Positions 1-64,000 of a DNA stretch of 64,000 nucleotides are shown here, piece by piece. Location of the stretch: positions 930,001-994,000 of the forward strand of contig JAJTBS010000001.1 of assembly GCA_021286765.1 (NCBI GenBank), written 5' to 3'. The notes beneath the pieces were generated by a model that did not search any database, was not told the DNA's origin, and was given only the letters and a program-made list of their open reading frames with translations. This DNA comes from Holophagaceae bacterium (GTDB lineage Bacteria; Acidobacteriota; Holophagae; Holophagales; Holophagaceae). Numbering within the stretch: position 1 is the first letter of the stretch; every line of letters begins with the position of its first letter. The position numbers were made by a program, and so were the translations under genes.

Positions 1-75
1 GGCACCTACCACGTGGAAGTGCGGCGCGAGGACTTCCCCGGCGTCACCGCCACGGCCACCGTCACGGTGAAGTGA
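1..75 (+). CDS. C-terminal tail of an unidentified protein (partial)
   Basis: The first 24 codons are open and end at TGA 73-75. The residues end in ATATVTVK, a Thr/Val-rich beta-strand-like tail of the kind that closes Ig-like or carboxypeptidase-regulatory domains, but too little remains to name a family. The stop overlaps the pyrD start by one base (TGATG), so this gene was probably translated in the same transcript as pyrD. Confidence 0.6.
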   Translation, partial: GTYHVEVRREDFPGVTATATVTVK

Positions 76-1088
76 TGGATCTGTACGGCGCCCTGCGTCC
101 GCTGCTCTTCCGCCTCGATCCCGAAACCGCGCACAACCTGGCCTTCTGGCTCGGCGCCCGGGCGGCCGCCTGGCCGAACCTGCCCGAACCGGACCATGCC
201 CCTGCCCTCCGCCGGGAAGTCCTCGGCCTGAGCTTTCCGACGCCGCTCGGGCTCGCGGCGGGCCTGGACAAGGGCGCGACACTGCTGCCGCTCTGGAAGG
301 CCCTGGGCTTCGGCCATGTGGAGGTCGGCACCGTGACGCCGCGGCCCCAGCCGGGCAACCCGAGGCCGCGCCTGTTCCGCTTCCCCTCGGCGGGGCTGAT
401 CCTCAACCGCATGGGCTTCAACAGCGAAGGGGCCGAGGTGGTGGCCGCCCGGCTGCGGCACCGACCGGCAGGACTCATCGTGGGCGGCAATCTCGGCAAG
501 AACAAAGAGACACCCGAAGCCGCCGCCCTGGAGGACTACCGCGCCGCCTATCGCCTCGTCGCGCCGCAGGTGGACTACACGGCCCTGAACGTGAGCAGCC
601 CGAACACCCCAGGCCTGCGGAACCTGCAGGCGCCCGAGGCCCTCAAGCCCCTGCTGGCGGGCATGCTGGATCTGCGCAAGGAGATGGGCCTGGAACGCCA
701 GCCCCTGCTGCTGAAGCTGGCTCCCGACCTGGCGCCCGAGGACCTCGACGCCATCGTGGAAGTGGCCGTGGCCTCGGGCATCTCCGGGCTCATCGCCACC
801 AACACCACGCTGGATCGGGGCGTGGTGGCAGAACCGCTGCGGGCCTTCGTGGAGTCCAAGGGCGCCGGTGGACTCAGCGGCGCACCGCTCAAGTCCAAGG
901 CCCGCGACGTGCGGCGCCGCATTCTCGCGGCCTTGCGCGGACGCCTGCCCCTGGTGGCCTGCGGCGGCCTGGGTTCCGCCGGGGACGTGCGTGGCGCGCT
1001 GGACGATGGCGCCGCCCTGGCCCAGGTGTACAGCGCCCTGATCTTCGAGGGCCCCGCCCTGGTGGGCCGCATCCAAGCAGGCCTCTGA
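75..1088 (+). CDS. pyrD: Dihydroorotate dehydrogenase (quinone), class 2
   Basis: Oxidises dihydroorotate to orotate in de novo pyrimidine synthesis and passes electrons via FMN to membrane quinone. The 337-residue length matches class 2 enzymes. Visible motifs are GLAAGLDKGA near the N-terminus, VGGNLGKNK, NVSSPNTPGLR with the class 2 catalytic serine, KLAPDL, ATNTT, GGLSGAPL and the FMN-phosphate loop ACGGLGS. The N-terminal 45 residues are the helical membrane and quinone-tunnel extension of class 2. ATG 75 is preferred because it overlaps the upstream stop; GTG 72 is the alternative. Use of quinone fits the menaquinone gene mqnE nearby. Confidence 0.95.
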   Translation: MDLYGALRPLLFRLDPETAHNLAFWLGARAAAWPNLPEPDHAPALRREVLGLSFPTPLGLAAGLDKGATLLPLWKALGFGHVEVGTVTPRPQPGNPRPRLFRFPSAGLILNRMGFNSEGAEVVAARLRHRPAGLIVGGNLGKNKETPEAAALEDYRAAYRLVAPQVDYTALNVSSPNTPGLRNLQAPEALKPLLAGMLDLRKEMGLERQPLLLKLAPDLAPEDLDAIVEVAVASGISGLIATNTTLDRGVVAEPLRAFVESKGAGGLSGAPLKSKARDVRRRILAALRGRLPLVACGGLGSAGDVRGALDDGAALAQVYSALIFEGPALVGRIQAGL

Positions 1089-1127
1089 CCGCCCGGGTTT
1101 CGCCAACCTGTGTCTATACTGGGCCTC

Positions 1128-2864
1128 ATGAACTCCGGCGTCATTCCGACCCGCGCCCACCCAGGGCGTCTCCTGATGATGGTGTGCCTCTGCGCGCTGG
1201 CGGTCGGAACCTTTGCCCAATTCGGGCTTTCCCAGCGCCATCGCGATCTGCTGGTCATCCTCGGGATGATCACGCTCGTGTCCCTGGGGCTCTTCCACGC
1301 GGGCCAGCGGGGCCGACGTTCCGACCCGGAGGCCCTGGGCTGGAAGGTCATGTCCCTGTTCCTCCTCGTGGCCCTCCTGCTCCAGGTCCTCAGGATTCCA
1401 GAGCACTTCCACATGGACTGGCCGTTCCTGTACGGCCCGATGCCCTTCGTGCTGTCCCTGGTGGGTTCGTCGCTCCAGGCCGTCGCCCTGTCCTGCTGGC
1501 ACCTTTCTCCCCGGACGCGGTTCGAACGCCTTCGCTACGGGCTCGATGGCCTGATGTTCGCCATCGCCGTCTTCTTCGTGCTCTGGGGACTGGTGCTCGG
1601 GCCACTCTTCCTGAGCGACCGCTTCCCCATGGCCGTGCGCCTCGTCTGGATGGCCACGTTCATCGTCTATGACCTGCTGCTGGGGTTCACGCTGTACTTG
1701 GGCCTCGCCGATCCGGCTAGGTTCCGGGGCCCCCTGGGCTGGCTGGCTGCGGCCTTTCTCCTGGCGAGCCTTCTGAACCTCTACATCCTCCTGGGGAAGC
1801 TCTCCGGGTCGGCCCAGGTTCCAGACCTCCCGGGCGGTGTGACTTTCCTGCTCCCCCTGGCCTACCTGGCCGCCGCCCTGTCTCCCCGCGCCGTGGGTTC
1901 AAGCCCAGATTCGGGCGAGCCCCCCCGCATGATCCGCCTTCTCCCCTACCTGCCGGTCCTGGGTGCCGCGGCGCTTGGCATGTGGCTGCTGGCTTTCGGT
2001 TCTGGGGAAGGCCATCATCCCGTCCTCGTCTGGCTGGCCATGGGGCTCGTTCTGGTCCTGCTCCTAAGGCAATACCTCGCGCTGCGGGACTACTCCAACC
2101 TCTCCCGGTCCCTCGAGGCCAGGGTCACGGAGCGCACCCGGGCCCTGGAACAGGCCCAGGCGCTGCTTCTCCGCACGGAGCGCATGAACTCGCTGGCCAC
2201 CCTCGGCGCTGGCCTGGCCCACGACATGAACAACATGCTGAGCGCCATCCAGAGCCGGGCCGAACTCGTCATCATGGACCTGGACGAGGGCAAACTTCCG
2301 AACCGCAAGGACATGCTCCGGGTCCAGGAAGCCACCCAGCTCGCAGCGGCACTCAGCGGCCGGTTGATGGCCCTGGGGCGGCAGGAGGCCGAGCCTCCGG
2401 GCCTCCTGGATCTGGGTGAGGAGTTGCGGGCGATCCAGCCCCTGCTCCAGGTGCTACTGCCCCGGAACCTGACCCTCCGCTTGGACGGCACCGAGCCCAT
2501 GCCCTTTCTGGGCACCCGCGGCATGCTTGAGCAGATCCTGGTGAACCTCGTAGGCAATGCCCGGGACGCCATGCCTGCCGGAGGCGTCATCACCCTCAGA
2601 GGCCGTGCTCCAAAGGCCGAGGAGGGCCCGTTGGGTCCCCTGCTTGAAGTCGAGGACACGGGCATGGGCATCCCCGAGGACCTGCAAGCCCAGGTGTTCC
2701 AGCCCTTCTTCACGACCAAAGCCCCCGGGATCGGAACGGGGCTTGGCCTCGCCTCCGTGAAGTCCCTGCTGGAAAAGGCCGGGGGCTCCATCCAGTTCGT
2801 CAGCCGCGCCGGACAAGGGACCACCTTCCAGATCCGGTTGCCCTACGCCGCCGAGCGCGCCTGA
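1128..2864 (+). CDS. Membrane sensor histidine kinase
   Basis: A 578-residue two-component sensor kinase. About ten hydrophobic segments fill the first 310 residues, with no obvious periplasmic domain, suggesting sensing within the membrane. A short coiled coil (residues about 325-355) leads to a HisKA domain whose H-box LAHDMNNMLSAI places the phospho-accepting histidine at about 365. The HATPase_c domain follows, with N-box NLVGNARDAM, G1 DTGMGIP and G2 GTGLGLASV. No receiver domain is attached and no response regulator is adjacent, so the partner is unknown. ATG 1128 is chosen; GTG 1110 is in frame but neither has a strong ribosome site. Confidence 0.85.
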   Translation: MNSGVIPTRAHPGRLLMMVCLCALAVGTFAQFGLSQRHRDLLVILGMITLVSLGLFHAGQRGRRSDPEALGWKVMSLFLLVALLLQVLRIPEHFHMDWPFLYGPMPFVLSLVGSSLQAVALSCWHLSPRTRFERLRYGLDGLMFAIAVFFVLWGLVLGPLFLSDRFPMAVRLVWMATFIVYDLLLGFTLYLGLADPARFRGPLGWLAAAFLLASLLNLYILLGKLSGSAQVPDLPGGVTFLLPLAYLAAALSPRAVGSSPDSGEPPRMIRLLPYLPVLGAAALGMWLLAFGSGEGHHPVLVWLAMGLVLVLLLRQYLALRDYSNLSRSLEARVTERTRALEQAQALLLRTERMNSLATLGAGLAHDMNNMLSAIQSRAELVIMDLDEGKLPNRKDMLRVQEATQLAAALSGRLMALGRQEAEPPGLLDLGEELRAIQPLLQVLLPRNLTLRLDGTEPMPFLGTRGMLEQILVNLVGNARDAMPAGGVITLRGRAPKAEEGPLGPLLEVEDTGMGIPEDLQAQVFQPFFTTKAPGIGTGLGLASVKSLLEKAGGSIQFVSRAGQGTTFQIRLPYAAERA

Positions 2865-2951
2865 GCCCTCGAAGGCCGGCCATTCAGTGTCTGGGTTCCA
2901 GCGTTTCTGCTTGGGCTCCCCAGGGCGCTACACTGAAGGGCCGAGGTATCG

Positions 2952-4079
2952 ATGTTGTCACTGCAATCGAGGATCCGCGACCCGCGCCTGCTGCCCCTGG
3001 CTGACAAGGTGTTGCGTGGCGAGCGGCTGAGCTTCGAAGACGGGCTGCTGCTCTACGAGACCACGGACCTCAACGGGGTGGGCGCCATGGCCCACCACGT
3101 GCGCCTCCAGAAGCATGGCCGCGCCGCCTACTACGTGGTGAGCCGGCGCCTTTCGTACACGAATGTCTGCTACACGCACTGCCAGTTCTGCGCCTTCCAG
3201 GCCAAGCCCGGCGATCCCCGGGCCTACGCGCTCAGCGCCGAGCAGATCATCGCCGAGCTGGAGAAGCCCGAGAACGCTGGCGTCCGGGAGCTGCACATGA
3301 CGTCGGGCCACAACCCGAAGCTGAAGATCGACTACTTCGAGGATCTGTTCCGCAAGATCAAGGCCCGGTTCCCGTCCATCCATCTCAAGGTCTTCACCAT
3401 GATCGAGATGGACTACTACGCGCGCATCTCCGGCCTGAGCACCGACGCCTTCCTCGACCGCTGCATGGCGGCGGGCCTGGAGAGCTGCCCGGGCGGCGGC
3501 GCGGAGATCTTCGACGAGGCCCTGCGCGAACAGATCTGCATCGGGAAGAAGGACGCCCAGGTCTGGCTGGACACGGCGGCCATCTGCCACCGCAAGGGAC
3601 TGCCCACCAATTGCACCATGCTCTACGGCCACATCGAGGAGCCGAAACACCGGGTGGACCACCTGCTGCGCCTGCGCAAGCTGCAGGATGAGTCCCTGGC
3701 CGCGGGCCATACCGGCTTCCTGGCCTACATCCCCCTGGCCTACCAGAACGAGGACAACGAGCTGAGCTCCACGCACGTGATCCACGAGACCACGGGCACG
3801 CAGGATCTGCGCGAGATCGCCGTGGCTCGCCTGCTGCTGGACAACATCCCGCACATCAAGGCCTATTGGGTGATGATCTCGCCGGGCCTGGCTCAGGCCG
3901 GCCTCAGCTACGGCGCCGATGATCTGGACGGCACGGTCATCGCCGAGGAGATCGCCCATCTGGCCGGGGCCAAGAGCCCCCAGGGCCTGCAGCAGGGCGA
4001 ACTGATGCGCCTCATCGAGGAGGCCGGCTTCGAGGCCCTGGAGCGGGACAACCTCTACCGCGTGTACGAGGCGGTCTAG
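2952..4079 (+). CDS. mqnE: Aminodeoxyfutalosine synthase (radical SAM)
   Basis: Radical-SAM enzyme that joins SAM-derived adenosyl to 3-[(1-carboxyvinyl)oxy]benzoate in the futalosine route to menaquinone. The cluster motif is CYTHCQFC (Cys 73, 77, 80), spaced Cx3Cx2C. Downstream HMTSGHNP, GGGAEIF and NCTMLYGHIE are typical of the MqnE/MqnC family. The GAEIF...REQI and TMLYGH signatures favour MqnE over MqnC. Length 375 residues. ATG 2952 follows a GAGG site. Its stop overlaps the convergent PLD gene by four bases. The other mqn genes are not in the window. Confidence 0.88.
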   Translation: MLSLQSRIRDPRLLPLADKVLRGERLSFEDGLLLYETTDLNGVGAMAHHVRLQKHGRAAYYVVSRRLSYTNVCYTHCQFCAFQAKPGDPRAYALSAEQIIAELEKPENAGVRELHMTSGHNPKLKIDYFEDLFRKIKARFPSIHLKVFTMIEMDYYARISGLSTDAFLDRCMAAGLESCPGGGAEIFDEALREQICIGKKDAQVWLDTAAICHRKGLPTNCTMLYGHIEEPKHRVDHLLRLRKLQDESLAAGHTGFLAYIPLAYQNEDNELSSTHVIHETTGTQDLREIAVARLLLDNIPHIKAYWVMISPGLAQAGLSYGADDLDGTVIAEEIAHLAGAKSPQGLQQGELMRLIEEAGFEALERDNLYRVYEAV

Positions 4080-5251
4080 TCCACCTTTCGCTTCTCGTAA
4101 ACCCCGGCCGGATCGAGCGCGAACGCGTACCGACTGCTCCACAGACGGTCATGGACGCGGGCGGCCTGGGCGGCGAGGGGCGAATCGCGGAAGACCACTT
4201 CGATGTTGCGGGACTCGGTGAAGTAGCCCTCCTCCCAGTTGCTGGTGCCCAGGGCCAAATGGGCCTCGTCCACCACCAGGTACTTGCTGTGGACCGTGCG
4301 GGAGAAGGGGATGTGGCCTTCCTTCGCCTCGGGAATGGATGCCACCTTCACTTCCAGGTTGGGGATCAGGGCCAGGGCCTTCAGGTGCGGCAGGGCCCGG
4401 CCCCCCAGCACCCAGTCCGACACCAGCAACCGGACCTTCACGCCCCGCACGGCGGCGGCCCGCAGGGCGTTGTCCAGCACGGGCCAGAAGCGGTCCTGAC
4501 CCGAGAGCGGAGAGTAGGTCAGGAGCTGCACCCGCACGGTCTGCCTCGCCTGGTCGATCAGGTCCACCAGGGCCTCGATGGCGGGCCGGATGTCCCTGGG
4601 CGTCAGGAAGGGCGGGCTGGCCACCACCTCCACCTTGGCGCGGGCGGACATGGGCGGCACGGGCGGAAGGTCCGGCAGCTTCCGGGTCTCCACGAAGGCC
4701 CAGTCGAGGGCGAAGAGCCGCGCCAGCCGGGACACGATCACGGGTTCGGAGGTGCGCAGGCCCAGTTCGTGGATGTGCTCCAGCGCGCGCCAGTCGAAGT
4801 TCTGGCTGCCCAGGAAGGCCTCTCGGCCATCCACGATGAAGTACTTGGCGTGGAGGATGCCCTTCGACACGCCGGCCAGGTCGAAGCTGCGCACCTCCGC
4901 GCCCGGAATGCGTCGGAGCCGGGCCACGGAGGCGGGGTCCTGGGCGAGCATTTTGGAAGACAGCAGAAAACGCACCTTCACGCCGCGGGCCCCGGCCTGC
5001 TCCAGTTCGGCCAGCACCGGCTCCAGAGCGCTGCCCGGATGGCTGGTCAGGTAGAACTCGGCGGCGTCCACGCTGGTCTTCGCCCCGCGCAGCATGGCCA
5101 GCCACACCTCCTTGGCGAAAGGCAGGGCCGGATCGGCAAGGTCCGTTTCCGTCGGGATGGACTGCACCAGGCAGGTGCGGGGACCCTGGGGCTGGGCGGC
5201 GTTCTGGGCTAGACAGGCGGTCAGGATCAGGAGGAAGGCGCGCGCGTTCAT
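4076..5251 (-). CDS. Secreted phospholipase D-family protein with two HKD motifs
   Basis: 391 residues starting at an Ala/Leu-rich signal peptide (about residues 1-18), so probably periplasmic or secreted. Two HKD half-sites are present: HAKYFIVDG (His134, Lys136, Asp141) followed by GSQNFDW, and HSKYLVVDE followed by GTSNWEEGYF. The tail of the second motif, SNW..GYF, resembles the PLD3/PLD4 and poxvirus K4 branch, whose eukaryotic members act as 5' exonucleases. The substrate here, lipid or nucleic acid, cannot be read from sequence. The frame is open upstream of 5251 but runs into the divergent cyclo-ligase gene, so the Met before the signal peptide is taken as the start. Confidence 0.8.
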   Translation of the reverse strand: MNARAFLLILTACLAQNAAQPQGPRTCLVQSIPTETDLADPALPFAKEVWLAMLRGAKTSVDAAEFYLTSHPGSALEPVLAELEQAGARGVKVRFLLSSKMLAQDPASVARLRRIPGAEVRSFDLAGVSKGILHAKYFIVDGREAFLGSQNFDWRALEHIHELGLRTSEPVIVSRLARLFALDWAFVETRKLPDLPPVPPMSARAKVEVVASPPFLTPRDIRPAIEALVDLIDQARQTVRVQLLTYSPLSGQDRFWPVLDNALRAAAVRGVKVRLLVSDWVLGGRALPHLKALALIPNLEVKVASIPEAKEGHIPFSRTVHSKYLVVDEAHLALGTSNWEEGYFTESRNIEVVFRDSPLAAQAARVHDRLWSSRYAFALDPAGVYEKRKVD

Positions 5252-5315
5252 GGGTCGCTCCACCGGCGAGGATACTCCGTTGACGCCGACCCGCCTGCCC
5301 TGTTGATCTGGTCGC

Positions 5316-5873
5316 ATGGAGACCAAGGCCGAGTTCCGCGCCCACCTGAAGGCCCGCCGGGATGCGATGCCGGAAACCACGCGGACCGCTGCATCGGAAG
5401 CCATCTGTGCCCACCTGGACCGCATCTGCCGGGAGCGTCACTTCACGCGCATCGGGGCCTTCTGGCCCTTCGGTTCCGAGGTGGACCTGCGCCCGGCCAT
5501 CGCCGCGCATCCAGATTGGCTGTGGTTCTTCCCGCGCGTGGTCTCGACCCAGCCGCCCCGCCTGGCCTGGGGAACCGAACCCCTGGAAAAGGGCCAGTGG
5601 GGTCTCATGGAGCCGGGCTTTGCCCAGCACTTCCTCCCTCCAGTGCAGCTGCTGCTGGTGCCGGGGCTCGTCTTCGACGATGACGGCCATCGCATGGGCT
5701 ATGGCCGGGGCTTCTACGACGCGCTGCTGGCGAGGTTGCCCGGAGACATCCTCACCGTGGGGGTGGGTTTCGAGGCCCAGATGCACCTGCCCGTGCCCAT
5801 CGAACCCCATGACTGGCCGGTCGCGAGCCTCCTGAGCGAACGCGGCCTCCGCCTCCTGAACCCCGGGGACTGA
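5316..5873 (+). CDS. ygfA: 5-formyltetrahydrofolate cyclo-ligase
   Basis: ATP-dependent conversion of 5-formyl-THF to 5,10-methenyl-THF (MTHFS family). The 185 residues match the usual family size. The N-terminus has the basic ETKAEFRAHLKARR segment that binds ATP, and the C-terminal half carries LLVPGLVFDDDGHRMGYGRGF, close to the family signature VPG.AFD..G.RLGYGGG. It is transcribed divergently from the PLD gene across 64 bp. Its product feeds the same folate pool used by the fused ftcD at 32.8 kb. Confidence 0.92.
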   Translation: METKAEFRAHLKARRDAMPETTRTAASEAICAHLDRICRERHFTRIGAFWPFGSEVDLRPAIAAHPDWLWFFPRVVSTQPPRLAWGTEPLEKGQWGLMEPGFAQHFLPPVQLLLVPGLVFDDDGHRMGYGRGFYDALLARLPGDILTVGVGFEAQMHLPVPIEPHDWPVASLLSERGLRLLNPGD

Positions 5874-5882
5874 GGGCTTCCT

Positions 5883-7985
5883 TTACCCCAGCTTCAGGAT
5901 GCTCGACCCGTCTGCATAGTCCTCCGTGGGCGTCTCCCGCATCTTCTGGAGCACCTGGACCAGGGCCCGGATGCGGTCCACCATCTCGCCGATCTTGCCG
6001 AGCTTGGCCTCCTCCGGGTACTTCCGCTGCAACATCTCCACCTGCATCGAGATGATGGCCAGCGGGTTGTTGATCTCGTGCTTGAGGGTGCCCGCCATCT
6101 GGCGGAAGGAATCCAGCCGCTCAGCCGCCAGGGCTCTCTGCTGCAGTTCAGTGTGGCCGCGCAGCACCTGGAGGCGGTGGTGCAGGGCCTCCCAGCGGAA
6201 GCCCTCCGCCAGCCAGTCCGTGGCGCCGGCCTCGATGAGGCGGGGCGTCTCCTCTTCGGTGGAGCGCACCACCAGGATGGGCGTGGTGGCGAAGGAGGGA
6301 TGGTGGCGGTAGGCGCGGATGCACCCTTCCAGATCCTTGGTGCCGCGGGCGTCCACCACCAGGAAGCGGAACTTGGGGACCGGCGGCGGTGGCGGTTCCT
6401 GCTCCAGGGGATGCAGCCACAGGTTGCCAGCCTCGGCCACGGTCTGGAAGAGGCCCAGCAGGTCAAGCTCTTCACTCACCAGGCCCAGCAGCGGGCGGGC
6501 GGGCTCCTCCGGCATGGCGTCCGGACCTTCCGGCAGGAACAGGTCCAGGGCCTGGTCCGCCCAGTGCCAACGGACGCCGGCGTCCTGCAGCATCCGCTGG
6601 GTCCAGGGGTCCGGTATGGGCGCGTGCAGCCCAGTTGGAAGGTTCAGACGCAGGATCCGGAAGCTGCGTTCCTGATCCCAGCGCAGGGAGAGCTCGGTGC
6701 CGGCGGCCAGCTGCATCAGCATCGGCTCGACCAGCCCGGCCAGGGCCACCACGAAGGGGCCGCCGGTCATCCAGATCGAGGCCGCTGGAACTTCCCCGGT
6801 GGACAACCGGGCCCTTCGGAGGTTGAGCAGGGACTGCCAGCGGACGACCAGCTCCTCCTGGAGGGCCGCCAGGGTCAACGGATGGCCCGCCAGCGGGGCG
6901 TGGTCGGGCAGGTCCTCGCGGCTTCCGCAGTCGAGCAGGGCCGACAGCTGATCCAGCTGGGCGCGGATGGCGATCCCTGCGGCATCCGGCAGACCTTCCG
7001 CCCAGCTCTGCACCCGGCGGATCGGCGAAGCCATGGCCGCCAGAAGCTCACCATGGCGGTCCGCCTCGCGCTGGTAGCCGGTCCGCAGCCGCAGAAGCTC
7101 GCCCTGCTGCTCTGCCTGGCTCAGGGCCCGTCGATTGAGCGTCGCCTGCCGCAGAGCCATGGATCCCAGCCGGACAAAAGCCTGGAAGACGGCCAGATCG
7201 AACCGGGTGAAGGGACGCCCCTCGGACTCGCGGTCCAGGTAAAGGGCCCCGTGGATCTCGCCCTCGTCCTCCATGGGCGCGCAGAGCAGGGAACCCCGGT
7301 GCAGCTCGACAAGGCTCATGCCACCGAACCTGGGATCGGCCAGGGGATTGTTGGACAGCACCGCCGTGTGTTCCTGCGCCACGTAGTCCAGGACGGACCG
7401 CGAAAGGCCGATGCCCTCCTGCACGTCGCCCACCCGGTGGGCCGTGCGCCACCCGCCCTCCTTGGCCGTCATGACCAGGAAGCCCCGGTCCCCGTGCAGC
7501 AGGCGCAGGGATTCCTCCAGCAGGCCCTTCACCATGGCATCCGAGTCCACCTGGCGGAGGAGCTTTTCCGTGGACCGCTGCAGCAGCTCCATGCACCGGA
7601 TCAGCACCATCGCCTGGGCCGGCTCCGGCCGGACCTCGTAGAAGAGGTCGCCGACCCGCTCGGCGAAGGTGATGCCATCCAGCCCCGGGAAGCCCTCCGT
7701 GAAGGTCAGGTGCCAGTCCCCAAGCATCAGCTCATCGCCATCCTGCAGGGCGGTCCCGTGGGGGTTGCCCACTGGGATTCCATTGAGGAGCGTGCCATTG
7801 AGGGAATCCAGGTCCTTCACCCACCAGATCCCGCCAATGCGGTCGATGCTGGCATGCACCCGGGAGACCCCGTACTGGGTCGGCTGGGTCACGGCACAGG
7901 CAAGGGGGTCCCGACCCAGCTGGCATGCCTCATGAACGGCATGCCGCATGAGCTGAGTCCCCTCCAGCCAGGACAGGTACGCCAT
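5883..7985 (-). CDS. FHA-GAF protein with degenerate kinase and receiver regions and a terminal HisKA
   Basis: 700 residues. An FHA phosphopeptide-binding domain (about 20-95; GRDP, SRVHA, SLNGT) is followed by a GAF domain (about 135-285). Next comes a coiled segment and a region laid out like a histidine kinase (about 305-490) but lacking a clear N-box or G-boxes. A receiver-like fold follows (about 498-610; LVVDARG could hold the acceptor Asp). The protein ends in a convincing HisKA helix pair with LKHEINNPLAII (His636) and no ATPase domain after it. It may be a phosphotransfer or scaffold protein rather than an autonomous kinase. The Met at 7985 sits just before the FHA fold; the open frame continues upstream without family similarity. 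Confidence 0.75.
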   Translation of the reverse strand: MAYLSWLEGTQLMRHAVHEACQLGRDPLACAVTQPTQYGVSRVHASIDRIGGIWWVKDLDSLNGTLLNGIPVGNPHGTALQDGDELMLGDWHLTFTEGFPGLDGITFAERVGDLFYEVRPEPAQAMVLIRCMELLQRSTEKLLRQVDSDAMVKGLLEESLRLLHGDRGFLVMTAKEGGWRTAHRVGDVQEGIGLSRSVLDYVAQEHTAVLSNNPLADPRFGGMSLVELHRGSLLCAPMEDEGEIHGALYLDRESEGRPFTRFDLAVFQAFVRLGSMALRQATLNRRALSQAEQQGELLRLRTGYQREADRHGELLAAMASPIRRVQSWAEGLPDAAGIAIRAQLDQLSALLDCGSREDLPDHAPLAGHPLTLAALQEELVVRWQSLLNLRRARLSTGEVPAASIWMTGGPFVVALAGLVEPMLMQLAAGTELSLRWDQERSFRILRLNLPTGLHAPIPDPWTQRMLQDAGVRWHWADQALDLFLPEGPDAMPEEPARPLLGLVSEELDLLGLFQTVAEAGNLWLHPLEQEPPPPPVPKFRFLVVDARGTKDLEGCIRAYRHHPSFATTPILVVRSTEEETPRLIEAGATDWLAEGFRWEALHHRLQVLRGHTELQQRALAAERLDSFRQMAGTLKHEINNPLAIISMQVEMLQRKYPEEAKLGKIGEMVDRIRALVQVLQKMRETPTEDYADGSSILKLG

Positions 7986-8031
7986 CAGACCTCCACCGAC
8001 CCTGTTTCGGCAGTTGTCGGCCGGTGTTGAA

Positions 8032-8331
8032 TCAGGCGGGCAAAGGATACCGCGTATCGTGGGTTCGGCTGGGCCGGAAGAACAGCATGGTGTGGCCGAT
8101 GGTCCAGACATGCTGCAAGCCTGAGACGGAGGCGCACAAGGCCTTGGCGGCCGTGTCCTCGTCCTCGAAGCTGTTGGGATTGATCTTGACCTTCACAAGC
8201 TCCAGGCTGTCCACCATCACATCCAGCTCAGCGGCCTGGGCGGGTGTGACGCCCCCTTTTCCTACGTGCATGACGGGTTTGAGCTTGTGGGCCTGAGCTT
8301 TGAGGAACTGGCGCTGCTTCGAGGTGAGCAT
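8032..8331 (-). CDS. yhbY: YhbY/CRM-domain RNA-binding protein
   Basis: A 99-residue single CRM domain protein that associates with the large ribosomal subunit precursor. It begins MLTSKQRQFLKAQAH, the usual YhbY opening, and carries the GKGG loop (VGKGGVTP) expected to contact RNA. ATG 8331 is chosen because GGAG lies 7 bases upstream; GTG 8346 is also in frame. It is followed after 46 bp by the FHA-GAF gene on the same strand. Confidence 0.93.
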   Translation of the reverse strand: MLTSKQRQFLKAQAHKLKPVMHVGKGGVTPAQAAELDVMVDSLELVKVKINPNSFEDEDTAAKALCASVSGLQHVWTIGHTMLFFRPSRTHDTRYPLPA

Positions 8332-8375
8332 GAGATCTCCGGCCACCCAGTCTATCGTGGAAGGCGAGGTGCCCC

Positions 8376-9758
8376 ATGATCCGTGCCCTGCTGCTGTCCC
8401 TCGCCACCCTGGCCTGCCTCGCCGCGCCCCCCCGCACCCTCCGCGTGGACTACGGCCATACCGGGAATGCCGCCTCGGAGCGCTTCGGGGTGGACCGGGT
8501 CGTGCTGGAGCCGCTGGCCTGGCCCGGAGACCTCGCGAAGGCCATCGACACCAGCAACCTGGGGAAGTACTGCTTCGAGGTCGCGGACAAGGGCACGGGC
8601 CGGCTGCTCTATTCCCGGGGCTTTGCCAGCATCTATGGGGAGTGGGAGACCACGGACGAGGCCAAGGGCCTGAGCCGGACCTTCGGCGAGTCCCTGCGCT
8701 TTCCCCAGCCGGAAGCGCCTGTTCGCATCACGGTGAAAAAGCGGGACGCGCAGAACGCCTTCGTCCCCGTGTGGACCTTCGAGCTCGACCCCAAAGATCC
8801 GCTCATCGAGCGGACGCCCGCCCCGGATGCCGGTGGCCTCATCGTGTTGCAGAAGAGCGGGGATTCCGGCGAGAAGGTGGACTTCCTCATCCTCGGCGAC
8901 GGCTATACCGCAGCCGAATGCGGCAAGTTCGAGGCCCAGGCCCGCAAGGTCATGGAGCTGCTCTTCGAGCAGACCCCCTTCAAGGAGCACCGCCGGGACT
9001 TCAACGTCTGGGCCCTCTGCCCGCCCTCGAAGGAGAGCGGCATCTCCCGGCCCTCCACCGGCATCCACCGGCGCACGCCCCTCGGCACCACCTACGACGC
9101 CTTCGGCAGCGAGCGCTACGTGCTCACCTTCGACAACCGCGCCTTCCGGGACATCGCAGCCCAGGCGCCCTACGAGTTCGTGGAGATCCTCACGAACTCC
9201 GAGACCTACGGAGGAGGGGGCATCCACAACCTCTACAGCACAGCCTCCGCGGGCAACAGCACCATCGGGTATCTCTTCGTGCATGAGTTCGGCCACCACT
9301 TCGCCGGGCTCGCCGACGAGTACTACACCTCGGACGTGGCCGTCACCAACAGCGCAGCCCGGCCCGAACCCTGGGAGCCGAATGCCACCGTCGATCCAAA
9401 GCATCCCAAGTGGCAGGCCCTGCTGAGCCCTGGGGTGCCCTTGCCCACGCCCTGGAAGAAGGCCGAGTTCGAAGCCCACAGCCATGAGTATCAGAAGGAG
9501 CGCCGCGCCATCCGCGCCGCCAACCGGCCCGAGTCCGAGATGGATGCCCTGTTCGCCAAGGAGAAGGTGTTCGAGACGAAGCTGCTGGGCACCGACGCCC
9601 ACAGCGGCAAGGTGGGCGCCTTCGAGGGCGCCAACTACGAAGCCAAGGGCTACTTCCGCAGCCAGGAAGACTGCCTCATGTTCACCCGGAACGACGCCGG
9701 CTTCTGTGCCGCCTGCCGGGCCGCCATCGAGCGGGTCATCCGCCAGTACGCGAAGTAG
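8376..9758 (+). CDS. Secreted M64-family metallopeptidase
   Basis: 460 residues with an N-terminal signal peptide (about 1-17), so exported. The zinc site HEFGHHFAGLADEYY combines an HExxH helix with a downstream Glu/Tyr-rich element, as in peptidase family M64 (the IgA-peptidase family of gut Clostridium). The preceding block, DFLILGDGYTAAE, is a conserved M64 signature. The N-terminal 140 residues form the beta-rich M64 N-domain. In free-living bacteria the substrate is unknown. The gene is followed by a strong inverted repeat at 9799. Confidence 0.88.
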   Translation: MIRALLLSLATLACLAAPPRTLRVDYGHTGNAASERFGVDRVVLEPLAWPGDLAKAIDTSNLGKYCFEVADKGTGRLLYSRGFASIYGEWETTDEAKGLSRTFGESLRFPQPEAPVRITVKKRDAQNAFVPVWTFELDPKDPLIERTPAPDAGGLIVLQKSGDSGEKVDFLILGDGYTAAECGKFEAQARKVMELLFEQTPFKEHRRDFNVWALCPPSKESGISRPSTGIHRRTPLGTTYDAFGSERYVLTFDNRAFRDIAAQAPYEFVEILTNSETYGGGGIHNLYSTASAGNSTIGYLFVHEFGHHFAGLADEYYTSDVAVTNSAARPEPWEPNATVDPKHPKWQALLSPGVPLPTPWKKAEFEAHSHEYQKERRAIRAANRPESEMDALFAKEKVFETKLLGTDAHSGKVGAFEGANYEAKGYFRSQEDCLMFTRNDAGFCAACRAAIERVIRQYAK

Positions 9759-9798
9759 GCGGGCGAGCCGGGCCACTGGTGGCCCCCCCCATACCTAT

Positions 9799-9827
9799 GA
9801 GAAGGAGCCCGTCCCGGGCTCCTTCTC
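9799..9827. terminator. Perfect 13-bp stem between convergent genes
   Basis: GAGAAGGAGCCCG and its exact complement are separated by TCC. It lies 40 bp past the M64 stop and 34 bp past the end of the opposite gene, so it can serve both. There is no T-run on either side, so this may be a Rho-independent-like stem or an mRNA 3' end protector. Confidence 0.6.
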
Positions 9828-9861
9828 TCGTGATGCGAGTCTGGACCTGTCAGCCCCGGAA

Positions 9862-10269
9862 TTAGCGGTCGAGCAGCGCAAGCAGGGCGTACATGCGATC
9901 CAGCCGCTGTTTCTGGATGCCGGCGCCGAGGAGTTCGTACTTCTCCCGCTCATTGCTGACGATGGCCGGGACCAACTCCTTCTCGCGCGTTTGCTTGAAG
10001 GCATCCCAGGTGCTCTTGAGTTCCTTAAATTCCGCCACTTTGCCCTCTGGCGCCTTGAGCTTGGCCAGGTGCGCGCTCACGGCGTCGGCCGTGGTCTTGA
10101 CGGTGCGCTGCTGCTCCGGGCCGCGCTTGTCGCGGTAGAGCACCATGGTGACGAGGGCCTGCCGGGCCGTGACGATCTCGTCCTTGAGGGTGGCGAACTC
10201 ACCGGCGGAAGCCGGCAGGGCCGCGGCGACGACCAGGGCGGAAACGAACAGGCGCAGGGCGTGGAACAA
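9862..10269 (-). CDS. Small secreted helical protein, unknown function
   Basis: 135 residues with a clear signal peptide ending ALPASA. The mature part is charged and almost wholly helical (Lys/Glu-rich, no cysteines), resembling four-helix-bundle sensory modules in overall look only. The start is TTG 10269, preceded by AAGGAG at good spacing; no ATG gives an intact signal peptide. I do not recognise the family. Confidence 0.65.
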   Translation of the reverse strand: MFHALRLFVSALVVAAALPASAGEFATLKDEIVTARQALVTMVLYRDKRGPEQQRTVKTTADAVSAHLAKLKAPEGKVAEFKELKSTWDAFKQTREKELVPAIVSNEREKYELLGAGIQKQRLDRMYALLALLDR

Positions 10270-10521
10270 GGTGACTCCTTGTGGGAATGGATGGTGGAAA
10301 CTGGATGGAGGGCCCGTTCCGGAGCGCTCCCCGTGACGTGATGAATAGAAGATCTCAGGGGCTGAAAATCCATTCCATCGGGCCGATTACCTAATTCGGA
10401 AGCAGTCGGTCTGCCAGGGGGCGGCAGCCCTGCGCAGATGCACGGCCCCTCGGACCGCAGCTCAGCAGGGCCCACGGCGTCAGGCCCCTCCCGGCACCGC
10501 CAGGCCCCCGGGCATCCGGGT

Positions 10522-11136
10522 TCAGGCCACGTTCGCCCGGATGGCGAGGGCCGCCAGGGCAGCCGCATTGTGCAGATCGAGCTTCTCCATGATGTTCTGA
10601 CGATGGGCGCTCACCGTCTTCGGGCTCAGCCCCAGTTCGGCCGCAATTTCCTTGGTCACGAGTCCCTGGCCGATGAGGGCGAGCACCTCCACTTCCCGTT
10701 CCGTGAGGGCCTGGAGCAGCTGCTTCTTGAGATCGTCTGACTGGGGACCGGGCTCGGGACCCCGCTCCAGGCGGCGGAGCCGGCTCTCCACCGTGAGGAT
10801 CAGCTCATCGACGGTGAAGGGCTTGGTGAGGTAGTCGTCCGCGCCAGAGAACATCCCCTGCCTCACGCTGGAACGGTCATCCTGAGCGCTGATGAGAACC
10901 AGTGGCAGCCGCGCCAGTTCCGGATCCCGGCGAACCTGCATCAGCAGCGCCATGCCGTCCATGCCGGGCATCTGGACATCCGTGATCAGGATGTCCACCG
11001 GTTTCGATCGAAGCACCTGCATGGCCTCCAGGCCATCGCTGGCCGTCTCGACGATCCATTCCGGGCGCTTGGTCTGCAGGGCGCGCGTCGCCATGGCCAG
11101 CACCAGCCGCTCATCATCCACCAGGAGCACGCGCAT
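10522..11136 (-). CDS. Response regulator, NarL/FixJ type
   Basis: 204 residues: receiver domain 1-120 with acidic pocket VDDE, phospho-acceptor Asp53 in ITDVQMPGMDG and Lys in LTKPF, a linker, then a LuxR-type HTH (about 138-200; LTEREVEVLALIGQG, KEIAAELGLSPKTVSAH). A DNA-binding transcription regulator controlled by phosphorylation. No kinase is adjacent, so it is orphan by context. The 252 bp between it and the downstream small gene hold nothing I can identify. Confidence 0.92.
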   Translation of the reverse strand: MRVLLVDDERLVLAMATRALQTKRPEWIVETASDGLEAMQVLRSKPVDILITDVQMPGMDGMALLMQVRRDPELARLPLVLISAQDDRSSVRQGMFSGADDYLTKPFTVDELILTVESRLRRLERGPEPGPQSDDLKKQLLQALTEREVEVLALIGQGLVTKEIAAELGLSPKTVSAHRQNIMEKLDLHNAAALAALAIRANVA

Positions 11137-11267
11137 CAGGATCCGGGACCTCCGAGCTGCATGCTAGCTCAGTCGTCACGCCCCCATGGCGACAGGCCGT
11201 GTCAGGAAGGTCACAACTGATCCTGCCACCCTGCGGAGCCCCTCCCATCCCAGGAGGGCCCTGGCCC

Positions 11268-11633
11268 TCAGGAGGAGCGCAGGCCCATCCTGCACAGGCG
11301 GCCGAAGAGGCCGGCGGCGTAGGCCAGGGCGAAACCGCCCACGGCCGCGAGGACCACCTCGAAGGGCCACAGGTTGTGGGAAGTGGGGTCCATCACCGTT
11401 TCCACCACCACCCGGGCCATCACGGCGCAAGGCACCCCACCACCCACGACCAGGCCGCCACGGGCCAGCCCCAGCGGCGTCCACCCCGCCACCCAGGCTG
11501 CGATGCAGACGAAGGCGACACAGCCCAGGATCGACAGGGGGTGGGAGAGGGTGAAGTGGTTGTAGGGCGCTGTCCACCAGGGGATTCCCGCGGCGAGGAA
11601 GGCGGCAGAGAACCAGGTCAGCCAGGGTTTCAT
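11268..11633 (-). CDS. Small membrane protein, unknown function
   Basis: 121 residues with about four hydrophobic segments, no conserved motif that I know, and a basic C-terminus (RLCRMGLRSS). ATG 11633 follows GAGGAG. It sits 73 bp downstream of the PD40 propeller gene on the same strand, so the two may share a transcript. Confidence 0.6.
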   Translation of the reverse strand: MKPWLTWFSAAFLAAGIPWWTAPYNHFTLSHPLSILGCVAFVCIAAWVAGWTPLGLARGGLVVGGGVPCAVMARVVVETVMDPTSHNLWPFEVVLAAVGGFALAYAAGLFGRLCRMGLRSS

Positions 11634-11706
11634 CTGCCTCTCCTCGGAACCGGTCACTGGGTCGGCACCATTCCCTCATGGGACCAGCTCGACGGGAAGT
11701 GCCGGA

Positions 11707-12714
11707 TTAGCGTCTGGGCATGGCCAGCGCCTTCGCCCGCAGCTCCCACAGGAAGCCCGCATCCACCCACCACAGCGTGGTCTGCCCATTGCCTGGCTGC
11801 GTGCGCTCCGCCAGCAGATCGGCGAAACGGAGCGGTTTGCCCTCCAGCCGCGGCAGGACGCGGTCACTGCCGAAGAAGACCACCCGGCCATCGGGGCTCA
11901 GGTTGATGGAGAACTCGTCCCGGGCGGCGCTGTTCACGGTGGGCCCCAGGTGGACCGGACCCGTCCAGGTGCCATCCTCCCGGCGGAAGTAGCCGTAGTA
12001 GTCAGCCCCGCCCAGCGAATCCGGCCGACCCATCAGTGGCACCAGGATGAACCGCCCTTCCGGATCCACCCGCGGGTTGGCCTGGCGCGCATCCGCATTG
12101 AAGGGTGGGGGAAGCTTTTCTGCGGGCGCCCAGGCGCCATGGGTCCAGGCGGAACGCATCAGCCAGCCGCCCTGCCCCTCTTCCCGCAGGAAGTGCAGCA
12201 CGCCCTCCCGGGTGATGGAGGGATAGAACGTGTTCTTGGTTCCGTTCACCTCCATGGGCAGGCGCTGGGCTTCCGACCAGCCGCTGCCGGACCGCTCCAT
12301 GGCCCAGATTCCGAAGGGGCCGGGCTCGTGGGCCTTGGGATCCGCCGGCCGGTCCGACACGAAGAAGAAGCGTCGGCCGTCCGGGCTGATGCAGGGCTCC
12401 AGGCAGCGCCAGCGCGGATCGCGGGAGAAGGCCGCCACTTCCGGCGCGGTCCAGCGACCCCCTTCCCGATGGGTTTCGATGATCACGGCCTTTCGGAAGC
12501 CCGGCAGGAAGAGGCCCACATAGATCTCGGACCCGTCCGGCGTCATGGTGATGTCCCGCGTGGCGAGGCCTGTGTTCAGAATGCCCGGCGCGAAGGGGGT
12601 CGCTTCGGACCGCGGGAGGGGCAGGCCCAGGTAGGGCCCGGCTTCCGTCTGGCCCAGGAGCCCCGCCTGGAGGCAGGCAAGCAGGATGGTCACCTGAACC
12701 GTACGCAACGTCAT
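11707..12714 (-). CDS. Exported PD40/TolB-like beta-propeller protein
   Basis: 335 residues with a signal peptide (about 1-22). It contains repeated PD40 blades, visible as TMTPDGSEIYVG, CISPDGRRFFFVSDR and NLSPDGRVVFFGSDR, each with the SPDG turn. No enzymatic domain is attached, unlike dipeptidyl-peptidase relatives, so it probably acts in binding or scaffolding in the periplasm or at the surface. Confidence 0.8.
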   Translation of the reverse strand: MTLRTVQVTILLACLQAGLLGQTEAGPYLGLPLPRSEATPFAPGILNTGLATRDITMTPDGSEIYVGLFLPGFRKAVIIETHREGGRWTAPEVAAFSRDPRWRCLEPCISPDGRRFFFVSDRPADPKAHEPGPFGIWAMERSGSGWSEAQRLPMEVNGTKNTFYPSITREGVLHFLREEGQGGWLMRSAWTHGAWAPAEKLPPPFNADARQANPRVDPEGRFILVPLMGRPDSLGGADYYGYFRREDGTWTGPVHLGPTVNSAARDEFSINLSPDGRVVFFGSDRVLPRLEGKPLRFADLLAERTQPGNGQTTLWWVDAGFLWELRAKALAMPRR

Positions 12715-12854
12715 GGCGACTCCGGGAAGGGGTTACAGGGTGCCACTTTCCCGGGCATGAAAGGTCCGCAACGGGGCCACCCGTGAGGAAACGGGGGCAG
12801 CCACCGGCCCCTGCCCTGCGAAGATGGTGCGCATCAGGCACCTGGGACCCGTCC

Positions 12855-13559
12855 ATGCGATCCATTCCGCCACCCATCACCATCCCGGGCCCCCATGGCC
12901 CGATTCCGGCCCTGGCGCTCGGCGACTTCGCGGCTGCCAAGGCTGGGATCGTCCTCCAATACGGGCTCAGCGGCGCCATGGCCGTCCAGTGGCCGGAGGC
13001 GGAGCGCCTGGCCGCGGCCGGGTATGCCGTGCTGATTCCCGAGGCGCCCCACCACGGGCTCCGCGCGGACGGGTACCTCGCTCGCATGGCGAGCGCGACG
13101 GCGGCGGGGGCCCGGTCCCTCTTCCTTGATCTGGTGGCAGAGAGCTCGAAGGAAACGCCGTCCCTGGTGGACCACTTGGACCGATCCGGGGCCACCCGAA
13201 TCGTGGTCGCTGGGATCTCCATGGGGGGGTTCACCGCCCTGGCAGCGCCCCGCCGGGCCCCCCGGGTGGACTCCGTGGTGGCCTTCCTGGCGGATCCCCG
13301 CTGGGACGATCGGCCGGAGTCGCCCCACCTCCGCCCGGAGGCCTGGGAGCACACGGCCCTCCTCGCGGTGGTGGCGGTCGGGGATGAGGTGGTGCCCCCG
13401 GGCCCGATGCAGCGGTTCATGCACGACCTCGCTTCCCGGTTCGGCTCCAGCCCCAGATTCAGCCTCCTGGAGTATCCGGGCGGCCACACCATGGACCCGG
13501 CCCATTGGGACGAGGCCTGGTCGCAGGTCATCCCCTGGCTCGATCAGCACCTGCGGTAA
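12855..13559 (+). CDS. Alpha/beta hydrolase
   Basis: 234 residues with the alpha/beta-hydrolase order. The nucleophile elbow is GISMGG (Ser122), an acidic residue lies in the AVGDEVV strand, and the histidine is in YPGGHTMD. A dienelactone-hydrolase or acyl-peptidase-like esterase is likely, substrate unknown. No signal peptide. Start uncertain: ATG 12855 precedes the folded part, while GTG 12783 would add 24 residues of low-complexity sequence. Confidence 0.78.
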   Translation: MRSIPPPITIPGPHGPIPALALGDFAAAKAGIVLQYGLSGAMAVQWPEAERLAAAGYAVLIPEAPHHGLRADGYLARMASATAAGARSLFLDLVAESSKETPSLVDHLDRSGATRIVVAGISMGGFTALAAPRRAPRVDSVVAFLADPRWDDRPESPHLRPEAWEHTALLAVVAVGDEVVPPGPMQRFMHDLASRFGSSPRFSLLEYPGGHTMDPAHWDEAWSQVIPWLDQHLR

Positions 13560-13592
13560 TTCCCCACGGGGGCGCCGCAGGGCCCAGTCGCC

Positions 13593-15632
13593 TCAGCCTT
13601 GGGGTCCCGTGGCGGCCACCCCGGAGATGTCCAGCAGCCGCTCGCGCCGGGCCCGCAGGATCCGGTCGCGCACTTCCGCCGCATCCTCGAACTTCATCTG
13701 GGAGGCCAGCTCCTTCATGCGCTTTTCCAGCTTGGCGACCTCACGCTCGAAGTGCTTGTCCTCGAGGTAGAGCAGCGGTTCCTCGGCGGCCCGTTCCTCC
13801 TTGGTGACGTTGATGAACTCCCGGGCCAGGGCCTCGCCCATGACGTCGTCCAGGTTGCGCTTCACGGTCTCGGGCGTGATGCCGTGTTCGAGGTTGTGGG
13901 CCAGCTGCTTGTTGCGGCGCCGTTCGGTCTCCCCGATGGCCTGCTTCATGGAGCCTGTCATCACGTCGGCGTAGAGGATGGCCTTGCCGCTCACATGGCG
14001 CGCCGCGCGGCCAATGGTCTGGATGAGGCTGCGGGTGTTGCGGAGGAAGCCCTCCTTGTCCGCGTCCAGAATGGCCACCAGGCTCACCTCCGGCAGGTCA
14101 AGGCCCTCCCGCAACAGGTTGATGCCCACGAGCACGTCGAAGACACCGCGGCGCAGGTTCTTCAGCAGTTCCACCCGCTCCAGGGTGTCGATCTCGCTGT
14201 GCAGGTACTCGGCCTTGATGCCCAGCTCCTGATAATAGGCCGTGAGCTGCTCGGCCAGTTTCTTGGTGAGCACCGTCACCAGCACCCGCTCATCGCGGGC
14301 CACCACCTGGCGGATCTCCCCCAACAGGTCATCCACCTGGGTGCCCACGGGGCGCACCTCCACCATGGGGTCCACCAGCCCCGTGGGGCGCACCACCTGC
14401 TCCACGAAGGCGCCACCGCTCTGCTGCAATTCATAGTCGCCGGGGGTGGCGGAAACATAGACGACCTGTTTCACCCGGCTCTCGAATTCCTCGAATTTGA
14501 GCGGGCGGTTGTCGAGCGCTGAGGGCAGGCGGAAGCCATAGTCGACGAGTGTGGTTTTCCGGGAGCGGTCGCCGTTGTACATGCCATGAAGCTGGCCTGT
14601 GGCCACATGGCTCTCGTCCATGAAGACAATGAAATCCTCGGGGAAGTAGTCCAGCAACGTGTGGGGCGGCTGGCCAGGCTGACGGCCATCCAGGAAGCGG
14701 CTGTAGTTCTCGATGCCGCTGCAGACGCCCATCTCCTTCATCATCTCCACGTCGTAGATGACGCGCTGGTGGAGCCGCTGCAGCTCGACGATCTTGCCCT
14801 GGGCGCGGAACTCGTTCTCCCGTTCCTCCAACTCCAGCTTGATGTCGCGGATGGCCGCCTTCAGCTTCTCCTCCGGCGTCACGTAGTGGGTCTTGGGCCA
14901 GATCGTGAGCTCGTCCAGCTTCTCGATGACCACGCCGCGCAGGGGGTCGATCTTGGACAGTCGTTCCACCTCGTCGCCCCAGAGTTCGATGCGGTAGGCC
15001 ACGTCTTCGTAGGCTGGATAGACCTCCACCACATCGCCCCGCACGCGGAAGATGCCCGGCTCGAAGCTGAGGTGGTTGCGCTGGTACTGGATGGCCACCA
15101 GGTCGCGGAGCAGCATGGCCCGGTCAATGGACTGGCCCTGCTTCAGCGCCACGGACAGGTTCAGGTACGAGCTGGGATCCCCCAGTCCGTAGATGCAGCT
15201 GACGGAGGCGATCACGATGGTGTCGCGGCGCTCCAGCAGGCAGCGGGTGGCGCTGAGGCGAAGCTTCTCCAGTTCCTCGTTGATCTGGGCATCCTTGTCG
15301 ATGAACAGGTCCCGCTCGGGAACGTAGGCCTCGGGCTGGTAGTAGTCGTAGTAGCTGACGAAGTACTCGACGGCGTTCTCGGGGAAGAACTGCTTGAACT
15401 CGCTGAACAGCTGGGCAGCCAGGGTCTTGTTGGGCGCGAAAATGAGCGCGGGCCGCCCCGCCCGGGCGATGGTACTGGCCATGGTGTAGGTTTTGCCGGA
15501 GCCCGTCACCCCCAGCAGCGTCTGGCAACGGTCGCCCCGCTGCAGGCCCTCGACCAGCTGGGCGATGGCCTCGGGCTGGTCACCAGCGGGCTGATAGGGG
15601 GAGACGAGCTTGAAGGGGATCGCTTTGGCCAT
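13593..15632 (-). CDS. uvrB: Excinuclease ABC subunit B
   Basis: 679-residue helicase-like subunit that receives damaged DNA from UvrA and holds it for UvrC incision. Walker A is [10 protein letters not shown]. The damage-probing beta-hairpin region [15 protein letters not shown] and the DEAD-like box FMDESHV are intact. The SF2 C-terminal motifs include INLLREGLD and QTIGRAAR. The C-terminal UVR domain (about 640-672) contacts UvrC. The start at ATG 15632 (MAKAIPFKL) is at the usual UvrB position; the open frame upstream covers the intergenic repeat and is not coding. Confidence 0.97.
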
Positions 15633-15641
15633 AGGAGGAAC

Positions 15642-15699
15642 AGGAAAGCACAAAGACGCAGAGACGCGAAGGGAAAATTCGCTTTTCCTTCGCGTCTCT
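15642..15699. repeat. Intergenic inverted repeat with GACGC direct repeats
   Basis: A long stem at 15660-15699 pairs AGAGACGCGAAGG(G)AAAA with TTTTCCTTCGCGTCTCT around a TTCGC loop, with one bulged G. The left arm is preceded by AAAGACGCAGAGACGC, giving tandem AGACGC units. It lies between fabF and uvrB and may end the fabF message. Its wording resembles the AAAGACGCAGAGACGC family of dispersed intergenic repeats seen in several phyla. Confidence 0.65.
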
Positions 15700-15726
15700 A
15701 TGTCATTCAGGGGTCTGGCCCTGGGC

Positions 15727-16980
15727 TCAGACCTTCCGCAACACCAGGCACCCATTGGTGCCGCCGAAGCCGAAGCCATTGTTCATGGCGTATTCGGCGT
15801 CGAAGGTGCCCGCCACGTTGGGGGTGACGTCCAGGTCGCACTCAGGGTCCTGGTTGTCCACGTTGATGGTGGGCGGGATCTTGCCGGTCTTCACGGCCAT
15901 GACGGCCACGATGGTCTCCAGGCCCCCGGCGGCGCCCAGCAGGTGTCCATGCATGGACTTGGAGCTGCTCACCTTGATCTTCTTCGCGTGGTCCCCGAAG
16001 ACCTTCTGGATGGCCAGGCACTCCAGCTTGTCACCCACCGGGGTGCTGGTGCCGTGCATGTTCACGTAGCCCACCTGCTCGGGCGCGATGTCTGCATCCT
16101 TGATGGCCGCCCGCATGACGCGCTGACCGCCCTCGCCCTCGGGGGCCGGGGTGGTGATGTGGTTGGCATCACCGCTCATGCCGTAGCCAGCCACTTCGGC
16201 GTAGATTTTCGCGCCGCGGGCCTTCGCCAGCTCGTACTCCTCAAGGATCACGATGCCCGCGCCCTCGGCCATGACGAAGCCGTCGCGATCCACATCGAAG
16301 GGACGCGAGGCCCGCTTGGGCTCGTCATTGCGGGTGCTGAGGGCGCGCATGGCCGCGAAGCCGCCCACGCCCAACTGGTTCACCACGGAGTCACTGCCGC
16401 CGGCCATCATGCGATCCGCATAGCCAAAGGCGATGAGCCGGGCCGCGTCACCGATGGCGTGGGCGCCCGTGGCGCAGGCCGTGGCCACGGCGCTGTTGGG
16501 CCCCTGCAGCCCGTATTTGATGCTGGCCTGGCCGCTGGCCAGGTTGACGATGAGGCTGGGAATGAAGAAGGGGCTGGTGCGACGGGGACCGCGGTAGCCA
16601 TTGGCTTCGTCCCAAATGGTGCTGAGGCCGCCGATGCCGCTGCCGATGTAGGTTCCGAACACCTCGCGCTCGGCCTTGGTTAGCTCGACCTGGTCGAAGC
16701 CCGCATCCACCCAGGCCTCGTGGGCCGCGCCCAGAGCGTAGTGGATGAAGATGTCCATCTTCTTCTGCTCCTTCTTGTCGATGAACAGATCCGGGTTGAA
16801 GCCCTTCACCTGGCCGGCGATCTTGCAGGCGAAATCGGTGACGTCGAAGCGGTCGATGGTGCTGATGCCGCTCCTGCCGGCCAGCAGGTTGTCCCAGGTC
16901 TCGGGCACGGTGAGGCCGCAGGGGTTGACGGTCCCCATGCCGGTGATGACGACGCGGCGGCGCTGGACAGTCCTGGTCAT
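15727..16980 (-). CDS. fabF: 3-oxoacyl-ACP synthase II
   Basis: 417-residue KAS II that elongates acyl-ACP with malonyl-ACP. The Cys-His-His triad is complete: Cys169 in TACATGAH, His in [11 protein letters not shown] and His in [14 protein letters not shown]. The C-terminal NGFGFGGTN loop is intact. GAGGTG precedes ATG 16980. It follows acpP on the same strand with 83 bp between, a space filled by a terminator-like hairpin. Confidence 0.96.
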
Positions 16981-17011
16981 GGGTTCACCTCAGGTAGGCT
17001 CGGGAAAACAA

Positions 17012-17047
17012 ACGTGCCGCAGGGCCATGAGGGGCGCTGCGGCACGT
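17012..17047 (-). terminator. Hairpin between acpP and fabF
   Basis: An 11-bp perfect stem, ACGTGCCGCAG/CTGCGGCACGT, with a 14-base loop. On the minus strand it is followed by TTGTTTTCC. Position and T-rich tail suggest partial termination that lets acpP be made in excess over fabF, or a processing or stability element. Confidence 0.6.
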
Positions 17048-17063
17048 CACTAACGCGTAGGGA

Positions 17064-17303
17064 TCAAGCCTTCGCGTGCTTCTCGATGTAGGAGATCGCA
17101 TCGCCCACGGTGCGGATCTTCTCCTGCTCGCTCTCGGGGATCTCGAGGCTGAAGGCCTCCTCGATCGCCATGATGATCTCGACGGTGTCGAGACTGTCGG
17201 CGCCGAGATCGTCCACGAAGTGGCTGGATTCGGAAATGGAATCTTCGGGCTTGGCCAGCTGCTCGGCGATAATAGCAATGACCTTCTTGCGCACATCAGC
17301 CAT
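17064..17303 (-). CDS. acpP: Acyl carrier protein
   Basis: 79 residues, acidic, four-helix ACP with the phosphopantetheine site DSL (Ser37) in DLGADSLDTVEIIM. Carries growing acyl chains in type II fatty acid synthesis and is the direct substrate of the downstream fabF product. GGAGGAG lies before ATG 17303. Confidence 0.97.
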   Translation of the reverse strand: MADVRKKVIAIIAEQLAKPEDSISESSHFVDDLGADSLDTVEIIMAIEEAFSLEIPESEQEKIRTVGDAISYIEKHAKA

Positions 17304-17438
17304 CGGGGGCTCCTCCAAACGAACCTGGAAACCCTAACACACACCGGGCCGATTTTCCAAACCCTGGGTAAAGCTCCGGTCCCAAACCCTGCAGACCGGA
17401 GGGATTGCGCCCATCTGCCAGCCATGGAGGATGGAGTC

Positions 17439-18374
17439 ATGCCCCGCCCCAGGACCCTTGAGGAACCCGAGCACGGCTGGCCCCTGGGCTGGAGCGCCAG
17501 CCTGCTGGAATTCCGCACCCACCTGGCCGTGGAGCGGGGCCTCTCCGGCCACACCACCGCCGGCTACCTGTCGGACCTGAACCACCTGGCGGCCTGGGCC
17601 TGCGAGCAGGAAACCCCCGCTGAGGCCCTCACCCGCGACCAGTTCTCGGCCTTTCTCGTCTCCCAGCAAGCCATGGGCAAGGCGCCCCGCAGCCTCGCCC
17701 GGATGAGTTCGAGCCTCCGCGCCTTCCTGGCCTTTCTCCGCCTGGAGGGCGGCGGCGGTGTGGGCCCAGAGGCCATCGTCAAACCGCCCCGGCCGCCAAG
17801 GATCCTGCCCCGCACCCTGGGAGAGAGCCAGATCGAGGCCCTGCTCAACGCCCCGGATACGACCATGCCCCTGGGCGTACGGGACCGGGCCTGGCTGGAG
17901 CTCCTCTACGCCTCGGGCCTACGAGTCTCCGAGCTGGCGGGGCTCCCCGCCCTGTCCGTGTTCCTGGACGAGGGCTTCCTGAAGGTGACGGGCAAGGGCC
18001 GCAAAGAACGGCTCATCCCCTTCGGCACCGGGGCCGAGCGCTGGATCCGGGCCTGGCTCCTCCTGCGGCCAGGGTTCAATCCCAGAGGCGGTGAACTGTT
18101 TGTGGGACAGCGGGGCGAGGGCCTCACCCGCCAGCACCTCTGGCGCCTGCTCAAGGGCTACGCGCGCACCGCCGGTCTCCGCGCCGCAGCCGTGAGCCCG
18201 CACGTGCTCCGACATGCGTTCGCGACCCACCTGCTGGATCACGGCGCCGACCTCCGGGCCGTCCAGGCCATGCTCGGCCACGCCGACATCAGCACGACCC
18301 AGATCTACACCCATGTCCACCAGGCGCGTCTCCGCGCCCTCTACGACCAGATGCACCCGCGCTCCGGCGGCTGA
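17439..18374 (+). CDS. xerC: Tyrosine recombinase XerC/XerD type
   Basis: 311 residues, the usual Xer length. The N-terminal SAM-like core-binding domain (about 18-105) is followed by the catalytic domain with all six residues: Arg162 (GLRVSEL), Lys186 (TGKGRKER), His255 and Arg258 (SPHVLRHAFATHLL), His281 (GHADIS) and Tyr290 (QIYTHV). Resolves chromosome dimers at dif; XerC versus XerD cannot be settled without the second paralogue. Start ATG 17439 has GGAGG 8 bases upstream. It is divergent from acpP and has no neighbouring transposon ends. Confidence 0.9.
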   Translation: MPRPRTLEEPEHGWPLGWSASLLEFRTHLAVERGLSGHTTAGYLSDLNHLAAWACEQETPAEALTRDQFSAFLVSQQAMGKAPRSLARMSSSLRAFLAFLRLEGGGGVGPEAIVKPPRPPRILPRTLGESQIEALLNAPDTTMPLGVRDRAWLELLYASGLRVSELAGLPALSVFLDEGFLKVTGKGRKERLIPFGTGAERWIRAWLLLRPGFNPRGGELFVGQRGEGLTRQHLWRLLKGYARTAGLRAAAVSPHVLRHAFATHLLDHGADLRAVQAMLGHADISTTQIYTHVHQARLRALYDQMHPRSGG

Positions 18375-18449
18375 GAGCCTCTGCAGTCGAATTGCGAGGT
18401 GGACCCCGCCGGCGGGAATGGGTGATGATGGGCCAGGAGCCTGACACCC

Positions 18450-19469
18450 ATGGCCGTGACCAAGACCCCCCGCAAGAAGCCCGTGAGCACCACCGAGAAG
18501 GCGGACGAAACCGTCCCCAAGGCCAAGGCCGCCCCGGCCAAAAAGGCCGCGGTCAAGAAAGCTGAACCCAAGGTCGTGGCGCCAGAGGTGGTCGAAATCA
18601 AGGCTGAGCCCAAGGCCAAGCCTGCCGCCAAGGCGTCTGCAAAAGCCAAGGCCACCAAGGCGGCACCCAAGGCCCCTGTAGCGCCGGCGGAGGCTGCCCA
18701 GCCCGCGACCGTGAAAGCGCCGGCCGCCCCCGCTCTGACGCCTCTGGCCCAGGCCATCCTGGCCGCGATCTGCGAAGGCCGGGCGGTCGAGTTCATCTTC
18801 GCGGATGCGGATGCCAACGCCCCCCGCACCTTCGAGCCCCGGCATCTCACCTACGATGCCCTCAGCCAGGCCTGGTACACCTGGGGCTGGGATCGCCGGT
18901 ACAACGCCGAGCGCCACCACCGCGTGGACCTGCTGGCCGAAGTCAATGAGGTCGAGGGCGTGGGCCGTGCAGCCCAGGGGCCCTATGCCGAGGGCACTCC
19001 CGCCAACCAGATCGGCGGCTGGCTGGGCGGCGAACCCATCGCTGTGAAAGCCAGCCTGGCGAAGCAGTGGGTCTTCGCGGTGAAGCAGGCGCCCCCCGCC
19101 TTCCCGAACTTCAAGCTGGAGGATCAGGGTGATGGCCAGGCCATGATCACCTTCTCCGCCACGGATCTGCGGGCCATCGCGCGCTGGGTCATGCAGTTCG
19201 GCGATGGCATCCAGGTCTTGGAGCCGGCCCGGCTCGTGGATCGAATCAAGCAAGTGGGCGCTGTCTGGGCCGGCCGGGAGCGGCAGGCGCCTCTGCCCGC
19301 TGCTCCCAAGGCACCTTCCCGTCCGGACCCTGCGCCGGAGCAGCCCCGCCGCCACGAAGCCCGGCCTCACCGCGAGGCCCGACCGGAACGGGAAGCCCGT
19401 CCCGAGCGGGACGAGCCCTCCAAGGGCAAGCCAGGCAAGGTGGAAGTCATCCGCTTCGACCGGCTCTGA
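18450..19469 (+). CDS. WYL-WCX domain protein with histone-H1-like N-terminal tail
   Basis: 339 residues. Residues 1-95 are a Lys/Ala/Pro-rich, disordered tail of repeated PKAKAAPAKKA-like units, like bacterial H1/AlgP proteins. A WYL-like fold follows (about 100-170; EPRHLTYD, WYTWGWDRRYN, HRVDLLAEV), then a WCX-like C-terminal extension (about 195-275; WVMQFGDGIQVLEPARLVDRI). The end is an Arg/His/Glu-rich tail with repeated EARP(H/E)R units. WYL proteins usually carry an N-terminal HTH, which is absent here, so DNA contact may be through the basic tail. AGGAG precedes ATG 18450. Ligand unknown. Confidence 0.72.
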   Translation: MAVTKTPRKKPVSTTEKADETVPKAKAAPAKKAAVKKAEPKVVAPEVVEIKAEPKAKPAAKASAKAKATKAAPKAPVAPAEAAQPATVKAPAAPALTPLAQAILAAICEGRAVEFIFADADANAPRTFEPRHLTYDALSQAWYTWGWDRRYNAERHHRVDLLAEVNEVEGVGRAAQGPYAEGTPANQIGGWLGGEPIAVKASLAKQWVFAVKQAPPAFPNFKLEDQGDGQAMITFSATDLRAIARWVMQFGDGIQVLEPARLVDRIKQVGAVWAGRERQAPLPAAPKAPSRPDPAPEQPRRHEARPHREARPEREARPERDEPSKGKPGKVEVIRFDRL

Positions 19470-19473
19470 ACGA

Positions 19474-21039
19474 TCAGGAGCCTTCGAGCCACCATCCCCG
19501 GCGGCCGGGCACATAGCCGTAGGTCTGGCCGAGCATGTTGAATCCGATGCCACGGAGGCGCCGGTCCCGAACCAGGTAGGCCACGCCGTAGGTCAGCTGG
19601 AGCACCGGCCGGTCGTTCTGGATGCCCTCGTTGATCCGCAGGTAGATGTTCCGGCGCCGGACCGGGTCCAGCTCATGCCGCCCCTGCTCGAACAGGCGAT
19701 CCATCACCGGGTTCCGGTAGCCCGTGACGTTGCTGCCACTGGCAATGCCATCCGAGGAGAACAGCGGGCTTTCATTGTCCGGATCGAGGCCGGTGTTCCA
19801 GGCGTAATCCCAGATGTCCCCCACGCCCTTGGTGGACATGATGAACGGCTCGTCGACCGGGGTGCGTCGCAGGTCGATCTCCACCCCGACCTTGCGGAGA
19901 GCCTCACAGAAGGCATCGGCGTGGTCCCGTCCGGAATAGCCCCAGGCGGCGAACATGACCAGGTGGAGCCGGCGTCCCCTGGCATCGAGACGGACCCCGT
20001 CCGGGCCCAGCCTCCAGCCGGCCTGTTCCAGCATGGCCCCCGCCCGTTCCGCCCGGGGGAGCGGCGCCACTGCCTGATCGAAAGCCCAGCTCTGGGGCGG
20101 CCAGAGGCTCGACGCCAGCCGCTCGGCCCGGAGCCTCCGCTGCCCCTTGAGGAACTCCCAGGGCAGGGCTTCCGCGAGCGCCCGCCGCAGCCGCACGTCG
20201 CCCAGGAGGCTCCGTTCGGGATTGCAGTTGAACCAGAAGGTATTGAACGAGGCCAGTGGTGTGGATTGAGCGATGAGGCTTCCATCCCCAAAAGCGCCTC
20301 GCCGCAGCAGGTAGTGGCGGAACCAGTCGAGCTCGCCGAAGTGGTACTCCCTCGCCCGGAGTTGCCGTCCGTACTCGGCCTTGTCCTGGGGCTGGACCCG
20401 GAAGCGGAAAGCGCTCCAGCGGCCAGGGTGCGAGCCGCGGTAGCCGTCCCACAGGTGAAGCTGGATGTCGGTCGCGTGAGCCCCGGGCTGAACCCGATAG
20501 GGCCCTGATCCGATGGGTGCATGGTTCAGCGGATGCTTCAGATCTCCAGCGCCTGGGCCATAGTGCCGCCGGGGAACAGGCTGGAAGTTGTAGAGGTCCG
20601 ACAGGAGGGAGGCGCGGGGGGTCTTCAGGCGAATCCTTACTCGGAGGGGCCCCTCGGCCACCAGGCTGTCCAGGGTGCGCACGCCGACCAGGTCGTTGAT
20701 CTTCCGCACCTGGGGCAGCGACAGCAAGCGCCAGGTCGCCACCACATCCTCGGCCTCGATGGGCGTGCCATCCTGCCAAGTCAGACCAGGACGGAGTTTC
20801 AGCAGGATGTTGCATCCGTCTTTCGAGATTTCCCAGCCTTCAAGCAGCTGGGGGACGAACTCGCCGCGCTCATCCAGCGCCACCAGCCGGTCGAAGACCA
20901 GGTCCACGACCTGGACCTCGACCTCCCGCGACAGCAGCAGGGGGTTCAAGCTCATGACTGGCTTGTCGAGCGCCACGGAGATCGGCTGGGCTCCCAGAGA
21001 GAGCGCCGTGAAGAGGCAGGCCAGCAGGGCGCGCCTCAT
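19474..21039 (-). CDS. Extracellular solute-binding protein, family 5 (copy 2)
   Basis: 521 residues with a signal peptide (MRRALLACLF to LGA) and no lipobox Cys, so it should be soluble in the periplasm. The SBP_bac_5 fold is recognised by the opening SLNPLL, GLTWQDGTPIEAEDV, GSGPYRV and the C-terminal GRHELDPVRRRNIYLRINE. The family binds peptides or related solutes for ABC import. The start overlaps the stop of the upstream paralogue (ATGA), so the pair is translationally coupled. No permease or ATPase gene is adjacent. Confidence 0.85.
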   Translation of the reverse strand: MRRALLACLFTALSLGAQPISVALDKPVMSLNPLLLSREVEVQVVDLVFDRLVALDERGEFVPQLLEGWEISKDGCNILLKLRPGLTWQDGTPIEAEDVVATWRLLSLPQVRKINDLVGVRTLDSLVAEGPLRVRIRLKTPRASLLSDLYNFQPVPRRHYGPGAGDLKHPLNHAPIGSGPYRVQPGAHATDIQLHLWDGYRGSHPGRWSAFRFRVQPQDKAEYGRQLRAREYHFGELDWFRHYLLRRGAFGDGSLIAQSTPLASFNTFWFNCNPERSLLGDVRLRRALAEALPWEFLKGQRRLRAERLASSLWPPQSWAFDQAVAPLPRAERAGAMLEQAGWRLGPDGVRLDARGRRLHLVMFAAWGYSGRDHADAFCEALRKVGVEIDLRRTPVDEPFIMSTKGVGDIWDYAWNTGLDPDNESPLFSSDGIASGSNVTGYRNPVMDRLFEQGRHELDPVRRRNIYLRINEGIQNDRPVLQLTYGVAYLVRDRRLRGIGFNMLGQTYGYVPGRRGWWLEGS

Positions 21040-22610
21040 GAAGCCGCCTCCAGATTCCAGGCGCGCCGCCCTGGCCAGAAGCCGTAGCTCTGGCCGAGGG
21101 GGTTGAAGGTCACCCTGCGGAGGCGCCGGTGCACCAGCACCCGGTTCTGCGTGTAGGTGGTCGGGATCACGGGCTTGTCCCGATAGATGATTTCCGCGAT
21201 CCGATGGTAGATCCGCTTCCGGGCCTCGAAGTCCAGCGTGTGGCGCCCCTCGTCGAACAGGCGGTCCATCTCCGGATTCAGGTAGGCGCTGACGTTGGCC
21301 TTGGTCCGATAGCCTTCGGAGGTGAAGAGCGGGCTGTCCACATCCGGATCCAGGGCCAGGCTCCAGGCGTAGGACCACAGGTCCCCCTCATGGTCCATGG
21401 CCTTGCGGATCAGGCTGGCGAAATCAAGGTAGCGGACCTCGATCTCCATGCCGATGCGCGCGGCCTGCTGAGCCAGGAGGTTCGCCGGGGCCCTGGGGTC
21501 CCGCGGCTCCGGCTCGTAGATCACCAGGTGCAGGCGCCGTCCTCGGGCATCCCTCCTCACTCCGTCGGGGCCCGGCCTCCAGCCGGCCGCATCCAGCAAG
21601 CTCGCAGCCCGCTCGACCTGGGGAAGCGGCCGAGGCTGGGGGTCGAAGGCCCAGCTCTCCGGTGGCCAGAAGCTGCTGGCGATGCGAGTCGGGAAGAACC
21701 GCCGGGCCCGCGCCTGGTCCTTCCATGGCACCAGTTCACCGATGACCTGTCGGAGCTTCAGATCCCCCAGAAGGCTGCGCCTGGGGTCGCAGTTCAGGAA
21801 GTAGGCGCCGAAGGAGGCCTGGGGCACGGAGAGAGGCGTCACCAGCCCCTCTCCAATGGCTCCCTTCTTGACAAGGTAGTAGCGCAGGGCATTCGCGACG
21901 GAATAGTGGATCCGCTCCTGACGCATGTCCTGGATGAGGGGAGTCTTCGCACCCGTCATGTCCAGGAACTCGAAACCGGGAGCCACCCCGGGATGCGGCC
22001 CCCGGTAACCGGGCCAGCGTTCCAGGACCGCATGCTTGGTGGTGGCCTGGCCCACCACCCGGTACGGGCCTGAGCCCACGGGGGTGAAGTTCACCTTGTC
22101 CAGCCGGGGATTGGGCCCCACCTGGTAGTGGCGCCGGGGCACCGGAATGAGGTTGTAGAGGTCCGACATCAGGGTGCCCCGTGGCCGCTTCAGCCGGATG
22201 CGCACGGTCAGGGGCCCCTCGGCGACCAGGCTGTCGAGGCTGGTCACACCCGCCACCGTGTCCGCCACCTGGCGGACCCTGGGCAATCGGAGAGCCTTCC
22301 AGGTATGGACCACATCCTCAGCCTGGATGGGAGCCCCGTCTTGCCAGGTCAGGCCGGGGCGCAGCTTCAGGACCACCTCCCGGCCCCCCTTCAGGATCGT
22401 CCACGACTCCAGCAGTTCCGGGATGAACTGGCCCTGGGCGTCCATGGTCACCAACCGGTCGAAAACCAGGTCCACGACCTCGGTGTCCGTGTCCTGGGTG
22501 ATCAGCAGGGGGTTCAGGGTGGTCCACTCGCTCACGGCCACGCGGATGGGGTCTCCCGCCGAGAGACTGGAACAGAGGCAGATCACCAGGACGAGAAGGC
22601 GCCGTTGCAT
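21036..22610 (-). CDS. Extracellular solute-binding protein, family 5 (copy 1)
   Basis: 524 residues, paralogous to the next gene downstream: both share VVDLVFDRLV, RPGLTWQDG, EAEDVV, LDSLVAEGPL and an aromatic C-terminus (GQSYGFWPGRR here). Signal peptide MQRRLLVLVI to LSA, again without lipobox. SBP_bac_5 family, probably peptide binding. ATG 22610 precedes the signal peptide, though its ribosome site is weak. It lies 46 bp after the thioredoxin-like gene, so one transcript is likely. Confidence 0.85.
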   Translation of the reverse strand: MQRRLLVLVICLCSSLSAGDPIRVAVSEWTTLNPLLITQDTDTEVVDLVFDRLVTMDAQGQFIPELLESWTILKGGREVVLKLRPGLTWQDGAPIQAEDVVHTWKALRLPRVRQVADTVAGVTSLDSLVAEGPLTVRIRLKRPRGTLMSDLYNLIPVPRRHYQVGPNPRLDKVNFTPVGSGPYRVVGQATTKHAVLERWPGYRGPHPGVAPGFEFLDMTGAKTPLIQDMRQERIHYSVANALRYYLVKKGAIGEGLVTPLSVPQASFGAYFLNCDPRRSLLGDLKLRQVIGELVPWKDQARARRFFPTRIASSFWPPESWAFDPQPRPLPQVERAASLLDAAGWRPGPDGVRRDARGRRLHLVIYEPEPRDPRAPANLLAQQAARIGMEIEVRYLDFASLIRKAMDHEGDLWSYAWSLALDPDVDSPLFTSEGYRTKANVSAYLNPEMDRLFDEGRHTLDFEARKRIYHRIAEIIYRDKPVIPTTYTQNRVLVHRRLRRVTFNPLGQSYGFWPGRRAWNLEAAS

Positions 22611-22656
22611 GGTGATTGTTTCATCGGTAGGCCCCCGCAAATCCTGAGAACGAGCC

Positions 22657-23193
22657 CTACCGTCCCTCGGCCCTGAGGGCTGCCTCCGCCAGCTCCACCA
22701 GAGCCTCAGCCATGCTCTGCCCCTCCCTGGGGGGATTTTCCACCAGCGTCCCCGCCAGGCGCTGGACGCCCCCGGGCTGGGTCGCGAACAGGTAGAAGGT
22801 CGGCACCCGATGGACCGCCTGCGGCTCCAGGCCCTTCGGCCAGGCCGCGGGCTTCAGCGTCTTGTCCCGGCCCACCCCCAGGTAGCGCACCTCGATGAAG
22901 GGATTGGGATCCATCTCCAGGGCCAGCAGGTACGGCAGATGATACTGGCTGTCGGCGCACCAGGATCCGAACACCACCACCAGCGTGAGCGGCTGCCGGA
23001 TGGCTGCCCAACGCGCCCGCAGGCCGGCATTCACCTTCACCTTGGCCAGGTTGTCGCGGAAGGCCGTGCCATGAGCCAGGATGGCCGGGGCCGTGACCTC
23101 GCCAAGCAGCATTCCCTTGGATTCAGGGGGGATGGTGGCCGCCGGCTGGGCCAGCAGGGCGGGGACGGCCAGGACCGCGACGGCAGGTTTCAT
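22657..23193 (-). CDS. Exported thioredoxin-fold protein with single active-site Cys
   Basis: 178 residues with a signal peptide (about 1-16). The thioredoxin-like core has VVVFGSWCADSQYHLPYL, where the usual CxxC is WCADS (Cys79, Ser82), and the cis-proline segment HRVPTFYLF. A single Cys points to an isomerase, binding or reductase-dependent role, not a classical dithiol thioredoxin. GGAG lies before ATG 23193. It is the first gene of the unit running into the two solute-binding proteins and is divergent from the Rrf2 gene. Confidence 0.72.
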   Translation of the reverse strand: MKPAVAVLAVPALLAQPAATIPPESKGMLLGEVTAPAILAHGTAFRDNLAKVKVNAGLRARWAAIRQPLTLVVVFGSWCADSQYHLPYLLALEMDPNPFIEVRYLGVGRDKTLKPAAWPKGLEPQAVHRVPTFYLFATQPGGVQRLAGTLVENPPREGQSMAEALVELAEAALRAEGR

Positions 23194-23227
23194 GGTGGAC
23201 TCCGGAACCAAGTCTACTGGGGTGCAT

Positions 23228-23252
23228 AAACTTGACTCATTCGATCAGGAAT
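23228..23252. promoter_or_regulatory. IscR/Rrf2-like operator
   Basis: The 25 bases here match the published IscR type 1 consensus (ATASYYGACTRWWWYAGTCRRSTAT) at about 20 positions, with left half AAACTTGACT and right half ending ATCAGGAAT. It sits between the divergent thioredoxin-like and Rrf2 genes, 29 bp before the Rrf2 GTG. A TTGACT at 23232 could also be a -35 box. Confidence 0.5.
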
Positions 23253-23280
23253 ACTAGCCTGGGGATCTGGAGACTCCTTC

Positions 23281-23787
23281 GTGAAGATCTCGGCCCGAGG
23301 CAGGTACAGCATGCAGGCCCTGTTCGACCTGGCCCACCACAGCCACGGCCAGCCGGTGCCCCTCCATGTGATCGCCGAACGCCAGAAGCTCTCCCTGCCC
23401 TTCCTCGAGCAGATCTTCAACAAGCTCAAGAAAGCCGGCGTGGTGGCCAGCGTGCGCGGGCCCAAGGGCGGCTACATCCTCACGCGGCCCTGCAACCAGG
23501 TGAGCGTGGGCGAGGTCCTCCGCCTCACGGACAGCAGCTTCTACGCCGCCGCCAAGGAAGATCCCAAGACCGCCAACAGGACCTTGCTGGCCGACGAACG
23601 CATGAGCAGGTTGTTGTGGAACCGGCTGAACGACCACATCTCCGCCTTCATGGAGAAGGTCACCTTCGCCGACCTCTGCTCCGAGACCTCCAGCAACACC
23701 TGCCCCGACTGCACCTGTCCCGAGTATGTGAAGGACGTCCAGGGTCAGATCGTGCGGGGTGAGCGCAAAGCCTGCGGAGTGATGTGA
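23281..23787 (+). CDS. Rrf2-family transcription regulator (IscR-like)
   Basis: 168 residues. It starts MKISARGRYSMQALFDLA, the canonical Rrf2 opening, with the winged HTH at about 25-65 (LPFLEQIFNKLKKAG, VRGPKGGY). The C-terminal region carries Cys133, 141, 144 and 146, a plausible Fe-S cluster site, but spacing differs from Escherichia coli IscR (Cx5Cx5C). GTG 23281 has GGAG upstream. It overlaps ttcA by four bases. An IscR-like palindrome lies just upstream, so autoregulation is likely. Confidence 0.88.
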   Translation: MKISARGRYSMQALFDLAHHSHGQPVPLHVIAERQKLSLPFLEQIFNKLKKAGVVASVRGPKGGYILTRPCNQVSVGEVLRLTDSSFYAAAKEDPKTANRTLLADERMSRLLWNRLNDHISAFMEKVTFADLCSETSSNTCPDCTCPEYVKDVQGQIVRGERKACGVM

Positions 23788-24635
23788 GCAATCCCTGCGC
23801 CCTTCCCAGCTTGGCCCTGCCCCCCACTGAAGCGGATCTCAAGACCCTGCCCCGCCTGGAGAAGAAGCTGGCCCGCCGCCTGGGCGAGACGAATGCGGCC
23901 TACAAGCTCATCGAGGATGGCGATCGCATCCTGGTGGCCGTGAGCGGCGGCAAGGATTCCTGGGCCCTCCTCGACGTGCTGGAGCGCCTGCGCAAGCGGG
24001 CGCCCGTGACCTTCGCCGTCGAAGCCGTCACCGTGGATCCCGGCTTCCCCCAATTCAATCCCGATCCCATTGCCGAAGTGTGTGAGCGGATCGGTGTGCC
24101 CCACCATGTCATCCCCGCCCCCATCGACAAGATGGTTCGCGCCAAGCCCGAGGAGCTGCCGTGCATCATCTGCTCGCGGTTGCGCCGGGGCGTGCTCTAT
24201 TCCTTCGCCAAGCAGCATGGTTATTCGAAGATCGCCCTGGGCCATCACCTCGACGATCTCATCGAGACCCTGCTCATCAACCTGTTCTTCGAAGGGCGCC
24301 TCAGCACCATGCCCTTGCGCCTCGTGAGCGACGACGGCGCCAACACGGTGATCCGCCCCCTGGGCACCTGCGAGGAGAAGGACCTGCAACGCTACGCCTG
24401 GCTGCGCGGCTTTCCCATCGTGCCCTGTGGCTGTCCCCTCTGCGGCTGCTCCAGCCTGGAGAGCCGCCGCAAGCAGGTGAAGGAGCTCATCGCCGCCATG
24501 GAAACGAGCATCCCCCGCCTCAAGGCCTCCATGCTCGGCGCCATGGGCAATGTGAAGCTGAGCCACCTGCTCGATCTGAATCTCGGCGCCCTGCATGCCA
24601 AGGGCGTGGATGAGGCGGTGGAGCGACTTGGCTAG
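23784..24635 (+). CDS. ttcA: tRNA 2-thiocytidine biosynthesis protein (TtcA family)
   Basis: 283-residue PP-loop ATP pyrophosphatase that adenylates and thiolates tRNA cytidine 32. The PP-loop is SGGKDS (54-59). The Fe-S ligands fit the family: PCIICSRLRRG (Cys127, Cys130) and a downstream Cys in CGCPLCGC (215-222). It starts at GTG 23784 inside the Rrf2 stop region (GTGA overlap), so synthesis is coupled to an Fe-S-sensing regulator. That fits an oxygen- and iron-labile cluster enzyme. Confidence 0.87.
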   Translation: MSNPCALPSLALPPTEADLKTLPRLEKKLARRLGETNAAYKLIEDGDRILVAVSGGKDSWALLDVLERLRKRAPVTFAVEAVTVDPGFPQFNPDPIAEVCERIGVPHHVIPAPIDKMVRAKPEELPCIICSRLRRGVLYSFAKQHGYSKIALGHHLDDLIETLLINLFFEGRLSTMPLRLVSDDGANTVIRPLGTCEEKDLQRYAWLRGFPIVPCGCPLCGCSSLESRRKQVKELIAAMETSIPRLKASMLGAMGNVKLSHLLDLNLGALHAKGVDEAVERLG

Positions 24636-25822
24636 GAAACGCTCAGCCACAGTCCCTTGAGGTAGAACCCCTCCGGATGGTTGAGCGCGTAGGGGTGATC
24701 CGCGGGCTGCCCGAGGTGGGCCAGCACCCGGGCCTCCCGGCCAGCCTCCAGCAGGGCCGTCCACACGGCCTCCTGAAACCGGGTGCGATCCAGGTGCTGG
24801 CTGCAGGAGAAGCACCAGAGCATGCCGCCGGGGGCGGTGGCGCGGGCGCCCAGACGGAAGACGTCCTTGTAGGCCTTGAAGGCCTTGTCCACGTCCTTGC
24901 GCTGCTTGGCGAAGGCCGGCGGATCCACGATGACGCGGTTCCAGCCGAAGGGTTCCAGCTGGCGCATGAGCTCAAAGGCATCGCCTTCCATGCGCAGGTG
25001 CATCGCGGGATCCAGCCCATTGGCGGCCCAGTCGCGCTCGGCCTGATCCAGGGCCGGAGCGCTGATGTCGAGGGTGGCCACTTCCGCCGCGCCACCCAGG
25101 CCGGCATGGATGCTGAAACCGCCGGTGTAGCCGAAGGCGTTGAGCACGCGCTTGTCCTTCGACACGCGGCCCAGCTGCATTCGGTGCTCCCGCTGATCCA
25201 GGAAGAAGCCTGTCTTCTGGCCCCGCAGCAGGTCCACGGTGAGCTTCGCTCCGCCTTCACGCACGGTCACCGGGCCCGCGAGGCTGCCCTTGAGCAGCCG
25301 GTTCACGGGGTCCAGGCCCTCTTCCCGGCGGCCGGACTGGCTGCGCTCCACGAAGGCCGTGATGCCCTCGCGCTTGCCGAGCTCGAAAAGGATGGGCCAC
25401 CAGGTCTCCCGCAGGAGTTCCAGGCCCGCCGTGCCCACCTGCAGGACCAGAGCCGAGGCATAGCGGTCCACCACCAGGCCCGGCAGGCCGTCGCCCTCGC
25501 CGAAGATCCAGCGGCAGCCGCCTTCGGGATCCCAAAGGCCCAGTTCCTTCCGCAGGGCCAGGGCCGACTCGAAGCGGTCCCGGAAGAAGGCCTCATCCAG
25601 CGGCGCATCCTCGAAACGGAAGATCCGCGCGGCCAGGGGATTCGTCGGGCTGGCCGTGCCGATGCCGAGGACGCAGCCGGAATCGTCCGCCAGCCTCACC
25701 AGGGCTGCATCCGCGGGCTTGGCCATGGCCCCCGAGAACACCCAGGGATGGCGCTTGGAGATCAGGGCCTCCTTGCCGGGTTTCAGACGGAGCAGGGGAT
25801 AGGGCCAGCGTGGGGTGGTCAT
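24632..25822 (-). CDS. Class I SAM-dependent rRNA methyltransferase, RlmI-like
   Basis: 396 residues, the same length as E. coli RlmI, which methylates C1962 of 23S rRNA. The N-terminal PUA-like domain (about 8-75; PGKEALISKRHPWVFSGA) is followed by an EEHEE-type segment and a Rossmann methyltransferase (NAFGYTGGFSIHA; DPPAFAK catalytic loop; CSQHLD). The 3' end overlaps ttcA by four bases on the opposite strand. The start is ATG 25822, 30 bp from a divergent gene. Confidence 0.88.
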   Translation of the reverse strand: MTTPRWPYPLLRLKPGKEALISKRHPWVFSGAMAKPADAALVRLADDSGCVLGIGTASPTNPLAARIFRFEDAPLDEAFFRDRFESALALRKELGLWDPEGGCRWIFGEGDGLPGLVVDRYASALVLQVGTAGLELLRETWWPILFELGKREGITAFVERSQSGRREEGLDPVNRLLKGSLAGPVTVREGGAKLTVDLLRGQKTGFFLDQREHRMQLGRVSKDKRVLNAFGYTGGFSIHAGLGGAAEVATLDISAPALDQAERDWAANGLDPAMHLRMEGDAFELMRQLEPFGWNRVIVDPPAFAKQRKDVDKAFKAYKDVFRLGARATAPGGMLWCFSCSQHLDRTRFQEAVWTALLEAGREARVLAHLGQPADHPYALNHPEGFYLKGLWLSVS

Positions 25823-25852
25823 GGATCCAGGGTAGCTTGTTACCCTGGGACC

Positions 25853-26998
25853 ATGCGTGGTGCCGCCTTTTTCTCCCTGCTGCTCTCCCTCGCCCTCCAG
25901 GCGGCCCCGCCCGTGCTTATGCTCAGCGCCGACGGCCTGGGTGCGGACCAGTTCACCCCCCGCACGATGCCGAAACTCTGGGCCCTGTCCGAGCAAGGGC
26001 GCCGCGGCCAGGGCCTGCCCCCCTTCCCCGCCACCACCTTCAACGGCCACGTGACCATGGCCACGGGCTGTTGGCCGGAGCACCACGGTGTGGTGGCCAA
26101 TGGCTACGTGGACCCCGGCACGAAGGTCCTGGTGCCGGTCGCCTCACGGGTGGAGGACCTGCAGCGCGAACCCCTCTGGGCCGCGGCCACCCGCAACGGC
26201 ATCCGCACCGCCGTCTTCCAGTGGGTGGGCGCCACCGGCCCATGGGAGGGCGTGAGCCCCTGGCGCCTGGAAGTCTTCCGCCTGGGGCGGCCCGATTCGG
26301 AGGCCTTGGCCTTCAGCGAGGCCGCCCTGAAAGAGGGCGCTGGCCTGGTCATGACCTACCTCTCCGGCACCGACGAAGAGGGCCACGTGAAGGGCCCCCG
26401 CAGCACCGAGACCACCACCAAGCTGAAGCAGATGGACGACGAGTTGGCGCCCTGGCTCCAGCGCCTGCTGGCCACCCATCCAGGGTTGCGGGTGGTCATT
26501 GCCGCAGACCACGGCATGGCGCCCATGCACCGCCGCATCCACCTGCCCAGCCTGCTGGATGGCATCCGCTGCGACCTCCTGACCCACGGCGGCAGCGCCT
26601 ATGTCTATCTGCAGCGGCCCCAGGACGCGGAACAGGCCCTGACGCGCCTCCGCCGGGCGGGGCTGAGGGCCTGGAAGCGGGATGAGGTACCGGCCAGGTT
26701 CCACCTGGGAGGCAACGGGCGGGTCGGCGATCTTGTGGTCCTCGCCCGGGAGGGCCAGTGGCTCTCCCGGGCCCGTTCCAGCCGCGAGGAAGCCGAGGAG
26801 CGCTACGGCCGCTGCGGCGCCCACGCCTACACAGCCGACACCAAGGCCATGCGCACCTGGCTGGTGGTGCTGGGCGCCGGACAAGGGACTCTGGGACCTG
26901 TGGCCCTCTGGGACCTGGCCCCCACCGTGGCCCATTGGCTGGACATCCGGTGGATCAAACCTCCGGACGGGCAGGTGATTTCAACCATTTCACATTAA
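25853..26998 (+). CDS. Exported nucleotide pyrophosphatase/phosphodiesterase-family protein
   Basis: 381 residues with a signal peptide (about 1-18). Alkaline-phosphatase superfamily, NPP type: first metal Asp in LSADGLG, nucleophile Thr about 62 in FPATTFNGH, then DEEGH and ADHGM metal sites. These enzymes hydrolyse phosphodiester or pyrophosphate bonds in nucleotides or lipids outside the cytoplasm; the substrate is not readable here. It is divergent from the RlmI-like gene. Confidence 0.85.
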   Translation: MRGAAFFSLLLSLALQAAPPVLMLSADGLGADQFTPRTMPKLWALSEQGRRGQGLPPFPATTFNGHVTMATGCWPEHHGVVANGYVDPGTKVLVPVASRVEDLQREPLWAAATRNGIRTAVFQWVGATGPWEGVSPWRLEVFRLGRPDSEALAFSEAALKEGAGLVMTYLSGTDEEGHVKGPRSTETTTKLKQMDDELAPWLQRLLATHPGLRVVIAADHGMAPMHRRIHLPSLLDGIRCDLLTHGGSAYVYLQRPQDAEQALTRLRRAGLRAWKRDEVPARFHLGGNGRVGDLVVLAREGQWLSRARSSREEAEERYGRCGAHAYTADTKAMRTWLVVLGAGQGTLGPVALWDLAPTVAHWLDIRWIKPPDGQVISTISH

Positions 26999-27048
26999 TC
27001 ACCTCGGTTTTATCACCCGATGAGCCCTTGAGTCGCCTTGGGGGCAAC

Positions 27049-28966
27049 ATGGGCTTTTTGGACCGCATGAGCTTCAAGAGCAAGCTGGCGGCCCTCCTGG
27101 CGCTACCCCTGCTCGGCTTTGCCTTCTACAGCCTGCGGGACACGTTCCAGCAGGCGGCCAAGGCCTCCGCCATGGCCCGACTCGACCAGTTGGCCATCCT
27201 GGCCACCAAGATCAGTCCCCTCGTCCACGAACTCCAGAAGGAGCGGGGCTCCACGGCATTGTACCTGGGCAGCCGGGGCACGAAATTCGCTGACCAGGTG
27301 ACGGCCCAGCGGAAAGCCACCGACCTGCGGCGCCTTGAGCTGGAATCTTTTCTCAACGGCTTTGACGTCGGGGTCCAGGGAGAGGGTTTCCAGGCCAAGG
27401 TCGCCGAGGCGCGCCGGGACCTGGAACCGCTCGAAAATCGCAGGCAGGCGGCCTCGGCGCTTACGATGTCGGTCCAGGAGCACCTGGCCTATTACACCGG
27501 CCTGATCAGCAAATGGCTGGCGGTCACCGGCCAGATCCCCGCCCTCAGCCAGGACGTCGGCATCGCCAACATGGGGCAGGCCTACGTGAACCTCATGCAG
27601 GGGAAAGAAAAGGCCGGGGTCGAGCGGGCCACCCTGAGCAATGTCCTGGCTGCAGGCAAGTTCGAGGAAGGCCTGTTCAGGCGATTCGCGACGCTTGGAG
27701 CAGCCCAGGACGTCTATTTCGCCAACTTCATGGCATCGGCTACGCCCCAGCCAGCAGCGCCTGTTCCAGGAAAAACTGGGGAGTGCCGCCGCGACCGAGG
27801 TGAGCCGCATCAGGGGGATCGCCTTCGACCGGGCGGCGGTGGGAGGATTCGGCGTGGACCCCGGCCTCTGGTTCCAGGTGGCCACCGAGCGCATCAACGC
27901 CCTCAAAGAGGTGGATGACCAGATGGCCTCGGATCTGTCGGGGCTCTCCAGAAAGCTCGAAGCCCAGGCCCGGCAGGCCCTTTGGAATTCGGCCATCATT
28001 ACCCTGACCGTCTGGGCCCTCACCCTCATCTCCGTCGTCGTGGTCAGCCGGAAAACCGCCATGGCCCTGCGGGGCCTGGCCTCCAGCATGGAGGACATCG
28101 CCGCGGGCGAGGCCGATCTGACCCGCCGGATCCAGACTGACAGCCAGGATGAATTGGGGCGCGTGGCGGCCGGCTACAACGCGTTTGCAGAGAAACTGGC
28201 CCTGTTCGTCGGGCGCATTCTGAACTCCTCTCAATCCATCGCCGAGGCCTCCACCAACCTCGCGAAAGGCAATGAGGGCCTGGCCACCCGTACCGAAGAA
28301 CAGGCGGCCAGCCTGGAGGAGACCGCCGCCAGCCTCGAGCAGCTCACCGCCACCGTCAAGCAGACTGCGGCGGCGGCCAAGACCTCAAACCGCCAGGCCC
28401 TGCAAGCCCGGGACCTGACCCAGGAGGGTGGCGAAATGGTGGAGCGGCTGGTTCAGGCCATGGACACCCTGCGCAAGGATTCCGAGCGGATCGCCGAGAT
28501 CACCGGCCTCGTGGATGACATCGCCTTCCAGACCAACCTCCTCGCCTTGAACGCCGCCGTCGAGGCAGCTCGTGCGGGCGAGCAGGGCCGCGGGTTCGCC
28601 GTGGTGGCCACCGAGGTGAGGAATCTTGCCAAGCGAAGCAGCGACGCCTCGAGGGAGATCCGCGGGCTCGTCCAGGCGGGCCTGGCCAGGGCCCAGGAAG
28701 GGGCCACCCTGGCAGGCACCGTCGGATCCAAGATGGTCGAGGTGACGGCCGGGGTGCGGAAAGTGACGGACCTGCTGGAGGAGATCGCCTTGGCGGCCCA
28801 GGAACAGAGCACCAGCCTGGAGCAGGTGAACCTGGCCGTGACCCAGATGGACACGGTCACTCAGCAGAACGCCGCCCTCGTGGCGGCGGCCGACGAGACA
28901 TCCCGATCCCTGGATGAGCAGGCCCAGAGCCTCCTGGAAGAGGTGTCTCGCTTCAAGATCCGCTAG
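27049..28966 (+). pseudogene. Chemoreceptor with NIT sensor domain, split by one-base frameshift
   Basis: The first frame encodes TM1 (LAALLALPLLGFAFYSL) and most of a NIT domain (nitrate/nitrite-sensing type; ELQKERGSTALYLGSRG). It runs out of register after ASATP near 27747. A +1 frame resumes the same domain at [11 protein letters not shown], then TM2, HAMP and a complete MCP signalling hairpin ([20 protein letters not shown]). Removing one C from the CCCC run at 27744-27747 gives an uninterrupted 638-residue receptor. It could be a real lesion, a phase-variable tract or a sequencing error. Translation presumably starts at ATG 27049. Confidence 0.85.
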
Positions 28967-28999
28967 GAAGTCCGGTCTCGCCAGGCTGCGGCCCCGGTG

Positions 29000-30685
29000 C
29001 TACCGGATCAGGGCCAACAGCACCTGGGCCAGGACGATCTTCAGGATCGTGGCAAGCGGGTAGACCGTGGCGAAGCCCACGTTGGGCAGGTCGTTGCCGG
29101 TATGGTGGTTGGCGTAACCCAGCACCACGGGTTGGGTGTGGGTTCCGGCCAGGATGCCGAACATAATGTTCAGGGGGATGCCGAAGAGCTTGTGCCCCAG
29201 CAGCATGGTGAGGGAATCGGCCGCGAGGCAGACCAGGAAGGCCGCGCCCAGGAAGAGCGGCAGCACCGAGACGTTCTGGGAGACGATGGCCCGGAAGCCC
29301 TCACCCGAGATGACGCCGATGCCCGCCGCGAACAGCACCAGGCCGAACTGGCGGATGGTGTGGTTGGCGCTGTAGGGGAAGTTCACGACCAGGGGCCCGA
29401 TGCGGTGAAACCGCCCCAGGACCAGCGCCACGGCCAGAGGCCCGCCCGCGAAGCCCAGCTTGAAGATGATGCCGTGGCTCAGGGGAATGGGCACTTGGCC
29501 CAGGGCCAGGCCCGCAGCCAGCCCCATGGCGAAGGTGAGGAAGCTCACCTCGCTGAGCTCGCGATAGCTGTCACCGAAGAACTCCTCGATGGCCTCGATG
29601 TTGTCCCGCCGCGTGGTGACGCGCACGCGATCGCCCAGTTCCAGCACCGTGTCGCCATCGGGAACGAACCAGAGATCGCCCCGCCGCACCCGCGTGATGA
29701 TGGCCGCGTGCTTGTTGATGAGGTCCAGCTTGCCCAGGGGGACGCCCACCACCTCCCGGCTGGACACGAAGACCCGCGTGGCGTCGAGGGCGCTCTGGTC
29801 GCGATCCAGCTCCACGTGGCTGCGCTGGCCAATGAGGGCCTCGACCTTGGCCAGATCTTCTGGAGACCCCACCACCGTGACGAGGTCGTCCAGCTGCAGG
29901 CGGAAATCCGGCCCGGGAATCAGCAGCTCCGCCTTGCGCAGCACGCGTCCGAAGACCACGTGCAGGCCCTGGGGCGCCCGGATGTCCCGCTTGGTCATGG
30001 CTACCGCCTCGGGCTGGGTCACCCGCAGGGTCCAGACTTCCAGCTTCTGATGGCCGGTCTGGTAATCCTTCAGGCCGTCGGCCTCCTCCCGCAGGTTCAC
30101 CCGGAAGACCTTCGCGCTGACCAGGATGACCAGCATGGGGACCAGCACGCCGATGGGATAGGCGATGGCCGAGGCCACGGTGGGCTGGGCCAACTCCACC
30201 GGGCCGACACCGGTCATGGTCTTCACCCGTTCGATAACGCCGGCCAAGGCCGGCATGTTGGTGAAGCTGCCGGTGAGCAGGCCCGCGGCGTAGCGGGCGT
30301 TGAAGCCCATGGCCTTGGCCAGCACCACCACGAAGGCGGTGGAGGTCAGCATCACAAGCAGTACCACCGCGTTCTTCTTCATGCCCTCGCGGCTGAAGGC
30401 CGCCCAGAAGCTGTGGGAGATGGACAGGCCCATGGCATAGACGAACACCGCCAGCCCCAGCTCGTAGACCAGCTTCATCTCCTTGGAGATGTCCTTCTTG
30501 AGGACCGGATCCAGGCCCGGCGCCATCACCAGGGCGCCCAGGGCGATGCCTGCGAAGAGAATGCTGGCGATGCCGAAGGAGGCTCCGGCCACACGGATCT
30601 TGCTGATGGGATAGCCCAGCGCCACCACGGCGAACAGCATGAGGAGGGGGTTGTGCGCGAAGAAAAAGAGGACCTGCTCGATCAT
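29000..30685 (-). CDS. AAE-family transporter (AspT/YidE-like)
   Basis: 561-residue membrane transporter with the aspartate:alanine-exchanger layout: five to six TM helices, a central cytoplasmic part with two TrkA-C/RCK_C-like domains (about 205-385), then five to six more TM helices. Conserved GSFTNMPAL in the first half and GILAGTHTQP in the second are the paired family motifs. Substrate not predictable; AspT swaps aspartate for alanine, while YidE relatives are uncharacterised. It is 34 bp downstream of the cysteine desulfurase gene. Confidence 0.87.
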   Translation of the reverse strand: MIEQVLFFFAHNPLLMLFAVVALGYPISKIRVAGASFGIASILFAGIALGALVMAPGLDPVLKKDISKEMKLVYELGLAVFVYAMGLSISHSFWAAFSREGMKKNAVVLLVMLTSTAFVVVLAKAMGFNARYAAGLLTGSFTNMPALAGVIERVKTMTGVGPVELAQPTVASAIAYPIGVLVPMLVILVSAKVFRVNLREEADGLKDYQTGHQKLEVWTLRVTQPEAVAMTKRDIRAPQGLHVVFGRVLRKAELLIPGPDFRLQLDDLVTVVGSPEDLAKVEALIGQRSHVELDRDQSALDATRVFVSSREVVGVPLGKLDLINKHAAIITRVRRGDLWFVPDGDTVLELGDRVRVTTRRDNIEAIEEFFGDSYRELSEVSFLTFAMGLAAGLALGQVPIPLSHGIIFKLGFAGGPLAVALVLGRFHRIGPLVVNFPYSANHTIRQFGLVLFAAGIGVISGEGFRAIVSQNVSVLPLFLGAAFLVCLAADSLTMLLGHKLFGIPLNIMFGILAGTHTQPVVLGYANHHTGNDLPNVGFATVYPLATILKIVLAQVLLALIR

Positions 30686-30719
30686 GCCTGCTCCGCATCG
30701 GGGCCGGCGCCCCGGGGGT

Positions 30720-31754
30720 TCATGTCAACCGCTTGAGGGCCGACGCCAGGGCCTCCACGTCGCCGGGTTGGGCATCCGGGAGCATCGAAACGCGGAGGAC
30801 CGAGCGCGCGTCCTCCAGACTATAGCCCAAGGTCGTGATGGCATGGCTGGGCTTCACCGAACCGCTGTGGCAGGCGCTGCCCGTGCTGACGGCGAAACCC
30901 GCCAGATCCAGGGAGGCGTGCAGGGCCTCGCCGTTCCTGCCTTTGAACAGGATGCAGCTGGTGTTGGGCAGGCGCGGAGATCCCTGGCCGATGACCTCAA
31001 GGTTGCGTCCCCAGGAGGTGATCTCCGTCTCGAAGGCGTCCCTCAGGGGGGCCAGCGCTGCGTTCATCTCCCGGCGCTCCGCCAGGTGACGGGCGGCCGC
31101 GGCCAGGCCCAGAATGGCCGGCAGGTCCTCCGTGCCGCCACGCCGCCGGCGCTCCTGCGGCCCTTCCATCACGATTTCCCAGGGCAGGCCCGGCCGCATC
31201 CACAGCAGGGCGGCTCCCCGGGGGCCACCCATCTTGTGGCCGCTGAATACCGCGGCGTCGCAGTCGGCGAGCTCCACCGGCACCTTGCCCCAGGCCTGGC
31301 AGCAGTCCTTGATGCGCACGGCGTCGAGCGCGGCGGGCATGGCGTAGAGGAGGCCCGTCTCGTTGTTGGCCGCCATTTGCACCACGGTGGCGCCATCCGG
31401 CGGAAGCTCCGGCAGCCAGGCCAGCCGCGACCAGTCGCGCAGGGGGTTCAGGCAGGCGCTGTGCTCGCCCGGGAACACGGCCGCTGGGCGGTCTCCCAGG
31501 GCCGGATGCAGGCCGCGGATGAGCAGGTGCAGAGCCTCCGTGGCGCTGGCGCAGAAGACCAGCTCTCCCGGCACCACGCCCAGGGAGGCCGCCAGCTCCC
31601 GCCGGGCCTCCTCGATGCGGAACCGCGCCCGCTGGCCCTCCCGGTGGGTGCTGGTGGGATTGGCCCAGTCCTCGGCCATGGCCCGCCGCACCGCCTCCAC
31701 CGCCTCCGGATGGGGCGGCGCGCTGGCGTTGGCGTCGAAGTAGAGGCGCGGCAT
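30720..31754 (-). CDS. Cysteine desulfurase-like PLP enzyme (NifS/IscS class)
   Basis: 344 residues, class V aminotransferase fold. His98 (GEHSA) stacks on PLP, Lys174 (SGHKMGGPRG) forms the Schiff base, and Cys295 in STGSACHSG is the persulfide cysteine on the mobile loop. The protein is about 50 residues shorter than IscS, with no IscU, regulator or other isc gene beside it. It therefore may serve a dedicated sulfur acceptor. Start at ATG 31754, right before the strand YFDANASAPP. Confidence 0.85.
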   Translation of the reverse strand: MPRLYFDANASAPPHPEAVEAVRRAMAEDWANPTSTHREGQRARFRIEEARRELAASLGVVPGELVFCASATEALHLLIRGLHPALGDRPAAVFPGEHSACLNPLRDWSRLAWLPELPPDGATVVQMAANNETGLLYAMPAALDAVRIKDCCQAWGKVPVELADCDAAVFSGHKMGGPRGAALLWMRPGLPWEIVMEGPQERRRRGGTEDLPAILGLAAAARHLAERREMNAALAPLRDAFETEITSWGRNLEVIGQGSPRLPNTSCILFKGRNGEALHASLDLAGFAVSTGSACHSGSVKPSHAITTLGYSLEDARSVLRVSMLPDAQPGDVEALASALKRLT

Positions 31755-31776
31755 GGGACCAATGTACCCTGAGGCC

Positions 31777-32688
31777 ATGGCCAAAACCCTGGAAGGCAAG
31801 CTCGTCGTCGCCATCTCCTCCCGCGCCCTCTTCGACTTCGAGGAGGAGAACCGGGTCTTTGAAGAGGCCGATGACCGGGCCTACATGGACCTCCAGTTGT
31901 CGCGCCTGGATGTGCCCGCCAAGCCTGGCGTGGCCTATCCCCTCGTGAAGAAGCTGCTGGCCTTCAACACCGGGACCGACACCCGCGTGGCCGTGGTGAT
32001 CCTCTCCCGCAACGATCCCGTGAGCGGCCTGCGGGTCTTCCGCAGTGCCCAGGAGGCGAAGCTGCAGTTGGAGCGCGGGGTCTTCACCCGGGGCCGGAAC
32101 CCCTATCCCTACCTCACCTCCCTGGGGGCGAACCTGTTCCTCTCGGCAAAGGAGGAGGATGTTCGGGCTGCCCTCAAGGCCGGCTTCGCCGCTGCCCGGG
32201 TCTACCCGGACAGCGCCATGGCGGCGGACCGCCACCCCGATGAGATCCGCATTGCCTTCGACGGCGATGCCGTCCTGTTCAGTGACGAGGCCGAGCGGGT
32301 CTATGCCGAAGGCGGCCTGGCGGCCTTCCAGGCCCATGAGATCGAGCGGGCCGCCGTCCCCCTGCCCCCGGGGCCCTTCAAGCCCCTGCTGGAAGCCCTG
32401 CGTCCCCTGCAAGACATGGCCGTGGGCGCGCCCATGCGCGTGCGCACGGCCTTGGTCACCGCCCGCAGCGCTCCAGCCCACGAACGTGCCATCCGCACCC
32501 TCATGGCCTGGAACATCCAGGTGGACGAGGCCATGTTCCTGGGTGGTCTGGAGAAGGCCGACTTCCTGAGGGAATTCGAGCCCGACTTCTTCTTCGACGA
32601 CCAGACCGGCTACTGCGATACCGCCTCCCGCGTGGGCCCCACGGGGCATGTGGTGAGCGGCGTGAAGAACGAGCCGCAGGAGCCTTGA
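31777..32688 (+). CDS. 5'-nucleotidase (cytosolic cN-I-like family)
   Basis: 303 residues, recognised from the family pattern LVVAISSRALFDFEEEN at the N-terminus, NTGTDTRVAVVILSRNDP in the middle and RIAFDGDAVLFSDEAERVY, which holds HAD-type aspartates. Dephosphorylates nucleoside monophosphates in the cytoplasm. ATG 31777 is chosen because it opens directly into the conserved block; ATG 31762 and 31753 are in frame but the latter would run into the divergent desulfurase start. Confidence 0.85.
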   Translation: MAKTLEGKLVVAISSRALFDFEEENRVFEEADDRAYMDLQLSRLDVPAKPGVAYPLVKKLLAFNTGTDTRVAVVILSRNDPVSGLRVFRSAQEAKLQLERGVFTRGRNPYPYLTSLGANLFLSAKEEDVRAALKAGFAAARVYPDSAMAADRHPDEIRIAFDGDAVLFSDEAERVYAEGGLAAFQAHEIERAAVPLPPGPFKPLLEALRPLQDMAVGAPMRVRTALVTARSAPAHERAIRTLMAWNIQVDEAMFLGGLEKADFLREFEPDFFFDDQTGYCDTASRVGPTGHVVSGVKNEPQEP

Positions 32689-32752
32689 CGGTTTGTCTGG
32701 CGTGAACCGGATCAACGGACCGGACTGGTAGACTGCCCCGTCTGGAGGAGCC

Positions 32753-34600
32753 ATGTCCCGCAAGCTGGTGGAGTGCGTGCCCAACATCTCGGAAGGTCGA
32801 GATGCCGCGAAGATCAAGCAGGTGACGGATGCCATCGCCGCCGTGCCCGGGGTCACGATCCTGGATGTGGATCCCGGCGCCGATACCAACCGCACCGTCA
32901 TCACCTTCGTGGGCGAGCCCGAAGCCGTGCTGGAAGGCGCCTTCGTCTGCATCCGGGAAGCGGCGAAGGTCATCGACATGCGCCAGCAGCAAGGGGCCCA
33001 CCCGCGCATGGGCGCCACGGACGTGACCCCCTTTGTCCCCGTGGAGGGCGTGTCCATGGAGGACTGCGCAGAGCTGGCGCGCCGCCTGGGCCAGCGCGTG
33101 GCCGCTGAGCTGGCCATCCCCGTCTACCTCTACGAAGCCGCCGCCTCGCGGCCTGAGCGCCGCAACCTGGCCGAGGTGCGCCGGGGCGAGTACGAGGGCC
33201 TGGAGAAGAAGCTCCAGAATCCCCAGTGGCAGCCCGATTTCGCCGCGCCCTACAACGCGGTGGCCGGAGCCTGCATCATCGGCGCCCGGGAATTCCTGGT
33301 GGCCTACAACGTGACGCTCAACTCAGGCAGCAAGGACCACGCCACGGACATCGCCTTCGAGCTGCGCGAGAAGGGCCGCGTGGCCCGCCGCGGGCGCGTG
33401 AAGCCCTACTACCAGACGGGTGAATTGATCTTCTACGCCGAGGGCAGCTTCCCCTGCGGCAACTGCGACTTCACCGGCGCCACCTTCCAGGAGACCGAGG
33501 ACCACTGCGCGAAGGCCCACGGCTACGACCTGTCCGCGCTCTTCCGCCTCAACGACGCGGATCCCGCCAACCCCGTGGGCCAGAAGGTTCGCCGCCGGGG
33601 CATCTTCAGCCATTGCAAGGCCATCGGATGGTATGTGGATGCCTACCGGCGCGCCCAGATCAGCATCAACCTCACGGACTACAAGCTGACCGCGCCGCAC
33701 ACCGTGCTGGAGGAAGCCCGCAGCCTGGCAGCCGAGCGCGGTCTCGTGGTCACGGGCAGCGAGATCGTCGGCCTGGTGCCCTTCCAGTGCCTGCTGGCCT
33801 CGGGCCGGCACTACCTGAAGGCCATGGGCAAGTCCACGGGCGTGCCCACCTCGGACATCCTTCAGACCGCGGTCTTCTCCATGGGCCTCGACGATGTGGC
33901 GCCCTTCGAGGTGGAGAAGAAGGTGCTGGGCCTGCCCACCCACGATCCCAAGGCGCTCGTCTCCATGCAGGTCCACGCCTTCACGGATGAGGTCAGCCGC
34001 GACACCCCGGCCCCCGGCGGTGGCTCCATTGCGGCCCTGGCGGGCAGCCTGGGCGCGGCCCTGGCCAGCATGGTGGCCAACTTGGCCCAGGGTGGGGCCG
34101 ATACCGAGAAGGATGCCAAGCTCATCGCCGTGGCGGAAAAGGCACAGAGCCTCAAGGACCGCCTCATGGTGGCCGTGGATGCCGACACCAATGCCTTCAA
34201 CGCCTTCATGGACGCCCGCCGCCTGCCGGACATCACGCCCGACCAGAAGGCCGCCCGCCAGGCCGCCATGCAGGCAGGCCTGAAGGTGGCGATTGAGGTG
34301 CCTCTGGACACCGCCAAGGCCAGCTACGCCGCCTTGGAACTGGCTGGAGAAGCCTCAAAGCTGGGCAAGGTGGCCTCCATCACCGACGCGGCCGTGGGTG
34401 CCCAGATGGCCTTCGCGGGGGTTCGCGGCGGCATCTGGAACGTGGTCATCAACCTCAAGGACATCACCGACGCGGCCTATGTGGCCGACATGCAGGCTCA
34501 GTGCGCCGAGCTGTTGACCCAGGCAGCGGCCAAGCTCGCCGAAGTGACGGCCTACATCGACCAGAAGCTGCTGGATCGGCTAAACAAGGCGAAGAAATAG
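32753..34600 (+). CDS. ftcD: Fused glutamate formimidoyltransferase / formimidoyl-THF cyclodeaminase
   Basis: 615 residues. The N-terminal transferase part (about 1-395) has His83 in GAHPRMGATD and KPYYQTGE. The C-terminal cyclodeaminase (about 405-612) begins AFTDEVSRDTPAPGGGS. Together they move the formimino group from the histidine breakdown product to THF and release ammonia to give 5,10-methenyl-THF. Residues 232-256 inside the transferase part form a C2H2-like motif (Cys235, Cys238, His251, His256). GGAG precedes ATG 32753. No hut genes adjoin it. Confidence 0.95.
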   Translation: MSRKLVECVPNISEGRDAAKIKQVTDAIAAVPGVTILDVDPGADTNRTVITFVGEPEAVLEGAFVCIREAAKVIDMRQQQGAHPRMGATDVTPFVPVEGVSMEDCAELARRLGQRVAAELAIPVYLYEAAASRPERRNLAEVRRGEYEGLEKKLQNPQWQPDFAAPYNAVAGACIIGAREFLVAYNVTLNSGSKDHATDIAFELREKGRVARRGRVKPYYQTGELIFYAEGSFPCGNCDFTGATFQETEDHCAKAHGYDLSALFRLNDADPANPVGQKVRRRGIFSHCKAIGWYVDAYRRAQISINLTDYKLTAPHTVLEEARSLAAERGLVVTGSEIVGLVPFQCLLASGRHYLKAMGKSTGVPTSDILQTAVFSMGLDDVAPFEVEKKVLGLPTHDPKALVSMQVHAFTDEVSRDTPAPGGGSIAALAGSLGAALASMVANLAQGGADTEKDAKLIAVAEKAQSLKDRLMVAVDADTNAFNAFMDARRLPDITPDQKAARQAAMQAGLKVAIEVPLDTAKASYAALELAGEASKLGKVASITDAAVGAQMAFAGVRGGIWNVVINLKDITDAAYVADMQAQCAELLTQAAAKLAEVTAYIDQKLLDRLNKAKK

Positions 34601-34603
34601 CGC

Positions 34604-35281
34604 CTACTCCGCCATCCAGAAGAACAAGGCGGTCATGCGCTTGGTCGTGAGGTCATGGCCGCAATAACCCGTGGCCGAGTGCACCAGGTCGGCCCGGTAG
34701 AGCAGCAGGCGGTTGAATGCGTTGGGAATCGACAGTTCTGGGTGCCAGGCCTGCAGTGGCAGCCCCGTCACGCCCAGGGCCTCCCGCAGATTCGCATGGG
34801 GGGGCGGGCAGACGTTCCCGCTGAGGGTGCCGTTGGGATAACGGAGGCGATAGAAGGTGGTGCCCGCAGCCGCTGGTGCCTTTGGCGTGAGGTAGATGAC
34901 AGCGGCATAACGGCACAGCTTTCGCGAGTCTGTGTGCGGCCGCGGGCCGGATTCCCTGGCTCCAACCACCTGCACCACGTTGTGGTTGAGAAAGGCCCCA
35001 TCCGGTGCCGTCTCCGTCCATAGGCGCCTGGCGCCGGTCAGTTCTCGCACCCTGGCCTCCACCAGTTCTAGCTCAGCAGGAGTCAGGGCGTTCCGCGACC
35101 GCATTCCAGGCCAAGTCTCCCGGGTATGTGGAAAACCCAGTTCCCACTCTTTCAACTGGCGAAACCTGGCCGCCAAGGCCTCCGCGTCAGGCAGGATCCC
35201 ATCCACGACCCAGAAATCTCGCCCTTCCTGGGGCTTTCGGTAGGGCAGTGAGGGCAGTTGCCGGTGGGCAGGAGGGACCAT
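34604..35281 (-). CDS. Putative Fe(II)/2OG-type oxygenase-like protein (DUF6445-like)
   Basis: 225 residues. A PHTDSRKLCRYAAVIYLT block gives an HxD pair, and DLVHSATGYCGHDLTTKRMT near the C-terminus gives the distal His and Arg expected of a double-stranded beta-helix oxygenase. The N-terminal FWVVDGILPDAEALAARF resembles DUF6445 proteins found near tryptophan halogenases and proline-hydroxylase-like genes. Function is inferred from motifs only. Convergent with ftcD, three bases apart. Confidence 0.6.
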   Translation of the reverse strand: MVPPAHRQLPSLPYRKPQEGRDFWVVDGILPDAEALAARFRQLKEWELGFPHTRETWPGMRSRNALTPAELELVEARVRELTGARRLWTETAPDGAFLNHNVVQVVGARESGPRPHTDSRKLCRYAAVIYLTPKAPAAAGTTFYRLRYPNGTLSGNVCPPPHANLREALGVTGLPLQAWHPELSIPNAFNRLLLYRADLVHSATGYCGHDLTTKRMTALFFWMAE

Positions 35282-35326
35282 GCAATCACTCTATGAGGGT
35301 GGATCAGCCAAGGACAGACCCCGCAA

Positions 35327-35347
35327 AAGGGGGCCGATGGCCCCCTT
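35327..35347 (-). terminator. Intrinsic terminator after the single-Cache gene
   Basis: A 9-bp stem AAGGGGGCC/GGCCCCCTT with loop ATC on the minus strand, its right arm running into TTTT. It lies 20 bp past the stop of the gene at 35368. Confidence 0.75.
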
Positions 35348-35367
35348 CAGCTCGCTGAGCACAGGCC

Positions 35368-35826
35368 CTATTCGTAGATTCCGGCCCCGATGACCATGCC
35401 GTTGAAGAGCTCCACGAAAGAGGCCTTCTTCATGACCTTGTTGTTCTGGGCCGGATTCAGCTCCTTGTATTCGATCCAGCCGTTGCCCTTCTCCTTCACG
35501 AGCTTGGTCCAGTCCTGGATCCAGGGCTTCCCGTCCGGATCCTTGGCCGTCCAGCGGACCACGCCCACCAGCTCGCGCCGGACCCCGTGGGCCAGCACCT
35601 TGCCCTCCAGGTCGTAGACGAAGATGTAGAGGTCGTTGTTCTGGCCTTTGTTGAAGTGGAACTGGCCCTTCACGCCAGAGACCTCCTCGAGGAACTTCTC
35701 CTTGGGGTTCTTCTTGGCGAATTCGACCGCCTGCTTCACAAAGGATTTGGCCTGGTCGCGGGTCTGGGCCGTCAGGGACGCCGCTGCCATGGCCGAAGCC
35801 GCCAGGACGATCCAAGTCTTGCGCAT
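35368..35826 (-). CDS. Exported single-Cache domain protein
   Basis: 152 residues with signal peptide ending SLTAQ. The mature part is one Cache-type small-molecule domain (FHFNKGQNNDLYIFVYDLEG, LAHGVRRELVG, GWIEYKELNP, FVELFNGMVIGAGIYE), the sCache_2 pattern, with no membrane or signalling part. It probably binds a small ligand in the periplasm. GGAG lies before ATG 35826. It is divergent from the haem chemoreceptor at 36006, which suggests ligand delivery to a receptor. Confidence 0.8.
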   Translation of the reverse strand: MRKTWIVLAASAMAAASLTAQTRDQAKSFVKQAVEFAKKNPKEKFLEEVSGVKGQFHFNKGQNNDLYIFVYDLEGKVLAHGVRRELVGVVRWTAKDPDGKPWIQDWTKLVKEKGNGWIEYKELNPAQNNKVMKKASFVELFNGMVIGAGIYE

Positions 35827-36005
35827 GGTGTGCTCCTTGCTAAGTTGGGCCCCTCTCTGGGGTTCCCACTCCTTAGCGACCGGCCCCCCTCCACCCTTGA
35901 GAATCGACGCGGAGAAAGATACATCTGCCGGAATTCAACCCGGCACCCGGGGAGCCCGAAAAGAAAGGGTCCGAAATCGCTCTTTTTTGCCAGGGGTATC
36001 CTTCC

Positions 36006-37541
36006 ATGAACCATAAAGGCTTAGCCCTGAAATTTTTCCTGCCAGTATCTCTGGCCCTGGCAACCCTCCTCGGGCTGGTCATCTGGGGGGTCAGTGCCTA
36101 CCAGATCTCCCAGGCCGAAAAGGCCTTCGAGGAGCACCTGACCTCCCTGGCCGTGGCCTCGCGCTCCATGTTCCATGCCGATGCCGAGGAATACTGCCGG
36201 ACCCGCGGCATGACCTTCCACCGGGTCGCCGAGGGTCGATTCTCCGCCGATTCGACCGAGGCGGCCTTCGAGCGCGGCAGCATGACCCAGTTCGAGGCCA
36301 ACCCCGGCATGGAATACAAGGTGGGTCAGTTCCAGAACGCCAGCGGGGACCCCAGGATCTACGTGCTGAGCCAGGGCCGCCTGAAGGATTCCTGCATCAC
36401 CTGCCACGGCGCCTTTGGGATCGAGGCCTTCAAGTCGAAGAAGGCGGGCGATCTGGTCGCGTCTTTCGGCGTATCCATGTCCACGGCCGAGCTCTACCGG
36501 ACCCAGCGCAACATCCGCATCCTCTCCATCGTGGCTGGCCTGGCCCTGCTGGGCCTCATCAGCGCGATCATGACCCACCGGGTGAAGACCAGCATCCTCA
36601 CTCCCCTCGAACATCTCTCGAAGGCCATCGGGCGCGTGGCGACCGGGGACATGACCGTGAGAGCCCCCGTGGAAAGCGAAGATGAACTGGCCAAGCTGGC
36701 ATCCACCTTCAACGGCATGGTCGCCGACCTGAACCGGGCCCTCGGGAACATGGGCCAGGCCTCCGAGCAGGTGGCCTCCGGCAGCACGGAGCTCGCCGCC
36801 AGCGCAGAGCAGATGAGCCAGACGGTCCAGGAGACCGCCCGGGTGGGCGAGGACCTGCGCGAGGCCGGACGCGAAGTCCTGCAGGCCCTCCGCCAGCTGG
36901 ATGCCAATGTCGAATCCATGGGCGATCACACCCGCCAGACCGGGGCCAAGACCGACGAGGCCGTGCGGGATACGGACTTGGGGGCCGAGACGGGCCGGGG
37001 CACGGCCCAGGGCATGCAGGCCATCCAGCAGGCCACCTCGCGCATCGTCCAGGCCGTGAAGGTGATCCAGGGCCTGGCCCGCCAGACCAACCTGCTCTCG
37101 CTCAACGCCGCCATCGAGGCGGCCAAGGCCGGGGCCCAGGGCAAGGGCTTCGCCGTGGTGGCCGAGGAGGTGCGCATCCTTGCCGAGCGCAGCGGGCAGA
37201 GCGCCAAGGAGATCGAGGAGACCATCCATGCCATGCAGGATGCGGTCCACGAAGGCGCCTCCAGCGTGGACGTGACCCTCCACCACCTTGAAGCCATCCG
37301 GGACCGGATCTCCGAGGTGTCCGGGAGCATCCATGACATCGGCAGCCTCAGCCGGGGCCAGGCCCGGACCAGCCAGGAAGTGGGCCGGCTGATGAACCAG
37401 ACCGCCTCGCGACTGGATCAGAACGCCACAGCCACCCACCAGCTGGCAGCCACCGTGCATGAGGTGGCCCGCACCTCGGACGAGCTGTCCCGCGTGGCCG
37501 AAACCCTCAAGGAGACCGTGCAGCGGTTCAAGCTGCGATAA
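36006..37541 (+). CDS. Methyl-accepting chemotaxis protein with c-type haem sensor domain
   Basis: 511 residues. TM1 (about 9-30) and TM2 (about 173-190) bound a periplasmic domain of the DUF3365/Tll0287 type that contains CITCH (Cys130, Cys133, His134), a covalent c-type haem site. HAMP follows (about 191-245), then a MCP signalling domain with the hairpin [19 protein letters not shown]. It likely senses redox state, oxygen, NO or another haem ligand. The promoter region of 179 bp is shared with the divergent Cache gene. Confidence 0.9.
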
Positions 37542-37581
37542 TCCTGGGCCGCCTGGATCGTCCAGGTGGCCCAGGAGGCCC

Positions 37582-38487
37582 ATGCGCGCCCCGAACGGAG
37601 GCCACCTTCACCTCGACCAGATCGGGACCGCCGATGCGGGCCGGACGGTAATCGCCTACCTGGCCTCCCGCTATCCCCTTGCTTCTGAATCAGAGTGGCT
37701 GCGTCGGATCGACGCGGGGCAGGTCCTCCTCGGCGAGCGCGCAGCCGAGGGTGGCGAGCGGCTCCTTCCCGGGCAGCGGCTCGCCTGGAATCGCCCGCCC
37801 TGGATTGAACCCGAAGTTCCCCTCGCCACAGCCATTCTCTACGAGGATCGCGACCTGCTCGCCGTGGCCAAACCCAGTGGGCTGCCCACCCTGCCCGGCG
37901 GCGGGGAGTTCCTCGAGCACACCCTTCTGAATCTGGTGCGCCGTCGCCACCCCGAGGCCAACCCCATGCATCGCCTGGGCCGCTGCACCTCCGGCCTGGT
38001 GCTGTTCGCGCCCCAGGCGGCTTCCGGAAAACCCCTCCAGGCCGCCTTTCAGGCCCCTGGCACCCGCAAGATCTACCGGGCCCTGTGCAGTGGGCAGCCC
38101 ACGTGCGATGCCTTCGAGATCTCCGCCCCCATCGGGGAGGTGCCCTACCCGCCCCTCGGCAGGCTCCATGCCTACCATCCAGAAGGGCGCCCCGCCTTCA
38201 GCCAGGTGACGGTCCTGGAGCGCAGGAAGGACGGCACCCTCCTCGACGTGGAGATCAGGACCGGCCGCCCCCACCAGATCCGCATCCACCTGGCCTGGGC
38301 GGGACACCCGCTGGTGGGCGATCCGCTCTATGGCCCAGGCGGCATCCCCTTGGATGGGACCCGCGCCCTGCCCGGCGACCCCGGTTACCTGCTCCACGCC
38401 CACCGCCTGGGGCTGGCCCACCCGCGCACGGGCGGACGCCTTGAGCTTGCCTGCCAGCCTCCGCCAGCGCTGAGAGCCTCTCGCTAG
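37582..38487 (+). CDS. RluA-family pseudouridine synthase-like protein with Asp-to-Gly at active site
   Basis: 301 residues. The N-terminal 70 residues resemble an S4-like domain, then a RluA fold: LYEDRDLLAVAKPSGLPT, MHRLGRCTSGLVLF, IRTGRPHQIRIHLAWAGHPLVGDPLYG. In the family the motif is HRLDxxTSG with catalytic Asp; here residue 133 is Gly. The same HRLGR.TSG wording occurs in some plant RluA-like proteins. Either a different residue serves catalysis or the enzyme is inactive. AGGAGG precedes ATG 37582. Confidence 0.82.
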   Translation: MRAPNGGHLHLDQIGTADAGRTVIAYLASRYPLASESEWLRRIDAGQVLLGERAAEGGERLLPGQRLAWNRPPWIEPEVPLATAILYEDRDLLAVAKPSGLPTLPGGGEFLEHTLLNLVRRRHPEANPMHRLGRCTSGLVLFAPQAASGKPLQAAFQAPGTRKIYRALCSGQPTCDAFEISAPIGEVPYPPLGRLHAYHPEGRPAFSQVTVLERRKDGTLLDVEIRTGRPHQIRIHLAWAGHPLVGDPLYGPGGIPLDGTRALPGDPGYLLHAHRLGLAHPRTGGRLELACQPPPALRASR

Positions 38488-40112
38488 TTGTGCACGCCTG
38501 GAGCCTCCCGGCCCATGCGCTCCACATACTCGGGATAGGAGCCGCCGAAGACCACGGGGCCCTCATGCTCCTCTCCTCCCAGTTCCAACACCCGGCTGGC
38601 GAGGCCGCGCAGGAAGGTGCGGTCGTGGGACACGAAGAGCATGGTGCCTTCAAAATCCTTCAGCGCCTCGATGAGCATCTCCTTGGTGGCCAGGTCCAGG
38701 TGGTTCGTGGGTTCGTCCAGCACCAGGAAGTTCGGGGGATTGAAGAGCATCCGGCCCATGACCAGGCGGGATTTCTCGCCACCCGATAGCGCGCGGATCT
38801 TCTTGTCCACATCGTCCCCCGAGAACTGGAAGGCGCCCAGCAAGTTGCGCAGCACGCCCAGGCCCTCCATGGGGAAGTCCTTCTGCATCTGCTCGAGGAC
38901 CGTGAGTTCGGGATCCAGCAGGTCGAGGGCCTGCTGAGAGAAATAGCCCAGGCTGAGGCTGGCGCCCAGCTTCACGGAGCCCGAATCCGGCTGGATCGCG
39001 CCGGCCACCATCTTCAGCAGCGTGGACTTGCCGGCGCCGTTCTTGCCCATGACGCACCAGCGCTCGCCTCGGCGGATGTGGAAGGCGAAGTGGTCGTAGA
39101 GCTTCCGCGCCCCGTAGGCCTTGCAGACACCCTCCAGCATGACCACGTCATCGCCCGAGCGACCCGGGCTGCGGAAGTCCCACTTGACCACGCGCCGCTG
39201 CTTCGGCGGTTCGATGCGTTCGATCTTGTCCAGGGCCTTCACCCGGCTCTGCACCTGCGCGGCCTTGGCGGCGTGGGCCGAGAACCGCTCGATGAAGCGC
39301 CGCTCCTTGGCCAGCTTGGCCTGCTGGCGGGCGTAGGCGGCCTCCTGGTTGGCATCCCGCTGTTCGCGCTCCTTCACGTAGAAGTCGTAGTTGCCGTTGT
39401 AGGTGAGGATGTCGCCGCCCTCGATCTCCAGGACCTTGGTGACCACGCGGTTCATGAAGTCCTTGTCGTGGCTCGTCATGAGCAGCGTGGCTGGGACGCT
39501 CTTGAGGTAGCTCTCCAGCCACAGGATGGACTCGATGTCCAGGTGGTTGGTGGGCTCGTCCATGAGCAGCACATCGAAGTTTCCGAGCAGCACCTTGGCC
39601 ATGGACACGCGCATCTTCCAGCCGCCCGAAAGGGCGCCCACATCGCCATCGATCTGCTCGTCGGCGAAGCCGAGGCCATGCAGGCAGGCCCGGGCCTTGG
39701 CTTCCAGCTCGTAGCCGCCCAGGTGCTGGTATTCCTCCTGCACGTGGCCGAAGCGCTCCAGCACCGCCTCGAAGTCCGGCGTGTCGGGATCGGACATGGC
39801 GTGTTCCAGATCCAGCAGCTCGTGATGCAGGTCGCCCAGCCGTCCGCTGCCGGCGATGGCCTCATCCAGCACAGGCCGCCCGGCCATCTCGTCCACCTCC
39901 TGGCGGAAGTACCCGAGGGTGAGCTTCTTGGGCAGGGTGACGGAGCCGTCATCGGGCGATTCCTCGCCCATGATCATGCGGAACAGGGTCGACTTCCCGG
40001 CCCCGTTCGGCCCCACCAGCCCCACCTTCTCGCCGGGATTCAGCTGGAAGTCCGCCTCGATGAACAGGATCTGCCGGCCGTACTGCTTGCTGACGCTGGA
40101 AAACGAAATCAT
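38484..40112 (-). CDS. ABC-F family ATPase (ribosome-associated)
   Basis: 542 residues with two ABC domains and no membrane segments. Walker A GPNGAGKST and GKNGAGKST; signatures LSGGWKMR and LSGGEKSR; Walker B LLMDEPTNHLD and LVLDEPTNHLD. The linker (about 235-320) is a helical, basic P-site tRNA-interaction motif (YARQQAKLAKERRFIERF). ABC-F proteins act on the translating ribosome. Closest to YbiT or Uup-type by size. Its start overlaps the MscS stop by one base, and its 3' end overlaps the convergent RluA-like gene by four bases. Confidence 0.9.
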   Translation of the reverse strand: MISFSSVSKQYGRQILFIEADFQLNPGEKVGLVGPNGAGKSTLFRMIMGEESPDDGSVTLPKKLTLGYFRQEVDEMAGRPVLDEAIAGSGRLGDLHHELLDLEHAMSDPDTPDFEAVLERFGHVQEEYQHLGGYELEAKARACLHGLGFADEQIDGDVGALSGGWKMRVSMAKVLLGNFDVLLMDEPTNHLDIESILWLESYLKSVPATLLMTSHDKDFMNRVVTKVLEIEGGDILTYNGNYDFYVKEREQRDANQEAAYARQQAKLAKERRFIERFSAHAAKAAQVQSRVKALDKIERIEPPKQRRVVKWDFRSPGRSGDDVVMLEGVCKAYGARKLYDHFAFHIRRGERWCVMGKNGAGKSTLLKMVAGAIQPDSGSVKLGASLSLGYFSQQALDLLDPELTVLEQMQKDFPMEGLGVLRNLLGAFQFSGDDVDKKIRALSGGEKSRLVMGRMLFNPPNFLVLDEPTNHLDLATKEMLIEALKDFEGTMLFVSHDRTFLRGLASRVLELGGEEHEGPVVFGGSYPEYVERMGREAPGVHN

Positions 40113-41992
40113 CAGGCCTCGGCTTTCATGGGCGGCGCGTCTGCGGTGCCGCGGGGACCGTGCATCAGTTCCACCACCGCCTGGTTCAGCCGGAGGCGCG
40201 TGTCATGGCGTTCAAAGGCGCGCGTGATGTAGCGGGCCCGGACCTCCATCCCGTTGGTGCCCGGCACCACCTGGACGCCGGGGACGGCCGTGAAGGCCTT
40301 GACGCGGTACCGCGCCGCCGTCTGCTGCCACTCCGCCTCGGCGAGCTTCGCGTTGGCCTCGGTCTGCTGTTCCACCAGCCGCTGCACCCCATCGATCACC
40401 GGGTAGGGATCCTGGCCAGGCTGGATCAAGACGCGCAGCTCATCCCACATCCACTTCCCGGAGGTTGAGAAGTTGAAGAAGTGCCCCTCGATGGCGAAGT
40501 TGTTCACGAAGGCCACCCGCCGGCCCGTCGGGTGCCCGGCATCGCTCCAGCTGCCGGTCTCCAGGATCACGGTGCGGAGCAGGCCGATCTCAACCACCTC
40601 GCCGCCCACGCCGCGGATCTCCACCCAGTCACCCACCCGGATGCCGTTCTTCCCCATGAGGATGAACCAGCCGAAGAAGGCCACGATGAAATCCTTGAGC
40701 GCCACCGTGAGACCCGCACCGGCCAGACCGAACACGGTGGTGGCCTGGGGCGGGATGCCCAGGATGAGCAGGAGGATGACAAGCGCCATGACCACGCGCA
40801 GGATCACCTTCATGACCGACTTGTGGGCCGCCACCGAGGCGCGCTCCGCGGCTTCCACCCGGTGGAAGCTCCGGCCGATGAGGAGCCCCAGGAGGTAGGC
40901 CAAGGCGCCCAGCCCCACGATCACCAGCACCTGGGTGAGCAACCGGTGCAGGGCCGCATTCCGGTACCCGTCCACGAGGCCCATCCAGGTCCCGTAGGTA
41001 TCCGCCAGGGCCTGCTGGTCCTGGATCCGGCGGGCCATGGTCGACAGCCTCCGCTGGACATCCCCGTACTGCTGCAGGTAGGACACGGCAGAGCGGGCCT
41101 GATCCCGGCCAGGGCCACCCTTGGCCGCGGAGGATTCCTTCACCAGGTTTGAGGCCCAATATTTGGCGGCCTCCCGGTCCTCCTTCTCCTTGTGGGATTG
41201 GGCTTCGATCTCCGCCCGGCGCTTGGTCAGGGATTGTCCCTTGGTCAGGGCCTCCTGCCTGGCCCGGTCCAGCTGGGCCAGCTTGGTCCGCTGCGCCTCC
41301 CAGGCCAGCATCCGCCCCACCAGGCTGCCCGCCTGGAAGACAGGCGTGGGCTTGGCCGCCGCCATGGCCTGGGAGGACTCCCGGTCGGCAGCCTCGTGCG
41401 CCTCCTTCAGGCGCTTGATCTTGGCCTGGGGATCGCCGCCGGCCTTCGCCAGGTCGTTCGAGGCGGTCTCCAGTTCATCCTTGTCGAGCTCCAGCTGGGC
41501 CTTGGCGACTTCGATCTGGTCCTCCAGGGCGTCCTTCTGGGCTTCGCGGGCCCCCGCCAGCTGCCGCGTGAGCCGCTGGACGAGCTGCTGGCCCGTCTCC
41601 ACGGCCGCCTGAGCCTTGTCCTTGGCCTGGGACAGCGCCTTGATCTCGGGAGTCTGCGGCGGCTGGGCGGCGGCGGCGCGGCGCAGGGCATCCGAGAAGG
41701 CCAGGTCCACCGAATGGTTACCCAGGCGCTCGGCCTGCAGGGCCAGCTGCTTCTCCTCCAGGGTGGAGGCAAGCGGCACCAGGCGGCGCGCGGTCAAGAG
41801 CGGAGACTGGTCCACCAGCCGCTCCTGGGCCGGGGCCAGGCGCCGGAGCCCCCGGTGGGCCGAGCCGGCCTTCTCCTGCCCCGCGGCATCCTGGGGCTGC
41901 GGCAAAGCCTCGCGTGTCCACATCCAGCCCGCCGTGGCTGCAGCGGCCAGGAGAAGCAGGACCAGGGCGGGAATCCAGGGACGAATCTTCAT
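40112..41992 (-). CDS. MscS-family mechanosensitive channel with long N-terminal coiled coil
   Basis: 626 residues. N-terminal signal-anchor (about 4-25), then about 300 residues of Ala/Lys/Gln-rich coiled coil, probably periplasmic. TM helices follow from about 350. The pore TM3 is FGLAGAGLTVALKDFIVAF, followed by the beta-domain ILMGKNGIRVGDWVEIRG and a C-terminal alpha/beta domain. Opens on membrane tension to relieve osmotic shock; the long extension resembles MscK-type channels. Translationally coupled to ABC-F (TGATG). Confidence 0.87.
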   Translation of the reverse strand: MKIRPWIPALVLLLLAAAATAGWMWTREALPQPQDAAGQEKAGSAHRGLRRLAPAQERLVDQSPLLTARRLVPLASTLEEKQLALQAERLGNHSVDLAFSDALRRAAAAQPPQTPEIKALSQAKDKAQAAVETGQQLVQRLTRQLAGAREAQKDALEDQIEVAKAQLELDKDELETASNDLAKAGGDPQAKIKRLKEAHEAADRESSQAMAAAKPTPVFQAGSLVGRMLAWEAQRTKLAQLDRARQEALTKGQSLTKRRAEIEAQSHKEKEDREAAKYWASNLVKESSAAKGGPGRDQARSAVSYLQQYGDVQRRLSTMARRIQDQQALADTYGTWMGLVDGYRNAALHRLLTQVLVIVGLGALAYLLGLLIGRSFHRVEAAERASVAAHKSVMKVILRVVMALVILLLILGIPPQATTVFGLAGAGLTVALKDFIVAFFGWFILMGKNGIRVGDWVEIRGVGGEVVEIGLLRTVILETGSWSDAGHPTGRRVAFVNNFAIEGHFFNFSTSGKWMWDELRVLIQPGQDPYPVIDGVQRLVEQQTEANAKLAEAEWQQTAARYRVKAFTAVPGVQVVPGTNGMEVRARYITRAFERHDTRLRLNQAVVELMHGPRGTADAPPMKAEA

Positions 41993-42024
41993 GAATCCAG
42001 ACAATCACGAATGTGTCGGGAACG

Positions 42025-42059
42025 CAAAAGACCCCGGGACATGGTCCCGGGGTCTTTTG
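42025..42059 (-). terminator. Intrinsic terminator after the Cys-rich small gene
   Basis: A perfect 15-bp stem, CAAAAGACCCCGGGA and its complement, loop of five bases. On the minus strand the right arm ends GTCTTTTG, 20 bp past the stop at 42079. The A/T part is inside the stem, so it works on either strand. Confidence 0.8.
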
Positions 42060-42078
42060 AGAAGTGAGCTGGTGGGTG

Positions 42079-42267
42079 TCAGCCCTTCTTGGGGGCTTCC
42101 TTCTTCTTGCCACAGTCTGGGCAGTCCTTGCAGGAAGCGGCTTTGTTCTTCTCGCAGCAGGCCATGCCGCAGGCGGGCTTCTTCTTGGCCTCGGGTTTCT
42201 TCTCCTCGGAAGCGAAACCGGCGAGGGCGAAAGAGCTGATGAGGGCGAGCGCCAGGAACTTCTTCAT
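42079..42267 (-). CDS. Small exported Cys/Lys-rich protein
   Basis: 62 residues. Signal peptide MKKFLALALISSFALAGFA, then a mature part of about 43 residues with six cysteines (33, 37, 38, 46, 49, 52) in CGMACCEKNK and CKDCPDCG, set among many lysines. No known enzyme motif; the pairs of Cys suggest metal or haem-free thiol chemistry, as in metallothionein-like or copper-storage peptides. GGAGG precedes ATG 42267 and a strong terminator follows, so it is a real, separately transcribed gene. Confidence 0.75.
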   Translation of the reverse strand: MKKFLALALISSFALAGFASEEKKPEAKKKPACGMACCEKNKAASCKDCPDCGKKKEAPKKG

Positions 42268-42364
42268 GAAATCCTCCGGATGGGTGGGACACGATCCCAC
42301 GGGAGCACCATACTCCCGAAGGATCGCTTTCCCAACACCCAAAATCAGGGCTACACAGTTCGAA

Positions 42365-43261
42365 CTAGCTGCCGAACATGTTCTTCATGACCATGAGCGC
42401 CATGGCGGGGTTGGCGGCGAGGCGACGCTTGAGGTAGTGGACCGCGTACTTCCAGTCCTCCGCGAAGGGCACGTAGAGGCGCATGATCTGGCCGCGCTTG
42501 ACGATCTCCTGCTGCAGATCGGCGCGGGGCACCCCCAGCAGCATCTGGAACTCATAGGCATCCTTCGCCACGCCCTGCTGATCCAGATGGGCCATGCAAC
42601 GCCGGACCAGGGGCTCGTCGTGGGTGGCAATCTCAGGGTAGTGGCCGTGCTGCAGCAGGAGCTGAACATGCTCGAAGAGCTTGTCCTTCATGTCCGGCTT
42701 CTCCTGGAGCGCCACGTCGGCGGGCTCCTTGTAGATGCCGATGCAGATGCGCACCTTGCAGCGCTTGGCATGGAGATTCTTGATGTCCTCGGAGGTGCGG
42801 AACAGGCGGCTCTGCAGGACGATCCCGAAGTTGTCGAACTCGTCGCGGATCGCCTTGAACATTCGCAGGGTCACATCCGTGAAGTTCCGGTCCTCCATGT
42901 CCAGGGTGATGTGCATGCCGTGGACCGCGGCGGCAGATACGATGCGCCGCAGGTTGGCCTGGCAGTATTCCTCGCTCTCGTTGATCCCGAGAGAGGTGGG
43001 CTTGAGGCTGATGCTGGCGAAGGGACGGTCCTTCAGGGCCTCGACCATGCGGAGGTAGACCTGCACCGTGGCCTCCACGTCCTCGCGGCTGAAGACCTCC
43101 TCCGCCAGCAGGTCCACGGTGGAGGAGATGCCCAGCTTCGCATGCAGCTCGTCGGCCTTGGCAACCCCACTGGCGATGCCCTTGCCCGAGATGTACGGGG
43201 CGGCGAAGGTCCGGACCAGGGGGCCGGGCATGAGGTCGATGATGGCGCGTTTCAGATCCAC
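42365..43261 (-). CDS. Proline dehydrogenase (monofunctional)
   Basis: 298 residues of the FAD-binding (beta-alpha)8 PRODH fold that oxidises proline to pyrroline-5-carboxylate and passes electrons to quinone. Visible family segments are ISLKPTSLG, HGMHITLDMED, VRICIGIYKEP, ATHDEPLV, EFQMLLGVP and the C-terminal YVPFAEDWKYAVHYLKRRL with paired Arg for carboxylate binding. GTG 43261 is chosen because GGGAGGA lies six bases upstream; ATG 43324 is in frame but abuts a -10 box. No P5C dehydrogenase is fused. Confidence 0.87.
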   Translation of the reverse strand: MDLKRAIIDLMPGPLVRTFAAPYISGKGIASGVAKADELHAKLGISSTVDLLAEEVFSREDVEATVQVYLRMVEALKDRPFASISLKPTSLGINESEEYCQANLRRIVSAAAVHGMHITLDMEDRNFTDVTLRMFKAIRDEFDNFGIVLQSRLFRTSEDIKNLHAKRCKVRICIGIYKEPADVALQEKPDMKDKLFEHVQLLLQHGHYPEIATHDEPLVRRCMAHLDQQGVAKDAYEFQMLLGVPRADLQQEIVKRGQIMRLYVPFAEDWKYAVHYLKRRLAANPAMALMVMKNMFGS

Positions 43262-43329
43262 GGTGTTCCTCCCGGCAGCCCTGCTTTTCAAGTCCGCGCC
43301 CCTCGTCGGGACCGGCTTCCTCATCGGGA

Positions 43330-43335
43330 ATTATA
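43330..43335 (-). promoter_or_regulatory. Likely -10 box for proline dehydrogenase
   Basis: A perfect TATAAT lies on the minus strand, about 69 bases upstream of the GTG start. The -35 side is weak (GCGTTG at 17-bp spacing). The predicted transcription start would fall near 43324, giving a leader of about 60 bases. Confidence 0.45.
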
Positions 43336-43399
43336 GCGGCCGTCCTCATCCACAACGCACTGGCGAGCCTGAGATGTGACGGGAGAGACAGCGCGAAAA

Positions 43400-43426
43400 A
43401 GCCCGCAGATGTTTAGTCTGCGGGCT
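43400..43426 (-). terminator. Rho-independent terminator after tRNA-Lys
   Basis: A 10-bp stem AGCCCGCAGA/TCTGCGGGCT with a 7-base loop, followed on the minus strand by TTTTTCGC. It is 8 bp past the tRNA 3' end. Confidence 0.9.
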
Positions 43427-43433
43427 CCTGGTC

Positions 43434-43510
43434 TGGTGGTCCCTCCCGGACTCGAACCGGGGACCCTCTGATTAAGAGTCAGATGCTCTAACCAGCTGAG
43501 CTAAGGGACC
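43434..43510 (-). tRNA. tRNA-Lys (anticodon CTT), CCA encoded
   Basis: The 77-base minus-strand sequence folds as a cloverleaf. Acceptor GGTCCCT pairs with AGGGACC, the D-arm is AGCTCAGCTGGTTAGAGC, the anticodon stem TCTGA/TCAGA closes loop CTCTTAA with anticodon CTT, and the T-arm has GGTTCGAGTCC. The CCA end is encoded. It reads lysine AAG codons, which suits a GC-rich genome. Confidence 0.96.
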
Positions 43511-43591
43511 ATCGAGAGGAAAAGTCTACCAGGGCCGCCGCGGAACGCAAGTCCCGGTTCTGCACCAGGTCCTGGGGCCCCCCGGAAGCCC

Positions 43592-44584
43592 CTAGAGCAC
43601 CGGCATCTTCATGGCATCCCGGACGTCGGCCATGGTTTCGGCGGCCACGGACCGGGCCCTGGCGCTCCCGTCCCGCAGCACGGTCTCGATGTCCCCGGGG
43701 CGGGCGAGGTGGCTCTCGATCTTCTCCCGCACAGGCTCGATGCGGCGGATCATGGCCTCGGCCACCCGCTTCTTGCAGTCGAAGCAGCCGATGCCCGCCC
43801 GGCGGCATTCCGTATTCACCAGTTGGATGGTGTCGTCATCGCTGAACAGCTTGTGGAACTCGAAGACCGGGCAGATGTCGGGGTTGCCCGGATCGGTCTT
43901 GCGCACGCGAGCGGGATCCGAGGCCATCTGGCGGGTGCATTTCTCGAGGATCTCGGCATTGGTGTCCCGCAAGTAGATGCAGTTGCCGTAGCTCTTCGAC
44001 ATCTTCCTCCCGTCGAGGCCCGGCACCTTGGGCGTCTTGGTGAGCACCGCCTCGGGCTCCGGGAAGACGTCCCGCTGGTAGATGTGGTTGAAGCGGCGCA
44101 CCACCTCCCGGGCCAGCTCCAGGTGGAAAAGCTGGTCCTCGCCCACGGGCACCTTGTGGGCCTTGTAGATGATGATGTCGGCGGTCTGCAGCAGGGGGTA
44201 ACCCAGGAAGCCGTAGCTGCCCAGGTCCGCCACGGCGTTCTGCAGCTTTTCCTTGTAGGTGGGCACCCGCTCCAGCCAGGAGAGCGGTGTCACCATGGAG
44301 AGCAGTAGGTGCAGCTCGGCGTGCTCCTTCACCAGGCTCTGGACGAAGATCGTGGCCTTCTGCGGATCGAGGCCAGCCGCCAGGTAGGTGGCCGTCAGCT
44401 CCAGGGTGGCGGGCCAGATCTCGGCCACGGATTCATACTTCGAGGTGAGCGCATGCCAGTCGGCGATCATGTAGAAGGCGTCGCCCTCCCCCTGCAGGCG
44501 CGTGAAATTGTCCAGGGCGCCGACCAAGTGGCCGATGTGCTGAGAGCCCGAGGGCTGGATGCCAGAGAGAACGCGGGGCTGCAT
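43592..44584 (-). CDS. trpS: Tryptophanyl-tRNA synthetase, Fe-S-motif type
   Basis: 330-residue class Ic synthetase. The HIGH-like site is GSQHIGHL and KMSKS is GRKMSKSYGN. The C-terminal domain has Cys238, 260, 267 and 270 (Cx21Cx6Cx2C), nearly the Cx22Cx6Cx2C of Thermotoga maritima TrpRS, which holds a [4Fe-4S] cluster close to the anticodon site. The start ATG 44584 is four bases after the M50 protease stop, so the two are one operon. The tRNA-Lys lies 81 bp downstream. Confidence 0.94.
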   Translation of the reverse strand: MQPRVLSGIQPSGSQHIGHLVGALDNFTRLQGEGDAFYMIADWHALTSKYESVAEIWPATLELTATYLAAGLDPQKATIFVQSLVKEHAELHLLLSMVTPLSWLERVPTYKEKLQNAVADLGSYGFLGYPLLQTADIIIYKAHKVPVGEDQLFHLELAREVVRRFNHIYQRDVFPEPEAVLTKTPKVPGLDGRKMSKSYGNCIYLRDTNAEILEKCTRQMASDPARVRKTDPGNPDICPVFEFHKLFSDDDTIQLVNTECRRAGIGCFDCKKRVAEAMIRRIEPVREKIESHLARPGDIETVLRDGSARARSVAAETMADVRDAMKMPVL

Positions 44585-44587
44585 GGA

Positions 44588-45331
44588 TCAGACTCCGAGA
44601 AGGGTCGGGGCGACCCAGGCGAGAAAATGGATGTAGAGGCGGAAAGCCGGGGCGAAGACATATTTCATGCCCCCGAGAAAGACCAGGGCGAGCAGGACGA
44701 TGTACATGTGCTGCCTGTACTTGTCCAGAACCTGTGCGGCACGATACGGAAGGAATGCCCTGAGCACGGCCGCGCCATCGAGAGGCCCCACTGGAAGCAG
44801 GTTGAACAGCGCCAAACCGAAATTCACCAAAATGAGGCGCCCGGTCAGCGCGAGGAAAAGCGATGTGGTCGGGTCAACCTTCATCTCGCTGAGGGATTCA
44901 AACCCGTTGAGGGCGCCGACAAAGTAGGCCCAGCGCTCCTCATGCCCAGGCACCAGGAAGCGGAGCCCGAGGGTCAGCAGAATGATCGAAAGAATGGCCA
45001 AAACGACATTCGAGCCTGGTCCCGCCGCCGACACGAGGGCATCCCCGGTCCGCATGCTGAAGCGCCGCGTGTAGTTGGCCGGATTGACCGGAACCGGCTT
45101 GGCCCAGCCGATCATGGGAATGCCCGTGGTCATCCCGATCAGCGGGAAGAGCACGGTCCCGATGGGATCGATGTGGGCCAGCGGGTTCAGCGTCATGCGC
45201 CCGAGCCGGGCCGCCGTGTCGTCCTCGAGCCAATAGGCGGCCGTGGCATGGCTGGCCTCGTGGACACTGAGGCTGAACAGCAGGGCCACGTAGCTGACGA
45301 GGATGGTGGGGATGGAGATGCTATCGAACAC
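44588..45331 (-). CDS. Site-2-type M50 membrane metalloprotease
   Basis: 247 residues with about six TM helices. Zinc motif HEASH in the first TM region (SLSVHEASHATAAY) and the second site NLLPVGPLDGAAVL give the paired M50B signature. No PDZ domain, so it belongs to the short Rip/SpoIVFB-like group with unknown substrates. The start is GTG 45331 with GGAG five bases upstream. It is co-transcribed with trpS. Confidence 0.88.
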   Translation of the reverse strand: MFDSISIPTILVSYVALLFSLSVHEASHATAAYWLEDDTAARLGRMTLNPLAHIDPIGTVLFPLIGMTTGIPMIGWAKPVPVNPANYTRRFSMRTGDALVSAAGPGSNVVLAILSIILLTLGLRFLVPGHEERWAYFVGALNGFESLSEMKVDPTTSLFLALTGRLILVNFGLALFNLLPVGPLDGAAVLRAFLPYRAAQVLDKYRQHMYIVLLALVFLGGMKYVFAPAFRLYIHFLAWVAPTLLGV

Positions 45332-45442
45332 CCGGACTCCGGCAATATTCCAGTGTACAGGGCGGAGGCCGATGAACCGAGGGATGGCATGCAGAGGCGG
45401 TGCTGGCTCTGGTTATGCTTATCCCTCGACCCGGAGCCAGGC

Positions 45443-47008
45443 ATGTATGTGAAAGCCAATTCGCCCCATGCGGCTGCTGCCGGGAAGAGCGTCATCGGGT
45501 TCAACCTGATCAATGGCAAGGAGGTCGAGGGAGACCTCTCCCTGATCCAGTCCAAATCCGCCCTGGACAACCGGGACTTGGTGGGCATGTTCCCGGACAG
45601 CGGCGAGAAGGACGTGGCCCGGGCCGCCAAGGCCGCCGCGGAGGCCTTCCCCGCCTGGTCCGGAACGCCCTTCCCAGCCCGGGAGGCCGTGGTGCTTCGC
45701 ACGGCCGGAATCCTGACGGCTCACCAGGACAAGCTGGCCAGGATCATCACCCGTGAAATCGGCATGACCCCCCGGGAGGCGCTGGGGGATGTCCAGGAGG
45801 CCATCGACGCCTGTGCCTTCTTTGCGGCCGCCGTTGGGACCCAGGACCTTCCGGGCGAGGCCGGCCCGCGTCGCCGCCCCGTGGGTGTCTGCGGCATCCT
45901 CGCCACCGGCAGCTCCCCCCTGGCCGCCCCCGCCTGCAAGATCCTGCCCGCCATCCTGTGCGGCAACACCGTGGTCTGGAAGCCCAGCGACAATGCCCCC
46001 ACGGCCGCCTACCTCCTCCTCCGGGCCATGCTGGAGGCGGGCCTGCCTCCGGGCGTGGTGAACACCGTCAATGGCCGGGGGCGGGCCGGCTGCGGCAAGC
46101 ACTTCCTGGCAGGCATCGACAAGGGCCACTTCCAGGCCTTCAGCTTCGTGGGCTCGGCTTCCCTGGGGCACCTGGTGGGAGAGGCCTGCGGCCGGAACCT
46201 CATCCTCCCGAGCCTGGATCTGGTGGGAAAAGGCAGTCTGGTGGTCCTGGCCGATGCCGACCTGGACCGCGCCGCGGACGACGCCGTCCAGGCCGCCTTC
46301 GGTCAGGCCGGCCAGCGTGCCAACGGTCTGGCCAACCTCCTGGTGCATGAGGCCTGTGCGGCGGGCTTCAAGCAGCGCCTGTTGGACCGCGTCGCCGCGC
46401 TGGAGGTCGGCAACCCCCTGACGCACCCGGAGGTGGCCTACGGCCCCATGATCAATGCCCGGGCAGCCACGGCCTTCCGCGAGCACTGGGATCTGGGGCG
46501 GGCCCAGGGCGCCACGCTGCTCACCGGCGGTGCCCAGTGGACCGAAGACAACCGCACGGCCCAGGTGAAGGGCGAGATCTCCCATGGCGCCTACATGCAG
46601 CCCTGCGTCTGGGAGGGCGTGACACCCGACATGGGGTTGTTCCGCCACCAGGTGGCCGGCCCCACCGTGACCCTGGGCACCTTCCAGGACCTGGACGCGG
46701 CCCTGGGCTGGATCGCCGAGGCCACCTCGGGCGCCACGGTCAGCCTCTACACCCACGAACCCGCACAGATCGAGCTGTTCCATCGATCCGCCCGGACGGA
46801 CATCGCCCGGGTCAACACCACCCGCGATGACCAGGCCACCCGGCTCTCCTTCACCGGCCACGGCACCCGCTCGGGCTGTCAGCCCGTCCTCGATGGGTTT
46901 ACCCGGTGGCTGTCCGTGCAGGGCGAGGCTGGGTGGGCCGCAGCTGCCAGCACCAAGGCTCCGGAACCCGTGGCTGCCACCCTCAAGACCGACTGGGACA
47001 GCCTCTAG
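45443..47008 (+). CDS. Aldehyde dehydrogenase-fold protein lacking catalytic residues
   Basis: 521 residues spanning the whole ALDH fold, including VGVCGILATGSSPLAAPACK, GNTVVWKPS, GPMI and the C-terminal part. The three catalytic positions are changed: the Asn of PWNFP is Ser157 (TGSSP), the Glu of ELGGK is Asp259 (LDLVGKG), and the nucleophile Cys of GQRC is Ala293 (GQRANG). The frame is intact, so this is a pseudoenzyme rather than a decayed gene. Some neighbouring sequence is like the ALDH7 branch. ATG 45443 follows GGAG. Confidence 0.85.
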   Translation: MYVKANSPHAAAAGKSVIGFNLINGKEVEGDLSLIQSKSALDNRDLVGMFPDSGEKDVARAAKAAAEAFPAWSGTPFPAREAVVLRTAGILTAHQDKLARIITREIGMTPREALGDVQEAIDACAFFAAAVGTQDLPGEAGPRRRPVGVCGILATGSSPLAAPACKILPAILCGNTVVWKPSDNAPTAAYLLLRAMLEAGLPPGVVNTVNGRGRAGCGKHFLAGIDKGHFQAFSFVGSASLGHLVGEACGRNLILPSLDLVGKGSLVVLADADLDRAADDAVQAAFGQAGQRANGLANLLVHEACAAGFKQRLLDRVAALEVGNPLTHPEVAYGPMINARAATAFREHWDLGRAQGATLLTGGAQWTEDNRTAQVKGEISHGAYMQPCVWEGVTPDMGLFRHQVAGPTVTLGTFQDLDAALGWIAEATSGATVSLYTHEPAQIELFHRSARTDIARVNTTRDDQATRLSFTGHGTRSGCQPVLDGFTRWLSVQGEAGWAAAASTKAPEPVAATLKTDWDSL

Positions 47009-47022
47009 GGGCGCGGGGAAGG

Positions 47023-47802
47023 TCAGAGGTCCAGGCCGGCCAAGGCAGCGCCCAGGTCCCCGGGCGTCCCGCCCAGTTTCAACCTCATCAGGAATTCGGT
47101 GTTGCCCTCGCCGCCCCTGATGGGGCTCACGGCCAGGGCCCGTGGGCGCAGGTCTGTTCCGGTGAAGAAGGACCAGGTGTCCACCAGGACCCGCCGGTGC
47201 ACCGCTGCATCGCGCACGATGCCACCCGAGCCGACATCCTCCCGCCCGGCCTCGAACTGCGGCTTCACCAGCAGCACCGCCTCTGCCTCCGCCACGAGGC
47301 TGGGCAGCACGGGGGGGATGGCCAGCCGCAGCGAGATGAAGCTCAGGTCCGCCACCAGCAGGTGGCAGCGCTCCGGGATGCAGGCGGCATCCCAGGTCCG
47401 CAGGTTCACCTGCTCCATGGAAACCACCCGTGGGTCGCTGCGGAGCTTCCAGTGCAGCTGGTTGGTGCCCACATCCACGGCGTAGACCTTTGCCGCGCCG
47501 CGCTGCAGCAGGCAATCCGTGAAACCGCCTGTGCTGGCGCCGGCGTCGAAGCAGGTGAGCCCCGCAGGGTCGATGCCCCACAGGTCCAGGGCCCCGGCCA
47601 GCTTCAGCCCCCCCCGGCTGACGAAGGGCAGTGCCTCGCCACGCAGGCGGATGGTCGCGGCCTCGTCCACGGCCGTGCCGGCCTTGGTGACGGGGCGGTC
47701 CTCCACCAGCACATCGCCCGCGAGGATGCGAGCCTGGGCCCTGGCACGGGTCTCACAGAGGCCCAGCTGCACCAGCAGCAGATCCAGACGAACCCTAGCC
47801 AC
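47023..47802 (-). CDS. tlyA: TlyA-family rRNA 2'-O-methyltransferase / hemolysin-like
   Basis: 259 residues: an S4 RNA-binding domain (about 3-62; RLDLLLVQLGLCETRARAQ, GDVLVEDRPVTKAG), then an FtsJ-like methyltransferase (FDAGASTGGFTDCLLQRGA, DLSFISLRLAIPPVL, LVKPQFEAGRE). In mycobacteria TlyA methylates 16S C1409 and 23S C1920 riboses. GTG 47802 is the start and overlaps mltG by eight bases. Confidence 0.92.
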   Translation of the reverse strand: MARVRLDLLLVQLGLCETRARAQARILAGDVLVEDRPVTKAGTAVDEAATIRLRGEALPFVSRGGLKLAGALDLWGIDPAGLTCFDAGASTGGFTDCLLQRGAAKVYAVDVGTNQLHWKLRSDPRVVSMEQVNLRTWDAACIPERCHLLVADLSFISLRLAIPPVLPSLVAEAEAVLLVKPQFEAGREDVGSGGIVRDAAVHRRVLVDTWSFFTGTDLRPRALAVSPIRGGEGNTEFLMRLKLGGTPGDLGAALAGLDL

Positions 47803-48811
47803 GGGCCACTTTCCTCTGCCGGGCGATCTCCTTGCGGTACACGCCCACGTTCTTGTTGTGGTCCCTCAGGCTGGGGGCGAAGCTGTGGCCCCCCCTGCCC
47901 GTGGCCACGAAGTAGAGGTCCCTCCCCGCCAGGGGCGCCTTGGCCGCCTCGATGGCCGCCGGGCTGGGAATGGCGATGGGCGTGGGCGGCAGGCCCGCCA
48001 CCGAGTAGGTGTTGAAGCGGTGGGAGCGCCGGATGTCCTCCATCAGCGGGGCCGTGAACCGCAGGTCGCCGCTGACCCAGCGCGCATAGAGGCTGGTGGG
48101 ATCGCACTGCAGGCGCATGCCGAGGTCCAGGCGCTTCTTGTAGACGCCCGCCACCTTCGGCTGCTCCTCGGCCAGCTTCGTCTCCTTCTCCACCAGGCTC
48201 GCGAGGATCAGCGTTTCATAGGGTGGCAGGACGCCACCCTCCAGCTCGGGGCGGACCTGGTCGCGGAAGGCCTCCACCAGCATGAGCATGACCTCCTCAG
48301 GCTCCATGGCGTGGTGCAGCTTGTAGGTGGCGGGCGCCACCAGGCCCTCCAGGCTCTCGGCTTTCTCGAAGCCGGCGGTCCGGGCCAGGCGCGGGCTCTT
48401 CCAGAGGGTCCAGAAGACCTCCTCGGGCACGAAGTCCTTCAGACGCTTCTGCACGGACCAGGCATGGGCGCCCTCGGGGATGGACACGGCGGTGTAGTGG
48501 ATCTCCGCCCGCCGCAGCTTGCCCGCCACATCCGAGAGGCTGGCCTGGGAGCTGAAGGTGTACTCCCCGCGGATGAGCTGCAGCTTGCGGGCCCGGGCCC
48601 AGAGCTTGAACAGCGAGGCCGAGCGGATCACGCCCTCGCGCTCCAGCTGGTCGGCCATCTGATTGATGCTCGTGCCCTTCTTCACCAGGACCGTGGCCTC
48701 CTGCTGCAGCGGTCCCTGCCCTTTCCAGGCCCACCACCCCCCGAGGATCGGCAGGGTGGCCAGGACGAGGATGGCCACGGTGAGCCGGAGGGAGATGGGG
48801 GGACGCGCCAT
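47795..48811 (-). CDS. mltG: Endolytic murein transglycosylase
   Basis: 338 residues with one N-terminal TM helix (about 8-28) and a LysM-like then YceG domain facing the periplasm. The catalytic Glu is in LASLVEKETKLAEEQPKVAG, followed by YKKRLDLGMRLQCDPTSLY and GLPPTPIAIPSPAAI, all hallmark MltG segments. Cleaves nascent glycan strands to set their length. Its 3' end overlaps tlyA, so both are made from one message. Confidence 0.94.
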   Translation of the reverse strand: MARPPISLRLTVAILVLATLPILGGWWAWKGQGPLQQEATVLVKKGTSINQMADQLEREGVIRSASLFKLWARARKLQLIRGEYTFSSQASLSDVAGKLRRAEIHYTAVSIPEGAHAWSVQKRLKDFVPEEVFWTLWKSPRLARTAGFEKAESLEGLVAPATYKLHHAMEPEEVMLMLVEAFRDQVRPELEGGVLPPYETLILASLVEKETKLAEEQPKVAGVYKKRLDLGMRLQCDPTSLYARWVSGDLRFTAPLMEDIRRSHRFNTYSVAGLPPTPIAIPSPAAIEAAKAPLAGRDLYFVATGRGGHSFAPSLRDHNKNVGVYRKEIARQRKVARG

Positions 48812-48870
48812 CCCTCCAGGATGCCGTGGTAGCGTGGATCCATCTACCCAATGAACCCAATAAGGAACCT

Positions 48871-50292
48871 ATGAACGCCACGGGCTACCGCCGCCACCTG
48901 GGCCTGTTTTCCGCCACCATGCTCATCGCCGGCTCCATGATCGGGAGCGGCGTCTTCATCGTCGCCGCCGACATGGTGCGCACCGGCCGTTCGGGCGGCT
49001 TCCTGCTGGCGGCCTGGGGCCTCACGGCGGTGCTGACGCTTTTCGCGGCTCTGAGCTACGGGGAGTTGGCGGGGATGTTCCCCAAGGCGGGCGGCCAGTA
49101 CACCTACCTCCGCGAGACCTACGGCCCGGCGACCGGATTCCTCTATGGCTGGACCTTCTTCGTGGTCATCGAGTGCGGCACCATCGCGGCCGTGGCCGTG
49201 GGCTTCGGGAAATACCTGGGGACCTTCTTCCCGGCGGTCACGGACACCGCCTGGCTCGGGCCCCACCTGGACGTGCCCCTGTGGCAGGTCACCCAGAGCA
49301 TCGCCGTGGGGCCGTACCACCTGGGCCTGACCCCCTCCCGCCTCTCAGCCATCGCGGTGGTGGTGTTCCTCAGCGCCGTGAACCTCTACGGCGTGAAGCT
49401 GGGCGCCCGCATCCAGAACCTGTTCACCGTTGCCAAGATCGGCGGCCTGGCAGCGCTCATCCTCCTGGGCCTGTTCCTGAAGCCTCCGGTGGCAGCCGTC
49501 CAGACGCCCTTCCTGCCCATGGATGGCTCCGCCGCCCTGCCCTTCCTGACCGCCCTGCTGGTGGTGCAAACCGGCAGCATGTTCTCGGCGGACGCCTGGA
49601 ATGCCATCACCTTCATCGCCGGCGAGGTGAAGGAGCCCGAGCGGACCATCCCCTTCTCCCTGCTCATCGGCACCACCCTGGTCTGCGGCCTGTACGTGCT
49701 GGCCAACGCCGCCTACCTGAAGGTGCTGGGCCCCGCCGGCATCGCCAACGCGCCCCAGGATCGCGTGGGCAGCGCCGCCCTGCAGGCCCTGCTGGGCTCC
49801 GGCGGCGGCCTCATCATGGCGGGCAGCATCCTGGTGTCCATGTTCGGCTGCCTGAACGGCCTGGTGCTGTCGGGCGCCCGCGTCTACCAGCGCATGGCCG
49901 AGGATGGCCTGTTCTACCCCGGCGCGGCGTCGCTGAACGCCCACGGTGTGCCTGCCTTCGGGCTCTGGATCCAGGCCCTCTGGACCTGCCTGCTCACCCT
50001 CACAGGCACCTATGGTCAGCTGCTGGACTTTGTCATGCTGCCGACAATCCTCTTTTACGTCTTCACCGTGGGTGGCGTCTTCCTGCTCCGCTGGCGCCGG
50101 CCCGACCTGGAGCGCCCCGTGCGCGTCTGGGGCTATCCGGTGGTGCCCGCCCTCTACCTGGTGGGCGCATGCGCCATCGTCGGTGCCCTCTTCATCCACC
50201 GTCCCAGCTACTCCTGGCCTGGGCTCGTCCTGGTAGCCCTGGGCTGGCCCGTCTACCTCGCCGTGAAACCCCGGGTCGCTACCTCGGCCTAG
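48871..50292 (+). CDS. APC-superfamily amino acid permease
   Basis: 473 residues with 12 predicted TM helices. TM1 carries the broken-helix motif MIGSGVF (amino-acid carboxylate site); FPKAGGQYTYLRE and EVKEPERTIPFSL are typical of the LAT/SLC7-like branch. Substrate unknown, perhaps basic or neutral amino acids. ATG 48871 follows AAGGA; the frame is open upstream but lacks similarity. Next gene +110 bp is a dehydrogenase of the saccharopine type. Confidence 0.88.
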   Translation: MNATGYRRHLGLFSATMLIAGSMIGSGVFIVAADMVRTGRSGGFLLAAWGLTAVLTLFAALSYGELAGMFPKAGGQYTYLRETYGPATGFLYGWTFFVVIECGTIAAVAVGFGKYLGTFFPAVTDTAWLGPHLDVPLWQVTQSIAVGPYHLGLTPSRLSAIAVVVFLSAVNLYGVKLGARIQNLFTVAKIGGLAALILLGLFLKPPVAAVQTPFLPMDGSAALPFLTALLVVQTGSMFSADAWNAITFIAGEVKEPERTIPFSLLIGTTLVCGLYVLANAAYLKVLGPAGIANAPQDRVGSAALQALLGSGGGLIMAGSILVSMFGCLNGLVLSGARVYQRMAEDGLFYPGAASLNAHGVPAFGLWIQALWTCLLTLTGTYGQLLDFVMLPTILFYVFTVGGVFLLRWRRPDLERPVRVWGYPVVPALYLVGACAIVGALFIHRPSYSWPGLVLVALGWPVYLAVKPRVATSA

Positions 50293-50402
50293 GCGGTACC
50301 TGCGGCGCGCCCTGGACAAACTGTCAAGAAAACCCCGGCCCGACCCTCGGGCGGCCGGCATCCCGTGGATAATCCGGCAAGCACACACCCAGGGAGACAG
50401 CC

Positions 50403-51524
50403 ATGAAGCATGTCGTCGTTCTCGGAGCCGGCCGCGTGGGCGGAGCCATGGCCAAGGACCTGGCCCCTGATTTCAAGGTCACGGTTGCAGATCGCTCTGA
50501 AGCAGCCCTGGCCCGCATGCAGGCCGCGGGTCTCACCACCCTGGCCGCCGATCTGTCCAACCCGGATGGCGTGAAGGCCGCGGTGGCAGGGGCGGACCTG
50601 GTGGTGGGGTCGGTACCGGGCTTCATGGGCTTCGCCACCGCCAAGGCCGTGCTGGAGGCGGGCAAGCCCCTGGTGGACATCTCATTCTTTGACGAGGACT
50701 GCTTCGAGCTGGACGCGCTGGCGAAGCAGCAGAATCTGACGGCCATCGTGGATTGCGGCATCGCGCCGGGCTGCCACAACATCATCCTGGGCGACCTCTC
50801 CCGCCAGTGGGACCGCATCACGAGCTTCGAGACCCTGGTGGGCGGGCTCCCCGTGATCCGCACATGGCCCTACGAATACAAGGCCGGCTTCAGCCCCATC
50901 GATGTCATCGAGGAGTACACGCGCCCCACCCGCTACGTGAAGGATGGCAAGGTCGTCGTGTTCCCGGCCCTCTCGGAACCGGAACTGCTCGACTTCCCTG
51001 GCTTGGGCACCCTGGAATCCTTCAACACCGATGGCCTTCGCAGCCTCATCAAGAGCTTCCCGGGCATCCCCGACATGAAGGAGAAGACCCTGCGCTACCC
51101 GGGCCACATCGAGAAGATGCGCATGCTCCGGGAATCGGGTTTCTTCAACAAGGAGAAAATCCGGGTGGCGGGCGTGGACATCAGCCCCCTGGACCTGACC
51201 ACGGCCCTCCTCTTCCCGATGTGGTTCATGGAAGAGGGCGATGAGGACTTCACGGTCATGCGGGTCACGGTGGAGGGCGAGAAGGACGGGCGGCCCGTGC
51301 GCCACCAGCTGAACCTGCTCGACCGCTACGACCGGGCCACGAAGACCACCTCCATGGCCCGCACCACCGGCTACACCTGCACGGCGGCCGTGCGGCTGAT
51401 GGCCAAGGGTGGTTTCTCCCGCAAGGGCATCTGCCCACCGGAGTTCGTGGGGCAGGAAGCGGGTGCCTGGTCCTTCATCCGCGAGGACCTGGCCAAGCGC
51501 GGCGTGGTGTTCACCGAAGGCTGA
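50403..51524 (+). CDS. Saccharopine dehydrogenase-family oxidoreductase
   Basis: 373 residues. An N-terminal Rossmann domain (VLGAGRVGGAMAKDL) with AGADLVVGSVPGFMG and CGIAPGCHNI is followed by a catalytic domain with WPYEYKAGFSPIDVIEEY and TLRYPGHIEKM. This is the pattern of carboxynorspermidine and saccharopine dehydrogenase-like enzymes acting on an imine between an amino acid and a keto acid. The substrate is unproved. Close spacing after the permease suggests a shared amino-acid role. The same strand carries the ALDH-like protein further upstream. Confidence 0.85.
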   Translation: MKHVVVLGAGRVGGAMAKDLAPDFKVTVADRSEAALARMQAAGLTTLAADLSNPDGVKAAVAGADLVVGSVPGFMGFATAKAVLEAGKPLVDISFFDEDCFELDALAKQQNLTAIVDCGIAPGCHNIILGDLSRQWDRITSFETLVGGLPVIRTWPYEYKAGFSPIDVIEEYTRPTRYVKDGKVVVFPALSEPELLDFPGLGTLESFNTDGLRSLIKSFPGIPDMKEKTLRYPGHIEKMRMLRESGFFNKEKIRVAGVDISPLDLTTALLFPMWFMEEGDEDFTVMRVTVEGEKDGRPVRHQLNLLDRYDRATKTTSMARTTGYTCTAAVRLMAKGGFSRKGICPPEFVGQEAGAWSFIREDLAKRGVVFTEG

Positions 51525-51532
51525 AGCGGGTC

Positions 51533-52384
51533 TCAGCCCTCCAGTTCGCGATGCCGCACCGTCAGGGCAGCCACATCGCCCCGGAGCCGCTGGGCCAGCA
51601 TTTCCACCAGCGCCACGGAGCGGTGCTGCCCCCCGGTGCATCCGATGGCCAGGGTGTGGTAGGCGCGGCCCTCCTGCTGCACGAGCGGCAGGGACCAGCG
51701 GAGCCAGGCCTCAGCGCGATCCAGGAATTCCTTGAACTCACGGGACTCCAGCAGGAACTGCTGCACGGGCTCGTCGCGGCCCGTGAGGGGCTTCAGGGCT
51801 TCGACATAGTACGGATTGGGCAGGAACCTGGCATCCAGGATCACGTCCACATCCGGTGGAATGCCGCGCTTGAACCCGAAGCTGAGCAGACGGACCGCTG
51901 TCCTCCGGGTGGGCAGCTGGGGCACAAGCGCCGCGATGCGCAGGCGGAGTTCTGAAAGGGTGAGCTGGCTGGTGTCCAGGATGGTCGTGGCCAGGGCCCG
52001 GATGGGGGCCAGCAGCTCCCGCTCACGCTGGATGCCCTCTCCGGCCGTGCCCAGCAAGGCCAGGTGGTGGGGACGCCGGGTCTCGGAGAAGCGGCGCAGC
52101 AGGACCTCCTCCGAGGCCTCCACGAAAACCACCTGCACAGGCACGTTTCCAAGGCGGAGGCGCTCCAGCAGGGGGCCGAACTCCTGAGTGAAATCAGCCT
52201 GGCGGCTGTCCATGCCCACGACCAGCCGTTCCCGGTTGGGCTGCAGCTTGGCTTCCAGTTCGAGCAGAGGTTCCAGCAGCCGGGGCGGGACGTTGTCCAG
52301 GGCCGTGCAGCCCGTATCCTCCAGTGCGCCGAGCACCGAATGGCGGCCTGCACCGGAGAGGCCCGTGACAACGATTAGTTCCAT
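51533..52384 (-). CDS. rapZ: RapZ/YvcJ-type nucleotide-binding adapter
   Basis: 283 residues. The N-terminal P-loop domain and C-terminal YvcJ domain with AIGCTGGQHRSVALVEML are diagnostic. In enterobacteria RapZ targets small RNAs for RNase E and senses glucosamine-6-phosphate; roles elsewhere are less defined. The Walker A here is GLSGAGRHS, with Arg and His where the family usually has Lys and Ser. No rpoN, hpf or PTS genes lie beside it, unlike the usual cluster. It is downstream of secA on the same strand, past a strong terminator. Confidence 0.88.
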   Translation of the reverse strand: MELIVVTGLSGAGRHSVLGALEDTGCTALDNVPPRLLEPLLELEAKLQPNRERLVVGMDSRQADFTQEFGPLLERLRLGNVPVQVVFVEASEEVLLRRFSETRRPHHLALLGTAGEGIQRERELLAPIRALATTILDTSQLTLSELRLRIAALVPQLPTRRTAVRLLSFGFKRGIPPDVDVILDARFLPNPYYVEALKPLTGRDEPVQQFLLESREFKEFLDRAEAWLRWSLPLVQQEGRAYHTLAIGCTGGQHRSVALVEMLAQRLRGDVAALTVRHRELEG

Positions 52385-52422
52385 ACCTCAAGACCCTAGC
52401 AGGCCGGGCGTGCCCGACCCTA

Positions 52423-52458
52423 GCAAAACGCGGGGGCCGCATGGCCCCCGCGTTTTGC
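52423..52458. terminator. Perfect 16-bp stem after secA
   Basis: GCAAAACGCGGGGGCC and its exact complement around a GCAT loop, 20 bp beyond the secA stop and 38 bp before the rapZ start. A- and T-tracts are within the stem. It would separate secA from rapZ on the minus strand. Confidence 0.8.
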
Positions 52459-52478
52459 GAAGAAGAGGCAAAGGAGGA

Positions 52479-55097
<2,619 letters not shown>

Positions 55098-55236
55098 GGA
55101 GCCGTCCAGTCGCGTAAACCATCGATTGTAGCGCGATGAGTCGCCATTTCCCAGCGCCCGTGCCTGTCATCAAGCCTTCGTGGTTGCCGAAGTTACCCCA
55201 GCAAGGCAAACTGATTGTTTGGATTCCGGAGGCACC

Positions 55237-55656
55237 ATGGCCCTAGAGCGCACCTTTGCCATCGTCAAGCCCGACGCCGTCAAGGACGGCCACATCGGCG
55301 AGATCATCACTGCCATTGAGCAGAGCGGCCTGAAGATCGTGGGCCTGAAGCTGACCCGGCTCACTCCGGCCATCTGCCAGGGCTTCTATCATGAGCACGT
55401 GGGCAAGGGCTTCTATGCGGAGCTCGAGGCCTTCATGACCGAAGGCCCCGTGGCGATCATGGTGCTCGAAGGTGAGAACGCCATCCTCCGCTGGCGCGAC
55501 CTCATGGGCGCCACCAACCCGGCCAACGCCGCCGAAGGGACCCTCCGCAAGCGCTTCGGCGCCAACATCGGCCGCAACGCCACCCACGGCAGCGACAAGC
55601 CGGAGAGCGCGAAGTTCGAGGTGGGCTACTTCTTCAATGCGTTCGAGCAGATGTAG
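55237..55656 (+). CDS. ndk: Nucleoside diphosphate kinase
   Basis: 139 residues. Transfers gamma-phosphate between nucleoside di- and triphosphates through a phospho-histidine. Start MALERTFAIVKPDAV, Lys in VKPDAV, catalytic His in NIGRNATHGSD and C-terminal EVGYFF. GGAGG at good spacing before ATG 55237. Followed by a clear hairpin terminator. Confidence 0.97.
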   Translation: MALERTFAIVKPDAVKDGHIGEIITAIEQSGLKIVGLKLTRLTPAICQGFYHEHVGKGFYAELEAFMTEGPVAIMVLEGENAILRWRDLMGATNPANAAEGTLRKRFGANIGRNATHGSDKPESAKFEVGYFFNAFEQM

Positions 55657-55675
55657 GACTGGCTCTGGCTTCCAT

Positions 55676-55703
55676 GAAACGGCGCCCCTCGGGGCGCCGT
55701 TTC
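55676..55703 (+). terminator. Terminator after ndk
   Basis: A 12-13-bp GC-rich stem GAAACGGCGCCCC/GGGGCGCCGTTTC, 20 bp past the ndk stop and followed by TGTTTC. Outer bases (CCATGAAAC, GTTTCATGG) extend the symmetry. It also lies downstream of the convergent gene at 55746. Confidence 0.8.
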
Positions 55704-55745
55704 TGTTTCATGGAGGACTGGGAGATGAGGGCCCCGGCCCGAAAC

Positions 55746-56219
55746 CTATCCCTCAGCCACCGCCTGCAAGGCTGACTGGCAGAGCCGCCGGACGCCAGGC
55801 AGCAGATCCGCGTTCTGCAGGCCCTTGTCGCTGAACCACTGCCCGCCGGCGGGTGGTGGCGGCAACAGGTCGTCGGGCGACTTGGTGCGGAGGAGGTGGC
55901 TGAGGTAGAGGCGCTGTTGGCCCTCCAAGCCCTCCAGGCGCAGGAGCCAGGGCGTGGGCAGACGGCTGGTCCGCTCGTCGAACACCACGGGCAGCACCGA
56001 GGAGTCCACGAACCGGAAGGGAATGCCCCAGGCTGCCTCGATCTGCGCGTTGAGCAGCGAGGTCGGGAGGAAACCCGGCGACCAGGGGATCTGGGCGGGC
56101 ATGAGCAGGCCGCGATGGGGGCTGTGCGGCGAAGGCACGAGCAGGACAAAGGGCGTCTGCTGGCCGTGGACCAGCACCCCTTCGATGAAGGTGGTGAGGT
56201 GGACCCTGCCCTCCGCCAT
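55746..56219 (-). CDS. Hypothetical protein coupled to proS
   Basis: 157 residues, not recognised. Neutral, globular-looking, with no signal peptide, no TM and no catalytic motif I know. Central strands such as TPFVLLVPSPHS and IPFRFVDSSVLPVVFD look like an alpha/beta fold, and the C-terminal half is helical. ATG 56219 overlaps the proS stop by one base (TGATG), so it is made with proS, and the overlap argues for a true gene. Confidence 0.6.
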   Translation of the reverse strand: MAEGRVHLTTFIEGVLVHGQQTPFVLLVPSPHSPHRGLLMPAQIPWSPGFLPTSLLNAQIEAAWGIPFRFVDSSVLPVVFDERTSRLPTPWLLRLEGLEGQQRLYLSHLLRTKSPDDLLPPPPAGGQWFSDKGLQNADLLPGVRRLCQSALQAVAEG

Positions 56220-58057
56220 CAGCGCCCTCCTGCGGTTTCCAGTTCCAGCATGATGCGGTCCCGCGCGGCGGAGACTTCGGCCACCGCAGCCTCGGGCTTG
56301 AGCTTGATCACATCCTTGGTGCGGCGGTCCCGCAGCTCCACGATGCCATCCTTGAGCCCCTTCGCGCCGACGGTGATGCGCAGCGGGAAGCCCAGCAGGT
56401 CGGCATCCTTGAACTTGGCGCCCGGGCTCATGCCCTCCCGGTCGTCGTGGAGCACCTCGAACCCGGCGGCTTCGAGCTCCCTCTCCACCTGGGTGGCCAC
56501 GCCAGCCACCTCGGCGCTGCCCGGGTCCAGGCAGAGCAGGTGCACCTGGTAGGGTGCGATGGGCCAAGGCCAGATGATGCCATCGGCATCGTAGTTCTGC
56601 TCCACGGCAGCGGCCACCGTGCGGGTGATGCCGATGCCGTAGCAGCCCATGACCATGGGGTTCTCCTTGCCCTGCTCATCCAGGAAGGTGCAGGACATGG
56701 ATGTTGAATACTTCGTGCCGAGCTTGAACACCTGGCCCACTTCGATGCCGCGGAAGGACTGGTACCGCCCTTTCCCGCAGCGGGTGCAGGCGTCCCCTTC
56801 GGCCGCCATGCGCAGGTCGGTGAAGGTGCAGCCCGGCAGGTCACGAGCGGGGTCCAGGCCGAAGTGGTGATGGTCCGTGCGATTCGCGCCGCAGGTGAGG
56901 TTCACGGCGCCCTTCAGGCTGGCGTCCACCAGGATCTGGACCTCTTTCAGGCCCACCGGCCCCATGAAGCCGGTCTTGGCCCCGGTGAAGGCCTCGGCCT
57001 CGTCCAGGGGCATGAGCTCCATCTCGGCGGCCCCGGTGAAGTTCTTCACCTTGACCGGATTGACCTCGTGGTCCCCCCGCAGGACAGCGCCCACCAGCTT
57101 GGTGGCGCCATCCGCGAAGGTGACGCGGTAGAGGAAGAACTTGCTCGTCTGGGTGAGGGGCATGCCGTCGTGGTCGGCGTCCTTCATGCCGGCCGCCTGC
57201 TCCACCTGGCCCACCACGCCGGGCGTGCTGAAGTGGTCGCGCTTCAAGGCAAAGGCCTTTCCGTTCTCACCGGCGGGGAGCGCCGGGGCCTCCGTCTTCT
57301 CGATGTTGGAGGTGTAGTCGCAGGCATCGCAGCTCAGGATGGCGTCCTCGCCGCTGCCGGCCAGCACGTGGAACTCGTGGGTGAAGCTGCCGCCGATGGC
57401 GCCACTGTCGGCCTCCACCGGACGGAACTTCACGCCCAGGCGGGAGAAGATCCGCTTGTAGGCGTTGAACATGGCCCAGTATTCCCGGTCGGCGCAGGCA
57501 TCGTCCGGGTGGAAGGAGTAGCCGTCCTTCATGGTGAACTCGCGGCCGCGCATGAGACCGAACCGGGGCCGCCGCTCGTCGCGGAACTTCGTCTGGATCT
57601 GGAAGAGGTTCATGGGCAGCTGCTTGTAGCTGCGGACGTTCTTGCGGACGATGTCGGTGATCACTTCCTCGTGGGTCGGCCCCAGGCAGAAGTTGTAGAA
57701 CTCGCGTTCGTCGGGCTTCTCACCCCGGGCGCGGCGCTCGGCCACCTCGGCCTTGGCCTTGCGGTCGCAGAACCGCAGCAGCTCGTCGCCGTAGAACTTC
57801 CAGCGGCCGCTCTCCTGCCAGAGCTCCGCGGGCAGCACCGCGGGCATGGTCAGTTCCTGGCAGCCGTCCTTGGCCAGTTCCTCGCGGACGATCTCCTCGA
57901 ACTTGCGGATGCTCCGGAAGGCCAGGGGCAGGTAACTGTAGATGCCCGCTGCCACCTTCTGGATCATGCCGGCCCGCATCATGAGCTGCTGGCTCACCAC
58001 GTCGGCGTCGCGCGGCGTCTCGCGCAGGGTCTGGATCAGGAGCTTGGATTGCTTCAT
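56219..58057 (-). CDS. proS: Prolyl-tRNA synthetase (bacterial type with editing insertion)
   Basis: 612-residue class IIa enzyme. Motif 1 region (RAGMIQKVAAGIYSYLP), motif 2 FRDERRPRFGLMRGREFTMKDGYSF, the YbaK-like editing insert (about 265-400; KFFLYRVTFADG, GDHEVNPVKVKN), motif 3 GCYGIGITRTVAA and the anticodon-binding C-domain are all visible. The longer-than-E.-coli length comes from the first 150 residues and the insert. ATG 58057 is at the conserved N-terminus MKQSKLLIQTLRE. Confidence 0.96.
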   Translation of the reverse strand: MKQSKLLIQTLRETPRDADVVSQQLMMRAGMIQKVAAGIYSYLPLAFRSIRKFEEIVREELAKDGCQELTMPAVLPAELWQESGRWKFYGDELLRFCDRKAKAEVAERRARGEKPDEREFYNFCLGPTHEEVITDIVRKNVRSYKQLPMNLFQIQTKFRDERRPRFGLMRGREFTMKDGYSFHPDDACADREYWAMFNAYKRIFSRLGVKFRPVEADSGAIGGSFTHEFHVLAGSGEDAILSCDACDYTSNIEKTEAPALPAGENGKAFALKRDHFSTPGVVGQVEQAAGMKDADHDGMPLTQTSKFFLYRVTFADGATKLVGAVLRGDHEVNPVKVKNFTGAAEMELMPLDEAEAFTGAKTGFMGPVGLKEVQILVDASLKGAVNLTCGANRTDHHHFGLDPARDLPGCTFTDLRMAAEGDACTRCGKGRYQSFRGIEVGQVFKLGTKYSTSMSCTFLDEQGKENPMVMGCYGIGITRTVAAAVEQNYDADGIIWPWPIAPYQVHLLCLDPGSAEVAGVATQVERELEAAGFEVLHDDREGMSPGAKFKDADLLGFPLRITVGAKGLKDGIVELRDRRTKDVIKLKPEAAVAEVSAARDRIMLELETAGGR

Positions 58058-58103
58058 GGGGGCCTCGAACCTTCAAGTCTAACCCATGAAGCTGGGGCCG
58101 GCC

Positions 58104-58553
58104 TCAGGCGAGGAGCGACTGCACCAGGGCACTGGCGGCCTTGCCATCGATGGCGCCCCCATGGGCCGCCTGCAGGGCCTTCATCACGAGGCCCATGTCC
58201 TTCTTCGTGGCGGCCCCGCTCTGGGCGATGGCCTCCTTCACGGCCGCCTCCAGGGCCGCCCCCTCGATCATGGCCGGCAAGTAGGGTTTCAGCAGCTCGA
58301 TCTCCTGCCGCTCCTGGGCGGCCCGGTCCGCCTGCCCCACCTTCTCGAACTGGGCGATGCTGTCCTCCCGGGACTTCACCAGGCGCTTGAACACGGCGAT
58401 GGCGTCCGCTTCGGGGAGCATGCCCTGAGGGCCCAGGCCCTTGGCCACCGCCTCATTCTTGTAGGCGGCCAGGGCCATGCGGAGCACCTGGGTGCGCGCC
58501 GCGTCCCGGGCCAGCATGGCGGTCTTCAGGTCGGCCTGCAGGCGGTCGAGCAT
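58104..58553 (-). CDS. yqeY: YqeY/GatB-like tRNA-amidotransferase-associated protein
   Basis: 149 residues of the GatB/YqeY family. Recognised from LKTAMLARDAARTQVLRM, KRLVKSREDSIAQFEKVGQADRA, LLKPYLPAMI and KKDMGLVMKAL. Helical protein thought to bind tRNA or assist charging; function unproved. ATG 58553 has GGAG upstream. It lies 46 bp upstream of proS on the same strand, so they are likely co-transcribed. Confidence 0.9.
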   Translation of the reverse strand: MLDRLQADLKTAMLARDAARTQVLRMALAAYKNEAVAKGLGPQGMLPEADAIAVFKRLVKSREDSIAQFEKVGQADRAAQERQEIELLKPYLPAMIEGAALEAAVKEAIAQSGAATKKDMGLVMKALQAAHGGAIDGKAASALVQSLLA

Positions 58554-58670
58554 GGGAATCTCCAGGGCAGAACCCCCATGGTGACGCGGGTTCCCCCAAC
58601 CCTCAATGCCAGAAGTCATGCCCAAGGAGGGCCGGGCCGAAACACCGACCATCACCTTGCCTGGGGTCCC

Positions 58671-59132
58671 ATGAACGTCGCCTTCATCAATCCCTTCATC
58701 GAGTCCACCCTCCGCAGCCTCGAGATGATGGCCAGCATCGCCGCCGAGAAGATCGGCCTGTCGGTGAAAGAGGACCTCATCACCACCTACGACATCTCCG
58801 CCATCATCGGCATCACCGGGGACACCTCCGGTTCCATCATCCTGAGCTTCCCCGCCTCCGTGGCCTGCCGCATCGCCAGCAACATGCTCATGGAGGAGAT
58901 CTCCACCCTGGACCAGAGCGTGGAAGACGCCGTCGGCGAGATCGGCAACATCGTGGTGGGCGATGCCCGCCGCCTGCTCATCCAGGACGGGTTCAGCCTG
59001 TCCATCTCCGTGCCCACCGTGGTGGTCGGCAAGGGCCACAAGATCAGCCGCAGCGGCGACGTTCCCTGCATCGCCATCCCCTTCAAGACCGAATTCGGCG
59101 AGTTCGAAGTGAACGTCGGCTTGAAGGAGTAG
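58671..59132 (+). CDS. cheX: CheX-like CheY-P phosphatase
   Basis: 153 residues of the CheC/CheX/FliY family. The ExxN active motif is EIGNIVVGDARRLL (Glu90, Asn93), and the other blocks VAFINPFIESTLRSLEMM and GDVPCIAIPFKTEFG fit CheX. It would dephosphorylate CheY-P to reset chemotaxis, which suits the two receptors in this window. Only one ExxN site is present. No other che gene is adjacent. Confidence 0.88.
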   Translation: MNVAFINPFIESTLRSLEMMASIAAEKIGLSVKEDLITTYDISAIIGITGDTSGSIILSFPASVACRIASNMLMEEISTLDQSVEDAVGEIGNIVVGDARRLLIQDGFSLSISVPTVVVGKGHKISRSGDVPCIAIPFKTEFGEFEVNVGLKE

Positions 59133-59163
59133 GCCCCGGTCCCGAACCGCCGCCATGCCTGCG

Positions 59164-59191
59164 AAAAGGGCGCCCGAAAGGGCGCCCTTTT
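59164..59191. terminator. Bidirectional terminator between cheX and ferredoxin
   Basis: A 12-bp stem AAAAGGGCGCCC/GGGCGCCCTTTT with a GAAA tetraloop. It lies 32 bp past the cheX stop and 39 bp past the convergent ferredoxin stop, with T-rich ends on both strands. Confidence 0.88.
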
Positions 59192-59229
59192 GGTTTTGAA
59201 GCGGCGAGGCCGCTTCAGCCGGATATCTC

Positions 59230-59484
59230 TCAGGCCTTCTCGAACTTGATGACTTCCACGGGGCAGCTGGCGGCGGCGGCCTCGATGGCGGCCTCCTGGG
59301 CGCTCTGGACGTCGTCGTTCAGCTCGCTCATCTCGTCGCGGTTCTCGCTGTCGACGCCATCCTTGCGGACCGAGCCGTTGATGTTGCAGCTGGTGTCGGT
59401 GACGTGGAACACGTCGGGGCACTCGGCCTCGCAGGCGTTGCACACGATGCAGCCTTCTTCGATCCAGACTTTGGTGATGGCCAT
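59230..59484 (-). CDS. [4Fe-4S]-type ferredoxin
   Basis: 84 residues. The N-terminal motif CIVCNACEAECP and a distal CP (SCPVEVIKF) give ligands for one [4Fe-4S] cluster, with one to two spare Cys (22, 33) that might hold a second, partial or [3Fe-4S] site. The acidic middle (DSENRDEMSELND) is typical. GAGGAG precedes ATG 59484. Electron carrier for an unknown partner; radical-SAM enzymes such as MqnE need one. Confidence 0.85.
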   Translation of the reverse strand: MAITKVWIEEGCIVCNACEAECPDVFHVTDTSCNINGSVRKDGVDSENRDEMSELNDDVQSAQEAAIEAAAASCPVEVIKFEKA

Positions 59485-59619
59485 GGTCGTCTCCTCGCGA
59501 TTCATGTAGGGGGCCCGGCTTGGGCGAACCCAACCAACCTAGCATCGCCGGGGCCCAGGACCAAGCATCGCCTGGCCTCCTGGGCCGTGGGAGACTGGAA
59601 GTGTGACGGAGGTCCTTTC

Positions 59620-60534
59620 ATGTCCCTGAGGGAGACGGGAATTCTTGCCCGGATCCGGGAGTTGATGCCCGGGGGCGAAGGCCTCATGGACGACTGCGGG
59701 GCCCTCCCCGCCACGCCACCGGGCCAGACCCTGCTGGTGACGACGGACCTGATGGAATCGGACCAGCACTTCAAGCTGGAGTGGCACCCGCCCGACCTGC
59801 TGGCGCGCAAGCTGCTGGCGGTGAACCTGTCGGACCTGGATGCCTCCGGCGCCAGGCCCTTCGGCTACACCCTGACCCTGGCCCTGGGCCCGGAGGTGGA
59901 GGCGCCCTGGCTCGAGGCCTTCCTGGCGGGCCTGGCCGCCGCCAGCCGGGAGGCCGCGGTGCGGGTGCTGGGGGGCGATACCGTGGGCCGGCCCGCGGGC
60001 CTGGGCCTCGGCCTGACGGCCTTCGGCTTCGCGTCCCGCTGGCTGCGACGGGATGGCCTGCAGCCCGGAGATCGGCTCTTCGTGGACCAGCGACCTGGCG
60101 GCAGCCTGCGGGGCCTGCGCAAGCTCCAGGCCGGACAGCGTTGGAATCCGGCGGCTCCCGATCCCGACCTGGCGGCCCACCTGGCGCCCCGACCCAACCT
60201 GGGACTGGGGCCACGTCTGGGGGCGATCCCCGAGGTCCATGCCTGCCTGGACCTCTCAGACGGCCTGAGCCGGGACCTGCGGAACCTGGCCGAGGCCTCA
60301 GGTCTCAGCATCGTCGTGGATCAGGATCTGGAGGAGGATGCGCTCCGGGGGGGCGAGGATTACGCCCGCTGCTTCGGAAGCAACCTGCCCCAGGCCGAGC
60401 TGCAAGCCAGGCTGGGTTTGGCGCTGATCCCCGTGGGACGGGCCGTCCCCAGAGGCCCGGCCCCCCTTCTCGTCTATGATGGGGAGACGCCGCGCGCCCT
60501 GCCGGACCTTGGATTCGACCACTTCGCCCCATGA
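59620..60534 (+). CDS. thiL: Thiamine-monophosphate kinase
   Basis: 304 residues. Phosphorylates thiamine monophosphate to the diphosphate cofactor. AIRS-like N-domain with MDDCGAL and VTTDLMESDQHF, AVNLSDLDASGARP, and the C-domain with CLDLSDGLSRDL and GGEDYA. GGAGG precedes ATG 59620. First gene of a four-gene unit with DUF2062, ybaB and recR; the second gene overlaps it by four bases. Confidence 0.93.
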   Translation: MSLRETGILARIRELMPGGEGLMDDCGALPATPPGQTLLVTTDLMESDQHFKLEWHPPDLLARKLLAVNLSDLDASGARPFGYTLTLALGPEVEAPWLEAFLAGLAAASREAAVRVLGGDTVGRPAGLGLGLTAFGFASRWLRRDGLQPGDRLFVDQRPGGSLRGLRKLQAGQRWNPAAPDPDLAAHLAPRPNLGLGPRLGAIPEVHACLDLSDGLSRDLRNLAEASGLSIVVDQDLEEDALRGGEDYARCFGSNLPQAELQARLGLALIPVGRAVPRGPAPLLVYDGETPRALPDLGFDHFAP

Positions 60535-61106
60535 CTGATGCCGCAGCGCCGCCCATGCCGGCTCCCCCTCCGCCCCCGAAGGGCCTCTGGAACCGGCTGA
60601 AGGCCCACCTCCTCCACCCGGAACTGAGCCCCGAGCAGGTGGCCTGGAGCTTCTGCCTGGGGTTCTCCATTGCCTGGAACCCGCTGCTGGGGCTGCACAC
60701 GGGCATGGTCTTCGCGTTCTGCCTCCTCTTCCGGCGGCTCCACCGCCCCCTGATGATCATGGCCATGCTGATCAACAATCCCTGGACCATGGTGCCCATC
60801 GCCACCGCCAGCACCTGGGTGGGCAACCTGGTGCGGGGCCGCACCAGCGCCGGCAGCCTGGCTCAGGTCCAGTGGCATGAGATCGGCTGGCGGAGCTTCC
60901 TGACCTGGGATGGCTTTGACGCCATGACCACCATGCTGCGGCCAATCCTCAAGTCCTACCTCATCGGCGGCTTCATCTGCACCGTCCTCGCCCTGCCCAT
61001 CGGATACTTCTTCATGCTCTGGCTGACTCGACGGCTGCGCCGGATCCACTGGCCCCACCTGCCCCACGCATCCCACCCACCCCAAGACGTTCCCCCCGGA
61101 GGCTGA
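60531..61106 (+). CDS. DUF2062 membrane protein
   Basis: 191 residues. A Pro-rich N-terminal tail is followed by the DUF2062 core with SPEQVAWSFCLGFSIAWNPLLGLHT and NNPWTMVPI, and two to three TM helices near the end (YLIGGFICTVLALPIGYFF). Function unknown; often near lipid or cell-wall genes. ATGA overlap with thiL. Confidence 0.85.
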   Translation: MTDAAAPPMPAPPPPPKGLWNRLKAHLLHPELSPEQVAWSFCLGFSIAWNPLLGLHTGMVFAFCLLFRRLHRPLMIMAMLINNPWTMVPIATASTWVGNLVRGRTSAGSLAQVQWHEIGWRSFLTWDGFDAMTTMLRPILKSYLIGGFICTVLALPIGYFFMLWLTRRLRRIHWPHLPHASHPPQDVPPGG

Positions 61107-61110
61107 TCCC

Positions 61111-61413
61111 ATGGACATGCGCTTTCTGATGAAACAGGCCCAGCAGATGCAGGCGAAGCTGGCCGAGGCCCAGGCCAACCTGCGCGTCGACGGCACCGCC
61201 GGCGGCGAGCTGGTGAAGGTCACCCTCAATGGCTCCAAGGAGCTGGTGGGGCTCTCCATCGCCAAGGACGCCATGGATCCCGAGGATCCCTCCATGCTGG
61301 AGGACCTCCTGCTGGCCGCCTTCCGCGACGCCACCACCAAGGTCGACGAGGCCATGAAGAAGCAGATGGGCGGCATGGGCGCCGGCCTCAACCTGCCGGG
61401 TTTGGGGCTGTGA
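61111..61413 (+). CDS. ybaB: YbaB/EbfC nucleoid-associated protein
   Basis: 100 residues: MDMRFLMKQAQQMQAKLAEAQ is the usual start, with VDGTAGGELVKVTLNG in the middle. Dimeric DNA-binding tweezer, commonly encoded just before recR, as here. GGAGG lies upstream of ATG 61111. Confidence 0.94.
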   Translation: MDMRFLMKQAQQMQAKLAEAQANLRVDGTAGGELVKVTLNGSKELVGLSIAKDAMDPEDPSMLEDLLLAAFRDATTKVDEAMKKQMGGMGAGLNLPGLGL

Positions 61414-61417
61414 TCGG

Positions 61418-62017
61418 ATGAAGCTGCCGCCGCCCCTCGAGGCCGTGGTCGAGAGCCTCCAGAAGCTGCCGGGAGTGGGCTCGAAGTCCGCCCAGCGCAT
61501 GGCCCTGCACCTGTTGAAGGAGGGGCCCGAGGCCATGGCGCACCTGGCCCACCAGCTGCAGCAGGCCGCCGAAAAGGTCGGCTTCTGCGGGGTCTGCGGC
61601 GCCTTCACGGATCAGCCAACCTGCCCCATCTGCCTGGATCCCCGGCGGGATACCACCAGCCTGGTCATCGTGGCCGAAGCCTCCAATGTGCTGAGCTTCG
61701 AGCGCAGCGGCCACTTCCGCGGCCGCTACCATGTGCTCGGCGGCCTCATCTCGCCCCTGCGCGGCGTGGGCCCTGACCAGCTGCGCATCCGTGAACTGTT
61801 GAAGCGCCTGGAGGATCACGCCATCCAGGAAGTCATCCTGGCCACCAACCCCACGGTGGATGGGGAGGCCACCGCCAGCTGGCTGGCCCGCCTCCTGGAA
61901 CCCATCGGCATCCGCACCACGAGGATCGGCCTCGGCCTCCCCATCGGCAGCGATCTGGAATATGCCGATGAGCTCACCTTGGACCGCGCCATGGAAGGCA
62001 GGCGTCCAGTCGGTTAG
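61418..62017 (+). CDS. recR: Recombination protein RecR
   Basis: 199 residues. HhH (LQKLPGVGSKSAQRMALHLL), the zinc finger CGVCGAFTDQPTCPIC, then Toprim (VIVAEASNVLSFE, ISPLRGVGPDQL) and C-terminal GSDLEYADELTLDRAMEGRRPVG. Works with RecO/RecF to load RecA at gaps. The end of the coding region is copied 171 bp downstream (see repeats). The stop here is TAG 62015. Confidence 0.95.
   Translation: MKLPPPLEAVVESLQKLPGVGSKSAQRMALHLLKEGPEAMAHLAHQLQQAAEKVGFCGVCGAFTDQPTCPICLDPRRDTTSLVIVAEASNVLSFERSGHFRGRYHVLGGLISPLRGVGPDQLRIRELLKRLEDHAIQEVILATNPTVDGEATASWLARLLEPIGIRTTRIGLGLPIGSDLEYADELTLDRAMEGRRPVG
61941..62004 (+). repeat. recR 3'-end repeat, copy A
   Basis: 64 bases inside recR, matched at 62112-62175 with one difference (CTG versus CTC, synonymous in the recR frame). 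Offset is 171 bp, a multiple of three. Confidence 0.95.
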
Positions 62018-62111
62018 CCGATGGGGCCCCTCGGACCATCCCCCGATCGCCCAGCGCCCCGCGCTGGACTCCCGCTCCTCGGCTGCGCCGGATCGCGGAG
62101 GGGGCCCCGTT
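62018..62111. other. GC-rich palindromic spacer between recR-end copies
   Basis: 94 bases bounded by GGGGCCCC at 62023-62030 and 62101-62108. A small hairpin CAGCGC/GCGCTG lies at 62052-62066, and GATCGC is repeated at 62045 and 62091. It looks like a REP-type or interspersed element but is seen only once here. In the recR frame it stays open after the first TAG. Confidence 0.6.
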
Positions 62112-62175
62112 CCATCGGCAGCGATCTCGAATATGCCGATGAGCTCACCTTGGACCGCGCCATGGAAGGCAGGCG
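62112..62175 (+). repeat. recR 3'-end repeat, copy B
   Basis: 63 of 64 bases match copy A. In the same frame it continues RRIVGT to TAG 62189-62191, which overlaps the stop of the opposite ferredoxin in a shared CTAG. Confidence 0.95.
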
Positions 62176-62187
62176 GATCGTCGGTAC

Positions 62188-62469
62188 CTAGTACTTCACG
62201 CTGACGTCGCCCCGGGCCCAGGTCTGGCAGGCGAGGCGCTGGTCGGGGGCGGCCTTGAGGGCGAGGAGCACCCGCGTTTCAGCCGCGCCCTTCTCCGTGA
62301 GGTGCTCGGCGCCATCCAGCACCGTGACGAGGCAGGTGCCGCAGCGCGCATGTCCCCCGCAGCGGTGGTTCAGGGGCACGTTCGCCTTGGCGCTGGCGGC
62401 GAGGAGCGCTGTCTCCCGGTCGCATTCCGCGGCACCAGGTGTCTTGCCGTCGAATCGGATGGTGTGCAT
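62188..62469 (-). CDS. Plant-type [2Fe-2S] ferredoxin
   Basis: 93 residues. The cluster loop is CGGHARCGTC, with the fourth ligand in RLACQTW; this is the adrenodoxin/plant-like Cx5Cx2C...C pattern. Electron carrier, partner unknown. It is 56 bp after the photolyase gene on the same strand. Confidence 0.9.
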   Translation of the reverse strand: MHTIRFDGKTPGAAECDRETALLAASAKANVPLNHRCGGHARCGTCLVTVLDGAEHLTEKGAAETRVLLALKAAPDQRLACQTWARGDVSVKY

Positions 62470-62525
62470 GTGTTACCCATAAGTCATTAACGCAGAAGGG
62501 ATAGGACAGTTCCTCCCCCACTCTA

Positions 62526-63935
62526 TCAGGCTGGTCCCTGACCCAGATGGCCTTTCGCGGTGGCCAGGAACCGCTCCCGGGCCAAGGCGTGATCCACGAT
62601 GGGATCCGGATAGTCCCGGCGGGTCCGCTGCCCCCGGGGCTGCTTCCAGGGCTCGTGGATGAAGGCCGTGGGGCAGTCCGCCAGCTCAGGCACCCAGCGC
62701 TTCACGTAGACACCTTTCGGGTCGAACCTCTGCCCCTGGGCCGTGGGATTGAAGATGCGGAACCAGGGCTGGGCATCGCAGCCGCAGCCGGCGCTCCACT
62801 GCCATCCAGAGCTGTTCTGGGCCCAGTCGCCATCCGTGAGCCACCGCAGGTAATGGGCCTCGCCCAGGCGGTAGTCGAGCAGCAGGTGCTTGGTGAGGAA
62901 GCTGGCGGCGACCATGCGGGCGCGGTTGTGGACGAAGCCCTCGGCCCGCAGCTGCCGAGCCGCGGCATCCACCACCGGGTACCCCGTGCGCCCCTCGGTC
63001 CAGGCCTGCCACGCAGCTGCGTCCATTCGCCAGGGGAAGGCTCCGAAATCCGCGCGGAAGGGCTTCTCCAACAGCTCCGGCCACTCCCACAACAGGTGGT
63101 GGCTGAATTCCCGCCAGAGCAGCTCGTTGAGAAAGCGCCGCCCCCCTTCGCCAGCCTCGGCCGCCCAGGCGGCCTGCCAGACCGTCAGCACCGACAGCGT
63201 GCCGAACTTCAAATCGGCGCTGATCCGCGAGGTGCCGGGACGGTCCATGCGGTCTCGGTCCACGCCATAGTTGCCGATGGGACCCTTAACGAAGGCCTTG
63301 AGCCGGTCGCGGCCCGCCTTCTCGCCACCCGCCTGCAGATCGGCATTCAGAGCCAGTCCAAGGTCCTCCATCGTCGGAATCGGCACCGTCTCGAAGGCGG
63401 GCCCATCAGGCAGGGGCGGCAACGCCCGTGGCGCGGACAGCGCGGGCCCAAGGTCCAGCTTCGCCCCTGCGGCCCTTCCAAAAGGGGTGAACACCCGGAA
63501 CATGGCCCCCTGCCCATTCCGCACGGAGCCGGGCGGCAGCAGGGTCTCCCCTTCGAAGAGCCGGAAGGCGATGCCATCCCGACCCAGCGCCTCGCCCACC
63601 CGGCGATCCCGCTCGCGACCGAAGGGCTCCACCCAGCGGTGGGCCAGCACCTGGTCTGCCTTCCATTGCGCTGCCAGGCGGGGCACCACCTCCACGCTGC
63701 GACCCGGCACCACCAGCAGGCGCGAGCCCAGGTACGCCAGGTTGGCTTCGAGGGCCCGGAGCGAGTCCAGCAGAAACTGCATGCGGTGGGGCAGCTCCCG
63801 GGCCCGTTCGGGTGCGAAGAAATACGGATCCAGCACGAAGAGCGGGATCACCTCACCGCTGGCCACGGCCTCCGCCAGTGGCCCATGGTCCGCCACGCGC
63901 AGATCCTTCCCCCTGAACCACACGATGGACCGCAT
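62526..63935 (-). CDS. phr: Deoxyribodipyrimidine photolyase (cryptochrome/photolyase family)
   Basis: 469 residues, class I CPD-photolyase layout: N-terminal alpha/beta antenna domain (VWFRGKDLRVADHGPL, HRWVEPFGRERDR) and C-terminal FAD domain (GTSRISADLKFG, LLWREFSHHLLWEWP, GRTGYPVVDAAARQL, HNRARMVAASFLTKHLL, DGDWAQNSSGWQW). Uses blue light to split cyclobutane pyrimidine dimers and complements UvrB in the same window. ATG 63935 is close to the window edge; nothing identifiable lies in 63936-64000. Confidence 0.93.
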   Translation of the reverse strand: MRSIVWFRGKDLRVADHGPLAEAVASGEVIPLFVLDPYFFAPERARELPHRMQFLLDSLRALEANLAYLGSRLLVVPGRSVEVVPRLAAQWKADQVLAHRWVEPFGRERDRRVGEALGRDGIAFRLFEGETLLPPGSVRNGQGAMFRVFTPFGRAAGAKLDLGPALSAPRALPPLPDGPAFETVPIPTMEDLGLALNADLQAGGEKAGRDRLKAFVKGPIGNYGVDRDRMDRPGTSRISADLKFGTLSVLTVWQAAWAAEAGEGGRRFLNELLWREFSHHLLWEWPELLEKPFRADFGAFPWRMDAAAWQAWTEGRTGYPVVDAAARQLRAEGFVHNRARMVAASFLTKHLLLDYRLGEAHYLRWLTDGDWAQNSSGWQWSAGCGCDAQPWFRIFNPTAQGQRFDPKGVYVKRWVPELADCPTAFIHEPWKQPRGQRTRRDYPDPIVDHALARERFLATAKGHLGQGPA

Positions 63936-64000
63936 GACCCGAGGCTACCCCGGGCCCCCCGGGCCGTGGCCGGTTCAAAACCTGGACGGGATCCGGCTCA

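Follow-up and report, generated by a model that had tools for sequence, protein, structure and literature searches.

Why would a bacterium keep an aldehyde dehydrogenase (ALDH) from which the catalytic machinery has largely disappeared? The question is raised by a 64,000-nucleotide stretch of a Holophagaceae genome (the window), in which an open reading frame at positions 45443..47008 (+ strand) encodes a pseudo-aldehyde dehydrogenase of 521 amino acids, recognised by the Aldedh profile and by alignment to ALDHTt, the enzyme of Thermus thermophilus. The frame starts with ATG, has a Shine-Dalgarno-like GGAG 7-10 nt upstream and contains no internal stop. The gene is monocistronic, convergent with tlyA and divergent from a gene for an M50 protease-like protein. 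An extended -10 promoter-like element (TGGTTATGCT, 45410..45419, +) was recognised by eye, and several relatives have one upstream too. An antisense open frame of 720 aa spans the gene (45419-47581, - strand); it is most likely a G+C effect, since dN/dS marks the sense frame as the selected one.

The protein belongs to the ALDH superfamily by every measure of fold. Its single match to the Pfam Aldedh profile (PF00171) reaches 308.5 bits, with a cut-off of 23, and among solved structures the four ALDHTt entries are closest (360 bits for 6fk3/6fjx). The AlphaFold2 model (pLDDT 87.6, pTM 0.89) finds its best PDB match in 6fjx (Z 51.1, rmsd 1.6, 485 residues). With the purifying selection described below, these results agree with the original prediction of a complete, well-conserved frame with an ALDH fold. 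The protein resembles ALDHTt (6FJX, 6FK3, 6FKU, 6FKV; PMC6127216) in fold, ADP-binding residues, N-terminal extension and long C-terminal tail, at ~40% identity, and a Holophaga foetida protein has been listed among the long-tailed ALDHTt homologues (PMC6127216). ALDHTt is the best match over the full length, the tail is present and its terminal TDWxSL is kept, as in the long-tailed type; the crook within the tail is not conserved. The same genome encodes four other ALDH-like proteins, all with active motifs, two of which NCBIfam names L-piperidine-6-carboxylate dehydrogenase and L-glutamate-semialdehyde dehydrogenase. All four are at most 33% identical to the window protein, and the idea that the latter is a paralogue backed by a second active close copy was therefore rejected.

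The differences from ALDHTt are concentrated in the active site. ALDHTt is active and carries Cys295, Glu261, the catalytic Asn, Glu404, the anchor loop and the crook, all of which are changed in the window protein except for the acid at position 259. The ALDHTt motifs TAGNFP, LELGGK, GQRCTS and EIFGP become ATGSSP, LDLVGK, GQRANG and QVAGP, and alignment to ALDHTt confirms that Ser157, Asp259 and Ala293, the residues named in the original prediction, are the correct catalytic positions. The nucleophile Cys (Ala293, codon 46319..46321, +; ALDHTt Cys295) and the oxyanion Asn (Ser157, codon 45911..45913, +) are missing from all 23 complete orthologues of the dead clade of the window's genus (g1), the window's included. 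Position 293 takes six residues (P15, S2, Q2, L2, T1, A1) and position 157 takes five (S16, A3, T2, C1, I1). Thus Ser157 is widely shared (16/23), as is Asp259 (20/23), but Ala293 is unique to the window genome (1/23), the sister genome having Pro; the conserved feature is the absence of Cys. At the general-base position (Asp259, codon 46217..46219, +; ALDHTt Glu261) a carboxylate remains throughout, as Asp in 20 orthologues and Glu in three. The claim that all catalytic residues are lost therefore stands for Cys and Asn and fails for Glu. Nor were three independent losses borne out, because the losses of Cys and Asn co-occur in every clade member and the change of Glu is conservative. In addition, Gln403-Ala405 (46649..46657, +) replace the residues at ALDHTt Glu404/Phe406, a nicotinamide-ribose contact (PMC6127216) lost in 23/23, and alignment to ALDHTt reveals a 5-residue deletion in the FGGxxxSGNG loop, adjoining the aldehyde anchor loop (46850..46855, +).

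No displaced catalytic Cys or Glu was found in the alignment, and the 286-300 loop holds no Cys, which answers the objection that the active residues might lie elsewhere. That another nucleophile sustains a weak residual ALDH or esterase activity might be suspected from five conserved cysteines (C124, C150, C217, C249 and C388), but these are common to most active orthologues that also possess the catalytic Cys, and we regard such activity as very improbable.

The loss is a property of a clade and not of one genome. Orthologues were detected in 48 of 77 genomes of the family at E <= 1e-80; the window comes from a Geothrix-like genus (g1) within the Holophagaceae, and orthologues occur in Geothrix limicola and in several Holophagaceae MAGs. 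Both a sequencing error and a lone mutant among active orthologues were rejected, since Cys and Asn are equally missing from the complete orthologues that other genomes of the clade encode (n=23 with the window). A contig-edge fragment (G059) is of the dead type as well. In two proteins outside the 23 (G010, G052), Gly replaces Cys and Thr replaces Asn, but LELGG is kept. All three catalytic residues are kept in six basal g1 genomes (G001, G011, G018, G020, G051 and G056) and in every complete orthologue from genera g10 and g12-g15. In g16, four species (G081, G082, G084 and G086; loci L138, L136, L139 and L140) carry Arg at the Cys position and Ile, Ala or Val at the Asn position, with dN/dS well below 1; a fifth g16 protein (G085) has no Cys at the nucleophile position either, and a g17 protein (G087) misses only Asn. 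On the ALDH tree (FastTree, some nodes weak) intact proteins separate the g16 group from the g1 group, which indicates that catalysis was lost at least twice. The second loss, in g16, is apparently independent of that in g1.

The dead gene is nonetheless under purifying selection. Among close pairs of the dead clade (dS <= 1.2), maximum likelihood dN/dS is about 0.04-0.11 (0.042-0.105), while intact orthologue pairs give 0.02-0.04 (0.036-0.040 at a depth similar to that of the dead pairs) and neighbouring genes mostly 0.01-0.07. Pooled omega is 0.074 for the dead and 0.026 for the intact proteins, and 0.032 and 0.066 for pairs of g16. For the dead clade, omega=1 is rejected with 2dlnL 1481, and none of the 23 complete copies has a broken frame or a stop. 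Random decay is therefore excluded, as had been predicted, and since all omega values lie far below 1 the dead protein is functional. The catalytic motif has thus been lost in an orthologue group that is maintained, the situation that defines a pseudoenzyme.

The history of the locus bears on how the loss came about. The order TrpS-M50-ALDH is common to intact and dead copies, which are therefore orthologues and not paralogues; in the dead clade it mostly continues with TlyA-MltG-permease-saccharopine dehydrogenase-like-RapZ. In a neighbour-gene tree (also FastTree, with some nodes weak) the six intact g1 genomes group together (support 1.0) as sister to all genomes with a dead copy or none (0.95), so that a single origin of the catalytic loss in g1 fits. 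TlyA immediately adjoins M50 in 11 g1 genomes, where the intervening gap of roughly 50-100 bases is too short for an ALDH gene; we interpret these cases as clean deletions, which by the neighbour-gene tree occurred several times. Given that several lineages have lost the gene completely, its role is dispensable.

A few features of the locus deserve mention in their own right. The window M50 protease-like gene (44588-45331, - strand) shares only about 59% identity with its counterpart in the sister genome G049, while the other locus genes are 82-97% identical between the two and G049 and G054 have almost the same M50 gene; this suggests a xenologous replacement in the window genome. In G057 an ORF resembling a PAS/sensor histidine kinase lies between ALDH and TlyA (L149 10553-11959), and ALDH-TlyA gaps of similar size occur in G004, G019, G023, G045 and G050.

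In other genera (g10-g17; e.g. L128 and L135), a divergent gene for an FAD-dependent oxidoreductase lies between M50 and ALDH, and it still adjoins the ALDH gene at the four dead g16 loci. Among solved structures it is closest to 3axb/3vqr and 1y56_B. We take 3axb/3vqr to be dye-linked L-proline dehydrogenase and 1y56_B to belong, as beta subunit, to an L-proline dehydrogenase complex from archaea. A similar FAD oxidoreductase gene adjoins ALDH at two loci from Thermaceae MAGs (L016, L019). A link to a nearby proline dehydrogenase was considered and rejected, because that gene is present in 44 of 47 genomes of the genus whether the ALDH is there or not. No g1 genome has the FAD oxidoreductase except one that is possibly contaminated (G005), and it is missing from the six genomes with an intact ALDH as well, which implies that its loss preceded the loss of catalysis. 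This order of events bears on the proposal that catalysis became useless once the partner oxidoreductase had gone and that the gene has since drifted slowly towards loss. The absence of the oxidoreductase from g1 and the clean gaps between M50 and TlyA are in keeping with such a course; however, the intact g1 proteins persist without the FAD gene, the catalytic domain itself is constrained in the dead clade (omega 0.086 against 0.038 in intact proteins), and dN/dS rules out decay of the living copies. We consider slow decay very unlikely.

If the gene is kept, what is selection preserving? The dead clade shows 2.5 times more changes overall than the intact proteins, and the relaxation is uneven. 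Omega in dead and intact proteins, respectively, is 0.020 and 0.018 for the N-terminus (1-40), 0.046 and 0.017 for the cofactor domain, 0.129 and 0.003 for the oligomerisation segments (hairpin), 0.060 and 0.005 for the linker with the anchor loop, 0.250 and 0.075 for the tail, and 0.034 and 0.001 for the last six residues. Constraint has loosened at the Glu404 position, the catalytic trio, residues 111-140 and 161-175, the anchor loop (456-470) and the crook (497-510), and substrate-tunnel segments are among the fastest-evolving parts. The weakly constrained tail segment 497-515 (46931..46987, +; omega 0.25) lies where intact proteins have the tunnel-capping LQLAQ crook. New residues have become fixed in the dead clade at several sites (T155, S158, E198, L241, D453 and F486). 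Together with the acid kept at 259 and the conserved TGxSP and GQ, these could reflect an altered pocket that catalyses a new, Cys-independent reaction. A new active site would be expected to be fixed, but the residues at 293 and 157 differ widely, 403/405 vary freely among the 23 orthologues and the tunnel evolves fast; a different enzyme therefore seems improbable to us, if a little less so than slow decay.

The ADP side of the cofactor site behaves in the opposite way. In ALDHTt, NADP is contacted on this side by K182, S184, E185, S240 and R342 (PMC6127216), which correspond to K180, S182, D183, S238 and R340 of the window protein. Lys180, Ser182 and Asp183 lie in a KPSD motif of ADP-ribose contacts (45980..45991, +; K and S in 23/23, D in 22/23), and the pyrophosphate contacts Ser238 (46154..46156, +; ALDHTt Ser240) and Arg340 (46460..46462, +; ALDHTt Arg342) are invariant. 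By Fisher tests on parsimony counts, which ignore dependence between sites and compare the clade with an intact set spanning more genera, the dead clade has one change over the five ADP-contact sites versus 32 over six nicotinamide/catalytic sites (p=3.3e-5); the cofactor domain is relatively slowed (OR 0.56, p=2.4e-10), and the oligomerisation hairpin, linker and tail are speeded (OR 2.0-2.5). In intact proteins those six nicotinamide/catalytic sites never change. Two patches, picked after seeing the data (the contact sites were taken from the ALDHTt paper), have also changed less in dead than in intact proteins: the strand and helix at residues 46-70 (MFPDSGEKDVARAAKAAAEAF, 45578..45652, +; 16 changes versus 35) and the adenosine-side loop at 204-223 (GVVNTVNGRGRAGCGKHFLA, 46052..46111, +; 12 versus 25). 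Finally, the slowest parts include the termini, helix 51-67 and the C-terminal TDWDSL (46988..47005, +), conserved in dead and intact orthologues as TDWxSL. The end of the ALDHTt tail contacts the N-terminus of another subunit (PMC6127216). The relaxed hairpin may mean a changed quaternary state.

These slow termini, with helix 51-67 and TDWxSL, would also suit a scaffold that binds no ligand, in which only the folded oligomer and its surface matter, a moonlighting interaction with a partner goes back to the active ancestor, and the ADP site is kept for folding. The g16 proteins, which lost catalysis separately (C->R), have lost the pyrophosphate-contact Ser too, suggesting a shared, non-catalytic role without strict ADP binding. 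However, the five ADP contacts are invariant or nearly so in the window clade, more than folding alone easily explains, and we hold this reading to be unlikely, though much less so than a new or residual activity.

The reading that we favour, with somewhat better than even confidence, is that the protein descends from an ALDHTt-like NAD(P)-dependent ALDH, lost catalysis in the ancestor of its clade and has been kept as a functional, adenine-dinucleotide-binding pseudoenzyme. The ancestor would have been a tetrameric enzyme, and aldehyde handling and hydride transfer would have gone from the dead protein. The Rossmann cleft would still bind an adenine nucleotide without turnover, be it the ADP moiety of NAD(P)(H) or a related one, in an oligomer presumably held together by its termini; these and segment 46-70 are candidate partner or assembly surfaces. 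The dead protein is probably a non-catalytic binding or regulatory protein, and its output, exerted through binding, might be that of a redox or nucleotide sensor, or of a regulator or scaffold for a putative partner. More tentatively, and on balance doubtfully, an ALDH may have been turned into a dedicated sensor of adenine dinucleotides (NAD(P)(H) or ADP-ribose-like), its catalytic half discarded and its ADP-binding half newly constrained so as to inform a partner of the redox or nucleotide state. The change would have occurred in one bacterial clade and, perhaps independently, in another genus.

In animals, pseudoenzymes are a familiar phenomenon. Human ALDH16A1 (PMC10650815) is likewise an ALDH superfamily protein without catalytic residues that is kept as a pseudoenzyme, but it belongs to another ALDH family and another lineage, with no orthology. 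ALDH16 architecture includes a second ALDH-like domain; the 521-aa window protein has a single Aldedh match. The ALDH-derived lens crystallins (PMC10211241) similarly use the ALDH fold in a non-catalytic role; unlike the window protein they are eukaryotic and structural, and eta-crystallin itself has been described as an aldehyde dehydrogenase (PMC10211241). The literature searched yielded no description of a comparable dead ALDH from bacteria. Annotation based on fold would label these dead proteins aldehyde dehydrogenases, which serves as a warning. In the Holophagaceae the bacterial case can be followed stepwise at one locus within one family, from active proteins through a partly changed pair (G010 and G052, with the Glu and its motif kept) to dead but selected proteins and clean deletions. 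The apparently independent second loss adds to what amounts to a natural experiment in turning an enzyme into a binding protein, for which close active relatives serve as controls.
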